From: Sinohyriopsis cumingii
Lineage: Eukaryota; Mollusca; Bivalvia; Unionida; Unionidae
Length of the DNA: 64,000 bases
Reading direction: 5' to 3'
Assembly (NCBI GenBank): GCA_028554795.2
Contig: CM068828.1
Location: forward strand, 14,870,814-14,934,813
Below, in pieces: positions 1 to 64,000 of the stretch (position 1 is its first letter; every line of letters starts with the position of its first letter). The notes below the pieces were generated by a model, which had not been told where the DNA came from, did no database searches, and saw nothing but the letters and a program-made list of their open reading frames with translations. The translations under genes and the position numbers were made by a program.

Positions 1-261
1 ATTTCTTCTCATAAAGTCAATGATATCGTCTTCCAAAGGGGGCAATCCGTACGAATCGAAATATTCCACACATCCTTCTTGAGGAAAGTAAACGGCTACC
101 CAGTGGGTTCCTGGGAGATGACTGTCGTCCGTGTTGATCACATAAGCTTGATGGTCTTGAAGTTTGCGATGAGGGAGTTCAGCTTTATCAGATACGATAG
201 GATTCCAAGAAGACGTGTACGAACTGTGGTTCAAAAGGTAATAAAGTTCCCAGGTGTCCAT
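1..261 (-). CDS. Adenain-like cysteine protease (A1), C-terminal part outside window
   Basis: Reading leftwards from an ATG at 261-259, 87 codons are open to the window edge. The order of motifs is that of adenovirus-type proteases: a GTHWVA block with the catalytic histidine near residue 63, then EYFDSYGLPP with the acidic residue. The catalytic cysteine would follow beyond the edge. In the family this enzyme matures capsid precursors. It is the most distal structural gene of A1 seen here, and element B encodes a separate, divergent protease with the same motif order. No lesion is visible in this portion. Confidence 0.85.
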   Translation of the reverse strand, partial: MDTWELYYLLNHSSYTSSWNPIVSDKAELPHRKLQDHQAYVINTDDSHLPGTHWVAVYFPQEGCVEYFDSYGLPPLEDDIIDFMRRN

Positions 262-300
262 TGATTAATGTGTGTTTTTTTTTCTGCTTCCTCTTCTTCT

Positions 301-801
301 TCACAGGTAATAATATGTCATCAATTCGATCCTGACTTTTTGCTTGAAAATGTCTGACAAATAACCGTTTCTTCGTTTCGTCTCCTCACTCTGATTCAGG
401 AGAGCTTCGATACGATCGATCTCTTGAGTGGTTAATGGTGGACAAGAATGTTCACGCAAGTCTTTATACCACTGATGCCACACGTCTTCGTCCGAGATGA
501 GACTCCAAGCCTCGTCCAGATACTCGTCCAATTTTTCTTCTTGACTCAACATCAGGCATTTATCGTGTTGAATTTGACTGGGATGATCGTTTTGACATCC
601 ATAGCAATTTTTCTTGATCAATTCCGTCATTTTTTCGACCAAGTGTTTGGCAAAACAGGAGACTAAATGGGCTTCTTGTTCTGGCCATCTTGACTTCATC
701 ATAACTTCATCGTCTTTGTCTTGGGATTCTCTTTCCACAGTTTCCTCACATTCCATCTCCAAAGTTTCTCCACTAGGTAAAGAGGGATAACAGTCTTCCA
801 T
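301..801 (-). CDS. Conserved Maverick protein with Cys/His cluster (HPSQ motif), A1
   Basis: An intact 166-residue frame from ATG at 801. The N-terminal third is acidic. A CYGC...HPSQ...H...C cluster near residues 67-84 could bind one zinc ion, followed by acidic helices rich in Leu and Trp. From memory this Cys/His block recurs in Maverick and adintovirus proteins of unknown function; no function is assigned. Its ATG lies 5 bp from the hexon stop at 807, so the two genes are probably co-expressed. In A2 only about the first 24 codons remain (40,580-40,650). Confidence 0.7.
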   Translation of the reverse strand: MEDCYPSLPSGETLEMECEETVERESQDKDDEVMMKSRWPEQEAHLVSCFAKHLVEKMTELIKKNCYGCQNDHPSQIQHDKCLMLSQEEKLDEYLDEAWSLISDEDVWHQWYKDLREHSCPPLTTQEIDRIEALLNQSEETKRRNGYLSDIFKQKVRIELMTYYYL

Positions 802-806
802 GGTTT

Positions 807-2066
807 CTAGTAATCTAGAATGACTTCTCTCAAACTGTTGATTTCTATCGTATTATCGAATTCTGCATACAGGAGGATTCAACGTTGGATTAGTAATAGC
901 GGGGTCTCGGAATGTAAACTGAATTTCCACACGAATCTGGCCAGATTTTATAGGGTGGAAATGTCCCTCGTCACTGCCTTGGTCTGGAGTGAAATCAAAA
1001 CCCCACAAAGCATAGCTTCCTGCATAATCCTCGTACGTAATGCCGTGACTGGTGTTGGTTCCTAACTGACCGGTGGCTTCGTACAGGGACAAGTACGATC
1101 TCAAGTAATTCTTCTGGGCAAAGTTAGGCTCGAAAGGTCGGGTACACAAGGTCTTGCCATCGCGACTGACTTCAGTCTTGGACACGCTAAAGTGATGAAA
1201 CTCAAAAGGATTTTCGTTGTAGGCTCCGTTGAAAGATGAATTCCTGACGATACCAACGATCAAACGTTTGGGTAACTGTCCTTGGAACAGATGATCTTCG
1301 ATCATGGATCGCTGTCCAGCGGGAATGGTGAAGGTTTTCACTTCCACGCGTCGTATCGGATACTTGGCGGTCGTTCTGCTCAACGTCTGACTGACGTCGT
1401 TTCCCACTTTAGGTAACACTTCCACACGACGCACGTAAAGTCGGGCTTCTTGGATGACGGTTTTGTAAGTGGCATCAGCGGCAGCCATCAAATGGAAAGC
1501 GGCACTGCTGAGATTCAGTCTCAAGCGGACATCCACCCCGTTCAGCAAATACTTTTCTTGCAACCACATGTCCAAATGTAAACGATCCATCAGTTCTAAA
1601 CTACGACTTAGATGAATTTTCGTTCGTCGTTCTACAAATCCCGTATTTTGAGCATCCCCAGCAAGTGTAATGCCGTTGAACTTATTCGCTTGGTCAGGTT
1701 TCCATACCACGCAAGCATCCAGATGAGTGTTCTTGGCTTCTTTTCCGTACGTCAAGAGATTTTCCAGGTACGCTCGGTAAGGGTAAGTATCCATGCTGCT
1801 GCTGACCAGTTTGTTATTCAAGTACAAGTCCACTGAGCTAAACAAGGAATGATCACTTTCACTTTCAAGTACAGGTAATTGCTATTCAGATCGATGTAAT
1901 CTTCGGGCTGTCCTTTGATTTCAAACTCGATGGGAGCGGAATCCGTCAATGAGGAGACGGGATGAAATTCCACCCACTGGGATTCTTGCATGGTCATCAT
2001 GGTGGGTGGCATGGCAAACAGATCCAGTTCCGACTTGGAACAAGCGCAAGACTCTCGGTGCATCAT
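807..2066 (-). pseudogene. Hexon-like major capsid protein (double jelly roll), A1, frameshifted
   Basis: The N-terminal frame (from MMHRES at 2066) has the FHPVSSL...IEF...EDYIDLNS block typical of Maverick hexons, and the downstream frame (1845-853) carries the second jelly-roll half. Compared with A2, about 60 bp are missing near 1,845-1,860, which joins the first part out of frame. A second frame change near 880-900 replaces the true C-terminus, whose codons survive in another frame down to the stop at 807-809. In the family this protein forms the capsid shell. The damage makes this copy non-functional. Confidence 0.85.
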
Positions 2067-2083
2067 TTTTTTTTGTCTCTTTC

Positions 2084-2499
2084 TCAATAATCGAAAACGT
2101 CTAAGTCTCGAACGGTTCTTCTTTTCTTGGCCTTTCTAGCTTGAAGTCTGGTGAAAGGGTGTTTTCTTCGTCGTCTCTTTCTGCCTTGTCCTTGCTGAAT
2201 GCCTGACTCGGTAGCGTGCAGGGCATTTATAGGTGTGTCTCGTCGGCCCAAAAGGTCTTTGCCCGTTTGCAGCAAGACATTTTTGCCTGCCCTCATGAAA
2301 GCTTCTTTAGGGTTTTGTTTGTCGATGATGACATTTTGGAGAAATTCTTTGCTTGCGTCAGTGCCGCATCTTTCAAGGCGTGCAATCCGCGTGTCACCAT
2401 CGGTCTCAACACCGGGGCCACCGAACGAAAGGCCGATTTTAACATATCTCCTAAACCGTGTCCTCGCTGTCGTGCAACCCCTCGGTACACTGGATACAT
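2084..2499 (-). pseudogene. pVI/pX-like minor capsid protein (A1), one-base frameshift
   Basis: The frame from ATG 2499 begins MYPVYRGVARQRGHGLGD, then an amphipathic segment, and the second frame (2296-2084) supplies a very basic tail (KRRRRKHPF). A2 holds the same gene as one intact 138-codon frame. A1 lacks one G in a CAAGGCAAGG stretch near 2,345, which shifts the frame. Gly-rich N-termini and basic tails are usual for Maverick/adenovirus minor core or cement proteins; the assignment to pVI/pX is by character, not alignment. It lies between hexon and penton. Confidence 0.7.
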
Positions 2500-2502
2500 G
2501 AC

Positions 2503-3433
2503 TTACGAGTCGTGAGAGAACCGTTTTCGAAAATGGAGTTTCACCGTGACTTTTCCTTTGGTGAATGGAATATTTTGTCCCAAATCTCCTTTTATAGCAA
2601 TGTTGACCGTGTCCAAATAAGACTTGCTGACCGGCAAATAATGAGGATGGACAAATTCGCGGTGGACGTGGTAAGTGTTCCCACCTTCCTCGTCATTGGT
2701 CGTGGTACTATCCACTTTGAAAGGAATGACTCAGTAACGGTACGGAGGTGTGTCCCACCACATTGTACTCCACCACATCAGAGTACACAAACATCAAATT
2801 CAGTCCTTGGTTCAGTTCTACCGGGGTACGAAATAACTTGGCAAAAGACTCGATGTCGTAAACGATTGGTAATTCCTTATTCTTGATTATGGCCATTCTC
2901 ATGTTCATGTCTCCGCCCAACATGTCAAACAATTCAGGACAAAATAAGAAAGACAGGATTTTACCCCCTTCAGGAAATTTCATCAGGAAGCGACGAGCTG
3001 CTTTGTGGTATTCCAGGGTGACCTTTTTTTGGGCAAGCTCCAAAGCTTTCAGAAACACGACAATAAACCTGGAGGCTATGGTGCTGACCAAATGTTGATC
3101 ACTAAAATAATAGTCTTCGGGAATGAACAAGTGGTAGGTCCACGTTTTAGTTTTGTCATTATAGGTTTTCTTGTTATATTTGGCACTCTTATCCAACTCC
3201 TGTTGCACTTGCTCGTCATGAACCTCCACATCAAATTTATTTTGATTGGCAATGACATTGAGGACTTGGGTCGGGTAAATGATTTCCACTAAAGCCACTT
3301 CCCAATGGGCTTCGTGATCTAAGGGGATGGCTTGAGGTAATTTGGCCGTGTAACAGCACAACGTGTTCTTGGGAAACACCTCCATGGAACTGTCACTGGG
3401 TAAGGTTAAGTAAAATTGGTTTTGGTGACTCAT
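2503..3433 (-). pseudogene. Penton-like minor capsid protein (A1), frameshifted
   Basis: From ATG 3433 the protein starts with the LPSDSSMEVFPKNTL...HWEVALVEIIYP pattern I associate with Maverick penton (single jelly-roll) proteins. The frame ends early near 2,708 after SVPLL and continues in another frame (2715-2503), because a few bases are lost near 2,725 relative to A2. Together the parts cover the full length seen in A2. The gene overlaps the preceding membrane-protein gene by 4 bp at 3430-3433. In virions the penton occupies five-fold vertices. Confidence 0.8.
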
Positions 3434-3858
3434 AATTCCAGAGTTCTGTGGCTGTCCGAGGGGTTACTGGACGTCAGAGGCGTGTCTCCGCCCAAAATAG
3501 GGTTCTGGTTGTGGTTGTTGTTGTTGTTGGAGTGGTGACTGGCACTGGCACTGGCACTGGACACAAGGTTCCCGTGGTTCCCGTTCGAAGAGAATTTCAG
3601 GGAGGAATTGGGAAGCAGGTAACCGATGCAACTGCTCAATAAAATGGTCCACAATTGTTTGTCTCCTTGTTGCAAACTCAAATTGGCAATGGCTGCCCCG
3701 ATGACACATTACACCACGAAGATTTGGCAGAAAAAGACGATTTGCGTTTTAGGCACACGTTCTCCACACCACACCCACAAGGGTTGTTTTTGTAAATCTT
3801 GCACAGAAGAACTAGGTGAAGGAGTGGTCGACGTAGCTGCGTTTGTGTGAAAGGGCAT
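3430..3858 (-). pseudogene. Small two-TM membrane protein (A1), nonsense mutation
   Basis: The A2 version is an intact frame with two hydrophobic segments (one around IVFFCQIFVVYC, one around ILLSSCIGYLL) and a Ser/Asn-rich tail. In A1 the first segment is cut by a TAT to TAA change near 3,707, so only the later frame (from 3681) is open. The ATG at 3858 follows a TATAAAAAG sequence that is also the 3' end of the integrase gene. Similar small membrane proteins occur in Mavericks, but I cannot name this one. Confidence 0.6.
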
Positions 3859-3863
3859 GATGG

Positions 3864-4972
3864 TCACTTCTTTTTATAGTCGATGACTTGCGAAGTGTCG
3901 ATCCAAGAATCGAAACTGGGTGGATATCCTTTCCAACGTACTTTGACTTCTTTGACACGTCGTTTGCCCACTTTACGGGTTCTGCGTCGTTCGAGAATGC
4001 TTTCAATGTCGTACACGTCGTCTTCTTTTTTGGTGACACGTTGTAACTCGGGCAAATAAAACGTTCCTTTGAGCACTTCTCCGTTCATGTCTTCCAATTT
4101 ATAGACGGAAGGATGACGGCCATGCACTCGTCCAGTGACACGAAACAATTCGGTCGTCCAGTTAGGTAAGTAACCTTTGTCGAAAGTGCGTTTGGTTTTG
4201 CCAATGCGCACCCAATCTCCTACGGCCAACTCTTCACTTTTCTTGGGGACAGCCCTCGTCGGGGACGTACCAAACAGGCCCTCAAACACCAACACTTCGT
4301 TGTCGGGAGTCACGTCTTGCGGGGCACGTCCGATGCTTCGATGGTAAGATTGGTTGTACGCTTGCACCAGGTGCGGTAAGATGTCGATGTACTTCAGAGT
4401 GTGGTGATGCGTAAAATATTTACACATGCGTTCTTTCAAAGTGCGTTGAAAACGTTCCACGATGCTGGCTTTGGTTTCGGGATTCTCGGTGGTAAAAAAA
4501 TGAATGTCACGTTTCTTTAATTCTTTTTGGAAAGCTTGGTTCAGAAATTCGGTGCCTTTGTCCGTTTGCCATCGAAGAGGGTGACGACCGCTTTGTTTCA
4601 ACACCCGTTGCAGGGCTCGCACTAACTCGCTGCTCGATTTGGAAGTCAAGGGCACGATCCAGGCAAATTTGGAAAAGACGTCGATGACACAAAACAAATA
4701 TTTGTAGCCACGATTGTAGCTGGCCAAATGAGAGACATCGGCTAAATCGGCTTGCCATTGATGATCGATGCCTTCCACTCGGGTGCGACTTCTGGCAAAC
4801 TTGCGTCGAATGGGTTTGTGTAAAGTGTAGGTAGCTTGTTCTTGTAACCATCGTTGCACTTGAGGTAAACGGAGACTTTTCAGTCGAGTTTTGGCAGCAT
4901 GATACCATGAACTCCTGCGTAACCTGCAGGATGGCAGGGATCGTAGTAAATGCTGGCTAAGACTTTTTCCAT
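3864..4972 (-). pseudogene. Retroviral-type integrase with C-terminal chromodomain (A1), N-terminal frameshift
   Basis: The main frame (4859-3864) contains a DDE core: Asp in WQADLADVSH, Asp in WQTDKGTEF and Glu in ASIVERFQRT. An SH3-like region (VGDWVRIGKTK) follows, and a chromodomain closes the protein (YDIESILERR...VRWKGYPPSFDSWI). The true start is the ATG at 4972. Just after it A1 lacks 4 bp that A2 retains (near 4,893), so the N-terminal zinc/HTH part is out of frame. The enzyme inserts element DNA into the host genome, and the chromodomain probably steers it to modified chromatin. Confidence 0.88.
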
Positions 4973-5067
4973 TTTTATATTTTTTGTTTTTGTTGGTGTG
5001 TTAATAAGTCACCCACTCTTCGGTGATGCTACTTTGGGTGGGTCGAAAGGGTGGTTTAGAAACGGAT

Positions 5068-5736
5068 TTACGTGTCCGATGGGCTACGGGAGTAGAAGTC
5101 GAAGGTAGTGGTGGTGGAGGTGGCAATGGAATGGCTTTGGTTTTCTTTTCTTTTTTCACTTCTGGTTTCCCTTCTTTTTTTTTTCACTTCTGTCGAAGGA
5201 GGAGTGGACATCATCTTTTTAACCCAAGCTTTCATTTCTTCTCGTTGGGGTGTGGGGGACGGGGTCAACAAGGATGCTGCAATCTTACTCGAAATGGGAG
5301 CTGTTGATGGTGTTTGAAACACTTCTCGCATCTCTTCTTCCTCAGGCCTTCGTGGGGTAGTATCTCTGGTGACCCCTGGGGATGGTAGTAGTGGTGGTGG
5401 TGGTGGTAATGATGATGGTGCTGGACTTTTCATCAAGGTCTTAAAATCTTTCAGAGTGGGTAGAGCTGTTTCGTCTAAAGCTTTCTGGTGAAAGAGTTGC
5501 AGTCGTTGCAAGAGTTGACCGTACTTTTGCGATTTTTCTGTTTCGGACAAATCTTGGCGATCCATCAAGGACTGCAATTCGTGTTGTAACTGGGACATCT
5601 CGCTCAAATTGGGATTGGAAGGTAAATGCGGGGTGCGTTGTTCTTGCCACCGATGGTATTCCATCCATCGTTTGTAAGGCACTAAAGCTAGTTTTCGTCC
5701 TTCTATGGGGTTGTCAGGGGTCGATTCTGAGATCAT
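5068..5736 (-). CDS. Conserved Maverick KLALVPY-motif protein, Pro/Ser-rich (A1)
   Basis: The N-terminus has GRKLALVPYKRWMEYHRW, then a helical Gln/Leu-rich segment (residues ~45-100), then a low-complexity Pro/Thr/Lys tail. A KLVLVP-type start is, from memory, common among Maverick structural or accessory proteins of unknown role. The C-terminus differs from A2: the shared ending (EEWVTY-like) survives in another frame near 5,001-5,020, so a late frameshift is likely. A GATAAAAAGG sequence lies ~25 bp upstream of ATG 5736. A2 has lost this ATG and may use a Met twelve codons downstream. Confidence 0.6.
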   Translation of the reverse strand: MISESTPDNPIEGRKLALVPYKRWMEYHRWQEQRTPHLPSNPNLSEMSQLQHELQSLMDRQDLSETEKSQKYGQLLQRLQLFHQKALDETALPTLKDFKTLMKSPAPSSLPPPPPLLPSPGVTRDTTPRRPEEEEMREVFQTPSTAPISSKIAASLLTPSPTPQREEMKAWVKKMMSTPPSTEVKKKRRETRSEKRKENQSHSIATSTTTTFDFYSRSPSDT

Positions 5737-5755
5737 GGGACTTCCGAGGGCCTTT

Positions 5756-6142
5756 TTATCTTGCTCCCACCAGTCCTCCCAACATGGTTCCCAAGACTCC
5801 TTTCAGTATCGGGCCTAATAATAGGGGTAAAATGCCTCCACGTTGGACCAACATCTTCTTCTTTTGACGAATGGGAATTTTCTTTTGAACCATTTGGCGA
5901 AGAACGTGACGATGTTTGCTTAAGCATTGTTTCTGGTGTTTGGACAAAGGGATCGTGCCTTTCAAGACGTTCAAACAACATTCGCACACGGTATTGATGA
6001 CCTCTTTGGAGGCCGATTGAATGAGTTTTTTTCGTAGAGGTGGAGAAGCTTTGGACAGGAAAGATAACATGTCCCCATGTTTGACTAAACGTGGTGGTAG
6101 TCCTTTTCTTTTCTTTCCTTGGGGTTTTCTGGAGGGTGACAT
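5756..6142 (-). CDS. Basic Maverick protein with CECCLNVLKG core (A1)
   Basis: An intact frame of 128 codons from ATG 6142, chosen because TATAAAAAAG lies ~70 bp upstream and A2 conserves MSPSRK. The protein is Lys/Arg-rich, has a helical core (ASPPLRKK...VCECCLNVLKG...) and ends in a Gly/Leu-rich hydrophobic tail (GGILPLLLGPIL). I recognise this layout from many Maverick- and adintovirus-derived invertebrate proteins; the role is unknown, with virion core or membrane association plausible. The adjacent gene (6208-7173) has the same layout and looks like a diverged tandem paralogue. Confidence 0.65.
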   Translation of the reverse strand: MSPSRKPQGKKRKGLPPRLVKHGDMLSFLSKASPPLRKKLIQSASKEVINTVCECCLNVLKGTIPLSKHQKQCLSKHRHVLRQMVQKKIPIRQKKKMLVQRGGILPLLLGPILKGVLGTMLGGLVGAR

Positions 6143-6207
6143 CTTTGAGTCTTCAGGAGCACCAAAAAAAAAACCACTGATACCCCCGACTTGGTCACAG
6201 GTCTTTT

Positions 6208-7173
6208 TTATACTGGAACGCGTCGCCACTGATTGTCTTTACGTCGTATCAGTTTGAGGACAGGCATGACACGTCGTGCAGGGGTACGCAACGGACTAAA
6301 TCGAGCCAGTTCTTGCTTGGACAAATCCAGTAAACTTTGTAACATGCCCGATCTTTCTTGGACTTTGATTTTGGGAGAAGGTACTTTGTGAGCAGCAGCC
6401 ACTGCCACTAAATTGGAGGTTCCTGCCACTGGGGAAGTTCTTTTTGGGGTCATTAACGGAGATGTTCTTGGTGTGATCAACGTCTCCAAGTACTCTTCAG
6501 TTCTTGGTGTCATCAACGGAGAAGTGGATGAACGTGAGGCTGCCGGAGACGCGGTCACCGCCGTGGCAGGTCGTGGTTTGCGAGTGTAAAGTTGCGTCCT
6601 GGCCGAAGAAGTGCCTCTCTTGCGACTAGTTCTCTTTTGTGGGCTTTTCTTTTTCTGGGGACTTTTTCTCTGTTTCTATTTCTGGGGGCTTCTTTTCTTT
6701 TTCCGGGGTGGTGTCTGGTCAGAGGAGGGTCCCGCCACTGGAGAAGTTCTTCTTCTTCTTGGGGACCTGGTCTTTTTATTTTTCTTCTTGGGGCTTCGTT
6801 GGACTTTTTTCTTGGGGAGAAGTTTGGGGGCATTAGGATCCCATCTTAAGAGAGAGCGAATGATGACCCCTCCTAGAGTACCGCTCCCTCCAGGTTTCAA
6901 AATGATTTCTTTTTTGGTTTGATTTTGAGTGTCGATGCTGCGATCGGCCAGTTGGACCAAAGCGACTTTGTTTCGTTCGAAAAAGCGTTTGGTTTGATGA
7001 GGAATCTGAATGATTCCTTGGAGTATTTGATGTACCGTCACCGTGAACCATCGTAAGACTTCTCTGAGACTAGCGTCTAAGACACGAGCTCGTATTTGTG
7101 GATTTTTTTCTCGACTGATGCCATACAAGGCACGAATCAATTTGACGGGAAGATGCGACTGAAGGGACGTCAT
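6208..7173 (-). pseudogene. Paralogue of the CECCLNVLKG protein with SP/KKK-rich tail (A1), broken
   Basis: From ATG 7173 the first ~110 residues follow the plan of the neighbouring gene: ISREKNPQIRARVL, then EVLRWFTVTVHQILQGIIQI, then a basic linker and a GGSGTLGGVIIRSLL hydrophobic end. A long Lys/Arg/Ser-Pro tail follows (SPVAGPSSDQTPP repeats), resembling viral basic core proteins. The frame stops at 6676 because of extra bases relative to A2. The remaining tail, with repeated SPLMTP motifs, continues in other frames to 6208. TATAAAAACC lies ~40 bp upstream of the ATG. Confidence 0.6.
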
Positions 7174-7226
7174 GTTCACACTGTGTGAGACAGACGAAAA
7201 CGGTCTGAGGTTTTTATAGATTTTAT

Positions 7227-7970
7227 TTATGGGGAGTGAAATGAAGTCGAGGACGGAGACGTGTACAGGACAGGCCCTCCGTCTTGGCACCAGTGGTGAA
7301 ACAAGTGGGTACGAAATCGCAAATCCTCGGGGGTGGTAGGTTTCAAATCGACGAGTAAATAGGCGTGTGGCGTTTGAGTGGCATCGTCGTACGCCTGAGT
7401 CAGCCAAGGCGTTCCTAACTGTTTGGCTAAGACTTGCACTTGCGATTTATCTCGAGGGCTTTTAAACAAGACCACGTAATGCGCATTGAGACTGATGGTG
7501 CGATGGGCTTTACTTTGTTGAAACAAATTTTGGGTGATGTAAACGACACTGGCATTACGGTGATAACCTTTGCGCGTGAACCACAGTTTAATTTCTTCTT
7601 CGTCTTCTCCTAACATGTCGTCAAAAATGACCAAATGGGTTTGACGGGAGTCAGAGACGATGCCGTCGTCTTCTTTAGGAATGCCTTCCACAAACACGAT
7701 GGAATCGCCTTGACTTTCTCGCAAGAGGCTGTACGCCGATTGCCACTCTTTGTAACACCACACGATCCGTTGAGGTGGCCGATCGATCAAATGATGTTTA
7801 TGTTCGATCAAACGTTTGACGAATTCGGTTTTTCTTGAACCGCTAGGTCCAGCAATGAGCATGTTAAAGGGATGGCGACGATACAAAGCCTCCCAACTGG
7901 CACGATCTAAGTGTTCGTCGATGACTTTGACAGTAGAGGAAGAGGGAGCAGAGACAGCAGAGGTAGCCAT
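7227..7970 (-). CDS. A32-like DNA packaging ATPase (A1), altered Walker A
   Basis: A 247-codon intact frame of the FtsK/HerA-like packaging ATPase family, which pumps genome DNA into capsids. Walker A lies near residue 42 and Walker B is LVIFDDM near residue 113; a YITQN sensor-like motif follows. In A1 the Walker A reads GPSGSRKT where A2 has GPSGSGKT, a Gly to Arg change in the phosphate-binding loop that should impair nucleotide binding. The C-terminal TPHAYLLVDL block is well kept. Confidence 0.85.
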   Translation of the reverse strand: MATSAVSAPSSSTVKVIDEHLDRASWEALYRRHPFNMLIAGPSGSRKTEFVKRLIEHKHHLIDRPPQRIVWCYKEWQSAYSLLRESQGDSIVFVEGIPKEDDGIVSDSRQTHLVIFDDMLGEDEEEIKLWFTRKGYHRNASVVYITQNLFQQSKAHRTISLNAHYVVLFKSPRDKSQVQVLAKQLGTPWLTQAYDDATQTPHAYLLVDLKPTTPEDLRFRTHLFHHWCQDGGPVLYTSPSSTSFHSP

Positions 7971-8053
7971 AGTGTTAGAAATGTCACTTGTGACACGAAA
8001 AGAAACAAGACAAGAGTTTAAATACTTTTTTCAGAACACGTTTATTGAATGTT

Positions 8054-8781
8054 TCAAAGATGAATACGAAAGACAAAAATACATAAAAGCCGAGGGCTTA
8101 AGTACAAGAATAAAAGGCACATGATAACCATTAACGTAAAATAAAAACAAGTGTCTGTACAACAACATGTTTTGGGTAATGTTCTAACCAGTTCTATAGT
8201 AGGGGGTAAGGTCACACAAGTGTCCTCCCGAAAGGGTCTTTCAGGCCTGTCCACGACAGTCCCGTCCTGGGTGACGGGTTCTTCTGGCACCGTCACTAAC
8301 CCGGGTTGAAAAGTAACTTTTTTCCTTGAACAACTCTCGTGCATACTGGGCCACTTCTTGGGTCCAAGCCTCAAAATCCCATTCTTTCCAGGCACGGACA
8401 TCTGTCCAATGGGGGTGTAAGTCACAAGCTACACTCACATCGCCATACACGTCTTGGGTAGCTAAGAGTTGACGAATCTTTTTTTCCCGTAATGGTCGAG
8501 AAGTATCCAGATGAAAACGCAAGGCTTTGAGCAAAAGGAGTTTTTCGTGACCATTTAAGGCCATGGGGGTGTGGTAAGTACTGATCGTAAAGAGTCCACA
8601 AGGAATCGGCTGGTAAACGAAATCCCAGAAAACAAGTCACTAAGACACACACCACTTGTCGACCCCAATTGAATGGATACAGTTCTTGTAATAATCGATG
8701 GTAATGATCCCCGGTTTGAATATGGTCATTGAGTTCCTTCCACGGAATCTGTTCAATCACTTGTGACATAAGCCGTGGCAT
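8054..8781 (-). pseudogene. Putative membrane-anchored protein with BH1-like NWGR motif (A1), frameshifted
   Basis: Three frames cover one gene: 8781-8422 (MSQVIEQ...), 8564-8241 and 8425-8054. The first contains ELYPFNWGRQVVCVLVTCF, which resembles the BH1 signature (NWGR) of Bcl-2 proteins. The last ends in a strong hydrophobic segment (YFTLMVIMCLLFLYL) suited to tail-anchoring. Against this, the motif is early (residue ~37), no BH3 is clear and the middle is Trp-rich and unlike Bcl-2. Part survives in A2 (63,456-63,650). An AATAAA signal follows on the minus strand near 8,045. Confidence 0.35.
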
Positions 8782-8793
8782 GGATTCCTGTTT

Positions 8794-9231
8794 TTATGCT
8801 CTCTTTTTTCGGAAGCAATACACGTACATTCTACCCAGACATCTTCGTTCTCCAAAAGGAAATCTAGAATACTGTAACCTACAGTTCAAACTTCGATTAG
8901 AAGTTTTCTCTTCCACTAAGTAGATTCCATGTAACATATGTTGGTAATCCTTTAACTCGTCTTCCTCAATGCGTTGCTCTAGGTGAATCTCGAAGTAACC
9001 AAAATGATGAACATTTCGTTCATTCACTAACTCACTAACAAGGTCTGACCACTGAAACAATTTCTGACGAATCAGTTCTTTTATACCATTCAGGTACCAG
9101 TGGTTAAATATCTGGTGACGTAACGGATGCAATTGTTCTTTACGTTTGACGTGTATTTTCACCAGCTCTCGGTAAATCCTTTCTCTCAACTCCTCAGGCA
9201 AGCCCAAAATGTTCTCTTGTAAAGTATCCAT
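8794..9231 (-). CDS. Tandem paralogue 1 of the MDxLxENI...LPxEL family (A1)
   Basis: Start chosen at ATG 9231 because MDTLQENI is shared with the other two copies. The 145-residue protein has an N-terminal LPEELRERIYRELVKI helix, a conserved HPLRH...NHWYL block and a C-terminal DYQHMLHGIYLVEE segment. The LPxELxxxIYxxL stretch is vaguely like an F-box N-terminus, which would mean ubiquitin-ligase recruitment, but the rest does not confirm it. It is one of three tandem copies just upstream of the BIR gene; A2 lacks the whole block. Confidence 0.55.
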   Translation of the reverse strand: MDTLQENILGLPEELRERIYRELVKIHVKRKEQLHPLRHQIFNHWYLNGIKELIRQKLFQWSDLVSELVNERNVHHFGYFEIHLEQRIEEDELKDYQHMLHGIYLVEEKTSNRSLNCRLQYSRFPFGERRCLGRMYVYCFRKKRA

Positions 9232-9466
9232 AAGTATATACACTGTTTTTGGAATCCTTGTGTGGTGGCCAATAGCCTCGTTTACCTTTGTGCCTGATGT
9301 AATATCCACTCATAATCAGTCTTCTTATACTTTGGAACAGAGCATAATTTAAAAACGGTTCAATAACTTTGCGTTTGCGTTTCACTTGTATTTTGATCAG
9401 TTCTCGGTAAATGCGTTCTCTCAACTCCACAGGCAAAGCACGAATGTTCTCTAGCAAAATATCCAT
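9194..9466 (-). pseudogene. Tandem paralogue 2 (A1), truncated chimera
   Basis: The first ~32 residues (MDILLENIRALPVEL...) match the other two family members, but the sequence then departs, and the last residues are an out-of-frame reading of the upstream region and start of paralogue 1. This looks like an incomplete duplicate left by unequal exchange. It overlaps the next gene by 38 bp. A functional short product cannot be excluded. Confidence 0.45.
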
Positions 9467-9478
9467 GAATAGGTCATA

Positions 9479-9937
9479 CTAAATCCTCTTTGGTCTGACA
9501 CAAGAAATGTACTCTTTGCACAGACATGGTTTTACTTCAGTGTCGAATTTAAATCGTTTGGTCACTAATTTACACATTACAATTCGTTCAGAAGTTTCCT
9601 CTTTCACTAAGTTGACATTGTGTTCAAGATGTTGGTAATTCGTTAACTCTTCCTCTGGAATTCGATGCAGTAAGTTTACAATGATGTAGTAGATAGAATC
9701 GTCCTTAACAAACCAATCCTGTTTAAAACTAGGGGATCGTTGATCAATGTCTGTCCAATGGAACACTTTCAATTGAATCAGTCCTTGTATAGCCTTCAGG
9801 TACCAGTGGTTCAAACACCGGTGACGTAACGGATGCAATTGTTCTTTACGTTTCACTTGTATTTTGACCAGCTCTCGGTAAATGCGTTCGCTCAACTCCA
9901 CAGGCAAAACACGAATGTTCTCTTGTAAAGTATCCAT
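9479..9937 (-). CDS. Tandem paralogue 3 of the MDxLxENI...LPxEL family (A1)
   Basis: An intact 152-codon frame. It shares with paralogue 1 the N-terminal LPVELSERIYRELVKI helix, the HPLRH...NHWYL block, the ELTNYQHLEHNVNLVKEE segment and a Cys-containing C-terminus (CLCKEYISCVRPKR). This is the best-preserved copy of the family and lies 22 bp from the end of the BIR gene. Function unknown; tandem duplication next to an apoptosis-type gene suggests a host-interaction role. Confidence 0.55.
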   Translation of the reverse strand: MDTLQENIRVLPVELSERIYRELVKIQVKRKEQLHPLRHRCLNHWYLKAIQGLIQLKVFHWTDIDQRSPSFKQDWFVKDDSIYYIIVNLLHRIPEEELTNYQHLEHNVNLVKEETSERIVMCKLVTKRFKFDTEVKPCLCKEYISCVRPKRI

Positions 9938-9959
9938 GAACAGATTATGGTAAGTTACT

Positions 9960-10565
9960 TCAATGTCTCGGTCCCACTAAGGGTAAGTAATGACAATTCG
10001 GTGACCATCGAGCATGTTCTACGTAGGCCGAATCTTGCGGTTCCCAGTGGTGAAGTGACACACCGCAACTGAAGCACTTGACTTTACCTCCTTCGCCCAA
10101 GTAGAAAAATCCGGCTCTGGCTAATTCTTCGGGGGTCGGTGCTCCCAGATACTTAGGCCATTTTCCTTTGAACGATTGAAGACGATTTTCAAAGTCGCAG
10201 TATTCCGACAAACCCACAGGGAACGAATATTCCTCTTTCACAGGTTCGTTTCGATGAGGGTTGGGTGACATCGACAGGAGTTTGCTCAGGGCTGGATGAC
10301 ATCCGTAGGGAGGTAGACGTGAAGGTACGCATTCACCTTTAAAATGAAACCCAGTAAAGTGTCCAAGAGGACGAGTGGCATCTCTTTCGCATCCCTCAGG
10401 TTTGACACGCACAGCATCACTTTCCATGATAGGGGTAGTGAGAACAAAGTTCCCACGATGCTTTAAGGCATCGCTAAGGTCACAGCGTACAGCATCGTTC
10501 CCATCGCAAGGCTCACAATCGCATTCCACTTCAGAGCCCCCAAACTTGAATTGTGCATGTCTCAA
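9960..10565 (-). CDS. BIR-domain (IAP-like) protein (A1)
   Basis: The C-terminal ~70 residues form a clear baculoviral IAP repeat: RLQSFKGKWP, AGFFYLGEGGKVKCFSCG, HHWEPQD and EHARWSPNC supply the Cys-Cys-His-Cys zinc set. BIR proteins block caspases or regulate ubiquitin signalling; adintovirus-class elements have been reported to carry apoptosis regulators. No RING is seen. The upstream half is unusual and Cys/Asp-rich. The frame opens at a TTG; the first in-frame ATG is 10,427, so an N-terminal lesion or a later start is possible. TATATAAAAAGG lies at ~10,650. Confidence 0.8.
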   Translation of the reverse strand: MRHAQFKFGGSEVECDCEPCDGNDAVRCDLSDALKHRGNFVLTTPIMESDAVRVKPEGCERDATRPLGHFTGFHFKGECVPSRLPPYGCHPALSKLLSMSPNPHRNEPVKEEYSFPVGLSEYCDFENRLQSFKGKWPKYLGAPTPEELARAGFFYLGEGGKVKCFSCGVSLHHWEPQDSAYVEHARWSPNCHYLPLVGPRH

Positions 10566-10627
10566 CTTGTTTTGTGTTTCTCTGAAAGTATTCGTCTTGT
10601 TCGCTTCGTCTTGGTAGTCACAATGAA

Positions 10628-12821
10628 CTATCGATCTTGCCTAGGGTTCCTTTTTATATACAGACCAATACCGACGTGTCCATACGGTAAGGTGAAATGA
10701 TTGGGAAGTCGCACTCGCTTCTGGTACACGATTTGATAGACTTTTTCCAAGGGTCGACTAACGATGTGGTGAGTGGGTAAACGTACAATCTTGTTGGGTT
10801 GGTGAGTGGTCACTTTAAAGTGTTTATCCTCTCCAGATTGCAAGGCTTCTTTCAATACCCCAAAGTTGACCACACGACTGATACGATAATTCAGAGTCAG
10901 TCCTTTCACTTTGCACGTCGTGTGCACTTCTCCTTGTTTGTCCCGGTATTCGTAGCCGTAATTTTTGGGACCGCCACTGACGAAACTTAGAATCTTGTCG
11001 TCGGGATGCTCGTCTGTCCAGGCTCCTAATCGGTCTCCTTCCATGTCAGGGTGCTGTTGACTCGGGTGATGGATGTAAATGCAACTGTCCGTGTCAAAGT
11101 ACAGGACGCGTTCTTCTAACAGTTCTAAAGCTTCGTACAATTTTAAGCGAGCATGATCTGTCACGTAAGCCACAATGATGACATTTCCAAAAGGGTCGTC
11201 TTGTACAAAGTCCAGATCGTCTTCGTAATTGACCAAGATCAAATCCTCACGAACAACGTCCACGTGTTTCATGTATTTGGTTTTGTCGTGAATCATCTGG
11301 AAGTAGCGGGAAGGTTCTGTCAAATATTCCGTCTTGGGTAAACACGTTCGTTGTGCCATTTTACCCCACAAGCAATTTAACATCACTTTGGCAAACGATC
11401 GCCTGCCTTCGTTTTTCTCGATGTGGTCTAAAGAGATGCCTTCTTGTTCATAGTATTTCTCTTTGAATTGTATTTGGTCTTCGGGAGTGTGACACCAGGA
11501 CGGATAGCCGCTGGCTTCTTGTTTCAGTTTCAAAAAGGCATCCACGTAGTCTGCGAAAATGCCTTTCTGCGTGGGGTCACCCTTGTGGTATTGTTGTGTC
11601 TTGGGAACGTGACAAATTTCGTACACTTCTAACAGTTGCTATCCCATGTCCAGAGCTTTGAACAATTCTACGCTGACCCAGGTTCCCGTCAAGGCACGTT
11701 CTTCCTGGGTGTGCTGACATGGTTGGTCTTGGTTGCACGTTTCGGCACAAGTACGGCACAAAGGAAACATCAGTTTGCCTTGACAATGGTGAGGTAACAC
11801 GGGATGGTACAAGTCCGCGGGCGGCAAAACTTTACACTTGATCAAGCCTTCGTATTGTCGAATGTTTTTCAGGTCGATGTGTTCCGTCAACAAGTGTGGG
11901 TGCCCTACAGGAAAGCGACAATATTTGCACACGTAGGGATACAGCGAACACACGTCCAAGTATTTGATTTCTTCTCCTTTCTCTTCGTCGGCTTGGTACA
12001 GCAAACAGGTGACATTGGTCCTTCCTCCGTACAAACTATCCCTCGGGTTCAGCGGGTCCATGAACTGGTAACTTTCCACGAGGCGTTTAAACTCGGGATC
12101 GGTTTTCATACGGTGATCGTACTCGTGTTCCCACATTTCCACCACTTGGTATCCTTCCTGTTCCAACTTTATGCGCCGCTGACAAGTGTCCTGGTACAAG
12201 TCTTCCATGGTTCGTTGCAAAAACTGATTTTTAGTGTCACGGTCAGGGTAGCAGACGGGACATCCGTGAAATAAGCAACCGTTAAACTCGTACACGATCT
12301 TGGGGTTTTCTAAGTCCCAGCCATCGACCGAATACGTTCCGATGGTCTTTTCGCCCCCTCCGTTGCGGGCATGCTGAATCCACTTGTCTTCCTTGTCGCA
12401 CAAGTAATGTAACCAACGTAGGGCTTTGACCGAGTATTGACGTTTGACATAGTGGGTCGTTTGAGGGCTGATGACAGCCACGGTGTTTTCAGGCATGAAT
12501 CGTTGTCGATACACTAAGGAACACGCTTTGGCAATGGTGCAAGCTTCTTTCAAAGGATCGACCCCTCCGTGTTCCATGAACAGTTCTCGAAATTTTCCAC
12601 AGCAACACCGTAAAATGTCCACGTCGGAACGACAATAATTTAGCATTTCTTCCTGAAAGTCGAAAGGGTCGGAGGCGTGAGCCTGGTACCAAGCGTAGTA
12701 AGCTTCTCGTTGTTCGGTACGCATGTTGTCGGGGTCGTAATAGTGAGCCTCAGGTAAATGGGGTAGAACGGCGTGTTGATTGGCTTCCGTATTGAAAAAG
12801 TGTGGAAAATACCCTTTAGCC
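10628..12821 (-). pseudogene. Protein-primed-type family B DNA polymerase, C-terminal two thirds (A1), cut by B1 and by a stop
   Basis: This segment holds ExoIII (YCRSDVD, ~12,640), motif A (LDVCSLYP, ~11,945), motif B (LNCLWGKMAQ, ~11,370) and motif C (YFDTDS, ~11,090), so all polymerase motifs are present. A TAG at 11,639 interrupts the frame after ALDMG, a single-base change judging from the continuing homology. The 5' end stops at the B1 junction at 12,821; the N-terminal part lies 15 kb away at 27,846-29,709. The polymerase would replicate the element from its terminal repeats. Confidence 0.9.
12816..12821. repeat. Target-site duplication left of B1 (TTAGCC)
   Basis: TTAGCC directly precedes the AGCAGCAGGGG terminus of B1, and the same six bases follow or overlap its right end at 27,845-27,850. 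Polinton-type integrases usually make 5-6 bp duplications. Because the last base may belong to the element, the duplication is 5 or 6 bp. Confidence 0.8.
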
Positions 12822-13071
12822 AGCAGCAGGGGGGGGGGGCGAATCCGACATTTTGTCCAAACGTCATTTGGCTTAATTAGTACTTTCTGCACTCAGCGGA
12901 TCCGGTGTCGTCAGCGCCTGGTAAAAAAAAAACGACGTCGTCGTCGAGGGGGTCGTCCGGACGTCATTTGGTTTAATTAATACCTTCTGCGCGCCGATCC
13001 CAGCGTCGTCAGCGTCCGGTAAGCACATCGACGACCGCGTCGATGTCATCGCCCCCCCCCCCCCTGCTGCT
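12822..13071 (+). repeat. Left terminal inverted repeat of B1 (250 bp)
   Basis: It pairs with 27,601-27,845. The repeat is itself bounded by AGCAGCAGGGGG at the outer edge and CCCCCCTGCTGCT at the inner edge, and inside it holds two ~95-bp direct repeats that share CATTTGG(C/T)TTAATTA and GTCGTCAGCG blocks. G and C homopolymers vary in length between copies. Confidence 0.88.
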
Positions 13072-13088
13072 AAGTGGCTATTTGCAAT

Positions 13089-13761
13089 TTAACCGAATAT
13101 TTGGTCAAGTCCGATACGATATCGTGTCCGAGGATCATGTAAATTTATCGTTACAAATCCATGTGGGGTCGACTGAGCATGACTAAAAAAGTTTCGAAAA
13201 ACATTAAAGTCCATGTCGCCGCCGCACCATGTCTGCCAAATATTTCGTAGCGTGTGTGTATCAACGCCGTTGAATACAGCAAGAATATTACAGTTGTCTC
13301 TGATTACTTTTGGAATCTGAGTGTATCGTTGAGTGACATATATCACGTCGGTGTTTTTATGCCTGCCTCTGGAAAATATCCTAGCTGGGGTTTTTTGATT
13401 GTCTAACAACATCATCGTACACGACTAGATTGTTGACGTCGCCATCAATATCATCGATACCTGGTGCATCATTGATATCTGTAATAAACTCAATAACATT
13501 TTTTTTAGCGATCGCTGATGCATTCTCGTTGAAATCTTTCAACACCTCGTAGCATCGTTGATCATCTACGCTAGGGGCGATTAAATACAACTTATCCCAC
13601 TTCATCCATCTCATTATTAAATTAAGTAACAATTGGGTCTTGCCGGATCCAGATGGTCCGATGATAATCATCCGGATCGAGTTTGGTAACGCTGCAACAT
13701 GCTTAACTGCTTCTCTTGTTTTAGACGCTGAAAAGTCAATTATATTCATGTCTCTATACAT
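13089..13761 (-). pseudogene. Packaging ATPase of element B (B1), 2-bp deletion
   Basis: From ATG 13,761 the frame carries Walker A GPSGSGKTQ near residue 35 and Walker B NLVVYDD near residue 118, then breaks near 13,407. There B1 lacks two bases that B2 keeps, and the rest (VIYVTQRYTQ...) continues in another frame (13415-13089). It belongs to the A32/FtsK-HerA packaging class but is much diverged from the element A ATPase. Its ATG is only 5 bp from that of the divergent PLA2 gene, so both share one promoter region. B2 has a different frameshift at the same place. Confidence 0.85.
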
Positions 13762-13766
13762 AAATT

Positions 13767-14240
13767 ATGGATCTATATTGTGTAAAGTGTAGAGTGCGTA
13801 CTGGCACAAATGATATGACAACCGCTACAACAAAAAATAACAGATCGGCGCTTACTGGCAAGTGTGCACAATGCGGTGCAAAGAAATTTAGATTTATTTC
13901 TATTAGAACACCGTGGGCAAAGTATCCAGGAGAAAAACACCTCCCAGGATATAGCTACTGTGGCCCCGGAACACGATTAGATATCAGACTCGATGATCAA
14001 AATCAGCCGCGACCCGGTGAGTATCCAATAAACGCTATCGACGAAGCATGTCGGATACATGATATAGCTTATCGTAGCGGTGATCTGCAACAGCGTCATA
14101 TCGCGGATGTAAAATTAATTCACGCGTTAAATGCTATTCCCGATAAATCCGTCAAAGAAAAATTGGCCTCATGGTTGGTAAAATCGGCTATGAAAGATAA
14201 ATTAATGATTGGAAGCGGAGCTTCTCGCGCTGGTAATTGA
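13767..14240 (+). CDS. Zinc-ribbon plus PLA2-like protein (B1), internal in-frame deletion
   Basis: Residues 1-45 form a CVKC...CAQCG ribbon ending KKFRFI, which I associate with DUF5679. A phospholipase A2-like core follows: calcium-loop YCGPGT and the catalytic helix ACRIHDIAYR. PLA2 domains of this shape occur in parvovirus VP1 and several Polinton-like viruses, where they help breach endosomal membranes. Compared with B2, about 23 residues between ribbon and PLA2 are missing in B1, in frame. The stop overlaps the promoter motif of the integrase gene. Confidence 0.8.
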   Translation: MDLYCVKCRVRTGTNDMTTATTKNNRSALTGKCAQCGAKKFRFISIRTPWAKYPGEKHLPGYSYCGPGTRLDIRLDDQNQPRPGEYPINAIDEACRIHDIAYRSGDLQQRHIADVKLIHALNAIPDKSVKEKLASWLVKSAMKDKLMIGSGASRAGN

Positions 14241-14265
14241 AAACGCTAGCGTTTATAATAACAAC
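14234..14265 (+). promoter_or_regulatory. Element B intergenic promoter motif, integrase (B1)
   Basis: AATTGAAAACGCTAGCGTTT followed by ATAATAACAAC directly before ATG 14,266. The palindromic CGCTAGCG core followed by TTTATAATAA is the fullest version of the motif found before most B plus-strand genes, and it begins at the stop codon of the gene before. Confidence 0.65.
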
Positions 14266-15210
14266 ATGGAATCCATCTATTATTCTCCGAGAGGATACTG
14301 GAAAGGAAAGGCCGCAATTGGTAAACTCGCAAGCGCTGCAAAGGTAACAAAGGCCACTGCGGCTAATTGGTTATCCAAACAGGCTATATGGCAAATTTAT
14401 CTATCACCGCCTAAACAAATCAACTTTTCGCGCTTTGATGTCAGCGTACCCAATGAAGTTCATCAAGCTGACATATTATTTCTGCCGCATGACAACGGTT
14501 ACAAATACGCGCTAACCGTAGTTGATGTTGCGAGTCGATACAAACAAGCGGAGCCGTTAAAAACAAAGTCAGCAACTGAAGTAGCCGCTGCGTTTGAAAG
14601 AATTTATCAAAGAGGTCCTCTGCGCTGGCCAAATCTATTACAAGTTGATCCTGGTAGTGAATTTCGCGGCGCTGTTTTATCAACGCTGAAACATCATAGC
14701 GTCGCGATACGACGAGGTCATACTGCACTACATCGTGATCAGGCAATTGTTGAACGATTCAATCGGACTCTTGCTGAACGGTTATTTGGGTATCAATACG
14801 CGAAGGAATTCATCCAAGAAAAACGATCTCGTGAATGGGTTAAAAGGTTACCAGGCGTAATTGGAGCGTTAAATAACGAGATTACCCGAGCAATCAACAT
14901 GAAGCCCAGCGACGCGATTAAATACGAGTACATACCCGGAAGATCAAAAATAGATAGCGTTTCCAAGCCGATTCTCGGCGATGTCACTGTTAGATATCTA
15001 TATGAACCAGGAGAGCTTGAAGGCGGTAAAAAAAGAGCTACTGATCCTATTTGGAGTGTTACCACACATAACATATCAACGATAACACGATCAACTGGTA
15101 GACCACCGATCTATAGACTGGATTCAACTGCTCCTCAGCGCGGATTTACACGCGAGCAACTACAAGTGATACCTGACGATACTCAATTACCCCCGCGTGG
15201 TCTTAACTAG
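14266..15210 (+). CDS. Retroviral-type integrase of element B (B1)
   Basis: Start set at ATG 14,266 (MESIYYSPRGYW) because the conserved promoter motif ends there; an upstream in-frame ATG lies inside the PLA2 gene. The DDE core is visible: Asp in HQADILFL, Asp in LQVDPGSEF and Glu in AIVERFNRTL. A short C-terminal region follows without a chromodomain, unlike the element A enzyme. The frame is intact in both B copies, one of few such genes. It would make the 5-6 bp target duplication seen around B1. Its 3' end overlaps the convergent polymerase-helicase gene by 8 bp. Confidence 0.9.
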   Translation: MESIYYSPRGYWKGKAAIGKLASAAKVTKATAANWLSKQAIWQIYLSPPKQINFSRFDVSVPNEVHQADILFLPHDNGYKYALTVVDVASRYKQAEPLKTKSATEVAAAFERIYQRGPLRWPNLLQVDPGSEFRGAVLSTLKHHSVAIRRGHTALHRDQAIVERFNRTLAERLFGYQYAKEFIQEKRSREWVKRLPGVIGALNNEITRAINMKPSDAIKYEYIPGRSKIDSVSKPILGDVTVRYLYEPGELEGGKKRATDPIWSVTTHNISTITRSTGRPPIYRLDSTAPQRGFTREQLQVIPDDTQLPPRGLN

Positions 15211-18200
15211 CGCCGTTGCGTCTATTGCACTCAAGACAGGTCAACCTCACATTGTTTTTAACATGACCGAGACTGTTATCGATTCTGTCCACGGTAAATT
15301 AGCGAGTGTCTTTATCCAAATAACGCCAACTCATTATACAATTGCAACTCGCGCAGTGATTATTCTGTTGTTGTCGTAACGCAATTATTAATTCGGCATC
15401 AATATCAAAACGCCGTTGTTTTTTTTTATCCTGTTGGCGGTAACCCGAGAGTTTTCTATCAATGACACTTGCATCGATGATGTCGTTGTCGTCACTGACC
15501 TTGTCAGTGACGGAGTCGCTGACTCCGTCAATAACAATTCTTCGAAGCTGATTTATCCTCCGTACTCGGGACACTGCAAGATAGACTAGATTCGACCATT
15601 CGATGCGATTATCAACGATCCAAACAATTGTGTCCGTGATGGTTAGTCCCTGCGAGGAATGTATTGTTGTTGCGTATCCTAGCGTCCACGGGGATTTATC
15701 AGCACGTAGCGCGTCCTCGACGACGCTGATATCAACGAGCACGATATCATTCAGCACGAGAATTTGTTTTTCTGTCCGGCCTGGAATTTCAACTTCAATG
15801 TTCTGCCGCCGTGTATCCGCGGGTCTATAACATAACGGCACTGGACGCGTTGGAAACTTTTCCTTATGCAACGTAAACAACTTCCGCTGAAGTGTGTCTC
15901 TGACTATCTTTCTACTCGCTACAATCAAATCGTTTGGTCTCCATGTTTCCCAGAATTCATTTAACGGCGTTTCCGGAATCACCTCGCGAATTATTTCACA
16001 CTGAATTCTATCCGGCTGTAATCTGATTAATTTTTTAACCCCACGCAGTTGTTCATCAAGTGCTCGGTAATCAGTATCGGTTTCTTCATAATAGTCCACA
16101 AAACCCCTTAACCAATCATGTGGACCCTCGCCGACAAATGGTGGTGGTTGGCCATGATCCCCACACATGATTACCGCTGTATTCGCGAGCAGCAACCAAT
16201 CAAGAAACATTCGTAAAGTATCTAACGAAACAGTACATATCTCATCCCAAATGATAACCCCAGGAATAAATTTTTCCCCCATTCGATCAGGAGTCCACTC
16301 ACCGCCGCTGTATCGAAAAAAGCTGTGATAAGTAACGGCGTCAACATTTCGTTGTTTTATCTCTCGCGCTAGTCTATGGGTCGGAGTAAGCACGATTATA
16401 CTTGCCCGCGTTCGAAATAATTCAATTGCCCGAGTCGTCTTTCCTGACCCGCCACAGCCGCTTAAATAAACCGTCTTGTGTCTACAAATTGGATCAGAAC
16501 ACGGTGGTGCATTAGACCATTCTGACAAGTTATCGCCGCGTAGGTAATTGTTCTCAACGGTGACATCTGCTGACGGGGAATAATCGCGTCGTATTTCATT
16601 TTTAATTCTCCATGTACCCCAACTCTCGTCCGGACTAGTAAACTCGGCTACGTTTTCCTTATACGCTACGTCAACATAAAACGAATCAACGGCTACTCTA
16701 ACCGCGGTGTCGGGGAATCTATTTATCATCGAGAATAAATTGATAGCGGCGTAACCCAGCATAGACGCCCTCAAATGCGGGTATGCCGGGCTGTCTCCAT
16801 CGCTGTAGGTAACAACTGTACCCAACTTTGTTCCATTGGACAAGAAAGCTGTTTCGCAGTTCACGTATCTATTTTTCGCCACTGCGTCCTTGATTACGAA
16901 ATCATATTCTGCGTCATCTATAATCAGCCGTGAGCAATATCGTTTGTAGTCGCAGTTTTTTCCACCTTGTGTGAACTTACCGATTATTCTTCTACCGAGA
17001 TCTTTTGCCTCGCGGTTTCGTTGGTTGAATATCCTCCTGGACTATTCGATGATATATTCCTCGTCGGCATCGATGTGTTTTCTGGATTCGTCAATTATGC
17101 TATCTAGACGCTCTGGTTCTGGTAACCAGACTTCAGTCTGCGCCCGGTATGATATAATCGCGTCACTGACAATCAACGATACAAGCATGCTACAATCAAT
17201 CATGTACCGTAGCAACGCTATTGGCAGCCACTTCTTTTCAGCCATGTGTCTACCGATCCAAATATAGCAACAGCGATGAAGTCCTGCCGCGAACTCAAAT
17301 GATACTATGCGAGCGAATCCGGTTAAATCAAAATCAGGCAGTGGTCCATTAATAGCAACACGAGTCATTTCATGTCTGGGGTGTCCAAATCGTTTGAAAT
17401 ACTCAGCGGCGGATCCATACCCGAGAAAATTCGCTGGATAACAGGCAACCATATCAACGGAAATCATAGCGTCGCGGTTGTATTCAGTGTTCCATAGTCC
17501 ACCGTGATAGTATTCCAAACAACTGGATTGTACATCCGGTAGAAATTCCTTGCGCGTTGGACCCCACGCATTTTTCCTCGCTGCAACATGAGCCGCAACC
17601 GATGGAATCGTAAAACAATTTGTTAGCAGTTGTTCATCATGCTCTTCAAATTCCATGGCGGTTTTTTTCATCCTGTTGTGAAATGCTTCAGTGCGATATA
17701 ATTCACCGTTTGGTCTTACAAACTGATCAAAGGTATCAGCGCTGCGAAGTAACCACACTGATACAGGGTCGTTTTTACACAAATAAGCGATAGCATCAAA
17801 TAGTTTCCTCTCCGCGAGAAAACCATCTTGTATAAATTCCCCCGGGATATACTTTACCGTTCTATCCCGTGGAAACACTGTGATCGCGGGCGTCCATGCG
17901 TGTTCGTTATGATCAATAATTTTGATTGGGGCCCCATTTGATTTGTACTTTGATTCGTATAATACTTCACCGGTTATCGTTGTAACGGTTATTGGAAATC
18001 TCAACGACGTTTCTAATCTCGCTATGTCGCTGATGGTTGCTCCACGCTCTTTTACGGTTAGTTCCCACTGGTTGATTTTGCTACGTCGTAAATCAGTCAA
18101 TTTGTTTCCTCGACATGCATTTGTAAAATGCTCTATTATTCGTTCTGCTACACAATTTATCCCAGTTGACTGTTTCATTGGTTTCAGTTTTCCGATATCA

Positions 18201-18670
18201 GGTTTCTTATTTAACGGGTATATTCCATAAACAACTGCTGTTTCAGGATACGCTCGTTCATAGTATGGTCTGTCAATTCCGGTTAACAGCCCCGGCTTGG
18301 AGTCGCGGCTAACAATGACTGTTTTCTTGTCGCTGAGAACTGGTTCAAATTTATCACGTATGATCCAATCACCTGATTCCACCCGGACAATGAATTTTAC
18401 TCTGAAGAAATACCTTTTACCGTCAAGTTGTGATATTATCGTTGCTGCGCGGTTGTCGTTCATGGTAGCATCAACAACGCCATCAATTCGAAATGTTGAC
18501 CAACTATGAGATGCGCCATCACGCTTGAATTCATCGATACAATCGCGTATTTTACTCAACAGGGTTCTATCGTTTATTAAAGCTTTTGGTGTGTCCTTGA
18601 GGACTCTATCGAGATTGAACTTAATATTTTTCCGGGGCTTAATTGCTGCCAATCTCTCGAACTCATCCAT
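15203..18670 (-). pseudogene. Family-B-like polymerase / Pif1-like SF1 helicase / HNH fusion (B1), two nonsense codons
   Basis: From ATG 18,670 to stop 15,203 the reading frame is 1,155 codons, interrupted only by TAG at 17,042 and TAA at 15,299. The first ~600 residues carry divergent PolB motifs: A (SVDMVACYPANF), B (KDLGRRIIGKFTQGG), C (VDSFYVDV). A helicase follows: Walker A GCGGSGKTT, Walker B IIWDEIC, MCGDHGQ, TTIHSSQGLT and LAVSRVRR. The last ~60 residues are a Cys-rich HNH (CASCN, VDRIDNSLGH, CLECNRRNG). One protein would combine replication steps. The polymerase assignment is by motif reading. Confidence 0.75.
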
Positions 18671-18709
18671 ATAATTAAAACAAGTATTTAAATGAAAGAA
18701 TATAGTATA
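18671..18709. promoter_or_regulatory. AT-rich bidirectional promoter region (B1)
   Basis: Only 39 bp separate the divergent ATGs of the polymerase-helicase gene and the Cys-rich gene. The interval is about 90 percent A+T with TATTTAAAT and TATAGTATAAT. The arrangement is conserved in B2 (53,700-53,738). Confidence 0.5.
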
Positions 18710-19033
18710 ATGAATCACTGCAAATGGTTGATGATTGGGTCGACAACCCCGTGCAATAAATCATGTAGAGGTGAATTCTGCGGATATCATTTACAAAGCG
18801 TTCGTAATGGTTCTCTTGGCCCCCTCCCGTGCTTGGTTTGCCACGTCGGTGTAAGAGGAAAATCGCAGTTGTGTATTAATTGTGGCGGAATGCGATACAG
18901 GGAACTAAAACGCTATTATGACAAGCGAATTAAAAACGCCGTCATTGACCCCACCGCTGACTTCGTCATCAAAACCCCCCAAGACTACGTTGAAAGATTT
19001 ATAATTAAACCAAATAATAAATTAGACAAATAG
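18710..19033 (+). CDS. Small Cys-rich (zinc-binding) protein of element B (B1)
   Basis: Start at ATG 18,710 (MNHCKWLM), conserved in B2. The 107-residue protein has cysteines arranged as CNKSC, EFCGYH, CLVC and CINCG within the first 65 residues, enough for two zinc sites, then a basic helical tail (LKRYYDKRIKNAV). No family is recognised. It sits divergent to the polymerase and upstream of the HNH gene, so a DNA-related role is plausible but unproven. Both copies are intact. Confidence 0.6.
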   Translation: MNHCKWLMIGSTTPCNKSCRGEFCGYHLQSVRNGSLGPLPCLVCHVGVRGKSQLCINCGGMRYRELKRYYDKRIKNAVIDPTADFVIKTPQDYVERFIIKPNNKLDK

Positions 19034-19046
19034 TATTATTATATAA

Positions 19047-19550
19047 ATGGACCAAGAATTTCAGCCGCATCCTGTGCTCGTCAATTACGAGGCATCTCGC
19101 GACGGCATTGTTAGAAACCGCAAACTGAAGAAGCCGGTTGGTACCGTAAGTAATCAGGGGTATCTGATGTTTGGTGCCGGAAAGAAGAAGTACCATGTTC
19201 ATAGGGCGGTATTTGAGGTATTCAACGGATTAATCGAAAATGGACTTGTGATTGATCATATTAATAATAATAAGACTGATAATTCTCTTATAAACTTGCA
19301 AGCTGTCTCGCAGAGTCAAAATACCAAAAAAGGCCAAACCGGTAAATACTCAAAGAAAGCAAAACCAGTAAAGTCATTTGATACAACAACTCACGAGGAA
19401 AAAATATTTCAGTCGATGAATGAAGGCAGTAGATACTTTGACATTTGTATCGCCTCAATACGAAAAGTAGCAGAACGAGTATATCAAACAGCAATCTCAA
19501 AAAAGACCGGGCATAGAATTCGATTTTCATATGTAAATATCAGCGAGTGA
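19047..19550 (+). CDS. HNH endonuclease of homing type (B1)
   Basis: A 167-residue frame with an N-terminal NUMOD4-like SRDGIVRNRK region, a YHVHRAVFEVFNG helix and the HNH core VIDHINNNKTDNSLINL, then an IENR1-like basic C-terminal part (SFDTTTHEEKIFQSMNEG...ASIRKVAERVYQ). These features match stand-alone homing endonucleases, which spread by cutting allelic sites; in viruses they may also affect rival genomes. It is separate from the HNH domain on the helicase. B2 encodes a full-length homologue. Confidence 0.8.
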   Translation: MDQEFQPHPVLVNYEASRDGIVRNRKLKKPVGTVSNQGYLMFGAGKKKYHVHRAVFEVFNGLIENGLVIDHINNNKTDNSLINLQAVSQSQNTKKGQTGKYSKKAKPVKSFDTTTHEEKIFQSMNEGSRYFDICIASIRKVAERVYQTAISKKTGHRIRFSYVNISE

Positions 19551-19707
19551 CGAAGTCACCGGCGCCTATGGCGCTGACGAAGTCGCCATGACAATAAATT
19601 GTCCATTCCGGAAGAAAACAAAGTATTCAGTATTGTTGAACACCTCGGGATTGATACACGGGGTTTCATTTTTTTTTTATTTAAAAACAAGATGTTCTAT
19701 AAGAATA
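19551..19707. other. Intergenic spacer with palindromic repeat (B1)
   Basis: 157 bp between the HNH gene and the next gene. The start contains two GACGAAGTC repeats around GGCGCCTATGGCGC, a palindromic module, followed by AT-rich DNA and a run of T before ATG 19,708. In B2 this interval is ~680 bp and unrelated over most of its length. Confidence 0.45.
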
Positions 19708-20088
19708 ATGAATATCGAAGACATCAATAATATATTAGCCGAGATTTCAAAATTAAAAAATCAAGGAATTGAATTATCTGATGGTCTCGACAGTGAAAAA
19801 ATATTATCCGATTATGAGATTATTAACGAACAATCGAAACGGGGGCGTTTTACCCTGGCCCGCGAGTACTTTTTTATAAAACGATTACAACATACGATCA
19901 ATGAAAACTTGTACCACAATGACGCAAATGCATTCATTGGACTATTCACTGCCGTTGAAATAATACGAAAAAAACTCGGACGTGTTTATGAAGGACGCCG
20001 GGAGATTTCTAGTAAGATCAAAAACATTAGAAGGATTATAGACGAAAACTCCGGCGAGAAATTAGAAATTGCTTCGCAATTGCAATAA
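19708..20088 (+). CDS. Unknown helical protein of element B (B1)
   Basis: Start at ATG 19,708 (MNIEDINNILAEI), conserved in B2. The 126-residue product is rich in Lys, Glu and Ile and predicted helical throughout, with no recognised motif. Its stop overlaps the next start (TAATG), so the two genes are probably co-expressed. In B2 the last codons are replaced by a ~105-bp insertion. Function unknown. Confidence 0.5.
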   Translation: MNIEDINNILAEISKLKNQGIELSDGLDSEKILSDYEIINEQSKRGRFTLAREYFFIKRLQHTINENLYHNDANAFIGLFTAVEIIRKKLGRVYEGRREISSKIKNIRRIIDENSGEKLEIASQLQ

Positions 20089-21038
20089 TGGTAGGCGAAT
20101 CACTTACTACTCGGCTAGCCAGAGAGCGGCTAGCAGCGCTTAAAAAGTTCATACCGTTACGAGACAGGGTCCGAGAACAACTTCAAACGCGGCAGCAACT
20201 ACAAACCGATTTTACTGTTGGAAGCGAACAACTCTTTGCCCCGGTAACTAAAGCGACCAAGGATGTTACGGCGGCAACTGTACCCGTCCTCGATGCGCTT
20301 GAAAAGATAGCGGCTCAGACCGAACAAACAAAAAGGTCTTTAGAAACACTCCCTGCAAAAATAGCGGCTGCTACAACACGGAGGCCACCACCACTCGCTA
20401 TAACCGAACCACAAGAACCTTATGTTACAATGGCCGACGAAGAAGAACTAGGTGCTACCGCAAGAGAACCAGAAGAAGAAATACCGGAAGAAACACCGGA
20501 AGAAACACCGGAAGAAAAAGAGAAAGGGGGGAATATACCCCGTAATGTGCTTAGAAAGTCCACAATAGATCAAATTAGAGACCTCAGCAGCAGGAGGGAA
20601 GAATTAATTGATTTTGCTGCCAACAATTTTGCTAAGAAAACACGAGATAAGGAGCATATCAATAGCGGTTACGAGAAAAATATAAAGTCGTTAAAGGATT
20701 GGACAAGAACAGTGTATTTAGCGAGTAAACATAAAGATGTATTACTACGTGGTGATGGTCCCGATTACGACGCATTCCACAAGGAAGTTGAAAAAAGGGT
20801 AAAACTAAAAAAAGGAAAAGGATACTCTGTTGGTAAAGAATCCTACGGCGTTACCTGTCCTAACAGTGTTCTCAGTGATATATCACGGCTAGAGGTACTA
20901 ATCGGAGGAAAACGAGCCGGAAATAACTCTCCGGAAATAATCAATGAGGCCGCTGATATTTGCAAGCGGTTATTTACGGGCGGTATCATGGACGTTAGTG
21001 CGTATCGAACGCTCATAGACGAACTCGTGGATGATTAA
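20088..21038 (+). CDS. Unknown protein with acidic PEE repeats (B1)
   Basis: A 316-codon intact frame. The N-terminal ~90 residues are helical and basic, a middle segment is acidic with repeated EETPEE units, and the C-terminal half carries KKGKGYSVGKE and a conserved CPNSVLSDISRLEVLIGGKRAG block. Position just before the capsid genes suggests a structural or scaffold protein, but no family is recognised. B2 has the same gene intact with fewer acidic repeats and a longer C-terminus. Confidence 0.5.
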   Translation: MVGESLTTRLARERLAALKKFIPLRDRVREQLQTRQQLQTDFTVGSEQLFAPVTKATKDVTAATVPVLDALEKIAAQTEQTKRSLETLPAKIAAATTRRPPPLAITEPQEPYVTMADEEELGATAREPEEEIPEETPEETPEEKEKGGNIPRNVLRKSTIDQIRDLSSRREELIDFAANNFAKKTRDKEHINSGYEKNIKSLKDWTRTVYLASKHKDVLLRGDGPDYDAFHKEVEKRVKLKKGKGYSVGKESYGVTCPNSVLSDISRLEVLIGGKRAGNNSPEIINEAADICKRLFTGGIMDVSAYRTLIDELVDD

Positions 21039-21395
21039 AAAAATTATCGTTTTTGTTAATTCTGGCCGTTTTTGGTCGTTTTTTGACCGTTTTTGGTCGC
21101 TTTTTGACCGTTTTTGGTCGTTTTTTGACCGTTTTTGGTCGTTTTTTGCCATTTTTTGACCGTTTTTTGAGGGCAAAAACCCCAGGAAATCATTTAGAGA
21201 AAATCGATGTTTTTGCTGAAAAATCGAGAAAAAACGACTATAGGCAACAAAAAATGACCAAAAATCAAGAAAAAACCGGAAAAAAACCGGATTTTTATCG
21301 AGGGCAAAAACCCCAGGAAATTTTGATAAAATTTATTCCGGTTTTCCACACGGCGGTGGGAAGGGGGTGATCAATCACTGGTGATCACAATCACT
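21039..21395. repeat. Insertion with 21-bp tandem palindromic repeats (B1 only)
   Basis: The ~350 bp between the two neighbouring genes hold five or more units of GTTTTTGGTCGTTTTTTGACC (21,060-21,170), in which GGTC and GACC pair. Two copies of GAGGGCAAAAACCCCAGGAA (21,169 and 21,300) and A-rich DNA follow. B2 has only ~40 bp here, so this is a later insertion or expansion. No gene is visible in it. Confidence 0.6.
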
Positions 21396-21425
21396 AATTG
21401 AAAAACCGGTGTTTTTATAATAAAG
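21396..21425 (+). promoter_or_regulatory. Element B promoter motif, pVI-like gene (B1)
   Basis: AATTGAAAAACCGGTGTTTT then TATAATAAAG before ATG 21,426. The core here is CCGG rather than CTAG, but the A-rich and TTTATAATAA flanks are kept. Confidence 0.6.
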
Positions 21426-21851
21426 ATGATCATACACTACAACCACGATAAACCAGTACTCGTCTACGTGGTAAACTCGCGATTGCCTGTTTACCGCGCG
21501 TACTATGGAGATGGTCTCGGTAGCACCATTGCGGGGTTATTTACAAGAATGGCTCCAAAAGTAGCGCCGTTAGCCAAACAATTAGGAATGAAGGCTATTG
21601 ATGTTATTCGTGATAAGGGTATTAGTGCTATTGGAGACGTTGCCGGAAAGGCGCTTTCTGCAGCAAAGGACAAACTAATGTCGTTGGTGAGGAGAAAAAA
21701 ACAGAAACCACCGGTGATGCCATCAACGACGGTGATGCCTGCAAATGTCAGTAAAGTAATAAATAACGCCGTGGAAGAAAAACTAGAGTCGTTGGCGGCT
21801 CAGTCATCCACCAACGCGCCCATGAACACAATAGCGGGAGAGTGGTCTTAA
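21426..21851 (+). CDS. pVI/pX-like minor capsid protein of element B (B1), altered C-terminus
   Basis: The protein opens MIIHYNHDK, then YYGDGLGSTIAGLFTRMAP, a Gly-rich amphipathic helix like that of the element A protein at 42.0-42.4 kb, then helical and Val/Pro segments. In B2 the C-terminus is a basic tail (KNLRRKRR); in B1 an extra base near 21,840 shifts the frame so that it ends in EWS. Loss of the basic tail may matter if it binds DNA or is a protease-released peptide, as in adenovirus pVI/pX. Assignment by character. Confidence 0.55.
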   Translation: MIIHYNHDKPVLVYVVNSRLPVYRAYYGDGLGSTIAGLFTRMAPKVAPLAKQLGMKAIDVIRDKGISAIGDVAGKALSAAKDKLMSLVRRKKQKPPVMPSTTVMPANVSKVINNAVEEKLESLAAQSSTNAPMNTIAGEWS

Positions 21852-21872
21852 ACAGAATTCAAAGAAAATCGC

Positions 21873-21888
21873 AATTGAAAACATCAAC
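21873..21888 (+). promoter_or_regulatory. Short promoter motif, major capsid gene (B1)
   Basis: AATTGAAAACATCAAC directly before ATG 21,889. Only the left half of the element B motif is present, and B2 has the same short form before its capsid gene. Confidence 0.5.
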
Positions 21889-23328
21889 ATGATAAATAAT
21901 AAAATGTTTGCGCGAACCGCTGATCCCGCGTTTGATATGGATTCCCCAGTGCGCAGGGATGATTCTGTCCGTGATTATCAATTTTATTCTTATTATGCAG
22001 CGCAACCTGACCTACGATCGCGAATTGAACTTCAAGTCCAAGATACCAGTAGATACTTTCTGCCATGTGAAGCGTTTATCGAAATTGAGGGAGAACTCGT
22101 GACAAATGCTGCCGATAATGCACCATACGCAGATGACGATCGTGTTCGAGTTGGTTTCGTCAACAACGGTATCATGGCGTTATTTGAGAGCGCCAGATAT
22201 CTTATTGACGGGCGAGAAATTGAATCAATAGAACGCGAGGTTGATGTTGCAACGACGATAATTGGGTTAGCGAGATACTCGGACGATTACACGAGATCGG
22301 CGGGCCCATCTATGATGTTTGCGAAGGACACCACCGATAATGCTGACCATTTTCAGTACGTTAACGTGCTAATAAAAGAAAATGCCACAGTTGACCAGGT
22401 TGAAGCAACCAATCCAGATCGCAGAGCAAAACCAGGCGCTGATTTCACTGTTATAAAAAGTCTTAACGATAATTACAATATGGGATTCGCAGCACGAATG
22501 TCGATGCTAAAAAGACCACACCGGCAGTTTTCATGCGTGATTCCACTCCATCACATATTTGGATTCTGCAGAAATGTCAGAAAAGTTATCTATGGGGCTA
22601 AGCATACAATCGCGCTCACGCGAAGGGGCGATGATAACAATGCAATATGGCATGCTGCTGGCGTCGCTGCCGGTAAAGTCATTTTAACTAAAATGGCATT
22701 GTGGATGCCGGTGCTGACTCCATCAGTTACCACGGAAGCACGATTGTTATCATTTATGGAACAGGGAGGGAAATCGTTGTTGAGTTGGCTAGCGGTAACA
22801 ACTGATGCTAAAGAGGATAACGTCGCCGATACGTTTACATGGCACTTGGCATCAAAACAAGGTGTTTCAGCCCCGCGTCATATATTTATAGCACTACAGA
22901 ATAGGGGACGATTGGGTAATCAAGAACACAGCCATATGATATTTGATCAATTAGGAGTCAGGGATGTTTCGCTGAGAATAAACGGACAACAGGAACCATC
23001 CGAGGATATACAGCTTAATTACGGCGACAACCATATCGCACGTGTGTACCATCGATTGCTGTCATATATGGGTCGTGATCAAAACGTCGACACTGGTTTG
23101 CAAATATCACAACTTGATTTTAAAAAGCTGTATCCGATTTACTATTTTTCGTTGGAACATCTTGATTTAACGAGACAATCCGTCGTTGATATACACTTCC
23201 GAGCTCGTATAGCCCCGGGTGGTGTTAATTACAGAGCGGTTGCTGTCATTCTCAGCGATAAATCAATGCTGTTGGAAGGTGTTGGTGGACGAATGAGAAT
23301 CATTGATGCACCAGTGGAAAACATGTAA
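21889..23328 (+). CDS. Major capsid protein, double jelly roll, of element B (B1)
   Basis: An intact 479-codon frame. The length, the beta-rich pattern, the early EGELVT strand region and the late YFSLEHLDLTRQSVVDIHFR block fit a double jelly-roll capsid protein of Polinton-like viruses. It differs strongly from the element A hexon, so the two elements belong to separate lineages. Gene order pVI-like, MCP, minor capsid, protease supports the call. B2 carries a CGA to TGA stop at about codon 43, so B1 is the better copy. Confidence 0.8.
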   Translation: MINNKMFARTADPAFDMDSPVRRDDSVRDYQFYSYYAAQPDLRSRIELQVQDTSRYFLPCEAFIEIEGELVTNAADNAPYADDDRVRVGFVNNGIMALFESARYLIDGREIESIEREVDVATTIIGLARYSDDYTRSAGPSMMFAKDTTDNADHFQYVNVLIKENATVDQVEATNPDRRAKPGADFTVIKSLNDNYNMGFAARMSMLKRPHRQFSCVIPLHHIFGFCRNVRKVIYGAKHTIALTRRGDDNNAIWHAAGVAAGKVILTKMALWMPVLTPSVTTEARLLSFMEQGGKSLLSWLAVTTDAKEDNVADTFTWHLASKQGVSAPRHIFIALQNRGRLGNQEHSHMIFDQLGVRDVSLRINGQQEPSEDIQLNYGDNHIARVYHRLLSYMGRDQNVDTGLQISQLDFKKLYPIYYFSLEHLDLTRQSVVDIHFRARIAPGGVNYRAVAVILSDKSMLLEGVGGRMRIIDAPVENM

Positions 23329-23355
23329 TTGAAAGCACAAACGCGTTTACAATAA
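23326..23355 (+). promoter_or_regulatory. Element B promoter motif, minor capsid gene (B1)
   Basis: TAATTGAAAGCACAAACGCG then TTTACAATAA before ATG 23,356. It starts at the TAA stop of the capsid gene. Confidence 0.6.
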
Positions 23356-23832
23356 ATGTCGTATAGTGTCGTCAGTGTAGAGTTGACTGATGGTCAAGTC
23401 AAGAAATTACGATCAAAGTCGGCTAAACAATGCGGGACCACAATAACGCTGAAGCCGTCACAGATGGCAGGTGGTAATCATAAGATATCGTTGACGGCGC
23501 GTCAAATAAAACATTTCAATGATGCGATGAAGAATAAAAAGGGTGTTCAAATAGATTTCTCGGCCGCAGCGATCAAAGACATGGAAAAGACCGGTGGGAT
23601 ATTTCCGTTGTTAGCCGCGATTCCGGCATTGATTGCCGCGGCGGCCCCAGCAGTGGCTAAGGCGGCTGCGTTAGGAGCCGTTGGTACCGCGGCGGGGATG
23701 GCATTGAAGAAGGCAACCGGGAAAGGCTATAAAAAAAAACGATCCGTGGCCGGAAAGGGTCTAAGACTACCGGGAACCCCGTATTCATGGTACTCGGGGA
23801 AGGGTCTAAGACTACCGGGAACCGTTTATTGA
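23356..23832 (+). CDS. Minor virion protein with LTDGQ motif and GKGLRLPGT repeats (B1)
   Basis: 158 residues: VELTDGQVKKLRSKSA, then SLTARQIKHFNDAMKNKKG, then a GGIFPLLAAIPALIAAAAP hydrophobic helix, a basic GKGYKKKR stretch and two GKGLRLPGT repeats at the C-terminus. I recognise the LT..Q..KL...GG.LP plan from minor virion proteins of many Polinton-like viruses. The hydrophobic helix suggests membrane contact during entry. B2 encodes an intact form with a few extra basic residues. Confidence 0.65.
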   Translation: MSYSVVSVELTDGQVKKLRSKSAKQCGTTITLKPSQMAGGNHKISLTARQIKHFNDAMKNKKGVQIDFSAAAIKDMEKTGGIFPLLAAIPALIAAAAPAVAKAAALGAVGTAAGMALKKATGKGYKKKRSVAGKGLRLPGTPYSWYSGKGLRLPGTVY

Positions 23833-23843
23833 CTCAGGAGTCT

Positions 23844-24269
23844 ATGACTCCCATGTCTAATTTTGATTTAATAGACGCCGCAAACGCGCTAGCGATAAAA
23901 AACTTCAGAGGTGTTTTTATGAGGGATCAATTACCGGCGGCACCAAGGAATATTGAAACCGGCATAATTAACCTCGATGGGTCCTCCGGAGCGGGAACTC
24001 ATTGGGTTGCATACGCGATTGATCCGCGTGCGATCGTCTATTTTGATTCATACGGGTTAGCCCCGCCGAACGAGTTTATGCGGTATATCCAGACGTGTTC
24101 AGCCCGGGTTTTTTATTCCACGCTGCCAACACAGCAGTTAAGCGACCCGCCGATATGCGGCCGTGAAGTATTGAACGTACTCGCGGCGATTTCATCATCG
24201 CGAAAACCACCTCATGTGGTTGTAAACGAATACACTAGTGGGGTCGTAGAGGCCCGGCGGGTTAATTAG
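23844..24269 (+). CDS. Adenain-like cysteine protease of element B (B1)
   Basis: Start taken at ATG 23,844 (MTPMSNFDL), 11 bp after the previous stop; an upstream ATG lies inside that gene. No promoter motif intervenes, so the pair is likely co-transcribed. The catalytic order is visible: His in GTHWVAYAID, acidic residue in YFDSYGLAPP, and Cys in PPICGREVLNVL. It would cleave capsid precursors, and is distinct from the element A protease at the window start. Intact in both B copies. Confidence 0.85.
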   Translation: MTPMSNFDLIDAANALAIKNFRGVFMRDQLPAAPRNIETGIINLDGSSGAGTHWVAYAIDPRAIVYFDSYGLAPPNEFMRYIQTCSARVFYSTLPTQQLSDPPICGREVLNVLAAISSSRKPPHVVVNEYTSGVVEARRVN

Positions 24270-24295
24270 AAACGCTGTTTTTTTTTACAATAACG
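24266..24295 (+). promoter_or_regulatory. Element B promoter motif, fibre gene (B1)
   Basis: TAATTAGAAACGCTGTTTTT then TTTTACAATAACG before ATG 24,296. The right half of the palindrome is degenerate, but the A-rich start at the stop codon and the ACAATAA end are kept. Confidence 0.55.
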
Positions 24296-26176
24296 ATGAT
24301 TGATATTTGGGGACGACCTATTTCGGCGCTGAAAGGATCCACGGAAACGCCCGCCACCGATGACATAAAAAAACTAATCGAGGATGAAATCGCTGATACG
24401 TTGAATTTAACAAGTGTTGACCCAGGTGAAATAGTTGTATTTCAAGACCGCCAGGGTAAATTGAAATCCAGTAATGTGTCGCTGGATGACGTTTTAACAC
24501 GACGGCGTGATGCCGCCGAGGACACTATCGCGCTGTATACCAGCGACGGACGACTCAAGCCGGGTGAACATCTGTCGACGATAACATTAGTCAAAGACGG
24601 TTTTATAAGGTTGAATAGATCGGTGACCGAACTTGACGCGCAGGTGAAAAAATCTCTCACCGAGGTGAAAAAATCTGTCACCGATATACAACTCACTACC
24701 GCTAGTTTTTTCGGGACCCCGACGGTAACCGAACCGAATCTTGCAACAATAAAAAATACTATTTCGGAGTTTACAACGCTGTCGGGCCAATTTTACACGT
24801 TACGAAAAAATGTTAACAGGATCGATGACAACTTTGATAAATTCTTTGGTAAAAAAAATACCAAGCTGGATGAAATCACAACAACTATAAATGATATCAC
24901 TGCGTATGGACAGGAAATAAAAACAATCAAAACTGATGTTGCAGCGAACAAAGGGAGTGTAGACGTGCATGAACGGGAAATAGAAATAATCGGCGCTAAT
25001 GTTGCAACGATCATAAATAATGTAGACTCGCATACAGGGGAAATAGGAACGATCAAAACTGATATTGTAGCGAACAAAAGGAATATAGACGCGCATACAC
25101 AGGACATAATGACAATCAGAGCTGATATTGAAGCGAACAAAAAGGGTGTAGACGTGTATAGAGGGGAAATAGGAACGATCAAAACTGATGTTGCAACGAG
25201 CAAAAGAAATATAGACGTGTATGGACAGGAAATAAAAACAATCAAAACTGATGTTGCATCGAACAAAAGGAATATAGACGCGCATACAGGGGAAATAGAA
25301 ACAATCGAACTTGATGTTGCAGCGAACAAAAGAAATATAGACGCGCATACAGGGGAAATAGAAACGATCAAAACTGATACTGTAGCGAATAAAAAAAGTA
25401 TAGACGTGCATGAACAGAGAATAGGAACGATCAAAACTGATATTGTGGCGAACAAGAATAATATAGACGCGCATGAATGGAGAATAGAAACAGTCAAAAC
25501 TGATGTTGCAGCGAACAAAAAAGATGTGGACGCGCATACACGGGAAATAGATACACTCATTACTAAGGTTGCAGCGAACAAAAAAGATGTGGACGCGCAT
25601 ACACGGGAAATAGATACACTCATTACTAAGGTTGCAGCGAACAAAAAAGATGTGGACGCGCATACACGGGAAATAGATACACTCATTACTAAGGTTGCAG
25701 CGAACAAAAAAAATGTGGACGCGCATATACAGGAAATAGATATACTCATTACTAGGATTGCAGCGAACAAGAATAATATAGACGCGAATTTGCGGAGAAT
25801 AGAAATAATCGGAACTGATGTTGAAGCGATTAAAGACGGACTACCGAGAGTAGCAGAGCAATTCGAAAAAATAAAAATCCCTCATGAGAACATCATCAAC
25901 ACAGTATACACAATTCGGCATGGATCATTCGATTGGACTCCTACACAGAATACAGTAAATACTACCGCAACTGTTAAGGGCATTTATCGATTGACACTGG
26001 TTTCAATGATGCAGTTTAATATATTATCGTCGAGTTCATCCGGGTTTAACAATACAATATCAACAATTATAGACAAGAACGCAACTGAACAGTTTACAAT
26101 TTATGCCGTTGATGGAAATTTAGCCCGGGCAAACATCACATGGTATGTGGAATTTGTAGCGAATCTAAGTAATTAA
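24296..26176 (+). CDS. Fibre-like protein with 21-residue coiled-coil repeats (B1)
   Basis: 626 codons, intact. The N-terminus MIDIWGRP...DPGEIVVFQDRQG is probably the capsid-binding part. From ~residue 200 to 520 there are about fifteen units of 21 residues (consensus EIxTIKTDVAANKKxIDAHTR), i.e. three heptads each, a pattern of trimeric coiled-coil shafts. The C-terminal ~100 residues (RHGSFDWTPTQ...ITWYVEFVA) are beta-rich and likely the receptor-binding head. Three units at ~25,500-25,690 are identical at 63-bp DNA level. B2 has about nine units, so length varies by repeat slippage. Confidence 0.75.
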   Translation: MIDIWGRPISALKGSTETPATDDIKKLIEDEIADTLNLTSVDPGEIVVFQDRQGKLKSSNVSLDDVLTRRRDAAEDTIALYTSDGRLKPGEHLSTITLVKDGFIRLNRSVTELDAQVKKSLTEVKKSVTDIQLTTASFFGTPTVTEPNLATIKNTISEFTTLSGQFYTLRKNVNRIDDNFDKFFGKKNTKLDEITTTINDITAYGQEIKTIKTDVAANKGSVDVHEREIEIIGANVATIINNVDSHTGEIGTIKTDIVANKRNIDAHTQDIMTIRADIEANKKGVDVYRGEIGTIKTDVATSKRNIDVYGQEIKTIKTDVASNKRNIDAHTGEIETIELDVAANKRNIDAHTGEIETIKTDTVANKKSIDVHEQRIGTIKTDIVANKNNIDAHEWRIETVKTDVAANKKDVDAHTREIDTLITKVAANKKDVDAHTREIDTLITKVAANKKDVDAHTREIDTLITKVAANKKNVDAHIQEIDILITRIAANKNNIDANLRRIEIIGTDVEAIKDGLPRVAEQFEKIKIPHENIINTVYTIRHGSFDWTPTQNTVNTTATVKGIYRLTLVSMMQFNILSSSSSGFNNTISTIIDKNATEQFTIYAVDGNLARANITWYVEFVANLSN

Positions 26177-26200
26177 AAACACTAGCTCTTTTAGAATAAA
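26173..26200 (+). promoter_or_regulatory. Element B promoter motif, membrane-protein gene (B1)
   Basis: AATTAAAAACACTAGCTCTT then TTAGAATAAA before ATG 26,201. The B2 counterpart reads AATTGAAAACACTAGCTCTT, closer to consensus. Confidence 0.6.
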
Positions 26201-26683
26201 ATGACCACCAAGGTAATTGAATCAGAGGTATCACCGACGTCACATCAATATCGATTCGATACCGCAAAAGAATTCTCCGCGAACTTAAAAACGCTTTCCG
26301 AACAATACCGTGCAAAAATAAAAAAATACCGTCGTAAAATAACCGCCATCGACGCGGTCGTGTACTCGGTGTCGGGTATAGTAGCTGGCACCGGTGTTAT
26401 TTTATCCACGGTGACCACGATAGCCCCGATCGCTGTTCCAATCGCTGTCTCCGCGATGACAACAGTTGCTGGAGTCGCCAACGCAATCACTAGAAAGATA
26501 TCATCGTGTTTTCAGAAAAAACTCAACGAGTATACAGTAAAACATCAAATAGTATCCGACGCATACTCGAAATTATCCGGGTTGATCTCGTTATCGATTG
26601 ATAATTTGTTCGTATCCGATGTTGAATTCTCCACGATGGTCCAGTTGTATAGCTCCGCGATGTCAAAAATCGAGGATTTTTAA
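26201..26683 (+). CDS. Membrane protein of element B with long hydrophobic core (B1), shortened by nonsense
   Basis: 160 codons. Residues ~50-95 form one or two membrane segments (VVYSVSGIVAGTGVILSTV and IAPIAVPIAVSAMTTVAG), flanked by basic helices. Compared with B2, a CAA to TAA change removes a 24-residue C-terminal tail. Position between fibre and penton-like genes suggests a virion or entry-related membrane protein. No family is recognised. Confidence 0.5.
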   Translation: MTTKVIESEVSPTSHQYRFDTAKEFSANLKTLSEQYRAKIKKYRRKITAIDAVVYSVSGIVAGTGVILSTVTTIAPIAVPIAVSAMTTVAGVANAITRKISSCFQKKLNEYTVKHQIVSDAYSKLSGLISLSIDNLFVSDVEFSTMVQLYSSAMSKIEDF

Positions 26684-26742
26684 CTGGAAGCCGGAACCAC
26701 CTGGTTGCTGAAATTAGACACTAAAGACAACGAATAATAATA

Positions 26743-27600
26743 ATGTCGCTGAACCCCGAAGGGTCTCAATTACTTCAGCGGATCGCGGAGAATACCACTC
26801 CGGTACAAACAAATATGATATCGATAACGTCAACGAAACCCGAATTCAGTGTGAACTTCCCATCGCCGGTTCCAGTAAAGGAAATAGCACTGGCAAAATT
26901 GCGAATATCACAGTTGGCCTAATATTCGAGCGGACGCATTTAATGGACAACAACCTAATAACTCGCTGGTTTTTGCACGGACAAATAAACCCGATGGGAC
27001 CCCAGACTGGGAGGAGGTTACAATACCAACTGGGTCATACCAAATAGAACAAATCAATAAGGAATTTCAACGCAGGATAAAATCGATCACAGGAAAAGAA
27101 TCAAAAATCGCTATTACGGTTCATGAACCGACGTTATCGTCGACGATTGAAATAAGCACACCGGGGTATATGGTTGATATTTATAACAGTTCAATAAGAA
27201 CCATACTAGGATGGCCTAAGAATCCACCCGCGGACGCCCCCCCCCCCCCCCCCATCAACTATCCTCAGATACGATAACGGAGATGGTGGTAGGCATATTG
27301 CTCCATACAACGTAAATATTGCATCGGTGATAGCGATTAATCTAGTGTGCGATGTTATCGAAGGGAGTTACCAGGTGGATACCAAGCAATCAAATCAAGC
27401 TCAACAGGGGTATATCCTTTATTCGTTTTCACCAACAGCCCCTCCGGGATTTTTGATCATTGAGAGTCCGATTAATCCGGTCTATATGCGATGCCATGAT
27501 CGGTTTTTAACGAGAATTAATTCTAGAATTACCGATCAGTCAAATAACCTAATTGATCTACAAGAGGAGGAGTTAGTGATCACTCTGTTTGTAAGATCAT
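26743..27600 (+). pseudogene. Penton-like protein of element B (B1), frameshift and internal deletion
   Basis: B2 has this as a 428-codon frame. In B1 a 2-bp loss near 26,907 ends the first frame after IALAKLR. A segment of roughly 400 bp is missing near 27,228-27,255, replaced by GCGGACG and a run of ~16 C. The 3' frame (27,327-27,600) is intact. The start (TKPEFSVNFPSP...KEIALAKL) resembles the opening of Polinton penton proteins; the assignment is moderate. Confidence 0.6.
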
Positions 27601-27845
27601 AGCAGCAGGGGGGGCGATGACATCGACGCGGTCGTCGATGTGCTTACCGGACGCTGACGACGCTGGGATCGGCGCGCAGAAGGTATTAATTAAACCAAAT
27701 GACGTCCGGACGACCCCCTCGACGACGACGTCGTTTTTTTTTTTACCAGGCGCTGACGACACCGGATCCGCTGAGTGCAGAAAGTACTAATTAAGCCAAA
27801 TGACGTTTGGACAAAATGTCGGATTCGCCCCCCCCCCCCGCTGCT
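27601..27845 (-). repeat. Right terminal inverted repeat of B1 (245 bp)
   Basis: Inverted copy of 12,822-13,071, differing by a few bases and by homopolymer length. It starts AGCAGCAGGGGGGG at the inner edge and ends CCCCCGCTGCT at the outer edge. Confidence 0.88.
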
Positions 27846-27850
27846 TAGCC
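27845..27850. repeat. Target-site duplication right of B1 (TTAGCC)
   Basis: Matches 12,816-12,821. On both sides the flank is A1 PolB coding sequence, and the reading frames on the two sides belong to the same polymerase. Confidence 0.8.
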
Positions 27851-29709
27851 ATTTCTGTCATTCCAAACGTTTTAGGCATTCGGCTCAAAGGCATGGCCAA
27901 ATAGCTCATCGAATCTTTAAACTGTACTTGTCCCACTTGCATGAAAATGATTTTGGCTCCGTTCAAAGTCACTTTAGGACGCTCGGTGACTTGTTCCGTA
28001 TAGTATCTGAGAAGAAACTGTCCATCGTATCCGGAGAAATTGTGAGCCATCACTGTGGCATGACGATGACAATCTCCGTAACGTTCGATGTCCTCTTCGA
28101 TCCACGTCTTGTCGATGGGATCTAAGACCCATTGGGCAAAATCGGCTAGCGTGTTCGGTCCCCGAAAGATTTTTTCACGCCCTCCGGGAATCTTGCTGCA
28201 GTGAGGGCAATGACTGAAGATAGGTTCTTGAATGCACTTCTCGCACGCTCGATGAGCCACGCAGAAATTAGGAATGTGAATGCCAGTCTCTTGCATGCAT
28301 TCGAAATCGAAAAAGATGAAATTGCCTTTCTTCTTGTGACCGTCCTCTTTCTCTGGTGGGGGTTGGTATTTTTGCACGTAGCATTCGTGTTCCAAGTCCA
28401 CGATGTGGTGACAAATGTGACATTTTTTCTTTCCTCGACATACGTGTGCCTTGGCATTATTGGTAAGTATGCCTTGTCCACAGGTAGGGCACATTCTCAG
28501 GAGTTGACAAGCACATTTCTTCTGTGAACCTTGCGTCTTCAAATGTTGTTGGTAACAGGTAGGGCTGACAAACGTGCGCAGACAAGTCGAACAAGGCACT
28601 GGTTCTTCGCTCAGACAGGGTGAAGAGGCCAAACATCCTGAGCATTTCCATCCACAATGTTTGTGTTGCTCTCGATTATTATAACCATAATCACATTTCT
28701 CACAGTAATATCTGTATCCCAGGAATCCGGTGATAGTGGTAATGGTATCGAAATGGTCATCGTGATAATAAACATGAATGCATTTTCCGTCCTTAAAATC
28801 TTGGCCTCGAAACAACAGAGGCCCGCGCATTTCTTGAGGGTGCACTTTCAAGGTGTATCGTGGAGCTAGGGCATCTTGCATCTCAGGAATGCCACAGGGT
28901 ATGTCTTTGGACAGTCCGGCTTGTTGTAACAGGAGTTCTGCTTCGTTTCGTTGTTTGGCTCGGTCGGATTGTTGAATAGTTCTCCAGGTTCTTTTCCATT
29001 CTACCGTGTCGTTCTTTTTGGCATAGGTTCGTCCCACCACGATGACACGGGCTAAACACATCTGGTCTTAAGGGTTGTTAATTCGGACGAGACTTGTTTT
29101 GGTGTTGCGAAGATCGTCCACCAATAACATCTTTTTGCGTCCAGTCCCTTGAGGAGGAGAGACGTGGGTCATGTCCAGTGTGGCTTTTCCATCGGTGATG
29201 TCAAACTGGTCATTAGATTGTTGTACGTGTTGAATCTTGTCCATGACTTTGGAAGCGGTCAATTCTGCAGGGGTGCTAAACTCGATCCAAACAGGGGATT
29301 TCAAACCGTCGTGTTGTATGGAAAGTCTCAAGCGATCGTCTTCTTTGGGTTGACATTGTCGCTTGAGTCCGGTGAGCAAAGAATCCCACACCCCAGTGAT
29401 AAACACTTCTGCTTTCTCTAACGGCACTTCAGCCTTGAAATCTTTAAACTTCACTGTGTATTTGTAAGCCGTGGTTCTAAATTTTCTAGAGGAGCGCTTT
29501 TCCGTCTCTCGAATGGAATAGTATTTTTCAGGGTTGACTAAGGGTGGTGAACTTGGTTTAGAGGGTTCGGATTCTGGTTCACTCATGTCCTCTTCAAAAT
29601 CACTGGCATGAATTTGTGCCAAGATTTCAGCCCTGGTACGAGGCGATAGATCACGTTTCTGCCTCTTACTTTCTTCTTCTTTCTTCTCAAATGAATGGGA
29701 TCGTTTCAT
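27846..29709 (-). pseudogene. Family B DNA polymerase, N-terminal third (A1), separated from the rest by B1
   Basis: ATG 29,709 opens a Maverick-type N-terminal region (29,709-29,068) ending TKTSLVRINNP, then a TAA near 29,065-29,067 interrupts. The same frame order continues from MCLARVIVVG with a run of CxxC zinc-like clusters (28,400-28,700). ExoI (FFDFEC, ~28,305) and ExoII (HNFSGYD, ~28,040) follow. The frame runs into the B1 edge at 27,850. The gene thus carries at least three lesions: the B1 insertion, this stop and the TAG at 11,639. Confidence 0.88.
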
Positions 29710-29756
29710 CTTGAGTGCAAAACGTCAAATGACTCAAGTTTAAACACCATAGACTA

Positions 29757-29791
29757 ATTTATAGTCATGGCAGACCAGCGTATATAAAAGG
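29757..29791. promoter_or_regulatory. Divergent TATA boxes between PolB and the CCHC gene (A1)
   Basis: A minus-strand TATAAATT (29,757-29,764) and a plus-strand TATATAAAAG (29,782-29,791) lie ~20 bp apart. They stand ~50 bp from each gene's ATG (29,709 and 29,844), a compact bidirectional core promoter. Confidence 0.6.
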
Positions 29792-29843
29792 GTGTGTGTC
29801 TTGTCCTTTCACTATTCATTTCACTCTCAAGCCGAGCACAACG

Positions 29844-30301
29844 ATGGAAGAGACTAGCCAAATCGAACGTTTCGTCAGAGCTTTGCGAGGGGTCATTAGA
29901 AAATTCTCTTCAGACCAGCCCACGGACTACTCCCCTTCCTTTCGAGATAAAAGTCAAGATACTTGCTATATCTGTCAGAAGAAAGGGCATTGGTCTTCAG
30001 AGTGTCCAGACCGTCAAAAAAGAAAAAAACAGGGGCTAAAAAAGACAGAAGTAAAGATACCTGTTATTATTGTAAAGAAAAAGGACATTGGTCTCCAGAT
30101 TGCCCAAAAAAGAAACAAGAGGAGTCAGAAGAAAAGAGGAATTCTTCAGAAGAAGAGAGGGATTCTTCAGAGGAAGAAAAGGAAGAAAGAAGACAATTCT
30201 ATTTACAAGAGGCAAAGAAAAAGGAGAAGAAAAGAAGGGAAGAAAATGAGGAGAAAGAAGAGGAAAAAACGGTGAAGAAATTCAAAAAACAGAGAGACTA
30301 A
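29844..30301 (+). pseudogene. Two-knuckle CCHC zinc protein with Glu/Lys-rich tail (A1), frameshifted
   Basis: ATG 29,844 begins MEETSQIERFVRALRG. The first knuckle CYICQKKGHWSSEC fits C-x2-C-x4-H-x4-C. The second, CYYCKEKGHWSPDC, lies in the +2 frame, so an indel in the A-rich stretch near 30,020 separates them. The tail is almost pure Glu/Lys/Arg/Ser. CCHC knuckles bind single-stranded nucleic acid; a nucleocapsid- or packaging-like role is possible. It is one of very few plus-strand genes of A1, divergent from PolB. Confidence 0.6.
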
Positions 30302-30545
30302 ACAAGGAGAAAGAAGTCAATGAACTTTATATTAAAGTGTTCTGTTGTGAATTGTGAATTCGATTGTAACAATGGAGAAAAGAATAAATTAATTATATAA
30401 GGTAAGTGTCTTTGAGTTTTGATTTTAAAATAAGAACGTACACTCACGCACTCATACAAAGACACGTACTAAAGGGGGTAAAATGGGGGGTTTTTTTTGA
30501 GTTATTGGCAAATTGAAAGGCTATCTCTTTTCGAGAAATGTGGGT
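30302..30545. other. Intergenic AT-rich spacer (A1)
   Basis: About 240 bp between the end of the CCHC gene and the stem-loop of the convergent gene. It holds AATAAA near 30,382, usable as a poly(A) signal for the CCHC gene, and a G/T run near 30,484-30,500. Nothing coding is seen. Confidence 0.4.
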
Positions 30546-30561
30546 GGCCCTGAAAAGGGCC
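30509..30561 (-). terminator. Histone-type 3' processing signal (A1, minus strand)
   Basis: On the minus strand 30,561-30,546 reads GGCCCTTTTCAGGGCC, a 6-bp stem with a TTTC loop as in histone mRNAs. It is followed by ACCCACA and a purine-rich CTCGAAAAGAGATAG block like the U7 snRNA target. It lies 24 bp after the stop of the gene ending at 30,585, the spacing typical of histone genes. Confidence 0.75.
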
Positions 30562-30584
30562 TTTTTTTTGGTGTAGGGGTGAGT

Positions 30585-31182
30585 TTAAGCAATCAACTTT
30601 AACTGCCTTAAGCCTTTGCCACGGCCAAGGCCTACTTCTGGACTGCGTACTGTTGATGATGATGATTGGGTTGAAATCACTAAGGGTGGTACGGTAGGCT
30701 TAGTCACAGGGTTAACGTGTTTAGCTCGGGAAGGTCGTATTCTCTTCGGTCGTAATAAAGAAGTCTGATACATTTGTTTCAGACTTCTTAACTCCGCTAA
30801 AATGTCCAACAGTACCGTGACCGTTTGATTTTCACCCTCTTGTTTCTTTGCTGCTACTTGTTGTTGTTGTTGTTGTTGTTTTTTTTTTTCTTACCTCTTC
30901 TTCTTGCTGCTGTTGCTGTAGGAGAAAAGCTTGTTCCGCTTCCTTTTGTCGTTGTATAAATTTCTCCAATTCTTCTTTCTGTCTCTGTCTAAAATTCTCC
31001 ACTTGCGGTAATGAAGAAGGTAACGAAGGTTCGGGAACAAATTCTTGCGAGGTAAGAAAATCCACAAAATCCCAATTCACCTCTTCTGAAAGTAAGTCCG
31101 GGTTCCCTTGGGCAGTCTCCCCTGCTGGTGCACCCCAATGGATCGTTTTCTGAGTTTCCGTCGTGTTGAATCACTGTCGCAT
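30585..31182 (-). pseudogene. Short accessory gene with histone-type 3' end, Gln/Lys-rich (A1)
   Basis: From ATG 31,182 a TGA occurs at codon 4, after which the same frame is open through TIHWGAPAGETAQ and DFVDFLTSQEF into a Glu/Gln coiled coil with a QQQQQ run. A frame change in the T/A homopolymer near 30,880 leads to the C-terminal frame ending GLGRGKGLRQLKLIA at 30,585. So the gene has a nonsense codon and a frameshift. Its Gln/Glu helix plus basic end resembles the cassette genes at 38-40 kb of A2. No database family is recognised. Confidence 0.5.
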
Positions 31183-31383
31183 AGATTGACTGTATACAAG
31201 CGCTAGCGAATCTATATAGACCACGTTACGTCACAGACTGCTCTCTTCGGATTGGATGCGGGCTAACTGAATTTTGTAACACGTGTTCGGATTGGTGAAT
31301 GAATTCAATCCGTTTCAATCCTTCCTCTACCTATAAATAAGCGCAGTTCACTGCATTTATTCACACGTTCTCGTCGCTTCAAG
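31183..31383. promoter_or_regulatory. Bidirectional promoter with CCAAT, CRE-like and TATA sites (A1)
   Basis: The interval between two divergent short genes has CTATATAG (31,212) for the minus gene and TATAAATA (31,332-31,339) 45 bp before the plus-gene ATG. Between them are TTACGTCA (31,226-31,233, CRE-like) and two CGGATTGG sites (31,249 and 31,289, inverted CCAAT). CCAAT plus TATA is a common histone-promoter layout, which fits the histone-type 3' ends of both genes. Confidence 0.55.
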
Positions 31384-31554
31384 ATGTGGACCACAGTCGA
31401 ATCATCCACCCTTGTGTCTTCAATGATGTTTAGGACGGACATGCTCATGTATGTCCGGTCCAAGTGGACCGTTGTCGACAAGTCAGACACCAGTCTGTGG
31501 ATACGAAGAGTGTACGTAGAAAGACAAGGATGCCTCAAAAGAGTGCTGATTTAA
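31384..31554 (+). CDS. Small 56-residue protein with TATA promoter and histone-type 3' end (A1)
   Basis: ATG 31,384 to TAA 31,552-31,554 is open for 56 codons. Support that it is real: TATAAATA 45 bp upstream, and a canonical histone stem-loop 88 bp downstream on the same strand. The product is Val/Arg-rich (SSTLVSSMMFRTDM..., ...SLWIRRVYVERQG) without recognised motifs. The coding segment contains an imperfect internal palindrome around GGTCCAAGTGGACC. It is the outermost gene at this end of A1 and is transcribed toward the terminus. Confidence 0.5.
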   Translation: MWTTVESSTLVSSMMFRTDMLMYVRSKWTVVDKSDTSLWIRRVYVERQGCLKRVLI

Positions 31555-31639
31555 GGGCCAACAGTGAGACGCAGTCTAAGGACAAGAAGAAGACCAATGC
31601 GGTGCCCTTTATGTTAATGGATACATTAACATAAACCCA

Positions 31640-32014
31640 AAGGCCCTTTTCAGGGCCACCCATATTTCTCGAAAAGAGAATGACTTTCAATTGCCAACCC
31701 CATTTTTTTTTTAAATATTTTAATTTTTTTAAAAAAATAAATAAATCCCATATTCAATTTCCCTTGACGCTAGATTGTCCCACGATTTTTCTCCATATTC
31801 AATTCCCCTTGACGCTAGAGTGGCCCACGATTTATTCCCATGTTAAATTCCCTTGACGCTAGAGTGGCCCACGATTTATTCCCATGTTAAATTCCCTTGA
31901 CGCTAGAGTGGCCCACGATTTTTCTCCATGTTAATTTTCCATTGACGCTAGAGTGGCCCAGGGGTCTCTGTAATGCTAATTTCCATTGACGCTAGGGTGG
32001 CCCACTTCACTACT
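31640..32014. repeat. Right terminal inverted repeat of A1 with six tandem ~44-bp units
   Basis: It matches, inverted, 37,688-38,010 of A2. The inner part carries the histone stem-loop and an A/T tract. The outer part has six units containing TTGACGCTAG and the palindrome GTGGCCCAC (unit cores at about 31,764, 31,809, 31,852, 31,897, 31,943, 31,986). It ends CCCACTTCACTACT, after which A1 and A2 flanks differ. Confidence 0.8.
31642..31682 (+). terminator. Histone-type 3' processing signal inside the A1 terminal repeat
   Basis: GGCCCTTTTCAGGGCC at 31,642-31,657, then ACCCA at 31,658-31,662, then CTCGAAAAGAGAATG as the purine-rich downstream element. All three parts and their spacing match metazoan replication-dependent histone genes. 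It serves the small plus-strand gene at 31,384. Confidence 0.8.
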
Positions 32015-32493
32015 ATTATATATATATATATCGTTAGTTCCTTCGTTTTCTTATTTCATTCTTGTCCGTTCAATGTTCTCACTTATTACATTTTTTATTT
32101 TATTTTGCGTCCTATTTATTGTTCCAATTAATTATAAACACTTGAAAAAAATCCTTTCAAACCGTACACGAATTCCCGCAACATGTTATGCCTTTTCTTA
32201 ATGTATTAAGATGTTTCTTAATTGCAAGTAACGAACGATACCACTCGATTTAAAATAGATGGAGAAAGAAAAGTATTGGAATGGTATGTTTTATGTATAT
32301 CTATTTTGTGTGTCCGTGACTGAGAGTTGTGGATTATGGTTTTGCAGAAATACACAGTTGTCTTGATTGTAAAGTGGTAAACAAGTAGCTTACTATATTC
32401 CGAGTCAAGGCCTAATTTTGTTGAGCAAGTGGAATTAGAAATATTTTTTCTTTACAGAACATTGTATAACGTCATAGGTTGCGTAAAACACTT

Positions 32494-32586
<93 letters not shown>

Positions 32587-33420
32587 ATGTGTGGGTGGGT
32601 GGGTGGGTGGGTGGGTGTGGGGGTGGGTGGGTTCATCAACAAATACTTTATTCCTGTCTTACGATTGGTTTCTGCAATCCATTTGTGACCAGAATTTACA
32701 TTTGTTTTCCGATATAATTTTAGAAGAATTATTCTTTGAAATCATTGATTGGAAAAAGGACTCATTGACTGTGGATTAACGCGTTACGTTCGTATTTTTG
32801 TGAGTTCATTTAAAGACGTTCAAGACTGCATCATTGGTATGTCAGGACAGTCAAGACTATTGAAACATAAGGACTGTAATACCTTTGGAATTAAATCGGA
32901 ACATTCTATGCTTTTGGATTTGAGATAGGACATTTTGGATTATTTGGAATTCGATTCACAATACTGTATCTTGCGAATTTTTATTTTGTATTCTGAGAAA
33001 CAAATTATATACTAAATTTTACTTAAATTATTGGTTTCTTTTCCTTTCTGTTACATATTTAGGCCCTATAATCGTAACACATGAAATAAAAAATACGAAA
33101 TTATTAAACTAGGATACTCCTTTGTTGTTATTGTGGGTTCAATGCCATTTTCACCATGGACTAATAATGGTGGCCAGTTTAAATGGTGGAACAATATATG
33201 TAATAGCGTGTGTCTTTATATAAATACATCCATATCCACCACTGATAAGCATTATACCGAATTTTTTATCTCTTTTTGTCAACAATTTCACGAGTTAGGT
33301 ATATTCAGTATTTTGAAGCCGCCTCAACAAAGCCAAAATGCCCACAACCCCATACATGTACACTTTATGATCGCTGAGGTCTTCGCGCTAATGGTTTTGA
33401 CCATTAAGCTGCATGTAAAT
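32015..33420. other. Non-element spacer, AT-rich, no gene seen
   Basis: Apart from the microsatellite at 32,493-32,632, this stretch is AT-rich unique-looking DNA with only short spurious frames. It begins with a (TA) run immediately outside the A1 terminus. No RNA gene or transposon ends were recognised. Confidence 0.5.
32493..32632. repeat. Compound microsatellite (GT)n(AT)n(GT)n(GGGT)n
   Basis: About 23 bp of GT, 54 bp of AT, 20 bp of GT, then GGGT units. Three overlapping open frames across it are artefacts of dinucleotide periodicity. Confidence 0.95.
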
Positions 33421-34300
33421 TAAAAAAGAGATACCTTTGCAGCCACGTATGGGGCGATTAACTAGGGGACGACTCGAAACATTAAAGGGGTATAAACCTC
33501 TCAGAAATGCGGGCAAATAACAATTGCAAGAACGGCAGCAACTGAAGATCTTGGTGTATTTGATCAAATTAGTCAAGCCAAAAAGAAAAGCTATCGCCGC
33601 TGCAACCGCGGCACCACACAACGCTATTAGCAGACGTAGCAATTATCAGAGCGGTTATGCATAGGTTATGAATGATCTGTTGGAGTCGCTTCTATCGATT
33701 ATCCAGCGCGGTAAATTTTGCTGAAACTAGAACATCCAGGTAAAACTAGGGGAAGAGGATGGATCTATGCGATATATCAAAGCTGGCGTAACAAGAACAT
33801 ATTCATAAAAGAATTAATAATGCTGATTATCAAAATCTAATCAGTCAAGAAAAAAATGCAGGGTAAAGAAACAATGCCGCAGCCAAGAAAGCAACCAGGA
33901 CCACAACAACAACAAAAATGAACGATGCAGCCACCGACTCAGGCTATTCACAACCAAACACGAACCCAAAATTGGTTAGTACGCGATGGCGCTGGCACCT
34001 TACATACTTGTCCGGGTCAACGCGATGAAAAAAACCCTCAATCGGATATTGATTTGTCTAAGTATGCAACCAAAGATGAGGTTTCTGACCTTACGAATCC
34101 TGAAGAAGTCGTTATATTTCAGAATCGATTTGGATAATGGAAAACAAGCAATATCAGATGGACCTATATTATCACGAGAATATTTTGATCAGCCGGGATT
34201 AACCTTCCAATGAACAATGAATTTGCTAAGCTTAGCGACTCCAGCATGTCGCTACAACAATCCATGACGAAATCACAGCCACAAAGCAAATTAACGTGCC
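33421..34300 (+). pseudogene. Decayed fragment of a B-like element: minor capsid tail and fibre N-terminus
   Basis: At 33,470-33,663, read in two plus-strand frames, RLTRGRLETLKGYKPL and later KAIAAATAAPHNAIS...SGYA look like the end of a minor virion protein. At 33,925-34,160 the frame contains ATKDEVSDLTNPEEVVIFQN, followed one frame over by KTSNI. This lines up with the B fibre N-terminus (LTSVDPGEIVVFQDRQGKLKSSN region). Stops and frame changes are many. I infer a third, older element related to B rather than a piece of B1 or B2. Confidence 0.45.
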
Positions 34301-35646
34301 AATCATAAATCAAATATAAAGATAGATTATCAAGTACTTAGCCCAAACCTAAACCCACACATATTGAAACAAATGATCTGCAATAACCCTTAATTTAATT
34401 TTTTTTTAAAATATTGTTTCTTTTCTTTTATTATTTCTGTAAAACAAAAATAAAAAATGTAATTCATTATTTTTCTAGGGTACCACATTCCAACAATATG
34501 AAAGTAATGACACTAACATCTTTTCCTACCGCATATTATCTGTAGTACAACAAACGCAACTGCACTAAGGCACAGCCTCTCCTCGAGGCACTAAAAACAA
34601 TTAGAACACCTATATAAGACAAAAAAAACCTAGAATATATAAGGTAGTCTAAAAAGCCCAAGACCATCAGGCCCCGCTGAACAAGGCGGCAAAGTATATT
34701 AAGATATGAAAACTTACTATAACCCCAACATTAATACCTATAAGGTGGTCTAAACCCCAAGGACCATCAGGCCCAGCAGCACAATGCGGCAGCGAAATAC
34801 CTAGCTGAACTAGTTAAGACCCTAAACTTAAGAATATATGAGGTGGTCCAAACCCCAAGGACCATCAGGCCCAGCTTCACTAAGTAGCGCACCATTAAGC
34901 CTGGGAAAGTTTGAATAACCATAGACAAAATGGTGAACCCAAACCAAGAACCGCCCCACCCAAATCATACTCAATAGACAAATTTAAATAACCCTACAGA
35001 CTATCACTAAGCGGTCACTGGTGCGGTACTATCTTTAATAAAAACAACACAGAATATATCTCCAAAAATCCGTCAAGACGACAGTTCATTAGCCTTTTGG
35101 CAAGGGAGTCAAATCATTTATACCCTGGATAAACCAAGGTGCCTTCCTAGTGAGCATGCTCCTACCTGACCGAATCTTCCTCGTCGCCACCACTGGACAT
35201 TAAATTAATAAACGTGCATAACACATATTAAATACATGAAGGGAGAGGCTCTTTTCCCTTTCTTCGTGAACAATTAATTAACCCTCCACATGGGAATAAA
35301 AACCTAGGTGCCCTGATGTGACGTCATAGTGGCGTCCAATCGCTGCTGGCGTCACATACTGCTTGGTTGACACGTAGCGCAGCTAATAACTGAATTGCTA
35401 CCTTTAACTCGAGTGTGTGCTGGGTCTATCCACACTTGAGTATTGCCTTACGTTCAGGTCGCTAGCGTCTATGAAGCCAGTCATATTGACCCAAGACCTG
35501 ACGGCTCAATTAAATAGTGCCTTTTATGCACAATAATGCCTGGGGAATGAGGCTTTAATTCCCTCCCCCGAGATCAATTAAATAGTCCGCTTATGGACAA
35601 TAACCAGACGTACATGCCCGATTGGGCGAAAACGCCTATAATTTAA
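34301..35646. repeat. Unassigned repetitive region with three ~100-bp imperfect repeats
   Basis: Three units near 34,635-34,700, 34,738-34,800 and 34,835-34,900 share ATAAGGTGGTCTAAA, CCAAGGACCATCAGGCCC and GCGGCA-like ends. Two further repeats of CAATTAAATAGT...CAATAA lie at ~35,513 and 35,577. This may be a non-coding insertion splitting the decayed fibre region on either side. No terminal repeats or genes were found. Confidence 0.4.
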
Positions 35647-37075
35647 ATGATGATGATGATGAACAACAACAAAATTGTGTTTGTGCGATCCCCAGGTGGC
35701 GACGATAACCTGGCTACAAAGCGATACTTAGAGCCGAATACGACATACATGCAGGTACTTTCACTCGATTGCGTACTAGTTTTCAGGAACTCGACAAGGC
35801 CGGAGATGAGTTTTTGGGAAACCCCGCCGTGATCAACAGGAAACTCGCAAACCTTTGTGAGGTGCCGTAGCGGACAGACGCTGCTCCAATGAGACAGTTG
35901 CAGTTGAAATTTCGATGTCGTATGTCGAGAAATCCAATATCACGTGTTCGATCAAATTACACGTCCTTAAAGTTCCATTTTCTAGATCGACATATTAAAT
36001 TTTATATGTTGAATTATAAAGTGGTGGTTTAAAGTTCTGTTTCTTATGTCGACGTTTTACAGTGTATATTTTGAAGTACACAGCGGTGGTTGAAATTTCA
36101 ATATCATATGTCGAAAATATCTAATTTACACGTTGTATATAACTGTGATGAAAGTTTCATTTCATATGGCGAGTATTTAGATTTCATCTGTTGAATTTCA
36201 CAGCACCGAGAAGCAGCCTCCTTGTTTAAAAATTCATAGTAATTCTCGACCTGTGAATGGTAACTTTCAAACTGTAAGTGCATGAAATGTAATGGCGCCT
36301 CATAAATGAATACGCGAATGACGTAATGTGTCTTAATACTCGATATTATTTTGAATTATTAAAGTGGACATTTGTGTAATGTTACTTTTAACACCAACAC
36401 ATCATTTCACCATACAAAAACAGTATTTCTGACAAGCATAACAAAATGTCCAACCACCTCTGTGTAATTCAACAGATGCAATCTAAAATCTCAACATACG
36501 GAATGGAACTTTCAGCACAATCAGTATGATTCAACTTGTTAAACTGAACCTCTCGACATATACATTAAATTTTCAACAACCACCGTGTAATTCAGAAGAC
36601 GTAATCTAAATACTCAACATATGACATAGAACTTTCAACATAAACTCTTTGAACCAATACGTAAATTAGGAATTCTCGACATATGACATTGAAATTTCAA
36701 CCACCGCCGTGTAATTGAAACGACACAATCTAAAACCTCGACCTAGAAAATATAACTTTCAACCACCACTGTTTAATTCAACAGAAACAGTCTAAAAACT
36801 TGACCTAGAAAATGGAACTTTAAGGACAAGCATTTTTGATACAACACGTGAAGTTGAACTTCTGGGCATATGATATTAAAATTTCAACGGCAGCGTTCTG
36901 ATTGGACCAGCTTTTGTCCGCTACGGCGCCTCATTGACCTTCACACTCAGCTCAGCGATCTAGTCGGTGTTAAAAATTCAATCACATCGGTGCCATCCGA
37001 CGTTGACGCGATCAATTCGAGGATGGGTGTCGTCTCTCGGACGTTACAACAGCATGTACCTGTATATGGCTGGTG
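35647..37075 (+). pseudogene. Decayed fibre-like coding fragment split by a MITE-like insertion
   Basis: The left part has KIVFVRSPGGDDNLATKRYL, a pattern common in viral fibre/tail proteins (ATKKYV-type), then in another frame FQELDKAGDEFLGNPAVINR. After the insertion, 36,934-37,060 reads DLHTQLSDLVGVKNSITS and DAINSRMGVVSRTLQQH, a coiled-coil pattern. With the fragment at 33.9 kb this suggests one fibre gene broken by two insertions. Frames do not join cleanly, so the copy is old. Confidence 0.4.
35858..36933. mobile_element. MITE-like element with ~75-bp terminal inverted repeats
   Basis: The left end TGAGGTGCCGTAGCGGACA and the inverted right end TGAGGCGCCGTAGCGGACA match, with similarity continuing ~75 bp inward. 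TTG flanks both sides as a possible 3-bp duplication. The interior is AT-rich and made of imperfect ~65-bp units with ATATGTCGA and CATATG motifs in both orientations. No transposase frame exists, so it is non-autonomous. Family not identified. Confidence 0.65.
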
Positions 37076-37687
37076 GGTGGTGTATAGTGTATAGGGTTGG
37101 TGGGTGAGTGGGCGGGCGGGCCAAAGCAAAGAAATTGTATTTGATCTGTTGTGCTGGTTTTTATTTGTTCGTTTTTCTATTTTATTCTTGTGGGGGCTGG
37201 TGGGGGCTTTTTTAAGTTAATCTAGGTTCTCAGCTTAATCTGGACCTACCTGTCAGCTGTGTTGAAAGTTTCATGTGTTCTCCCAAGGAATACGCACTGA
37301 AAAACATAATTGCTTATTTATTCGAAAAATTTAAACTCAGAACCAGCATTCAAGTGCACAGACGTTATTCTTGTACTTTGCTTCTAGCAGCTGCATTTCT
37401 CTCCCTGGTCCACCATAGCTAAAATGTACTTAAAGTGTCACTTAATGTTGCTGCATTGTCCGTTGTTAATTATACACTTTAAATTACGTAACTCAATCTC
37501 CGATGAATGATTCTGACATATCAATTGTAGTTTACATCAAGTGTCACTTTGAATAATAACATGTAACTTTTCTATTTGACCTTAAAATCCGACACTCTTA
37601 TAATGTTCATTTATGTGTATTCATACATTTCGCAAAGTTTGTTTTACCCTTTTCTTCTGCATTCATTTATTCGTTCGATCATTCATT
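37076..37687. other. Spacer before A2, no gene seen
   Basis: About 610 bp of AT-rich DNA with a G-rich patch (GGGGGCTGGTGGGGGC at ~37,192). It ends in TTCATT directly before the AGTAGTTAAG terminus of A2. Nothing else recognised. Confidence 0.45.
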
Positions 37688-38010
37688 AGTAGTTAAGTGG
37701 GCCACTATACGTACAATGGAAATTAGCATTACGGAGACCCCTGGGCGAATATACGTACAATGGAAATTTAACATGGCGAAAAATCGTGGGTTAATATACG
37801 TACAAGGGGAATTAACATGGGAAAAAATTGTGGGCCGATATACGTACAAGGGGAATTTAACATGGGGAATAGAGTTTGGGGGTTGTTTAGGGACAAAGGG
37901 GAATTGAATATGGGATTTTTTTTTTTTTAAAAAAAATTTTTTAAAAAGGGGTAGGCAATGGAAAGGCTATCTCTTTTCGAGAAATATGGCTGGCCCTGAA
38001 AAGGGCCTTT
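37688..38010. repeat. Left terminal inverted repeat of A2
   Basis: Inverted relative to 31,640-32,014. Four outer units carry ATACGTACAA where A1 units carry CTAGCGTCAA, although the flanking unit sequence (CATGTTAA, GTGGCCCAC-like) is shared. So the array has been homogenised separately in each element. The inner end includes the A/T tract and a histone stem-loop. Confidence 0.8.
37965..38007 (-). terminator. Histone-type 3' processing signal inside the A2 terminal repeat
   Basis: Minus strand 38,007-37,992 reads GGCCCTTTTCAGGGCC, followed by AGCCA in place of ACCCA and by CTCGAAAAGAGATAG. It mirrors the A1 signal at the opposite end, so each visible terminus ends an outward-reading gene. 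Confidence 0.78.
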
Positions 38011-38221
38011 GGGTTTTCTTCTTCTTCTTCTGCTGCTTCTAGTTTCTTCTTTTTCTCCACCAAGTTCTTATTTTATCTCCAACACTCTTTCTCTTCTTTT
38101 CTTTCTTTTTTTTCTCCTGCTCTTCTTTCTTCTTCTCTTCCTCCTCTTCTTTCTTCCTCTTTTCATTTTCTTCTTCTTTTTAAATTTTTTCATTCCATGC
38201 TCTCATCCTTATCCTTTCCTC

Positions 38222-38428
38222 TTAATCCTCCTTCTCCTCCTTTATTTCTTTCAACAGATCACTGATGATTACCTTCATTTTTCGTAAATTGTTTATCTCC
38301 ATCTTCACTCGATGGGGACTATAAGAATAGTGATCCTCGTTTAGGTTAACCAACATTTGCTCTATCATTCCTAAATTGTCGAGGACGTTTTGCAATTTTT
38401 CCATTTTGTCCATTTGGTTAGAAGCCAT
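38222..38428 (-). CDS. Cassette gene 1, short helical protein (A2)
   Basis: 68 codons from ATG 38,428. The protein starts MASNQMDKMEKLQNVL and is helical, ending in a charged DLLKEIKEEKED segment. Beyond the stop, 38,010-38,220 on this strand is a long purine-rich, Lys/Glu-coding-like stretch before the stem-loop, so the original gene may have been longer and lost its frame. The conserved upstream box lies 60-90 bp upstream with GTATAAGAAT between. It shares an N-terminal plan (Met, KL, hydrophobic heptads) with cassettes 2 and 3. Confidence 0.5.
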   Translation of the reverse strand: MASNQMDKMEKLQNVLDNLGMIEQMLVNLNEDHYSYSPHRVKMEINNLRKMKVIISDLLKEIKEEKED

Positions 38429-38473
38429 CTTCTTTTTTTATTCTTTGCAGAATGGTTTGAACGACGAATACTG

Positions 38474-38520
38474 TGGATTCTTATACGAAAAGCGCGGACG
38501 TGAAGGAAAACATCCCCCTA
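38474..38520 (-). promoter_or_regulatory. Cassette promoter box 1 (A2)
   Basis: Plus-strand AAAGCGCGGACGTGAAGGAA continuing AAACATCCCCC at 38,489-38,518. On the gene's strand this is GGGGGATGTTTTCC then TCACGTCCGCGC, followed within 10 bp by GTATAAGAAT. Confidence 0.6.
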
Positions 38521-38541
38521 CTTTTTCATTTCATATAATAA

Positions 38542-38805
38542 AACCCTAACTAAACTCTCCACATTCGCTAAGAAACAATAAACAAAATCCATAATCTACT
38601 ATCCACACAATCGTACGTGAGCGGTTACAAAACCCAAACTATACTCTCCACATACGCTTAGAAACAATAAACAAAATCCATAATCTACTATCCACACATT
38701 CTTACGTGAGCGGTTACAAAACCCAAACTATACTCTCCACATACGCTAAGAAACAATAAACAAAATCCATAATCTACTATCCACACAATCGTACGTGAGC
38801 AGTTA
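38542..38805. repeat. Three tandem 88-bp repeats (A2)
   Basis: Units start at 38,542, 38,630 and 38,718 with AAACCC(T/A)AA and share CTCTCCACAT, AGAAACAATAAACAAAATCC and TCGTACGTGAGCGG blocks. They are non-coding and lie between cassettes 1 and 2. A degenerate related stretch occurs at 39,510-39,660. Confidence 0.75.
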
Positions 38806-38874
38806 CAAACACAAACACACAAACACATACCCTCGCACTATGAAAAAAGAGTGTTTATAATCACACTACTCTAC

Positions 38875-38876
<2 letters not shown>

Positions 38877-38915
<39 letters not shown>
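38877..38915. repeat. (AC)n microsatellite (A2)
   Basis: About 19 AC units directly before the 3' end of cassette 2. The equivalent position of cassette 3 has only ACACAC, so it expanded after cassette duplication. Confidence 0.9.
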
Positions 38916-38916
<1 letters not shown>

Positions 38917-38926
38917 CAAATCGATA

Positions 38927-38968
38927 GTTATTTCTTTTCTAGAGTATTGGGTAGCCCTTAAAAGGGCT
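38927..38968 (-). terminator. Histone-type 3' processing signal, cassette 2 (A2)
   Basis: Minus strand 38,968-38,953 reads AGCCCTTTTAAGGGCT, a 6-bp stem with loop TTTA, then ACCCA and CTAGAAAAGAAATAAC. It lies 30 bp after the stop at 38,999. The outer stem pair is A-T instead of G-C, with both sides changed, i.e. compensatory. Confidence 0.75.
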
Positions 38969-38998
38969 GTTTTTTTTTTGAACTCCAGATGCACCTAT

Positions 38999-39307
38999 CT
39001 AATGGTTGCACCTTCCTGGCCTGGCGCCACACACGCATCTTCTTCCCCAGTCTCCTTTCACCTTTCTTCTGGGGAGCGCAGAGGGTGGATGATTCGCTTC
39101 AACACCCCAATCCTCTGTCTCGGGAATATTGTACGACATCCTCTCTTCTAGTTTCTTTTCCTCCTCTTCCCTCTGTCTTCTCTCCTCCTCTTCGTTCTTC
39201 ATTCTTTCCTCTTCTACTATAGCCTCCGCGGCTAGTTCATTTAACAGGCGCCTGACATATTCCAGATGTATCTGGAGTTCAAGAAGTTTGCTTATTCTGC
39301 TATTCAT
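38999..39307 (-). CDS. Cassette gene 2, short coiled-coil protein (A2)
   Basis: ATG 39,307 is used; an earlier in-frame start would be TTG. 102 codons: MNSRISKLLELQIHLEYVRR leads into an Ala/Leu helix and a long Glu/Arg coiled coil (EEERRQREEEEKKLEER), then a less structured end with CVCGARPGRC. CACTATAAATTG and the conserved upstream box lie 50-90 bp upstream. The N-terminal KLxxL...VRxLL pattern is shared with cassette 3. Confidence 0.55.
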   Translation of the reverse strand: MNSRISKLLELQIHLEYVRRLLNELAAEAIVEEERMKNEEEERRQREEEEKKLEERMSYNIPETEDWGVEANHPPSALPRRKVKGDWGRRCVCGARPGRCNH

Positions 39308-39354
39308 TCTTGTGTTGAACAATCAACAAGGGTAGCTAGACTGCCCAGCGAGTT

Positions 39355-39400
39355 TCAATTTATAGTGAAAGCGCGGACGTGATGGAAAACATCCCCCTAA
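39355..39400 (-). promoter_or_regulatory. Cassette promoter box 2 (A2)
   Basis: AAAGCGCGGACGTGATGGAA continuing AACATCCCCCT at 39,368-39,397 (plus strand), with the minus-strand TATAAATT just downstream. A weaker copy (GCGCGGACCTAAAAGAAA) lies at 39,446. Confidence 0.6.
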
Positions 39401-39730
39401 AAACATAAAATTGATCTTACCTACATCATGACCAAAAATCAACAACGCGCGGACCTAAAAGAAACACTCACTTTTTATGCTACCCATCACTATTTTAAAA
39501 TTTTTTATAAATCACTTCAATAGACTATCCACATACTCAAAGCAATCCAATCTAACCCCAAATTTACACCTCAAACACCAAAAAAAGACATCATTTTAAT
39601 CTACTATCCATACCAACTTACTTAACCACTTACAAACACAAACACACAAACACATACCCTCACATTTTTTTTAAAAAAGAGTTAGTGTTTATTTTCACAC
39701 TACTCTACCTACACACATTAGCAAATGGAT
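39401..39730. other. Spacer between cassettes 2 and 3 (A2)
   Basis: Non-coding. It contains the weak box copy, a degenerate version of the 88-bp repeat, a run of A/T and a CACACTACTCTACCTACACAC stretch that is also present before the cassette 2 signal, showing that cassette plus spacer duplicated together with a period of ~805 bp. Confidence 0.5.
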
Positions 39731-39731
39731 T

Positions 39732-39773
39732 GTTATTTCTTTTCTAGAGTATTGGGTAGCCCTGAAAAGGGCT
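39732..39773 (-). terminator. Histone-type 3' processing signal, cassette 3 (A2)
   Basis: Minus strand 39,773-39,758 reads AGCCCTTTTCAGGGCT, then ACCCA and CTAGAAAAGAAATAAC. It lies 27 bp after the stop at 39,801 and is almost identical to the cassette 2 signal. Confidence 0.78.
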
Positions 39774-39800
39774 GTTTTTTGTTTGCTATGGCATTCTTTT

Positions 39801-40160
39801 TTAGTTTCTAAGAATGCGATGTCCTCTGAGGATAGACTTTCTGGCGATAGGTCTGCTTCTTCGAAAAGAGAAGAAGAACTCTTTGGTGTCGATACGACAA
39901 TCGACAAAGCCTCTGTCAGCTTCAGGTTGCTGCTGCTGCTGTTGTTGTTGCTGCTGTTGCTGCTGTCTCTGAAGTCTGTACTTCTCCGTCCATTCTTCTT
40001 TCTCCCTGTTCATTTCTTCTCTGAAGAGCTCTTCTATCAGGTCTTCAGTGATTTTTAACATTCTCACATTCTCTATTTCTTCTGGCTTCGGTATCAGACT
40101 GTGTCTGACCCTATGCAAATTCACGTAGGCTTCGTTGAGTTTAGCTAGATTGGAACACAT
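39801..40160 (-). CDS. Cassette gene 3, coiled-coil protein with polyglutamine (A2)
   Basis: ATG 40,160 is used (TTG upstream). 119 codons: MCSNLAKLNEAYVNLHRVRH opens a helical region, a second helix EELFREEMNREKEEW follows, then a run of 13 Gln and a Ser/Arg-rich C-terminus (FRRSRPIARKSILRG). The Gln run is coded by mixed CAG/CAA. With cassettes 1 and 2 it forms a diverged tandem family; the function is unknown. The short, charged, fast-changing products suggest host-facing accessory proteins. Confidence 0.55.
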   Translation of the reverse strand: MCSNLAKLNEAYVNLHRVRHSLIPKPEEIENVRMLKITEDLIEELFREEMNREKEEWTEKYRLQRQQQQQQQQQQQQQPEADRGFVDCRIDTKEFFFSFRRSRPIARKSILRGHRILRN

Positions 40161-40207
40161 CTTCTTAGGAGGATGAGTCGACAATGGATGGTTAGACTGG
40201 AAACAAC

Positions 40208-40252
40208 CCCGGTTCTTAAAGTCAAAGCGCGGACGTGAAGGAAAACATCCCT
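40208..40252 (-). promoter_or_regulatory. Cassette promoter box 3 (A2)
   Basis: AAAGCGCGGACGTGAAGGAA continuing AACATCCC at 40,224-40,251 (plus strand). On the gene strand TTTAAGAA follows in the TATA position. Confidence 0.6.
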
Positions 40253-40580
40253 CACACGGTTTTCGAGCCGCAACGTTCAGTGAGTGTCATGCGAGGGATA
40301 GTAAGAAATGAAAGAGCATCAATCCAACATTCTTATAGCTAAACAAACCACAAAGGCATTTTTTTTCAAAACACAACATTTTTTATTCAAAAATCACTTA
40401 ACACTAAACAACAACTCTAACATTTTTAACAATAATCCAACATGATAACATCAAACAATTTTTTTCAAAGCACAATATTTTTTATTCAAAAATCACTTAA
40501 CACTAAACAACAACTCTAACATTTTTAACAATAATCCAACATCATAACATCAAACAATTTTTTTTTCAAAACAACATTTT
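40253..40580. repeat. Tandem ~101-bp AT-rich repeats (A2)
   Basis: Two full units (from 40,359 and 40,460) and a partial third share TTTTTTATTCAAAAATCACT, AACACTAAACAACAACTC and AATAATCCAACAT. They directly abut the truncated HPSQ gene, so they may mark the junction where the protease and most of that gene were lost. Confidence 0.7.
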
Positions 40581-40651
40581 TTCCACAGTCTCCTCACATT
40601 CCATCTTTAAAGTTTCTCCACTAGGTAAAGAGGGATAACAGTCTTCCATGG
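40581..40651 (-). pseudogene. Remnant of the HPSQ-motif gene (A2)
   Basis: Matches the first ~24 codons of the A1 gene at 301-801 (MEDCYPSLPSGETL...), then stops matching where the AT-rich tandem repeats begin. The rest of the gene and the protease are absent in A2. Confidence 0.7.
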
Positions 40652-40654
40652 TTT

Positions 40655-41969
40655 CTAGTAATCTAGGATGACTTCTCTCAAACTGTTGATTTCTATGGTA
40701 TTATCGAATTCTGCATACAGGATGACGTTCACCGTTTCATCAGGGTCTCGGTCTTTAAACTGAATTTCCACACGAATCTGGCCGGATTTTATAGGGTGGA
40801 AATGTCCCTCGTCGCTGCCTTGGTCTGGAGTGAAATCGAAAGCCCACAAAGCATAGCCTCCTGCATAATCCTCGTACGTAATACCGTGACTGGTATTGGT
40901 TCCTAACTGTCCGGTGGCTTCGTACAGGGACAAGTACGATCTCAAGTAATTCTTCTTGGTAAAGTCAGGTTCGAAAGGTCGGGTACACAAGATCTTGCCA
41001 TCGCGACTGACTTCGATTTTGGACACGCCAAAGTGTTGAAAGTAGAAAGGATTTTTTTCGGCAGCTCCGTTGAAGGCTGTATTCTCGACGATACCAACGA
41101 TCAAACGTTTGGGTAACTGTCCTTGGAACAGATGATCTTCGATCATGGATCGCTGTCCAGCGGGAATGGTGAAGGTTTTCACTTCCACGCGTCGTATGGG
41201 ATACTTGGCAGTCGTTCTGCTCAACGTCTGACTGATGTCGTTTCCCACTTTAGGTAACACTTCCACACGGCGTACGTAGAGTTTGGCTTCTAGGATTTTG
41301 GTTTTGTAACCGTCACTATCAGCCATCAAATGGAAAGCGGCACTGCTACGATTCAGTCTCAGGCGGACATCCACCCCGTTCAGCAAATACTTTTCTTGCA
41401 ACCACATGTCCAAATGCAAACGATCCATCAGTTCTAAACTTGTATCGGCTCCCGTGATTCTCTTTCTTCGTTCTACAAAATCCATCATTGTTGTCTTTCT
41501 TTTCATCAGTTTCCAATATTTCAAACTTGGTAGGTTCGTCAGCTTCCCATACCACACAGGCATTGAGATGAGTGTTCTTGGCATCTATTCCGTACGTCAA
41601 GAGATTTTCCAGGTAGGCACGATAAGGGTAAGTATCCATGCTGCTACTGACCAGTTTGTTATTCAAGTACAAGTCCACTCCACTGAACAAGGAATGCATG
41701 AAATTGTTGACGGGAGCTACTGCTTCATCGTCTATAGCACCTCCAGTCTTATCTAGAATTTTGACTTTCAGGTACAAGTAACTGCTATTCAGATCGATGT
41801 AATCTTCGGGCTGTCCTTTGATTTCAAACTCGATGGGAGCGGAATCGGTCAGTGAGGAGACGGGGTGAAATTCCACCCACTGGGATTCTTGCATCGTCAT
41901 CATCGTGGGGGGCATGGCAAACAGATCCAGTTCCGTCTTGGAACAAGCGCAAGATTCTCGGTGCATCAT
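40655..41969 (-). pseudogene. Hexon-like major capsid protein (A2), frameshifted
   Basis: N-terminal frame 41,969-41,346 and C-terminal frame 41,584-40,655 overlap; the switch lies at about 41,470-41,530, in the NNDGF region. Unlike A1, the C-terminus (NTIEINSLREVILDY) is in frame and the segment missing from A1 (residues ~75-95) is present. So the two hexons carry different lesions. The TSLELMDRLHLDMW and SLYEATGQLGTNTSHG blocks are well kept. Confidence 0.85.
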
Positions 41970-41985
41970 TTTTTTGTCTCTTTTC

Positions 41986-42402
41986 TCAATAATCGAAAAC
42001 GTCTAAGTCTCGAACGGTTCTTCTTTTCTTGGCCTTTCTCGCTTGAAGTCTGGTGAAAGGGTGTTTTCTTCGTCGTCTCTTTCTGCCTTGTCCTTGCTGA
42101 ATGCCTGACTCGGTAGCGTGCAGGGCATTTATAGGTGTTTCTCGTCGGCCTAAAATGTCTTTGCCCGTTTGCAGCAAGAAATTTTTGCCTGCCCTCATGA
42201 AGGCTTCTTTAGGGTTTTGTTTGTCGATGATGACATTTTGGAGAAATTCCTTGCCTTGCGTCAGTGCCGCATCTTTCAAGGCGTGCAATCCGCGTGTCAC
42301 CATCGGTTTCAACACCGGGGCCACCGAACGAAAGGCCGATTTTAACATATCTCCTAAGCCGTGTCCTCGCTGTCGAGCAACCCCTCGGTACACTGGATAC
42401 AT
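41986..42402 (-). CDS. pVI/pX-like minor capsid protein (A2), intact
   Basis: 138 codons from ATG 42,402. An N-terminal RQRGHGLGDML Gly motif leads into an amphipathic helix and a middle region IIDKQNPKEAFMRAGKN; the C-terminal 30 residues are strongly basic (GRKRRRRKHPF, RKAKKRR) and end VRDLDVFDY. The tail resembles DNA-binding core peptides. Between hexon and penton, as in A1. Confidence 0.7.
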   Translation of the reverse strand: MYPVYRGVARQRGHGLGDMLKSAFRSVAPVLKPMVTRGLHALKDAALTQGKEFLQNVIIDKQNPKEAFMRAGKNFLLQTGKDILGRRETPINALHATESGIQQGQGRKRRRRKHPFTRLQARKAKKRRTVRDLDVFDY

Positions 42403-42405
42403 GAC

Positions 42406-43330
42406 TTACGAATCGTGAGAAAACCGTTTTCGAAAATGGAGTTTCACCGTGACTTTTCCTTTGGTGAATGGAATATTTTGTCCCAAATCTCCTTTTATAG
42501 CAATGTTGACCGTGTCCAAATACGACTTACTGACAGGCAAATAGTGAGGATGGACAAATTCGCGGTGGACGTGGTAAGTGTTTCCACCTTCCTCGTCAGT
42601 GTTCGTGGCAGAATCGACTTTGAAAGGAATGACACGTAGTAACGGTACGGAGGTGTGTCCCACCACGTTATACTCCACCACATCGGAGTACACAAACATC
42701 AAATTCAGTCCTTGGTTCAGTTCTACCGGGGCACGAAATAACTTGCTAAAAGACTCGTTGTCGTAAACGATGGGTAATTCGCTTTTCTTCATCATGCTCA
42801 TTCTCAGGTTCATGTCTCCGCCCAACATGTCATACAATTCAGGACAAAATAAAATGGACAGGATTTTACTCCGTTCAAATTTCATTAAGAAGCGACGAGC
42901 TGTTTTGTGGTACTCCATGGTGACACTTTTGTTAACATGCTCCAAAGCTTTCAGAAACACGGCATCAAACCTGGAGGCTATGGTGCTGACCAAATGTTGA
43001 CCACTAAAATAATAGCCTGGGGAAATGAACAAGTGATAGGTGGTGTACTTTTGTGTACGGGTTTTCTTGTCATATTTGACATTGCTATCCATCCACTGTT
43101 GCAATTGTTCGTCATGAACATCCACATCAAAAAAAATTTTGATTGGGAAGGACATTGAGGACTTGGGTCGGGTGAATCATTTCTACTAAAGCCACTTCCC
43201 AATGGGCTTCGTGATCTAAGGGGATGGCTTGAGGTAATTTGGCCGTGTAACAGCACAACGTGTTCTTGGGAAACACCTCCATGGAACTGTCACTGGGTAA
43301 GGTTAAGTAAAATTGGTTTTCGTGACTCAT
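42406..43330 (-). pseudogene. Penton-like protein (A2), homopolymer frameshift
   Basis: The first frame (43,330-43,127) gives the LPSDSSMEVFPKNTL opening and ends after VLNV. The second (43,155-42,406) supplies the rest without further breaks, down to FRKRFSHDS. The shift lies in a run of T/A at ~43,130-43,140, where A1 is in frame. The ending is in frame here but broken in A1. Confidence 0.8.
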
Positions 43331-43740
43331 AATTCCAGAGTTCTGTGGCTGTCCGAGGGGTTATTGGACGTCAGAGGCGTGTCTCCGCCCAAAATGGGGT
43401 TCTGGTTGTGGTTGGAGTGGTGACTGGCACTGGCACTGGACACAAGGTTCCCTTGGTTCCCGTTCGAGGTGAATTTCAGGGAGGGATTAGGAAGCAGGTA
43501 ACCGATGCAACTGCTCAATAAAATGGTCCACAATTGTTTGTCTCCTTGTTGCAAACTCAAATTGGCGATGGCTGCCCCGATGACACAATACACCACGAAG
43601 ATTTGGCAGAAAAAGACGATTTGCGTTTTAGGCACACGTTCTCCACACCACACCCACAAGGGTTGTTTTTGTAAATCTTGCACAGAAGAACTAGGGGAAG
43701 GAGGAGTGGTCGACGTAGCTGCGTCTGTGTGAAAAGGCAT
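43327..43740 (-). CDS. Small two-TM membrane protein (A2), intact
   Basis: 137 codons from ATG 43,740 (MPFHTDAATSTTPP). Hydrophobic segments at about residues 40-60 and 70-90 are separated by a short polar loop (SLQQGDKQ), then a Ser/His/Asn-rich tail ending SDSHRTLEL. The 5' flank supplies TATAAAAAG. Likely a virion or host-membrane protein; no family name. Confidence 0.6.
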   Translation of the reverse strand: MPFHTDAATSTTPPSPSSSVQDLQKQPLWVWCGERVPKTQIVFFCQIFVVYCVIGAAIANLSLQQGDKQLWTILLSSCIGYLLPNPSLKFTSNGNQGNLVSSASASHHSNHNQNPILGGDTPLTSNNPSDSHRTLEL

Positions 43741-43745
43741 GATGA

Positions 43746-44051
43746 TCACTTCTTTTTATAGTCGATGACTTGCGAAGCGTCGATCCAAGAATCAAAACTG
43801 GGTGGATATCCTTTCCAACGTACTTTGACTTCTTTGACACGTCGTTTGCCCACTTTACGGGTTCTGCGTTCGAGAATGCTTTCGATGTCGTACACATCGT
43901 CTTCTTTTTTGGTGACACGTTGTAACTCGGGCAAATAAAACGTTCCTTTGAGCACTTCTCCGTTCATGTCTTCCAATTTATAGACGGCAGGATGACGGCC
44001 ATGCACTCGTCCAGTGACGCGAAACAATTCGGTCGTCCATTTAGGTAAGTA
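43746..44051 (-). pseudogene. Integrase C-terminal part with chromodomain (A2), cut by B2
   Basis: It starts at the B2 edge within the SH3-like region (TTELFRVTGRVHGRHP) and runs through the chromodomain (VRWKGYPPSFDSWI) to DYKKK. The N-terminal two thirds lie beyond B2 at 59,603-60,402. Confidence 0.85.
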
Positions 44052-44296
44052 AGCAGCAGGGGGGGCGAATCGGACATTTTGTCCAAACGTCATTTGGTTT
44101 AATTAATACTTTCTGCACTCAGCGGATCCGGTGTCGTCAGCGCCCGGTAAAAAAAAAACGACGTCGTCGTCGGGGGGTCGTCCAATCTTCATTTGGTTTA
44201 ATTAATACTTTCTGCGCGCCGATCCCAGCGTCGTCAGCGTCCGGTAAAAAAGCGCGACGACCGCGTCGATGTCATTGCCCCCCCCCCCCTGCTGCT
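44052..44296 (+). repeat. Left terminal inverted repeat of B2 (245 bp)
   Basis: AGCAGCAGGGGGGG at the outer edge, CCCCCCTGCTGCT at the inner edge; two internal direct repeats as in B1. It differs from B1 by AAAAAAGCGCG in place of AAGCACATCG near the inner edge. Confidence 0.85.
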
Positions 44297-44342
44297 AAGA
44301 AGTTATTTACAATGATCTTACAAACAGAGTGATCACTAACTC

Positions 44343-45629
44343 CTACTCTTGTAGATCAATTAGGTTATTTGACTGATCGGTAAGTCTAAAATTAATTCTT
44401 GTTAAAAACCGATTATGGCATCGCATATAGACCGGATTAATCGGGCTCTCAACGATTAAGAATCCGGGAGGGGCTGTTGGTGAAAATGAATAAAGGATAT
44501 ACCCCTGTTGAGCTTGATTTGATTGCTTGGTATCTATCTGGTAACTCCCTTTGATAACATCACACACTAGATTGATTGCTATCACCGATGCGATATTTAC
44601 GTTGTATGGGGCAATATGCCTACCACCCTCTCCGTTATCGTGTCTGAGGATAGTTGATGGACCGAAAAAATCATTAAGAGACTTTCTTAGTTCTGGCGCG
44701 TTGTACCCTGGAAACTTGAAATCGGGTAAATCGGCTTCTGTGATATTATACTCGGTTAGGAATTTTTGTTTATTATCATCGCTGCTATCGGATATTATTT
44801 TAACGATTCGTTCATTGATATATTCCATGTCTGATATAAGTTGATTTAACACCTCAACGTGTTTTTGTGCTTTTGTTTTCCGTAGTTGTTCTAGTTGCAA
44901 TCGGTAATTACGATTAATCTCGATAAAAAAACTATCGATATCATTTAAATTAACTGTGACCATGACGAGCGATTCAGGAGTGTTCTCATACTGAAAATAC
45001 CATTGCATGGTATTCCTGTCTTGAAATATAAACCTGCTGGGTAATAACGCGTTTTTCATAATAGACAAATCATCTCGATAACTGGGATTAATCTCATGAT
45101 ACGATTGCGCATTCGTGTGAAATTCCCGCGGACTTTCATGAGGTGGATTCTTGGGCCAACCTAGTATGGTTCTTATTGAACTGTTATAAATATCAACCAT
45201 ATACCCCGGTGTGCTTATTTCAATCGTCGACGATAACGTCGGTTCATGAACCGTAATAGCGATTTTTGATTCTTTTCCTGTGATCGATTTTATCCTGCGT
45301 TGAAATTCTTTATTGATTTGGTCTACTTCGTATGACCCAGTTGGTATTGTAACCTCCTTCCAGTCTGGGGTCCCATTGGGTTTATTTGTCCATGCAAAAA
45401 CCAGCGAGTTATTAGGTTGTTGTCCGTTAAATGCTTCCGCTCGGATATTAAACCAACTGTGATATACTCGCAATTTTGCCAGCGCTATTTCCTTCACTGG
45501 AATCGGAGAAGGGAAGTTTACACTGAATTCTGGCTTCGTTGATGTTATCGATATCATACTTGTTTGTACCGGAGTGGTGTTTTCCGCGATCCGTTGAAGT
45601 AATTGAAACCCTTCGGGGTTCAGCGACAT
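44343..45629 (-). CDS. Penton-like protein of element B (B2), short C-terminal truncation
   Basis: 428 codons from ATG 45,629. The opening TKPEFSVNFPSPIPVKEIAL and the following KLRVYHSWFNIRAE resemble Polinton penton N-termini, which bring the jelly-roll start. The middle is helical (ENTPESLVMVTV...RNYRLQLEQLRK), possibly a lineage-specific insertion, and the end YMRCHNRFLTRINF is shared with B1. GAG to TAG at the end removes about 10 residues that B1 still codes (ELVITLFVRS). It preserves the region deleted in B1. Confidence 0.6.
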   Translation of the reverse strand: MSLNPEGFQLLQRIAENTTPVQTSMISITSTKPEFSVNFPSPIPVKEIALAKLRVYHSWFNIRAEAFNGQQPNNSLVFAWTNKPNGTPDWKEVTIPTGSYEVDQINKEFQRRIKSITGKESKIAITVHEPTLSSTIEISTPGYMVDIYNSSIRTILGWPKNPPHESPREFHTNAQSYHEINPSYRDDLSIMKNALLPSRFIFQDRNTMQWYFQYENTPESLVMVTVNLNDIDSFFIEINRNYRLQLEQLRKTKAQKHVEVLNQLISDMEYINERIVKIISDSSDDNKQKFLTEYNITEADLPDFKFPGYNAPELRKSLNDFFGPSTILRHDNGEGGRHIAPYNVNIASVIAINLVCDVIKGSYQIDTKQSNQAQQGYILYSFSPTAPPGFLIVESPINPVYMRCHNRFLTRINFRLTDQSNNLIDLQE

Positions 45630-45660
45630 TATTATTATTCGCTGTTTCTAGTGTTTAATT

Positions 45661-46232
45661 TCAACACCGAATATTAACAACCTGCTTGTTTTCAGAAGAA
45701 TGTTTTGAGCCCATTGAAGTGGTTTCAGCGACGTGGTTTCCAGCTTCCAGTTGAAAATCCTCGATTTTTGACATCGCGGAGTCATACAACTGGACCATCG
45801 TGGAGAATTCAACATCGGATATAAACGAATTATCTATCGCCAACGAGATCAACCCGGATAATTTCGAGTACGCGTCGGATACTATTTGATGTTTTACTGT
45901 ATACTCGTTGAGTTTTTTCTGAGAACACGATGATATCTTTCTAGTGATTGCGTTGGCGACTCCAGCAATTGTTGTCGCCGGGGAGATAGCGATTGGAACA
46001 GCGATCGGGGCCATCATGGTCACCGTGGATAAAATAACACCGGTACCGGCTACTATACCTGACACCGAGTACACGACCGCGTCGATGGCGGTTATTTTTC
46101 GACGGTATTTTTTATTTTTACACGGTATTGTTCGGAAAGCGTTTTCAAATTCGCGGAGAATTCTTTTACGGTATTGAATCGATATTGATGTGACGTCGGT
46201 GATACCTCTGATTCAATTACCTTGGTGGTCAT
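45661..46232 (-). pseudogene. Membrane protein of element B (B2), frameshift near start
   Basis: The ATG at 46,232 and first ~45 codons match B1, then one A fewer in an A-run near 46,105 shifts the frame; the open part begins at 46,074. The C-terminus is longer than in B1 (QLEAGNHVAETTSMGSKHSS...), showing the original tail. Confidence 0.6.
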
Positions 46233-46262
46233 TTTTATTTTAAAAGAGCTAGTGTTTTCAAT
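46233..46262 (-). promoter_or_regulatory. Element B promoter motif, membrane-protein gene (B2)
   Basis: Minus strand: AATTGAAAACACTAGCTCTT then TTAAAATAAAA before ATG 46,232. Confidence 0.6.
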
Positions 46263-47769
46263 TACTTAGATCCGCTACAAATTCCACATACCATGTAATG
46301 TTTGCCCTGGTTAAATTTCTATCAACGGCTCTAATTGTAAACGGTTCAGTTGCGTCCTTGTCTATAATTGTTGATATTGTATTGTTAAACCCGAATGAAC
46401 TCGACGATAATATATTAAACTGCATCATTGAAACCAGTGTCAATCGATAAATGCCCTTAACAGTTGCGGTAATATTTACTATATTCTGTGTAGGAGTCCA
46501 AGTGAATGATCCATGCCGAATCGTGTATACTGTGTTGATGGTGTTCTCATGAGGGATTTTTATTTTTGTCATTTCCGGTAGTCTGTCTTTGATATCTGTA
46601 ACATCAGCTCTGATTGTTCCTATTTCCTGTGTATGCGCGTCTATATTCCCCTTAATCGCTGCAACATTAGTTTTGATTGTTTCTATTTCCTGTGTATTCT
46701 CGGTCATACTTTTTTTGTTCGCTGCAACATCAAGTTTGATTGTTCCTATTTCATATGTATGCACGTCTATACCTTTTTTGTTCGCTGCAACATCAGTTTT
46801 GATTATTCCTATTCCCCGCCAATACGCGTCTACATTTTTTTTGTTCGCTTCAATATCAGTTTTGATTGTTCCTATTTCCTGTGTATGCGCGTCTACACTC
46901 CTTTTGTTTGCTGCAATATCAGTTTTGATTATTTCTATGTCCTGTGTATGCGCGTCTACATTATTTATGATCGTTGTAACATCAGTTTTGATTGTTTCTA
47001 TTCTTCGTCCATGCGCGTCTACATTATTTATGATCGTTGCAACATTAGCGCCGATTATTTCTATTTCCCGTTCATGCACGTCTACACTCCTTTTGTTCGT
47101 TGCAACATCAGTTTTGATTGTTTCTATTTCCTGTCCATACGCAGTGATATCATTTATAGTTATTGTAATTTCATCCGGTTTGACATTTTTTCTACCAAAG
47201 AATTTATCAACGGCGTCATCAACCCTGTTAATATTTTTTCGTAACGAGGTAAATTGGCCCGACAGCGTTGTAAACTCCAAAATACTATTTTTTATCCCTA
47301 CAAGATTCGGTTCGGTCACCGTCGGGGTCCCAGAAAAACTAGCAGTAGTGAGTTGTATACCGGTGACAGACTTTTGTATCCCCTCGAACTGATTTGGTTG
47401 CGCGTTAAATTTATCATAGAAATTTTTTAACGAATTCGACATGGATATATAATTGTCGCCCAGTGTATTTATTTTTCCATTTATCGTCAAGATGGATTCA
47501 CCTGATTTAAGTCGTCCGTCTCCGGTATATAGCGCGATAGTGTTCTCGGCTGCATTACGCTGTCGTGTTAAAACGTGATCCAGCGACATATTACTGGATT
47601 TTAATTTATCCTGACGATCTTGAAATACAACTATTTCGCCCGGGTCAACACTGGTTAGATTTAACGTATCAGCGATTTCATCCTCGATTAGTTTTTTTAT
47701 GTCATCGGTGGCGAGCGTTTCCGTGGATTCTTTCAGCGCCGAAACCGGTCGTCCCCAGATATCAATCAT
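46258..47769 (-). CDS. Fibre-like protein of element B, nine coiled-coil units (B2)
   Basis: 503 codons, intact. The N-terminal DPGEIVVFQDRQ and C-terminal RHGSFTWTPTQ...WYVEFVADLSN regions match B1, but the shaft has about nine 21-residue units instead of fifteen. The unit sequences are more varied and lack the perfect triplet of B1. An upstream segment (KINTLGDNYISMSNSLKNFY) is absent from or different in B1. Variation in shaft length and in this collar region would alter virion reach or receptor use. Confidence 0.75.
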   Translation of the reverse strand: MIDIWGRPVSALKESTETLATDDIKKLIEDEIADTLNLTSVDPGEIVVFQDRQDKLKSSNMSLDHVLTRQRNAAENTIALYTGDGRLKSGESILTINGKINTLGDNYISMSNSLKNFYDKFNAQPNQFEGIQKSVTGIQLTTASFSGTPTVTEPNLVGIKNSILEFTTLSGQFTSLRKNINRVDDAVDKFFGRKNVKPDEITITINDITAYGQEIETIKTDVATNKRSVDVHEREIEIIGANVATIINNVDAHGRRIETIKTDVTTIINNVDAHTQDIEIIKTDIAANKRSVDAHTQEIGTIKTDIEANKKNVDAYWRGIGIIKTDVAANKKGIDVHTYEIGTIKLDVAANKKSMTENTQEIETIKTNVAAIKGNIDAHTQEIGTIRADVTDIKDRLPEMTKIKIPHENTINTVYTIRHGSFTWTPTQNIVNITATVKGIYRLTLVSMMQFNILSSSSFGFNNTISTIIDKDATEPFTIRAVDRNLTRANITWYVEFVADLSN

Positions 47770-47800
47770 TATTATTGTAAAAAAAACACAGTGTTTTTAA
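47770..47800 (-). promoter_or_regulatory. Element B promoter motif, fibre gene (B2)
   Basis: Minus strand: TTAATTAAAAACACTGTGTT then TTTTTTACAATAATA before ATG 47,769. Confidence 0.55.
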
Positions 47801-48222
47801 TTAACCCGCCGGGCCTCTACGACCCCACTAGTGTATTCGTTTACAACTACATGAGGTGGTTTCCGCGATGATGAAATCGCCGCGAGTACGTTCAATACCT
47901 CACGGCCGCATATCGGTGGGTCACTTAATTGTTGTGTTGGCAGCGTGGAATAAAAAACCGGGGCTGAACACGCCCGGATATACCGCATGAACTCGTTTGG
48001 CGGGGCTAACCCGTATGAATCAAAATAGACGATCGCACGCGGATCAATTGCGTATGCAACCCAATGAGTTCCCGCTCCGGAGGATTTATCGAGGTTAATT
48101 ATACCGGTTTCAATATTCCTTGGTTTTGTCGGTAATTCATCCCTCATAAAAACACCTCTGAAGTTTTTTATCGCTAACGCGTTTGCGGCATCTATTAAAT
48201 CAAAATTAGACATAGGAGTCAT
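47797..48222 (-). CDS. Adenain-like cysteine protease of element B (B2)
   Basis: Start at ATG 48,222 (MTPMSNF), 11 bp after the stop of the minor capsid gene. His in GTHWVAYAID, the acidic residue in YFDSYGLAPP and Cys in PPICGREVLN are all present. It differs from B1 by a handful of residues (for example DELPTKPRN versus DQLPAAPRN). No lesion seen. Confidence 0.85.
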   Translation of the reverse strand: MTPMSNFDLIDAANALAIKNFRGVFMRDELPTKPRNIETGIINLDKSSGAGTHWVAYAIDPRAIVYFDSYGLAPPNEFMRYIRACSAPVFYSTLPTQQLSDPPICGREVLNVLAAISSSRKPPHVVVNEYTSGVVEARRVN

Positions 48223-48233
48223 TGACTCTTGCG

Positions 48234-48719
48234 TTAATAAACGGTTCCCGGTAGTCTTAGACCCTTCCCCGAGTACCATGAATACGGGGTTCCCGGTAGT
48301 CTTAGACCCTTTCCGGCTACGGGTCGTCCTCGTTTCTTTTTTTTATAGCCTTTCCCGGTTGCCTTCTTCAATGCCATTCCCGCCGCGGTACCAACGGCTC
48401 CTAACACCGCCGCCTTCGCCACTGCTGGGGCCGCCGCGGCAATCAACGCTGGAATCGCAGCTAACAGCGGAAATATCCCACCGGTCTTTTCCATGTTTTT
48501 AATCGCTGCGGCCGAAAAATCTATTTGAACACCCTTTTTATTCCTCATCGCATCATTGAAATGTTTTATTTGACGCGCCGTCAACGATATCTTATGATTA
48601 CCACCTGCCATCTGTGACGGCTTCAGCGTTATTGTGGTTCCACATTGTTTAGCCGACTTTGATCGTAATTTCTTGACTTGACCATCGGTCAACTCTACAC
48701 CGACAACACTATACGACAT
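48234..48719 (-). CDS. Minor virion protein with LTDGQ motif (B2)
   Basis: 161 codons from ATG 48,719, nearly identical to B1 (VELTDGQVKKLRSKSA, GGIFPLLAAIPALIAAA, two GKGLRLPGT repeats) but with KKKKRGRP where B1 has KKKRS. Intact. Confidence 0.65.
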   Translation of the reverse strand: MSYSVVGVELTDGQVKKLRSKSAKQCGTTITLKPSQMAGGNHKISLTARQIKHFNDAMRNKKGVQIDFSAAAIKNMEKTGGIFPLLAAIPALIAAAAPAVAKAAVLGAVGTAAGMALKKATGKGYKKKKRGRPVAGKGLRLPGTPYSWYSGKGLRLPGTVY

Positions 48720-48751
48720 TTTTATTGTAAACGCGTTTATGTTTTCAATTA
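48720..48751 (-). promoter_or_regulatory. Element B promoter motif, minor virion gene (B2)
   Basis: Minus strand: TAATTGAAAACATAAACGCG then TTTACAATAAAA before ATG 48,719. Confidence 0.6.
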
Positions 48752-50191
48752 CATGTTTTCCACTGGTGCATTAACGATTCTCATTCGTCCACCAACACCT
48801 TCCAACAGCATTGATTTATCGCTGAGAATGACAGCAACCGCTCTATATTCAACACCACCCGGGGATATACGAGCTCGGAAGTGTATATCAACGACGGACT
48901 GTCTCGTTAAATCAAGATGTTCCAGCGAAAAGTAATAAATCGGATACAGGTTTTTAAAATCAAGTTGTGATATTTGCAAACCGGTGTCGACGTTTTGATC
49001 ACGACCCATATATGACAGCAATCGATGGTACACACGTGCGACATGGTTGTTGTCGTAATTAAGCTGTATATCCTCGGATGGTTCCTGTTGTCCGTTTATT
49101 CTCAGCGAAACCTCCCTGACTCCTAATCGATCAAATATCATATGGCTGCGTTCTTGATTACCCAATCGATCCCTATTCTGTAGCGCTATAAATATATGAT
49201 GCGGGGCTGAAACGCCTTGTTTTGATGCCAGGTGCCATGTAAATGTATCAGCGACATTATCCTCTTTAGCATCAGTTGTTACCGCTAGCCAACTCAACAA
49301 CGATTTTCCCCCCTGTTCCATAAATGATAACAATCGTGCTTCCGTGGTAACTGATGGAGTCAACACCGGCATCCACAATGCTATTTTAGTTAAAACGACT
49401 TTACCGTTAGTGACGCCAGCAGCACGCCATATTGCATTGTTATCATCGCCCCTTCGCGTTAGAGCGATTGTATGCTTAGCCCCATAGATAACTTTTCTGA
49501 CATTTCTACAAAATCCGAATATGTGATGGAGTGGAATCGCGCATGAAAACTGTCGGCGTTGTCCTTGTAATGTTGCTACTCGTGTTGCAAACCCTAGATT
49601 AAAATTATCGTTAGTACTTTTTATAACAGTGAAATCAGCGCCTGGTTTTGCTATGCGGTCTGGATTGGCTGCTTCAGCCTGTGGGTCAACTGCGGTATTT
49701 TCTTTCATCAGCACGTTAATGTACTGAATATGATCAGCGTTATTAGTGGTATCCTTTGCGAACATCATAGATGGGCCCGCCGATCTTGTATAATCATCTG
49801 AGTATCTTGCTAGCCCAATTATCGTCGTTGCAACATCAACCTCGCGTTCTATTGATTCAATTTCTCGCCCGTCAATAAGATATCTGGCACTCTCAAATAA
49901 CGCCATGATACCGTTGTTGACGAAGCCAACTCGAACACGACCGTCATTTGCGTATGGTGCATTATCGGCAGCATTTGTTACAAGTTCTCCCTCAATTTCG
50001 ATAAACGCTTCACACGGCAAAAAGTATTTACTGGTATCTTGGACTTGAAGTTCAATTCGCGATCATAGGTCGGCTTGTGGTGGTTGATAGGAATAAAATT
50101 GATAATCACGGACAGAATCATCCCTGCGCACTGGGGCATCCATATCAAACGCGGGATCAGCGGTTCGCGCAAACATTTTATTATTTATCAT
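48749..50191 (-). pseudogene. Major capsid protein of element B (B2), nonsense at codon ~43
   Basis: ATG 50,191 opens the same start as B1 (MINNKMFARTADPAF), but CGA to TGA at ~50,064 stops it. The remaining 423 codons (50,020-48,749) are open and close to B1. Small indels near codon 165 are in frame (TAVDPQAEAANPDR). Confidence 0.8.
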
Positions 50192-50215
50192 GTTGATGTT
50201 TTCAATTGCAATTCA
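50192..50215 (-). promoter_or_regulatory. Short promoter motif, major capsid gene (B2)
   Basis: Minus strand GCAATTGAAAACATCAAC before ATG 50,191, same short form as B1. Confidence 0.5.
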
Positions 50216-50689
50216 TCAACGTCGTTTTCGTCGTAAATTCTTTGAATCCTGTTTAAGACCACTTCCCGCTATCGCGTTCATGAGCGCGTTGGTTGTTGCA
50301 TCGGTGGATGGCTTTGCCGCCAACGACTCTAGTTTTTCTTCCACGGCGTTATTTATTACTTTACTGACATTTGCAGGCATCACTGTCGTTGATGGCATCA
50401 CCGGTGGTTTCTGTTTTCTTTTTCTCACCAACGATGCTAGTTTATCTCGTGCGGCAGAAAACGCCCTTCCGGCAACATCTCCAATAGCACTAATACCCCT
50501 ATCACGAATAACATCAATAGCCTTCATTCCTAATTGTTTGGCTAACGGCGCCACTTTTGGAGCCATTCTTGTAAATAACCCCGCAATGGTGCTACCGAGA
50601 CCGTCTCCGTACCACGCGCGGTATACAGGCAATCGTGAGTTTACCACGTAGACGCTGACTGGTTTATCATGGTTGTAGTGTATAATCAT
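50216..50689 (-). CDS. pVI/pX-like minor capsid protein of element B (B2), with basic tail
   Basis: 158 codons from ATG 50,689 (MIIHYNHDK). WYGDGLGSTIAGLF is the Gly-rich amphipathic helix; the C-terminus ALMNAIAGSGLKQDSKNLRR is basic and, unlike B1, in frame. An IAGSG stretch before it could be a protease site of the kind used in adenovirus pVI, an inference only. Confidence 0.55.
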   Translation of the reverse strand: MIIHYNHDKPVSVYVVNSRLPVYRAWYGDGLGSTIAGLFTRMAPKVAPLAKQLGMKAIDVIRDRGISAIGDVAGRAFSAARDKLASLVRKRKQKPPVMPSTTVMPANVSKVINNAVEEKLESLAAKPSTDATTNALMNAIAGSGLKQDSKNLRRKRR

Positions 50690-50722
50690 CTTTATTATAA
50701 AAACACCAGTGTTTTCCAATTA
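50690..50722 (-). promoter_or_regulatory. Element B promoter motif, pVI-like gene (B2)
   Basis: Minus strand: TAATTGGAAAACACTGGTGT then TTTTATAATAAAG before ATG 50,689. Confidence 0.6.
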
Positions 50723-50730
50723 GTGATTGG

Positions 50731-51666
50731 TCAATCGCTGTAATGACCGTGGTCATCAAAACCGTCCACGAGTTCGTCTATGAGCGTTCGATATACATTA
50801 ATGTCCATGATACCACCGGCAAATAACTGCCTGCAAATATCAGCGGCCTCATTGATTATTTCCGGAGAGCTATTTCCGGCTCGTTTTCCTCCGATTAGTA
50901 CTTCCAGCCGTGATATATCACTGAGAACATTACCAGGACAAGTAACGTCTTTACCAACGGAGTATCCTTTTCCTTTTTTTGGTTTCCTACTTTTAACATT
51001 CTCGAGGAATGCGTCGTAAATGGGATCACCACGACGTGATAATTCGTCTTTATATCTACTTGCTAAATACACTATTCTTGTCCATTTTTCCACCGAATTT
51101 ACATTTTTCTCGTAGCCGCTGTTGATATGCTCATCTCGTGCGCCCTTAGCAAAATTTGTAACAGTAAAATTAACTAATTCTTCATCGTCAAGATTTCTGA
51201 TTGTGTCTATTGTGCTCTTTTTAAGTACATTACGGGGTATATTCCCCTCTTTCTCTATTTCTTCCGGTATTTCTTCCGGTATTTCTTCTTCTGGTTCTCT
51301 TGCGGTGGCGCCTAGTTCTTCTTCATCGGCCATTGTAACATAAGGTTCTTGTGGGTCCGTTATAGCGAGTGGTGGCGGCCTCTCCCTCCGTTGGTGTGTT
51401 GTAGCAACCGCTATTTTCGCAGGAAGTGTTTCCAGAGACTCTTTTGTTTGCTCGGTCTGAGCCGCTATCTTTTCAAGCGCACCGAGGACGGGCACAGTTG
51501 CACTCGTTATCGGAGCAAAGAGTTGTTCACTTCCAACAGCAAAATCAGTTTGTAGTTGTTGCCGCGTTTGAAGTTGTTTTCGGACCCTGTCTCGTAACGG
51601 TATGAACTTTTTAAGCGCTGCTAGCCGCTCTCTGGCTAGCCGAGTAGTAAGTGATTCGCCTACCAT
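50731..51666 (-). CDS. Unknown protein with acidic PEE repeats (B2)
   Basis: 311 codons, intact. Matches B1 along the N-terminal helical half and the C-terminal VLSDISRLEVLIGGKRAG block. The acidic repeat has fewer EETPEE units, and the C-terminus extends to DDHGHYSD because B2 lacks the 350-bp insertion that cut the B1 end. Confidence 0.5.
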   Translation of the reverse strand: MVGESLTTRLARERLAALKKFIPLRDRVRKQLQTRQQLQTDFAVGSEQLFAPITSATVPVLGALEKIAAQTEQTKESLETLPAKIAVATTHQRRERPPPLAITDPQEPYVTMADEEELGATAREPEEEIPEEIPEEIEKEGNIPRNVLKKSTIDTIRNLDDEELVNFTVTNFAKGARDEHINSGYEKNVNSVEKWTRIVYLASRYKDELSRRGDPIYDAFLENVKSRKPKKGKGYSVGKDVTCPGNVLSDISRLEVLIGGKRAGNSSPEIINEAADICRQLFAGGIMDINVYRTLIDELVDGFDDHGHYSD

Positions 51667-51730
51667 TATTGCAAATTGCTCCGTAATTTCTAATTTCCCT
51701 GTGGCAGCGTCAGACGCACGTTACCACGAC

Positions 51731-52153
51731 CTATCGGGGGGAAAAAAAATGTATACAACGTAAAAATTCACTTCCGTACGCTACATGCCATTGAATTGGG
51801 GGCTCCACGGAGTTTTCGTCTATAATCCTTCTAATGTTTTTGATCTTACTAGAAATCTCCCGCCGTCGTTCATAAACACGTCCGAGTTTTTTTCGTATTA
51901 TTTCAACGGTAGTAAACAATCCAATAAATGCATTTACGTCATTGCCATACAGGTTTTCATTGATCGTATATTGTAATCGCTTTATAAAAGAATACTCACG
52001 TGGCAAGGTATATCGACCTTTCTTTGATTGCTCGTTAATAATTTCATAATCGGACAATATTTTTTGGTTATCAAGCTTATCAGATAATACAATTCCTTGA
52101 TTTTTTAATTTTGAAATTTCAGTTAAAATGTTATTGATGTCTTCGATATTCAT
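51731..52153 (-). pseudogene. Unknown helical protein (B2), C-terminus replaced by insertion
   Basis: ATG 52,153 (MNIEDINNILTEI). It follows B1 to RRIIDENS, after which ~105 bp of unrelated DNA (about 51,690-51,795) substitute for the last codons. The TAATG overlap with the next gene is still readable at the DNA level. The inserted DNA contains CTGACGCTGCCAC, like other short palindrome-type insertions in B. Confidence 0.5.
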
Positions 52154-52213
52154 ATTCTTATAAACATCTTTATTTCTAATATAAAAAAAATGAACGGCAC
52201 ACCCGTTTGGCAA

Positions 52214-52831
52214 ACCCGCTGGCGCCCTATGACGTCAGAGGGGCCCATCGGTTACATTCACATCTTGGAACCCCTTGGGTGCCTTCGCATCCATCTGAGC
52301 CCAAGGGAACCCCGAAACATACATCTCCGGGAGGGAGGCCTAGGGTGACAAACGTCATCGTAGACCGCCCAGAAGATATGCTTGGGGGGGGAACGTACGG
52401 ATATATATGATGGGACAGCACAAACATAAAACGGCGGGGCGGACCAATCAAAAGCAACCCAGTTAAATTAACCCGGTTGCATGATTGTGAATAAAAGACA
52501 ACCACACGCCCGGGTCAAGTGCGTGGGTTAGTTTTGATTGATCGAATCGGCATTCGAAAGCCCCAGGCTTATAACGAGTCGTCTTATATATAAGGTGACT
52601 AATACAACCGCGTCAGTCACAAGGTGTGTGTTAATTTGAATTCCCTTGAATCGTTAAATCCTTGAATACTTATTAATGGTGTTTCACAGCATTTAAATGA
52701 AACCAAATATTTGAATAAAACATTAAAAAAAAGAATACAGCTGTTAGATAACAGCGTGTATTTCATTAGTTTTCATGTAAAATGATTAATTAATCGTAAC
52801 ATTAATTGGACTTCAAGGGACGTAACTCTTG
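52214..52831. other. Extra ~620-bp non-coding region (B2 only)
   Basis: Absent from B1, where the same interval is 157 bp. It contains TATATATGATGGGACAG near 52,400, CTTATATATAAGGTGAC near 52,583, ATTGG/CCAAT-type sites near 52,443 and a GGGGGGG run. No long frame is supported. It could be an insertion with its own promoter-like ends, or the ancestral state lost from B1. Confidence 0.4.
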
Positions 52832-53362
52832 TCATGCGACGCTATCACAAAACGAGTTATCTCCCTTTGATGTTATATATGAAAATCGAATTCTGTGACC
52901 CGTCTTTTTTGAGATCGCTGTTTGATATACTCGTTCTGCTACTTTTCGTACTGAGGCTCTACAAATATCGAAATATTTTCCTGCCTCATTCATCCACTGA
53001 AATATTTTTTCCTCGTGCGTTGATGTATCAAACGATTTGACCCCCCTTGCTTGCTTTGAAAACTTACCAGTTTGGCCTTTTTTATTATTTTCACTCTGAG
53101 AGACGGCTTGCAGATTACACAGTCTGTTATTTTGAGGACATCCATCAATGTGATCAATAACAAGACCGTCGTTGATCAATCCGTTAAACACTTCATAGAT
53201 TATTCTATGAACGTAATAGCTTTTTTTCCCGGCACCAAACATCAAATACCCCTGATTATTTACGGTACCAACCGGCTTCTTCAGTCTGCGGTTTCTAACA
53301 ACGCCGTCGCGAGATGCCTCGTAATTAACGAGCACAGGATGCGGCTGAAATTCTTGGTTCAT
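52832..53362 (-). CDS. HNH endonuclease of homing type (B2)
   Basis: 176 codons. SRDGVVRNRRLKKPVG, YYVHRIIYEVFNG and VIDHIDGCPQNNRLCNLQ give the NUMOD4-like and HNH parts, followed by the IENR1-like basic end. The HNH loop differs clearly from B1 (DHINNNKTDNSLIN), more than neighbouring genes differ, so the cleavage specificity or selection may differ. Confidence 0.78.
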   Translation of the reverse strand: MNQEFQPHPVLVNYEASRDGVVRNRRLKKPVGTVNNQGYLMFGAGKKSYYVHRIIYEVFNGLINDGLVIDHIDGCPQNNRLCNLQAVSQSENNKKGQTGKFSKQARGVKSFDTSTHEEKIFQWMNEAGKYFDICRASVRKVAERVYQTAISKKTGHRIRFSYITSKGDNSFCDSVA

Positions 53363-53375
53363 TTGTATAATAATA

Positions 53376-53699
53376 CTACTTGTCTAATTCATTATTTGGT
53401 TTAATTATAAACCTTGCAATGTAGTCCTGAGGAGTTTTGATGATTTTGTCCTTGACGGAGTCAATGACGGCGTTTTTTATTCGCTTGTCATAATAGCGTT
53501 TTAGTTCCCTGTATCGTTTGCCGCCACAATTGATACATAATTGTGATTTACCACGCACCCCAACGTGGCAAACCAAGCACGGGAGGGGGCCAAGAGAACC
53601 ATTACGAACGCTTTGTAAATGATACCCGCAGAATTCACCTCTACATGATTTATTGCACGGGGTTGTCGACCCAATCATCAACCATTTGCAGTGATTCAT
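53376..53699 (-). CDS. Small Cys-rich protein of element B (B2)
   Basis: 107 codons from ATG 53,699; all cysteines of the B1 protein are kept (CNKSC, CGYH, CLVC, CINCG). The only cluster of changes is SVKDKIIKTPQ near the end, next to a TTGACGGAGTCAATGAC palindrome-like stretch. Confidence 0.6.
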   Translation of the reverse strand: MNHCKWLMIGSTTPCNKSCRGEFCGYHLQSVRNGSLGPLPCLVCHVGVRGKSQLCINCGGKRYRELKRYYDKRIKNAVIDSVKDKIIKTPQDYIARFIIKPNNELDK

Positions 53700-53738
53700 T
53701 ATACTATATTCTTTTATTTAAATACTTGTTTTAATTAT

Positions 53739-56700
53739 ATGGAGGAGTTCGAGAGATTAGCAGCAATTAAGCCCTGGAAAAATATTAAGTTCAATCTCGA
53801 TAGAGCCCTCAAGGACGCACCAAAAGCGTTAATAAACGATAGAACCCTGTTGAATAAAATACGCGATTGTATCAATGAATTCAAGCGTGATGGTGCATCT
53901 CATAGTTGGTCAACATTTCGAATTGATGGCGTTGTTGATGCTACCATGAACGACAAACGCGCGGCAACGATAATATCACAACTTGACGGTAAAAAGTATT
54001 TCTTCAGAGTAAAATTCATTGTCCGGGTGGAATCAGGTAATTGGATCATACGTGATAAATTTGAACCGGTTCTCAGCGACAAGAAATCAGTCATTGTTAG
54101 CCGCGACTCCAAGCCAGGGCTGTTAACCGGAATTGACAGACCATACTATGAACGAGCGTATCCTGAAACAGCAGTTGTCTATGGAATATACCCGTTAAAT
54201 AAGAAACCTGATATCGGAAAACTAGCGCCGATGAAACAGTCAACGGGGATAAATTGTGTAGCAGAACGAGTAATAGAGCATTTTACAAATGCGTGTCGAG
54301 GAAATAAACTAACTGATTTACGACGTAGCAAAATAAACCAATGGAAGGAGACAGTGCGCGAGCGAGGAGCAACCATCAGCGACATAGCAAGATTAGAAAC
54401 GTCGTTGAGATTTCCAATAACCGTTACAACAATAACCGGTGAAGTATTATACGAATCAAAGCATAAATCAAATGGAGCCCCAATCAAAATTATTGATCAT
54501 AACGAACACGCGTGGACGCCCGCGATCACAATATTTCCACGGGATAGAACAGTAAAGTATATCCCCGGGGAATTCCTGGGAGAGGATGGTTTTCTCGCGG
54601 AGAGGAAACTATTTGATGCTATTGCTTGTTTGTGTAAAAACGACCCTGTGTCAGTGTGGTTACTTCGCAGCGCTGAAAACGACATGGATACCTTTGATCA
54701 GTTTGTAAGACCAAACGGTGAATTATATCGCACTGAAGCGTTTCACAACAAGATGAAAAAACCGCCATGGAATTTGAAGAGCATGATGAACAACTGCTAA
54801 CAAATTGTTTTATGATTCCATCGGTTGCGGCTCATGTTGCAGCAAGGAAAAATGCGTGGAGACCAACGCGTAAGGAATTTCTACCGGATGTACAATCCAG
54901 TTGTTTGCAATACTATCACGGTGGACTATGGAACACTGAATACAACCGCGACGCTATGATTTCCGTTGATATGGTTGCCTGTTATCCAGCGAGTTTTCTC
55001 GGGTATGGATCCGCCGCTGAGTACTTTAAACGATTTGGACACCCCAGACATGAAATGACTCGTGTTGCTATTAATGGACCACTGCCTGATTTTGATTTAA
55101 CCGGATTCGCTCGCATAGTATCATTTGAATTCGCAGCAGGACTTCATCGCTGTTGTTATATTTGGATCGGTAGACACATGGCTGAAAAGAGATGGCTTCC
55201 AATAGCGCTGCTACGGTTTATGATTGATTGTAGCATGCTTGTATCGTTGATTGTCAGTGACGCGATTATATCATACCGGGCGCAGACTGAAGTCTGGTTA
55301 CCAGAACCAGAGCGTCTAGATAGCATAATTGACGAATCCAGAAAACACATTGATGCCGACGAGGAATATATCATCGAATGGTCCAAAAAGATATTCAACC
55401 AACGAAACCGCGAGGCAAAAGATCTCGGTAGAAGAATAATTGGTAAGTTCACACAAGGTGGAAAAAACTGCGACTACAAACGATATTCGTAATCAAGGAC
55501 GCAGTAGCAAAAAATAGATACGTGAACTGCAAAACAACTCTGCTGTCCAATGGAACAAAGTTGGGTACAGTTGTTACCTACAGCGATGGAGACAGCCCGG
55601 CATATCCACATTTGAGGGCGTCTATGCTGGGTTACGCCACTATCAATTTATTCTCGATGATAAATAGATTTCCCGACACCGCGGTTAGAGTTGCGATTGA
55701 TTCATTTTACATAGACGTAAAGTATAAGGGAAACATAGCCGAGTTTACTAGTCCGGACGAGAGTTGGGGTATATGGAGAATTAAAAATGAAATACGACGC
55801 GATTATTCCCCGTCAGCAGATGTCACCGTTGAAAATAATTACTTACGCGGTGATAATCTATCAGAATGGTCTAATGCACCACCGTGTTCTGATCCAATTT
55901 GTAGATATAAAACAGTTTATTTAAGCGGCTGTGGCGGGTCAGGAAAGACGACTCGGGCAATTGAATTATTTCGAACGCGGGCAAGTATAATCGTGCTTAC
56001 ACCGACCCATAGACTATCGCGAGAGATAAAACAACGAAATGTTGACGCCGTTACTTATCACAGCTTTTTTCGATACAGCGGCGGTGAGTGGACTCCTGAT
56101 CGAATGGGTGAAAAATTTATTCCTGAGGTTATCATCTGGGATGAGATATGTACTGTTTCGTTAGATGTTTTACAAATGTTTCTTGAGTGGTTGCTGCGCG
56201 CGAATACAGCGGTGATAATGTGCGGAGATCATGGCCAACCACCACCATTTGTCGGCGAGGGTCCATATGATTGGTTAAAGGGTTTTGTGGACTATTATGA
56301 AGAAACCGATACTGATTACCGAGCACTTGATGAACAACTGCGCGAGGTTAAAAAATTAATCAGATTACAGCCGGATAGAGTTCAATGTGAAATAATCCGC
56401 GAGGTGATTCCGGAAACGCCGTTAAATGAATTCTGGGAAACATGGAGACCAAACGATTTGATTGTAGCGAGTAGAAAGATAGTCAGAGACACACTTCAGC
56501 GGAAGTTGTTTGCGTTGCATAAGGAAAAGTTTCCAACGCGTCCAGTGCCGTTATGTTATAGACCCGCTGACACACGGCGGCAGAACATTGAAGTTGAAAT
56601 CCCGGGCCCGACAGCGTCAGGGACAAAAAAAAACAAATTCCCGTGCTGAATGATATTGTGCTCGTTGATATCAGCGTCGTCGAGGACGCGCTACGTGCTG

Positions 56701-57173
56701 ATAAGTCCCCGTGGACGCTAGGATACGCAACGACAATACATTCCTCGCAGGGATTAACCATCACGGACACAATTGTTTGGATGGTTGATAATCGCATCGA
56801 ATGGTCAAATCTAGTCTATCTTGCAGTGTCCAGAGTACGGAGGATAAATCAGCTTCGAAGAATTGTTATTGACGAAGCCAGTGACAACGATGACATCATC
56901 GATGCAAGCGTCATTGATTGAAAACTCTCGGGTTACCGCCAACAGGATAAAAAAAAACAGCGGCGTTTTGATATTGATGCCGAATTAATAATTGCGTTAC
57001 GACAACAACAGAATAATCACTGCGCGAGTTGCAATTGTGTAATGCGCTGGCGTTATTCGGATAAAGACGCTCGCCAATTTACCGTGGACAGGATCGATAA
57101 CAGTCTCGGTCATATCCGTGGTAATGTGAGGTTAACTTGTCTTGAGTGCAATAGACGCAACGGCGCTAGTTAA
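53739..57173 (+). pseudogene. Polymerase / helicase / HNH fusion (B2), several frameshifts
   Basis: Starts at ATG 53,739 (MEEFERLAAIKP). Lesions: one A missing at ~54,757; a 37-bp deletion at ~55,488 just after the KFTQGG motif B region; an insertion at ~56,610 in the helicase; a TGA at ~56,919 before the HNH part. Beyond that, CASCN, VDRIDNSLGH and CLECNRRNG remain. The two B1 nonsense sites are sense codons here (TGG and CAA), supporting one ancestral fusion frame. Confidence 0.75.
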
Positions 57174-58110
57174 GACCACGCGGGGGCAATTGAGTATCGT
57201 CAGGTATCACTTGTAGTTGCTCGCGTGTAAACCCCCGCTGTGGGGCAGTTGAATCCAGTCTATAGATCGGTGGTCTACCAGTTGATCGTGTTATCGTTGA
57301 TATGTTATGTGTGGTAACACTCCAAATAGGATCAGTAGCTCTTTTTTTACCGCCTTCAAGCTCTCCTGGTTCATACAGATATCTAACAGTGACATCGCCG
57401 AGAATCGGCTTGGAAACGCTATCTATTTTTGATCTTCCGGGTATATACTTTTTTTTAATCGCGTCGCTGGGCTCCATGTTGATTGCTCGGGTAATCTCGT
57501 TATTTAACGCTGCAATTACGCCTGGTAATCTTTTAACCCATTCACGAGATCGTTTTTCCTGGATGAATTCTTTCGCGTATTGATATCCAAATAACCGTTC
57601 AGCAAGAGTCCGATTGAATCGTTCAACAATTGCCTGATCACGATGTAGCGCAGTATGACCTCGTCGTATCGCGACGCTATGATGTTTCAGCGTTGATAAA
57701 ACAGCGCCGCGAAATTCACTACCAGGATCAACTTGTAATAGATTTGGCCAGCGCAGAGGACCCCTTCGGTAAATCCGCTCAAACGCATCGGCTACTTCAG
57801 TTGCTGACTTTGTTTTTAACGGCTCCGCTTGTTTGTATCGACTCGCAACATCAACTACAGTTAGCGCGTATTTGTAACCGTTGTCATGCGACAGAAATAG
57901 TATATCAGCTTGATGAACTTCATTGGGTACGGTAACATCAAAGTGCGAGAAGTTGATCTGTTTAGGCGGTGGTAGATAAATTTGCCATATAGCCTGTTTG
58001 GATAACCAGTTAGCCGCAGTGGCCTTTGTTACCTTTGCAGCGCTTGCGAGTTTACCAATTGCGGCCTTTCCTTTCCAGTATCCTCTCGGAGAATAATAGA
58101 TGGATTCCAT
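57166..58110 (-). CDS. Retroviral-type integrase of element B (B2)
   Basis: 314 codons from ATG 58,110, chosen for the adjoining promoter motif. DDE residues are in HQADILFL, LQVDPGSEF and AIVERFNRTL; no chromodomain. Intact, ~97 percent like B1 by eye. It overlaps the convergent polymerase-helicase gene at the stop codons. Confidence 0.9.
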   Translation of the reverse strand: MESIYYSPRGYWKGKAAIGKLASAAKVTKATAANWLSKQAIWQIYLPPPKQINFSHFDVTVPNEVHQADILFLSHDNGYKYALTVVDVASRYKQAEPLKTKSATEVADAFERIYRRGPLRWPNLLQVDPGSEFRGAVLSTLKHHSVAIRRGHTALHRDQAIVERFNRTLAERLFGYQYAKEFIQEKRSREWVKRLPGVIAALNNEITRAINMEPSDAIKKKYIPGRSKIDSVSKPILGDVTVRYLYEPGELEGGKKRATDPIWSVTTHNISTITRSTGRPPIYRLDSTAPQRGFTREQLQVIPDDTQLPPRGLN

Positions 58111-58142
58111 GTTGTTATTATAAACGCTAGCGTTTTCAATTA
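58111..58142 (-). promoter_or_regulatory. Element B promoter motif, integrase (B2)
   Basis: Minus strand: TAATTGAAAACGCTAGCGTT then TATAATAACAAC before ATG 58,110, identical in its core to B1. Confidence 0.65.
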
Positions 58143-58678
58143 CCAGCGCGAGAAGCTCCGCTTCCAATCATTAATTTACCTTTCATAGACGATTTTACCA
58201 ACCATGAAGCCAATTTTTCTTTGAATGATTTATCAGGAATAGCATTTAACGCGTGAATTAATTTTACATCCGCGATATGACGCTGTTGCAGATCGCTACT
58301 TTTGTAGTAAGCAACATCATGAGCATGACACGCCTTATCGATAGCGTTTATTGGATACTCACCGGGTTTGGGCTGATTTTGATCATCGAGTCTGATATCT
58401 AATCGTGTTCCGGGGCCACAGTAGCCATATCCTGGGAGGTGCTTTTCTCCTGGATACTTTGTCCACGGTGTTCCGGGGAGTTTATGATAACTTGGCTGCA
58501 ATATCACCTCCTCGCTTTTTTTTAAAACATCCCCGGGTCTAATAGAAATAAATCTAAATTTCTTTGTACCGCATTGTACACACTTACCAGTAAGTGCCGA
58601 TCTGTTATTTCTCGTTGTAACGGTTGTCATATCATTTGTGCCAGTACGCACTCTACACTTCACACAATATAGATCCAT
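58136..58678 (-). CDS. Zinc-ribbon plus PLA2-like protein (B2), full length
   Basis: 180 codons. Ribbon CVKC...CVQCG, then a linker PGDVLKKSEEVILQPSYHK that B1 lacks, then the calcium loop YCGPGT and catalytic helix ACHAHDVAYY. The PGDV...PSYHKLPG linker with LPGYGYCGPG is typical of parvovirus-like PLA2 domains that follow a ribbon in other DNA viruses. Intact. Confidence 0.82.
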   Translation of the reverse strand: MDLYCVKCRVRTGTNDMTTVTTRNNRSALTGKCVQCGTKKFRFISIRPGDVLKKSEEVILQPSYHKLPGTPWTKYPGEKHLPGYGYCGPGTRLDIRLDDQNQPKPGEYPINAIDKACHAHDVAYYKSSDLQQRHIADVKLIHALNAIPDKSFKEKLASWLVKSSMKGKLMIGSGASRAGN

Positions 58679-58683
58679 AATTT

Positions 58684-59360
58684 ATGTATAGAGATATGAA
58701 TATAATTGATTTTTCGGCGACTAAAACAAGAGAACCAGTTAAGCATGTTGCAGCGTTACCAAACTCGATCCGGATGATTATCATCGGACCATCTGGATCC
58801 GGCAAGACGCAATTGTTACTCAGTTTAATAATGAGATGGATGAAGTGGGATAAGTTGTATTTAATCGCCCCTAGCGTGGATGATCAACGATGCTACGAGG
58901 TGTTGAAAGATTTTAACGAGAATGCATCAGCGATCGCTGAAAAAAATGTTATTGAGTTTATTACAGATATCAATGATGCACCAGGTATTGATGATATTGA
59001 TGGCGACGTTAACAATCTAGTCGTGTACGATGATGTTATGTTAGACAATCAAAAAAAAACCCAGCTAGGATATTTTCCAGAGGCAGGCATAAAAACACCG
59101 ACGTGATATATGTCACTCAACGATACACTCAGATTCCAAAAGTAATCAGAGACAACCGTAATATTCTTGCTGTATTCAACGGCGTTGATAAACACACGCT
59201 ACGAAATATTTGGCAGACATGGTGCGGCGGTGACATGGACTTTAATGGTTTTCGAAACTTTTTTAGTCATGCTCAGTCGACCGCACATGGATTTGTAACG
59301 ATAAATTTACATGATCCTCGGACACGATATCGTATCGGACTTGACCAAATATTCGGTTAA
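58684..59360 (+). pseudogene. Packaging ATPase of element B (B2), homopolymer frameshift
   Basis: ATG 58,684, 5 bp from the divergent PLA2 start. Walker A GPSGSGKTQ and Walker B NLVVYDD are intact, then an A-run at ~59,050 (9 A, 3 C versus 6 A, 4 C in B1) shifts the frame; the remainder is open from 59,103. The lesion is distinct from the 2-bp loss in B1, a few bases away. Confidence 0.85.
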
Positions 59361-59393
59361 ATTGTAACTAATTTTCATTGTAAATAACTTCTT

Positions 59394-59602
59394 AGCAGCA
59401 GGGGGGGCAATGACATCGACGCGGTCGTCGCGCTTTTTTACCGGACGCTGACGACGCTGGGATCGGCGCGCAGAAAGTATTAATTAAACCAAATGACGAT
59501 TGGACGACCCCCGACGACGACGTCGTTTTTTTTTACCGGGCGCTGACGACACCGGATCCGCTGAGTGCAGAAAGTATTAATTAAACCAAATGACGATTGG
59601 AC
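59394..59602 (-). repeat. Right terminal inverted repeat of B2, outer ~35 bp missing
   Basis: It begins AGCAGCAGGGGGGG at the inner edge and matches the left repeat until GACGATTGGAC. Directly after that, A2 integrase sequence resumes (AAAGTGC, then TTTGGTTTTGCC). Confidence 0.82.
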
Positions 59603-60402
59603 ATTTCAAAAGTGCATTTGGTTTTGCCAATGCGCACCCAATCTCCTACGGCCAACTCTCCACTTTTCTTGGGGACAGCCCTCGTCGGGGACGTACCAAA
59701 CAGGCGCTCAAACACCAACACTTCGTTGTCGGGAGTCACGTCTTGCGGGGCACGTCCAATGCTTCGATGGTAAGATTGGTTGTACGCTTGCACCAGGTGT
59801 GGTAAGATGTCGATGTACTTCAGAGTGTGGTGATGCGTAAAATATTTCCACATGCGTTCTTTCAAAGTGCGTTGAAAACGTTCCACGATGCTGGCTTTGG
59901 TTTCGGGATTCTCGGTGGTAAAAAAATGAATGTCACGCTTCTTTAATTCTTTTTGGAAAGCTTGGTTCAGAAATTCGGTGCCTTTGTCCGTTTGCCATCG
60001 AAGAGGGTGACGACCGCTTTGTTTCAGCACTCGTTGCAGGGCTCGCACTAACTCGCTGCTCGATTTGGAAGTCAAGTGTACGACCCAGGCAAATTTGGAA
60101 AAGACGTCGATGACACAAAACAAATATTTGTAGCCACGATTGTAGCTGGCCAAATGAGAGACATCGGCTAAATCGGCTTGCCATTGATGATCGATGCCTT
60201 CCACTCGGGTGCGACTTCTGGCAAACTTGCGTCGAATGGGTTTGTGTAAAGTGTAGGTAGCTTGTTCTTGTAACCATCGTTGCACTTGAGGTAAACGGAG
60301 ACTTTTCAGTCGAGTTTTGGCAGCATGATACAATTTTTGAACTCCTGCGTAACCTGCAGGATGGGAGGGATCGTAGTAAATGCTGGCTAAGACTTTTTCC
60401 AT
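59603..60402 (-). pseudogene. Integrase N-terminal part (A2), cut by B2
   Basis: ATG 60,402 opens the N-terminal region that is frameshifted in A1 (VQKLYHAAKTRLKSL). The DDE core follows (WQADLADVSH, WQTDKGTEF, ASIVERFQRT) and coding runs to the B2 edge in the SH3-like region (VGDWVRIGKTK). Apart from the B2 insertion no lesion is visible. Confidence 0.85.
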
Positions 60403-60423
60403 TTTTTTGTGTTGGTTGGTGTG

Positions 60424-61050
60424 TTAATAAGGCACCCACTCTTGGAGGATGCTACTCTTTTTCTCTTGGGGTATTTTCTTGGATTGCAATGCTTTGCATG
60501 TGCGACCGGCAATAGGTGTTGAAGAGGAGGAGGATGTCTGAGCGGGGGATATCGGTTCTTGTTTCACTTCTGTCTTCACTTCTGTCTTCACTTTCTTTTT
60601 CTCTTGTGATGAAGAAGGGGTGGTCATCATCTTTTTAATCCATCCAATTCTGGAGGTAGGTGGTGTTGTTAACTTGCGTACTTTTTCTGGTGGAGTTTGA
60701 AACCCTTCTTCTTCTTCTTTTTCTTTTTCTGTCTTGGTCACTGGTACTGGTACTGGTGATGGTGCTGGACTTTTCATCAAGGTCTTAAAATCTTTCAGAG
60801 TGGGTAGAGCTGTTTCGTCTAAAGCTTTCTGGTGAAAGAGTTGCAGTCGTTGCAAGAGTTGACCGTACTTTTGCGATTTTTCTGTTTCGGACAAATCTTG
60901 GCGATCCATCAAGGACTGCAGTTCGTGTTGTAACTGGGACATCTCGCTCAAATGGGGATTGGGAGGTAAATGCGGGGTGTGTTGTTCTTGCCACCGATGG
61001 TATTCCATCCATCGTTTGTAAGGTACTAAAGCCAGTTTTCGTCCTTCCAT
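60424..61050 (-). CDS. KLALVPY-motif protein (A2)
   Basis: 208 codons from ATG 61,050 (MEGRKLALVPYKRW). The upstream ATG used in A1 is AAG here. The N-terminal 110 residues match A1; the tail is quite different and includes a KTEVKTEVKQEP repeat and a Ser/Pro stretch, ending SSILQEWVPY. The sharp boundary between a conserved head and a divergent tail suggests rapid change or recombination in the tail. Confidence 0.6.
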   Translation of the reverse strand: MEGRKLALVPYKRWMEYHRWQEQHTPHLPPNPHLSEMSQLQHELQSLMDRQDLSETEKSQKYGQLLQRLQLFHQKALDETALPTLKDFKTLMKSPAPSPVPVPVTKTEKEKEEEEGFQTPPEKVRKLTTPPTSRIGWIKKMMTTPSSSQEKKKVKTEVKTEVKQEPISPAQTSSSSSTPIAGRTCKALQSKKIPQEKKSSILQEWVPY

Positions 61051-61057
61051 GGGGTTG

Positions 61058-61483
61058 TCAGCGGTCGATTCTGAGATCTTGGAACTTCCGAGGCCTTTTT
61101 ATCTTGCTCCCACCAGTCCTCCCAACATGGTTCCCAAGACTCCTTTCAGTATGGGGCCTAACAAGAGAGGTAAAATACCTCCACGTTGCACTAACATCTT
61201 TTTTTGACGAATGGAAATTTTCTTTTGAACCATTTGACGAAGAACGTGACGATGTTTGCCTAAAAATTGTTTCTGGTGTTTGGACAAAGGGATCGTGCCT
61301 TTCAAAACGTTCAAACAACATTCGCACACGGTATCGATGACCTCTTTGGAGGTTGTTTGAATGAGTTTTTTTTCGTAGGGGTGGAGAAGCTTTGGACAGG
61401 ACAGATAACATGTCCCCATGTTTGGCTAAACGTGGTGGCAGTCCTTTCCTTTTCTTTCCTTGGGGTTTTCTGGAGGGTGACAT
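61058..61483 (-). pseudogene. Basic CECCLNVLKG protein (A2), frameshifted
   Basis: MSPSRKPQGKKRKG from ATG 61,483, then a shift near 61,375 (a T-run and small change before KKLIQ), with the core VCECCLNVLKG and GGILPLLLGPIL tail in the 61,419-61,099 frame. A1 has this gene intact. Confidence 0.65.
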
Positions 61484-61572
61484 CTTTGAGTCTTCAGGAG
61501 CACCAAAAAACACTGATACCCGACTTGGTCACAGGCCTTTTCTATACTGGAACGCGTCGCCACTGATTGTCT

Positions 61573-62427
61573 TTACGTCGTATTAGTTTGAGGACAGGCA
61601 TGACACAGTTCTTGCTTGGACAAATCCAGTAAACTTTGTAACATGCCCGATCTTTCTTGAACTTTGATTTTGGGAGAAGGTACTTTGTGAGCAGCAGCCA
61701 CTGCCACTAAATTGGAAGGTCCTGCCACTGGGGAAGTTCTTTTGGGGGTCATCAACGGAGAAGTTCTTGGTGTGATCAACGTCTCCAAGTACTCTTCAGT
61801 TCTGGGTGTCATTCACGGAGAAGTGGACAAACGTGAAGCTGCCGTAGACGCAGTCACCGCCGTGGCAGGTCGTGGTTTGCGAGTGTAAGGTTGCGTCCTG
61901 GCCGAAGTGCCTCTCTTGCGACTAGTTTTCTGTGGACTTTTCTTTTTCTGGGGGCTTCTTTTCTTTTTCCGGGGTGGTGGTGGTGTCTGGTCAGAGGAGG
62001 GTCCTGCCACTGGAGAAGTTCTCCTTGGGGACATGGTCTTTTTCTTCTTGGGGCTTCGTTGGACTTTTGTCTTGGGTATAACTTTGGGGGCATTAGGATC
62101 CCATCTTAAGAGTGAGCGAATGATGACCCCTCCTAGAGTACCGCTGCCTCCAGGTTTCAAAATGATTTGTTTTTTGGTTTGAGTGTCGATGCGGGGATCG
62201 GCCAGTTGGACCAAAGCGACTTTGTTTCGATCGAAAAAGCGTTTGGTTTGATGACGAATCTGAATGATTCCTTGGAGTAATTGACGTGCCGTCACCGTGA
62301 ACCATCGTAAGACTTCTTTGAGACTAGCTTCTAAGACACGAGCTCGTGTTTGTGGATCTTTTTCTCGACTGATGCCATACAAGGCACGAATCAATTTGAC
62401 GGGAAGATGCGACTGAAGGGACGTCAT
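61573..62427 (-). pseudogene. Paralogue of the basic protein (A2), nonsense and tail deletion
   Basis: From ATG 62,427 the frame is open for 204 codons through the ISREKDPQTRARVL, GIIQI and GGSGTLGGVIIRSLL regions and the SPQKKKSPQK basic tail, which is interrupted in A1. It stops at 61,813 by a TTG to TGA-type change before MTPRTEEYLET, and ~35 bp near 61,608 are missing relative to A1. Confidence 0.6.
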
Positions 62428-62482
62428 GTTCGCACTGAGAGTGAGACAGACGAAAAAGGGTCTGAGGTTTTTATAGATTTTT

Positions 62483-63226
62483 TTATGGGGAGCGAAATGA
62501 AGTCGAGGACGGAGACGTGTACAGGACAGGCCCTCCGTCTTGGCACCAGTGGTGAAACAAGTGGGTACGAAATCGCAAATCCTCGGGATTCGTAGGTTTC
62601 AAATCGACGAGTAAATAGGCGTGTGGAGTTTGAGTGGCATCGTCGTACGCATGAGTCAGCCAAGGCGTTCCTAACTGTTTGGCTAAGACTTGCACTTGCG
62701 ATTTATCTCGAGGGCTTTTAAACAAGACCACGTAATGCGCATTGAGACTGATGGTGCGTTGGGCTTTACTTTGTTGAAACAAATTTTGGGTGATGTAAAC
62801 GACACTGGCATTACGGTGATGCCCTTTGCGCGTGAACCACAGTTTAATTTCTTCTTCGTCTTCTCCTAACATGTCGTCGAAAATGACCAAATGGGTTAGA
62901 CGGGAGTCAGAGACGATGCCATCGTCTTCTTTAGGAATGCCTTCCACAAACACGACGGAATCGCCTTGACTTTCTCCCAAGAGGCTGTACGCCGATTGCC
63001 ACTCTTTGTAACACCACACGATTCGTTGAGGGGGTCGATCGATCAAATGATGTTTATGTTCGATCAAACGTTTGACGAATTCGGTTTTGCCTGAACCGCT
63101 AGGTCCAGCAATGAGCATGTTAAAGGGATGGCGACGATACAAAGCCTCCCAACTGGCACGATCTAAGTGATCGTCGATGACTTTGACAGTAGAGGAAGAG
63201 GGAGCAGAGACAGCAGAGGTAGCCAT
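62483..63226 (-). CDS. A32-like packaging ATPase (A2), intact Walker A
   Basis: 247 codons from ATG 63,226 (MATSAVSAP). Walker A GPSGSGKTE, Walker B LVIFDDM, sensor-like VYITQN; C-terminal TPHAYLLVDLKP. No lesion seen; a better copy than A1. Confidence 0.88.
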   Translation of the reverse strand: MATSAVSAPSSSTVKVIDDHLDRASWEALYRRHPFNMLIAGPSGSGKTEFVKRLIEHKHHLIDRPPQRIVWCYKEWQSAYSLLGESQGDSVVFVEGIPKEDDGIVSDSRLTHLVIFDDMLGEDEEEIKLWFTRKGHHRNASVVYITQNLFQQSKAQRTISLNAHYVVLFKSPRDKSQVQVLAKQLGTPWLTHAYDDATQTPHAYLLVDLKPTNPEDLRFRTHLFHHWCQDGGPVLYTSPSSTSFRSP

Positions 63227-63455
63227 GGTGTGAGAAATGTCACTTGTGACACGAAAAACAAACAAGACAAGAGTTTATATACTTTTTCAGAACACGTTTA
63301 TTGAATGTTTTTTTCAAACATGAATACGAAAGACAAAAATACATAAAAGCCAAAGGCTTAAGTACAAGAATAAAAGGCACATGATAACCATGAACGTGGA
63401 ATAAACACAAGTGTCTGTGCAACATGTTTTGGGTAAAGTTCTAACCAGTTCTATA

Positions 63456-63650
63456 CTAGGGTAAGGTCACACAAGTGTCCTCCCGAAAGGGTCTTTCAGG
63501 CCTGTCCACGACAGTCCTGTCCTGGGTGACGGGTTCTTCTGGCACCGTCACTAACACAGGTTGAAAAGTAACGTTTTTCCTTGAATAACTCTCGTGCATA
63601 CTGGGCCACCTCTTGTGTCCAAGCTTCAAAACCCTGGTCTCGGTGATGTC
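63456..63650 (-). pseudogene. Remnant of the NWGR/tail-anchor gene (A2)
   Basis: Only the ESYSRKNVTFQPVLVTVPEE to FREDTCVTLP stretch remains, then a stop where A1 continues to the hydrophobic tail. The 5' part and everything up to PolB (A1 8,400-10,620) is deleted; the scar at ~63,640-63,715 contains ATGGTAAGTTACTTCAATG also found at A1 ~9,945. Confidence 0.6.
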
Positions 63651-63723
63651 CAACATTTGACTCCTAACCAATCTGGTTTCTTCTTCGTCAACGACATGGT
63701 AAGTTACTTCAATGAACAATGAA

Positions 63724-64000
63724 CTATCGATCTTGCCTAGGGTTCCTTTTTATATACAGACCAATACCGACGTGACCGTACGGTAAGGTGAAGTGATTGG
63801 GAAGTCGCACTCGCTTCTGGTATACAATTTGATAGACTTTTTCCAAGGGTCGACTGACGATGTGGTGAGTGGGTAAACGTACAATCTTGTTCGGTTGATA
63901 GGTGGTCACTTTAAAGTTTCCATCCTCTCCCGATTGCAAGGCTTCTTTCAATACCCCAAAGTTGACCACTCGACTGGTACGATGATTCAGAGTCAGTCCT
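63724..64000 (-). CDS. Family B DNA polymerase, C-terminal end (A2), continues outside window
   Basis: The last ~90 codons match the end of the A1 polymerase (VVNFGVLKEALQSGED...HFTLPYGHVGIGLY), open to the window edge. The stop is at 63,724-63,726. No polymerase motif falls within this part. Confidence 0.8.
   Translation of the reverse strand, partial: GLTLNHRTSRVVNFGVLKEALQSGEDGNFKVTTYQPNKIVRLPTHHIVSRPLEKVYQIVYQKRVRLPNHFTLPYGHVGIGLYIKRNPRQDR

Follow-up and report, generated by a model that had tools for sequence, protein, structure and literature searches.

The small genes at the ends of a Maverick/adintovirus-like element of the bivalve Sinohyriopsis cumingii appear to be built like replication-dependent histone genes, to encode proteins other than histones and to rely on the host machinery for short S-phase mRNAs without poly(A), a reading to which we assign a probability of about 0.8. 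The best reading of the DNA is that the accessory genes at the ends rely on an expression cassette captured from histone genes. The histone-type interpretation of their 3′ signal is supported, at the level of sequence, by its agreement with host histone 3′ ends, its recurrence across element copies and the presence, in front of three of the five genes, of a histone promoter motif. The window (the whole 64-kb stretch of DNA that was analysed) holds two copies of the element, which we call A; about 5.7 kb of other DNA separates the end of the left copy (about 32014) from the start of the right one (about 37688). A was recognised as a member of the Maverick/Polinton/adintovirus group by its rve integrase, type B DNA polymerase (PolB), A32-like packaging ATPase and terminal inverted repeats. 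Pfam placed the ATPase (Pox_A32) at 7227-7970 (−) and a type B polymerase piece (DNA_pol_B_2) at 11639-12724 (−) in the left copy, and the integrase (rve) at 59581-60402 (−) in the right copy; A also encodes a chromodomain piece and type B polymerase pieces, and 408 proteins of the protein collection are related to its ATPase. The capsid-position genes of A gave no Pfam match, and the core gene at 40655-41584 (−) of the right copy, for which no Pfam family scored over the cut-off, is capsid-like by position only. The right terminal inverted repeat of the left copy (31633-32014, +), which starts at a stem-loop and continues as a tandem repeat of about 44 bp, pairs with the left terminal inverted repeat of the right copy (37688-38016, −), so that the two arms come from two different A copies; of 30 alignments to fetched loci, 28 terminate at 37678-37688. 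This gene set, the inverted terminal repeats and the small end genes are shared with Maverick/Polinton elements and adintoviruses, whereas the histone-type 3′ end and, in part, the histone promoter are additions of the terminal genes of A. A further A gene, at 9960-10427 (−), encodes a protein with a BIR (inhibitor of apoptosis) domain, and long TG/TA simple repeats lie between the A copies at 32495-32620.

The first-pass annotation had placed a histone-type stem-loop, ACCCA and HDE, in the order and spacing of histone genes, within the terminal repeat. Both statements were borne out: Rfam returned an RF00032 match at 31637-31682 (+) with 40.8 bits (gathering threshold 34; E 1.4e-8 for the window), in which the stem-loop GGCCCTTTTCAGGGCC (31642-31657) is followed by ACCCA and then by GAAAAGAGAA, and the match sits at the inner edge of the repeat 31633-32014. 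The predicted fold of 31637-31682 has a free energy of −16.1 kcal/mol (z −3.47). The signal follows gene a (31384-31554, +), the outermost gene of the left A copy, an ORF of 56 codons whose stop lies 87 nt from the stem. The same annotation had described this ORF as a TATA-driven 56-codon frame; the ORF and the upstream TATAAATA are present, but the frame is a truncated copy of a gene of 76-78 aa, the full form being found in 13 of 18 copies from 28 fetched loci and shorter forms in the other 5. In these 13 full-length copies the loop begins 19-24 nt after the stop. The region 31200-31383 is the divergent promoter region that serves a on one strand and b on the other; by eye, each strand carries a TATA-like box.

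The claim that the signal ends the outermost gene holds as well, but the signal does not stand alone. RF00032 found five units, all within 26-42 kb of the window, of which three score over the cut-off of 34 (35.6-41.8 bits) and two under it (31.0 and 31.1 bits). The rest of the 64-kb window gave no RF00032 match at E≤1, and the other (core) genes of A and all of element B, a second Maverick lineage nested in both A copies, are thus without the signal. All five units fold as a 6-bp stem with a 4-base loop, TTTC or TTTA, and the closing pair changes in a paired manner between G-C and A-U. Each lies in sense after one of the small genes a, b, c, d and e, which are short frames without interruption, four of the five having a TATA-like box by eye. 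Gene b (about 30588-31161, −; ends approximate, from a three-frame reading) encodes 182-193 aa in intact copies; its copy in the window is broken, with the start codon absent from its usual place and a frame change in a Q-rich run, and is followed by the stem-loop, ACCCA and HDE at 30521-30566 (−; 41.8 bits). Gene b, with its histone-type loop, is faced by a convergent CCHC zinc-knuckle gene (29844-30275, +) that has AWTAAA at +56 and +108. In the right A copy, gene e (38222-38428, −) is a truncated frame of 68 aa with its stop 214 nt before the loop, the longest copies seen being 126 and 132 aa, and its stem-loop and HDE at 37967-38012 (−; 35.6 bits) have AGCCA in place of ACCCA. Gene d (38999-39307, −; 102 aa) and gene c (39801-40160, −; 119 aa), both defined by ORF and copies, are followed by stem-loop, ACCCA and HDE at 38928-38973 (−; 31.1 bits, below 34) and 39733-39778 (−; 31.0 bits, below 34), each with an A-U closing pair. 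The HDE of the outer units is able to form a small hairpin in the predicted fold.

The element units were then compared with the host's own histone genes, the comparison resting on one histone repeat unit (L069) that contains H2B, H2A, H1, H3 and H4 frames, each with an RF00032 loop (35.0-39.4 bits), an HDE core and a stop-to-loop distance of 27-38 nt. The 16-base loop of host H2B is letter-identical to the outer loop of the element. The host HDE reads CTAGAAAAGA in H2B, H1, H3 and H4 and CCCGAAAAGG in H2A; that of the element reads CTCTAGAAAAGAAATAA after c and d and TCTCGAAAAGAGA after a, b and e. Of 138 element units, 124 have the HDE core at +14 from the stem (5 at +13, 2 at +15, not found in 7), the position that it also has in host H2B and H3. 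The closing pair in these 138 units is G-C in 71, A-U in 63 and another pair in 4. A match at the 5′ side had not been anticipated: the 250 bases upstream of gene d contain an H2B/H1-type motif (39370-39393, −) with 24 bases identical to the host H2B promoter and an H4-type motif (39444-39464, −) with 21 bases identical to that of host H4, where shuffled sequences reached 13 and 12. The motifs of gene c (40226-40249, −) and gene e (GATGTTTTCCTTCACGTCCGCGCT, 38491-38514, −), found by host promoter comparison, share 13 identical bases with the host and most of the remaining motif; since letter shuffles reach up to 14 over all comparisons, these 13-base matches are not decisive alone. The promoters of a and b, including the region 31200-31383, showed no likeness to host histone promoters above shuffles. 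The terminal genes of A share with metazoan replication-dependent histone genes the stem-loop with its TTTC/TTTA loop and flanks, the HDE core and its spacing, the short stop distance and, on three genes, the promoter motif; they differ in that their proteins are not histones and in that they are dispersed by a mobile element.

Promoter motif and 3′ end were also followed across the genome. The promoter motif GATGTTTTCNNTCACGTCCGCGCT has 24,957 genome matches, the host H2B/H1 copies included, and its reversed form has none. Loop and promoter pairing was scored on 100 loop places and 77 promoter places among the matches listed, promoters beyond the loop-covered stretch being left out. Among the AU-closed inner loops, 46 of 58 have the motif 422-514 bp upstream on the same strand and none has it on the opposite strand, and 32 of 58 have a same-strand motif downstream, that of the next gene; an upstream motif accompanies only 1 of 42 GC-closed outer loops. 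Conversely, a sampled loop lies 150-900 bp downstream of 48 of the 77 promoter motifs. Among the loops themselves, 29 of the 42 GC-closed ones are followed on the same strand, at 10-20 kb downstream, by an AU-closed loop, against 4 upstream and 3 on the opposite strand as controls (100 places sampled); this is the distance at which c/d should lie from b within a single element.

Absence of the stem-loop from the ends of related elements, which had been named as an observation that would speak against the claim, was looked for within this genome, and the stem-loop recurs across element copies. The pattern GCCCTTTTNAGGGCYACCCAN{4,14}GAAAAGA, which covers stem-loop, ACCCA and HDE, is matched exactly at 28,754 places of the genome and in reversed form at 0, on which ground a chance match was rejected. 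The c-d-e module has 52 matches in its own 2.9 Gb genome (40 candidates scored), and 36 of them, the window included, extend over at least 1.59 kb at 95-100% identity. In 30 fetched loci, the loop after c is the same as that of the window in 26 of 30, the one after d in 27 of 30 and the one after e in 26 of 29. Loci L009-L038 were chosen for the likeness of their entire end module at the DNA level, and L001-L008 and L039-L058 by RF00032 score, so that the loops of the latter are biased toward intact ones. From 75 RF00032 places scored in the genome, which are no census and most of which score above the host histone loops of L069, 28 were examined by eye and by their frames; all 28 are element ends and none is a histone gene. 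At least six gene families precede the loop, namely a to e and a sixth, f, of about 180 aa, and the frames that are intact stop 18-39 nt ahead of the loop. One locus (L054, 2572-3570, −) has a 332-aa frame that joins an adenain-like protease front, recognised by eye, to a family f tail and is followed by a histone-type loop. Some element copies have broken frames or loops. Over 30 copies, change amounts to 0.4-1.3% in loops (with 13 indel cells), 2.1-3.4% in spacers and 1.1-1.7% in coding parts, rates that come from young copies and say little on selection, the spacer d-e figure counting tandem-repeat cells repeatedly. Taken together, some 28,700 stem-loop and HDE sites and 25,000 histone promoter motifs suggest element copies or remnants on the order of ten thousand, many of them probably dead repeats, a load that would be unusually large for a Maverick.

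Polyadenylation signals were also mapped around the loops. Of 133 units, 7 have AWTAAA in the 100 nt that precede the loop and 37 have it in the 120 nt downstream, genes a and c of the window among the latter, so that polyadenylation could serve as a fallback or as the main route. The host shows comparable positions, with AWTAAA likewise after the loop in H4 and 40 nt before it in H2A. The core gene 40655-41584 of the right A copy has AWTAAA at +169 and +268 and no stem-loop, and beyond it come c, d and e with promoter motifs and loops; in the left copy no AWTAAA was found within 300 nt after the corresponding stops. Of the 19 other A genes tested, only 2 carry AWTAAA in the 300 nt that follow the stop, so that a clean divide between core genes with poly(A) signals and genes with loops does not emerge from these data. 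The downstream AWTAAA, the very many genome copies, the number of broken frames and a loop change judged no lower than the coding rates would all fit a cassette that derives from host histone genes as a copy and travels unused in the repeats, any transcripts being polyadenylated. We regard this as unlikely given that the signal follows at least six different small gene families, that the closing pair changes in a paired manner from G-C to A-U with near-constant HDE spacing and a stop 18-39 nt before the loop in intact frames, and that one relative from a metagenome (P0133) carries the signal.

Much less probable still is that the element ends use the hairpin as a signal in DNA or for replication (a terminal palindrome, packaging or integrase site) and that it only resembles a histone loop. 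Two of the five units do sit at the inner edge of terminal repeats, but three lie outside them and all five are in sense after a gene; moreover, a DNA palindrome would have no need of loop, ACCCA and HDE, which are determinants in RNA, and a histone promoter motif is also found on three of the genes. A replication palindrome was rejected on these grounds. That the elements carried off histone genes, of which the small genes are decayed descendants, would explain why promoter motif and 3′ end are common to host histones, but is likewise highly improbable and was rejected, as Pfam found no histone family in a, c, d and e, blastp of a to f against the five host histones gave no match below E 0.2 (best 0.22, a to H4), and b and f have metagenome relatives; none of these small genes was found to encode a histone-fold protein or H1.

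In the histone pathway, U7 pairs with the HDE and CPSF73 cleaves between loop and HDE, as described in PMC7026596, and PMC1794435 attributes to the loop 70% of the rise of core histones in S phase. On the preferred reading of a captured histone-gene cassette, host SLBP, U7 snRNP and CPSF73 would cut the pre-mRNAs of the terminal genes between loop and HDE, and the products would be short mRNAs that end directly behind the stem, lack poly(A) and accumulate in S phase; genes a-e may then be early accessory genes that serve replication in S phase. The likely purpose would be expression of accessory (early) genes during host DNA replication, or expression without splicing or polyadenylation. With less assurance, we lean towards the view that a virus-like element took over the host histone cassette (the 3′ end on all terminal genes, the promoter on some) for early accessory genes, which would bring these under the histone locus body/SLBP-U7 pathway and under S-phase timing. 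Searches for the host factors were also made. The SLBP domain PF15247 gave 0 matches in the genome, as did the controls, and introns can split the domain. Rfam gave one sub-cutoff U7 match in the genome (29.3 bits), whose 3′ stem was judged unconvincing, and a U7 pattern matched 11 places against 2 for its reversed form; in 6 of the 11 that were fetched no stem was better than shuffles, the best Rfam U7 score being 16.4. Because the host histones have loops and HDEs, we take these results as a limit of the search.

To our knowledge, the histone 3′ end is generally held to be nearly private to histone genes. If our reading is true, the more than 28,000 sites may far outnumber the histone genes of this genome as histone-type 3′ signals (histone loops not counted) and be enough to draw on SLBP and U7. 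If the cassette is used, it would be a new route coupling genes of a DNA virus or transposon to host DNA replication, as well as a natural test of what the cassette alone does, and it might burden host SLBP/U7. Such transcripts would escape RNA-seq that selects for poly(A), a possible reason why they were overlooked earlier. Viral histone genes (bracovirus H4, those of Marseillevirus and others) encode histone proteins; they likewise draw on the host histone system, whereas A takes the regulatory cassette and not the protein. In the papers searched, PMC11071296 among them, no description of a histone-type 3′ end or promoter on Maverick/adintovirus terminal genes was found.

Relatives were also sought outside this genome. 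Metagenome contigs about 0.9-2.3 kb long carry 20 relatives of gene b (P0121-P0140; 56-92% identity), which indicates that related viruses exist elsewhere, and gene f has two metagenome relatives. P0133, a b relative with 62% identity and the one relative outside this genome in which the signal could be assessed, extends past the usual stop with the tail QWPISGPPTSLEKR, which agrees with the translated loop-HDE region of genome copies at 12 of 14 residues, where 20 shuffled tails reached at most 7. It is one of 17 aligned b relatives, most of which end at the usual stop. For its letters to fit the stem-loop, the position that closes the loop has to be changed; the unchanged stem-loop pattern was fitted by 0 of 142 proteins compared. 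Among viral contigs, neither a search with the PolB N-terminus nor an ATPase alignment search (67 stretches) returned a relative, and the exact stem-loop pattern had six matches, none with GAAAAGA within 32 nt (Rfam was run on three of the six). Bacterial and archaeal contigs gave 4 distant ATPase loci from 136 stretches, on short contigs, with no RF00032 match at E≤0.01.

The second lineage, B, occupies about 13.1-27.6 kb and 44.3-59.4 kb of the window in opposite orientations and, judged by gene order, is inserted in the polymerase gene of one A copy and in the integrase region of the other. It encodes a double jelly-roll capsid, integrase, helicase and A32-like ATPase, together with an adenovirus-protease match under the cut-off. 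One B gene contains an in-frame tandem repeat array of 63 bp (24776-25894 and 46525-47217) whose extent differs between the B copies, and its product looks like a long coiled-coil or fibre-like protein.
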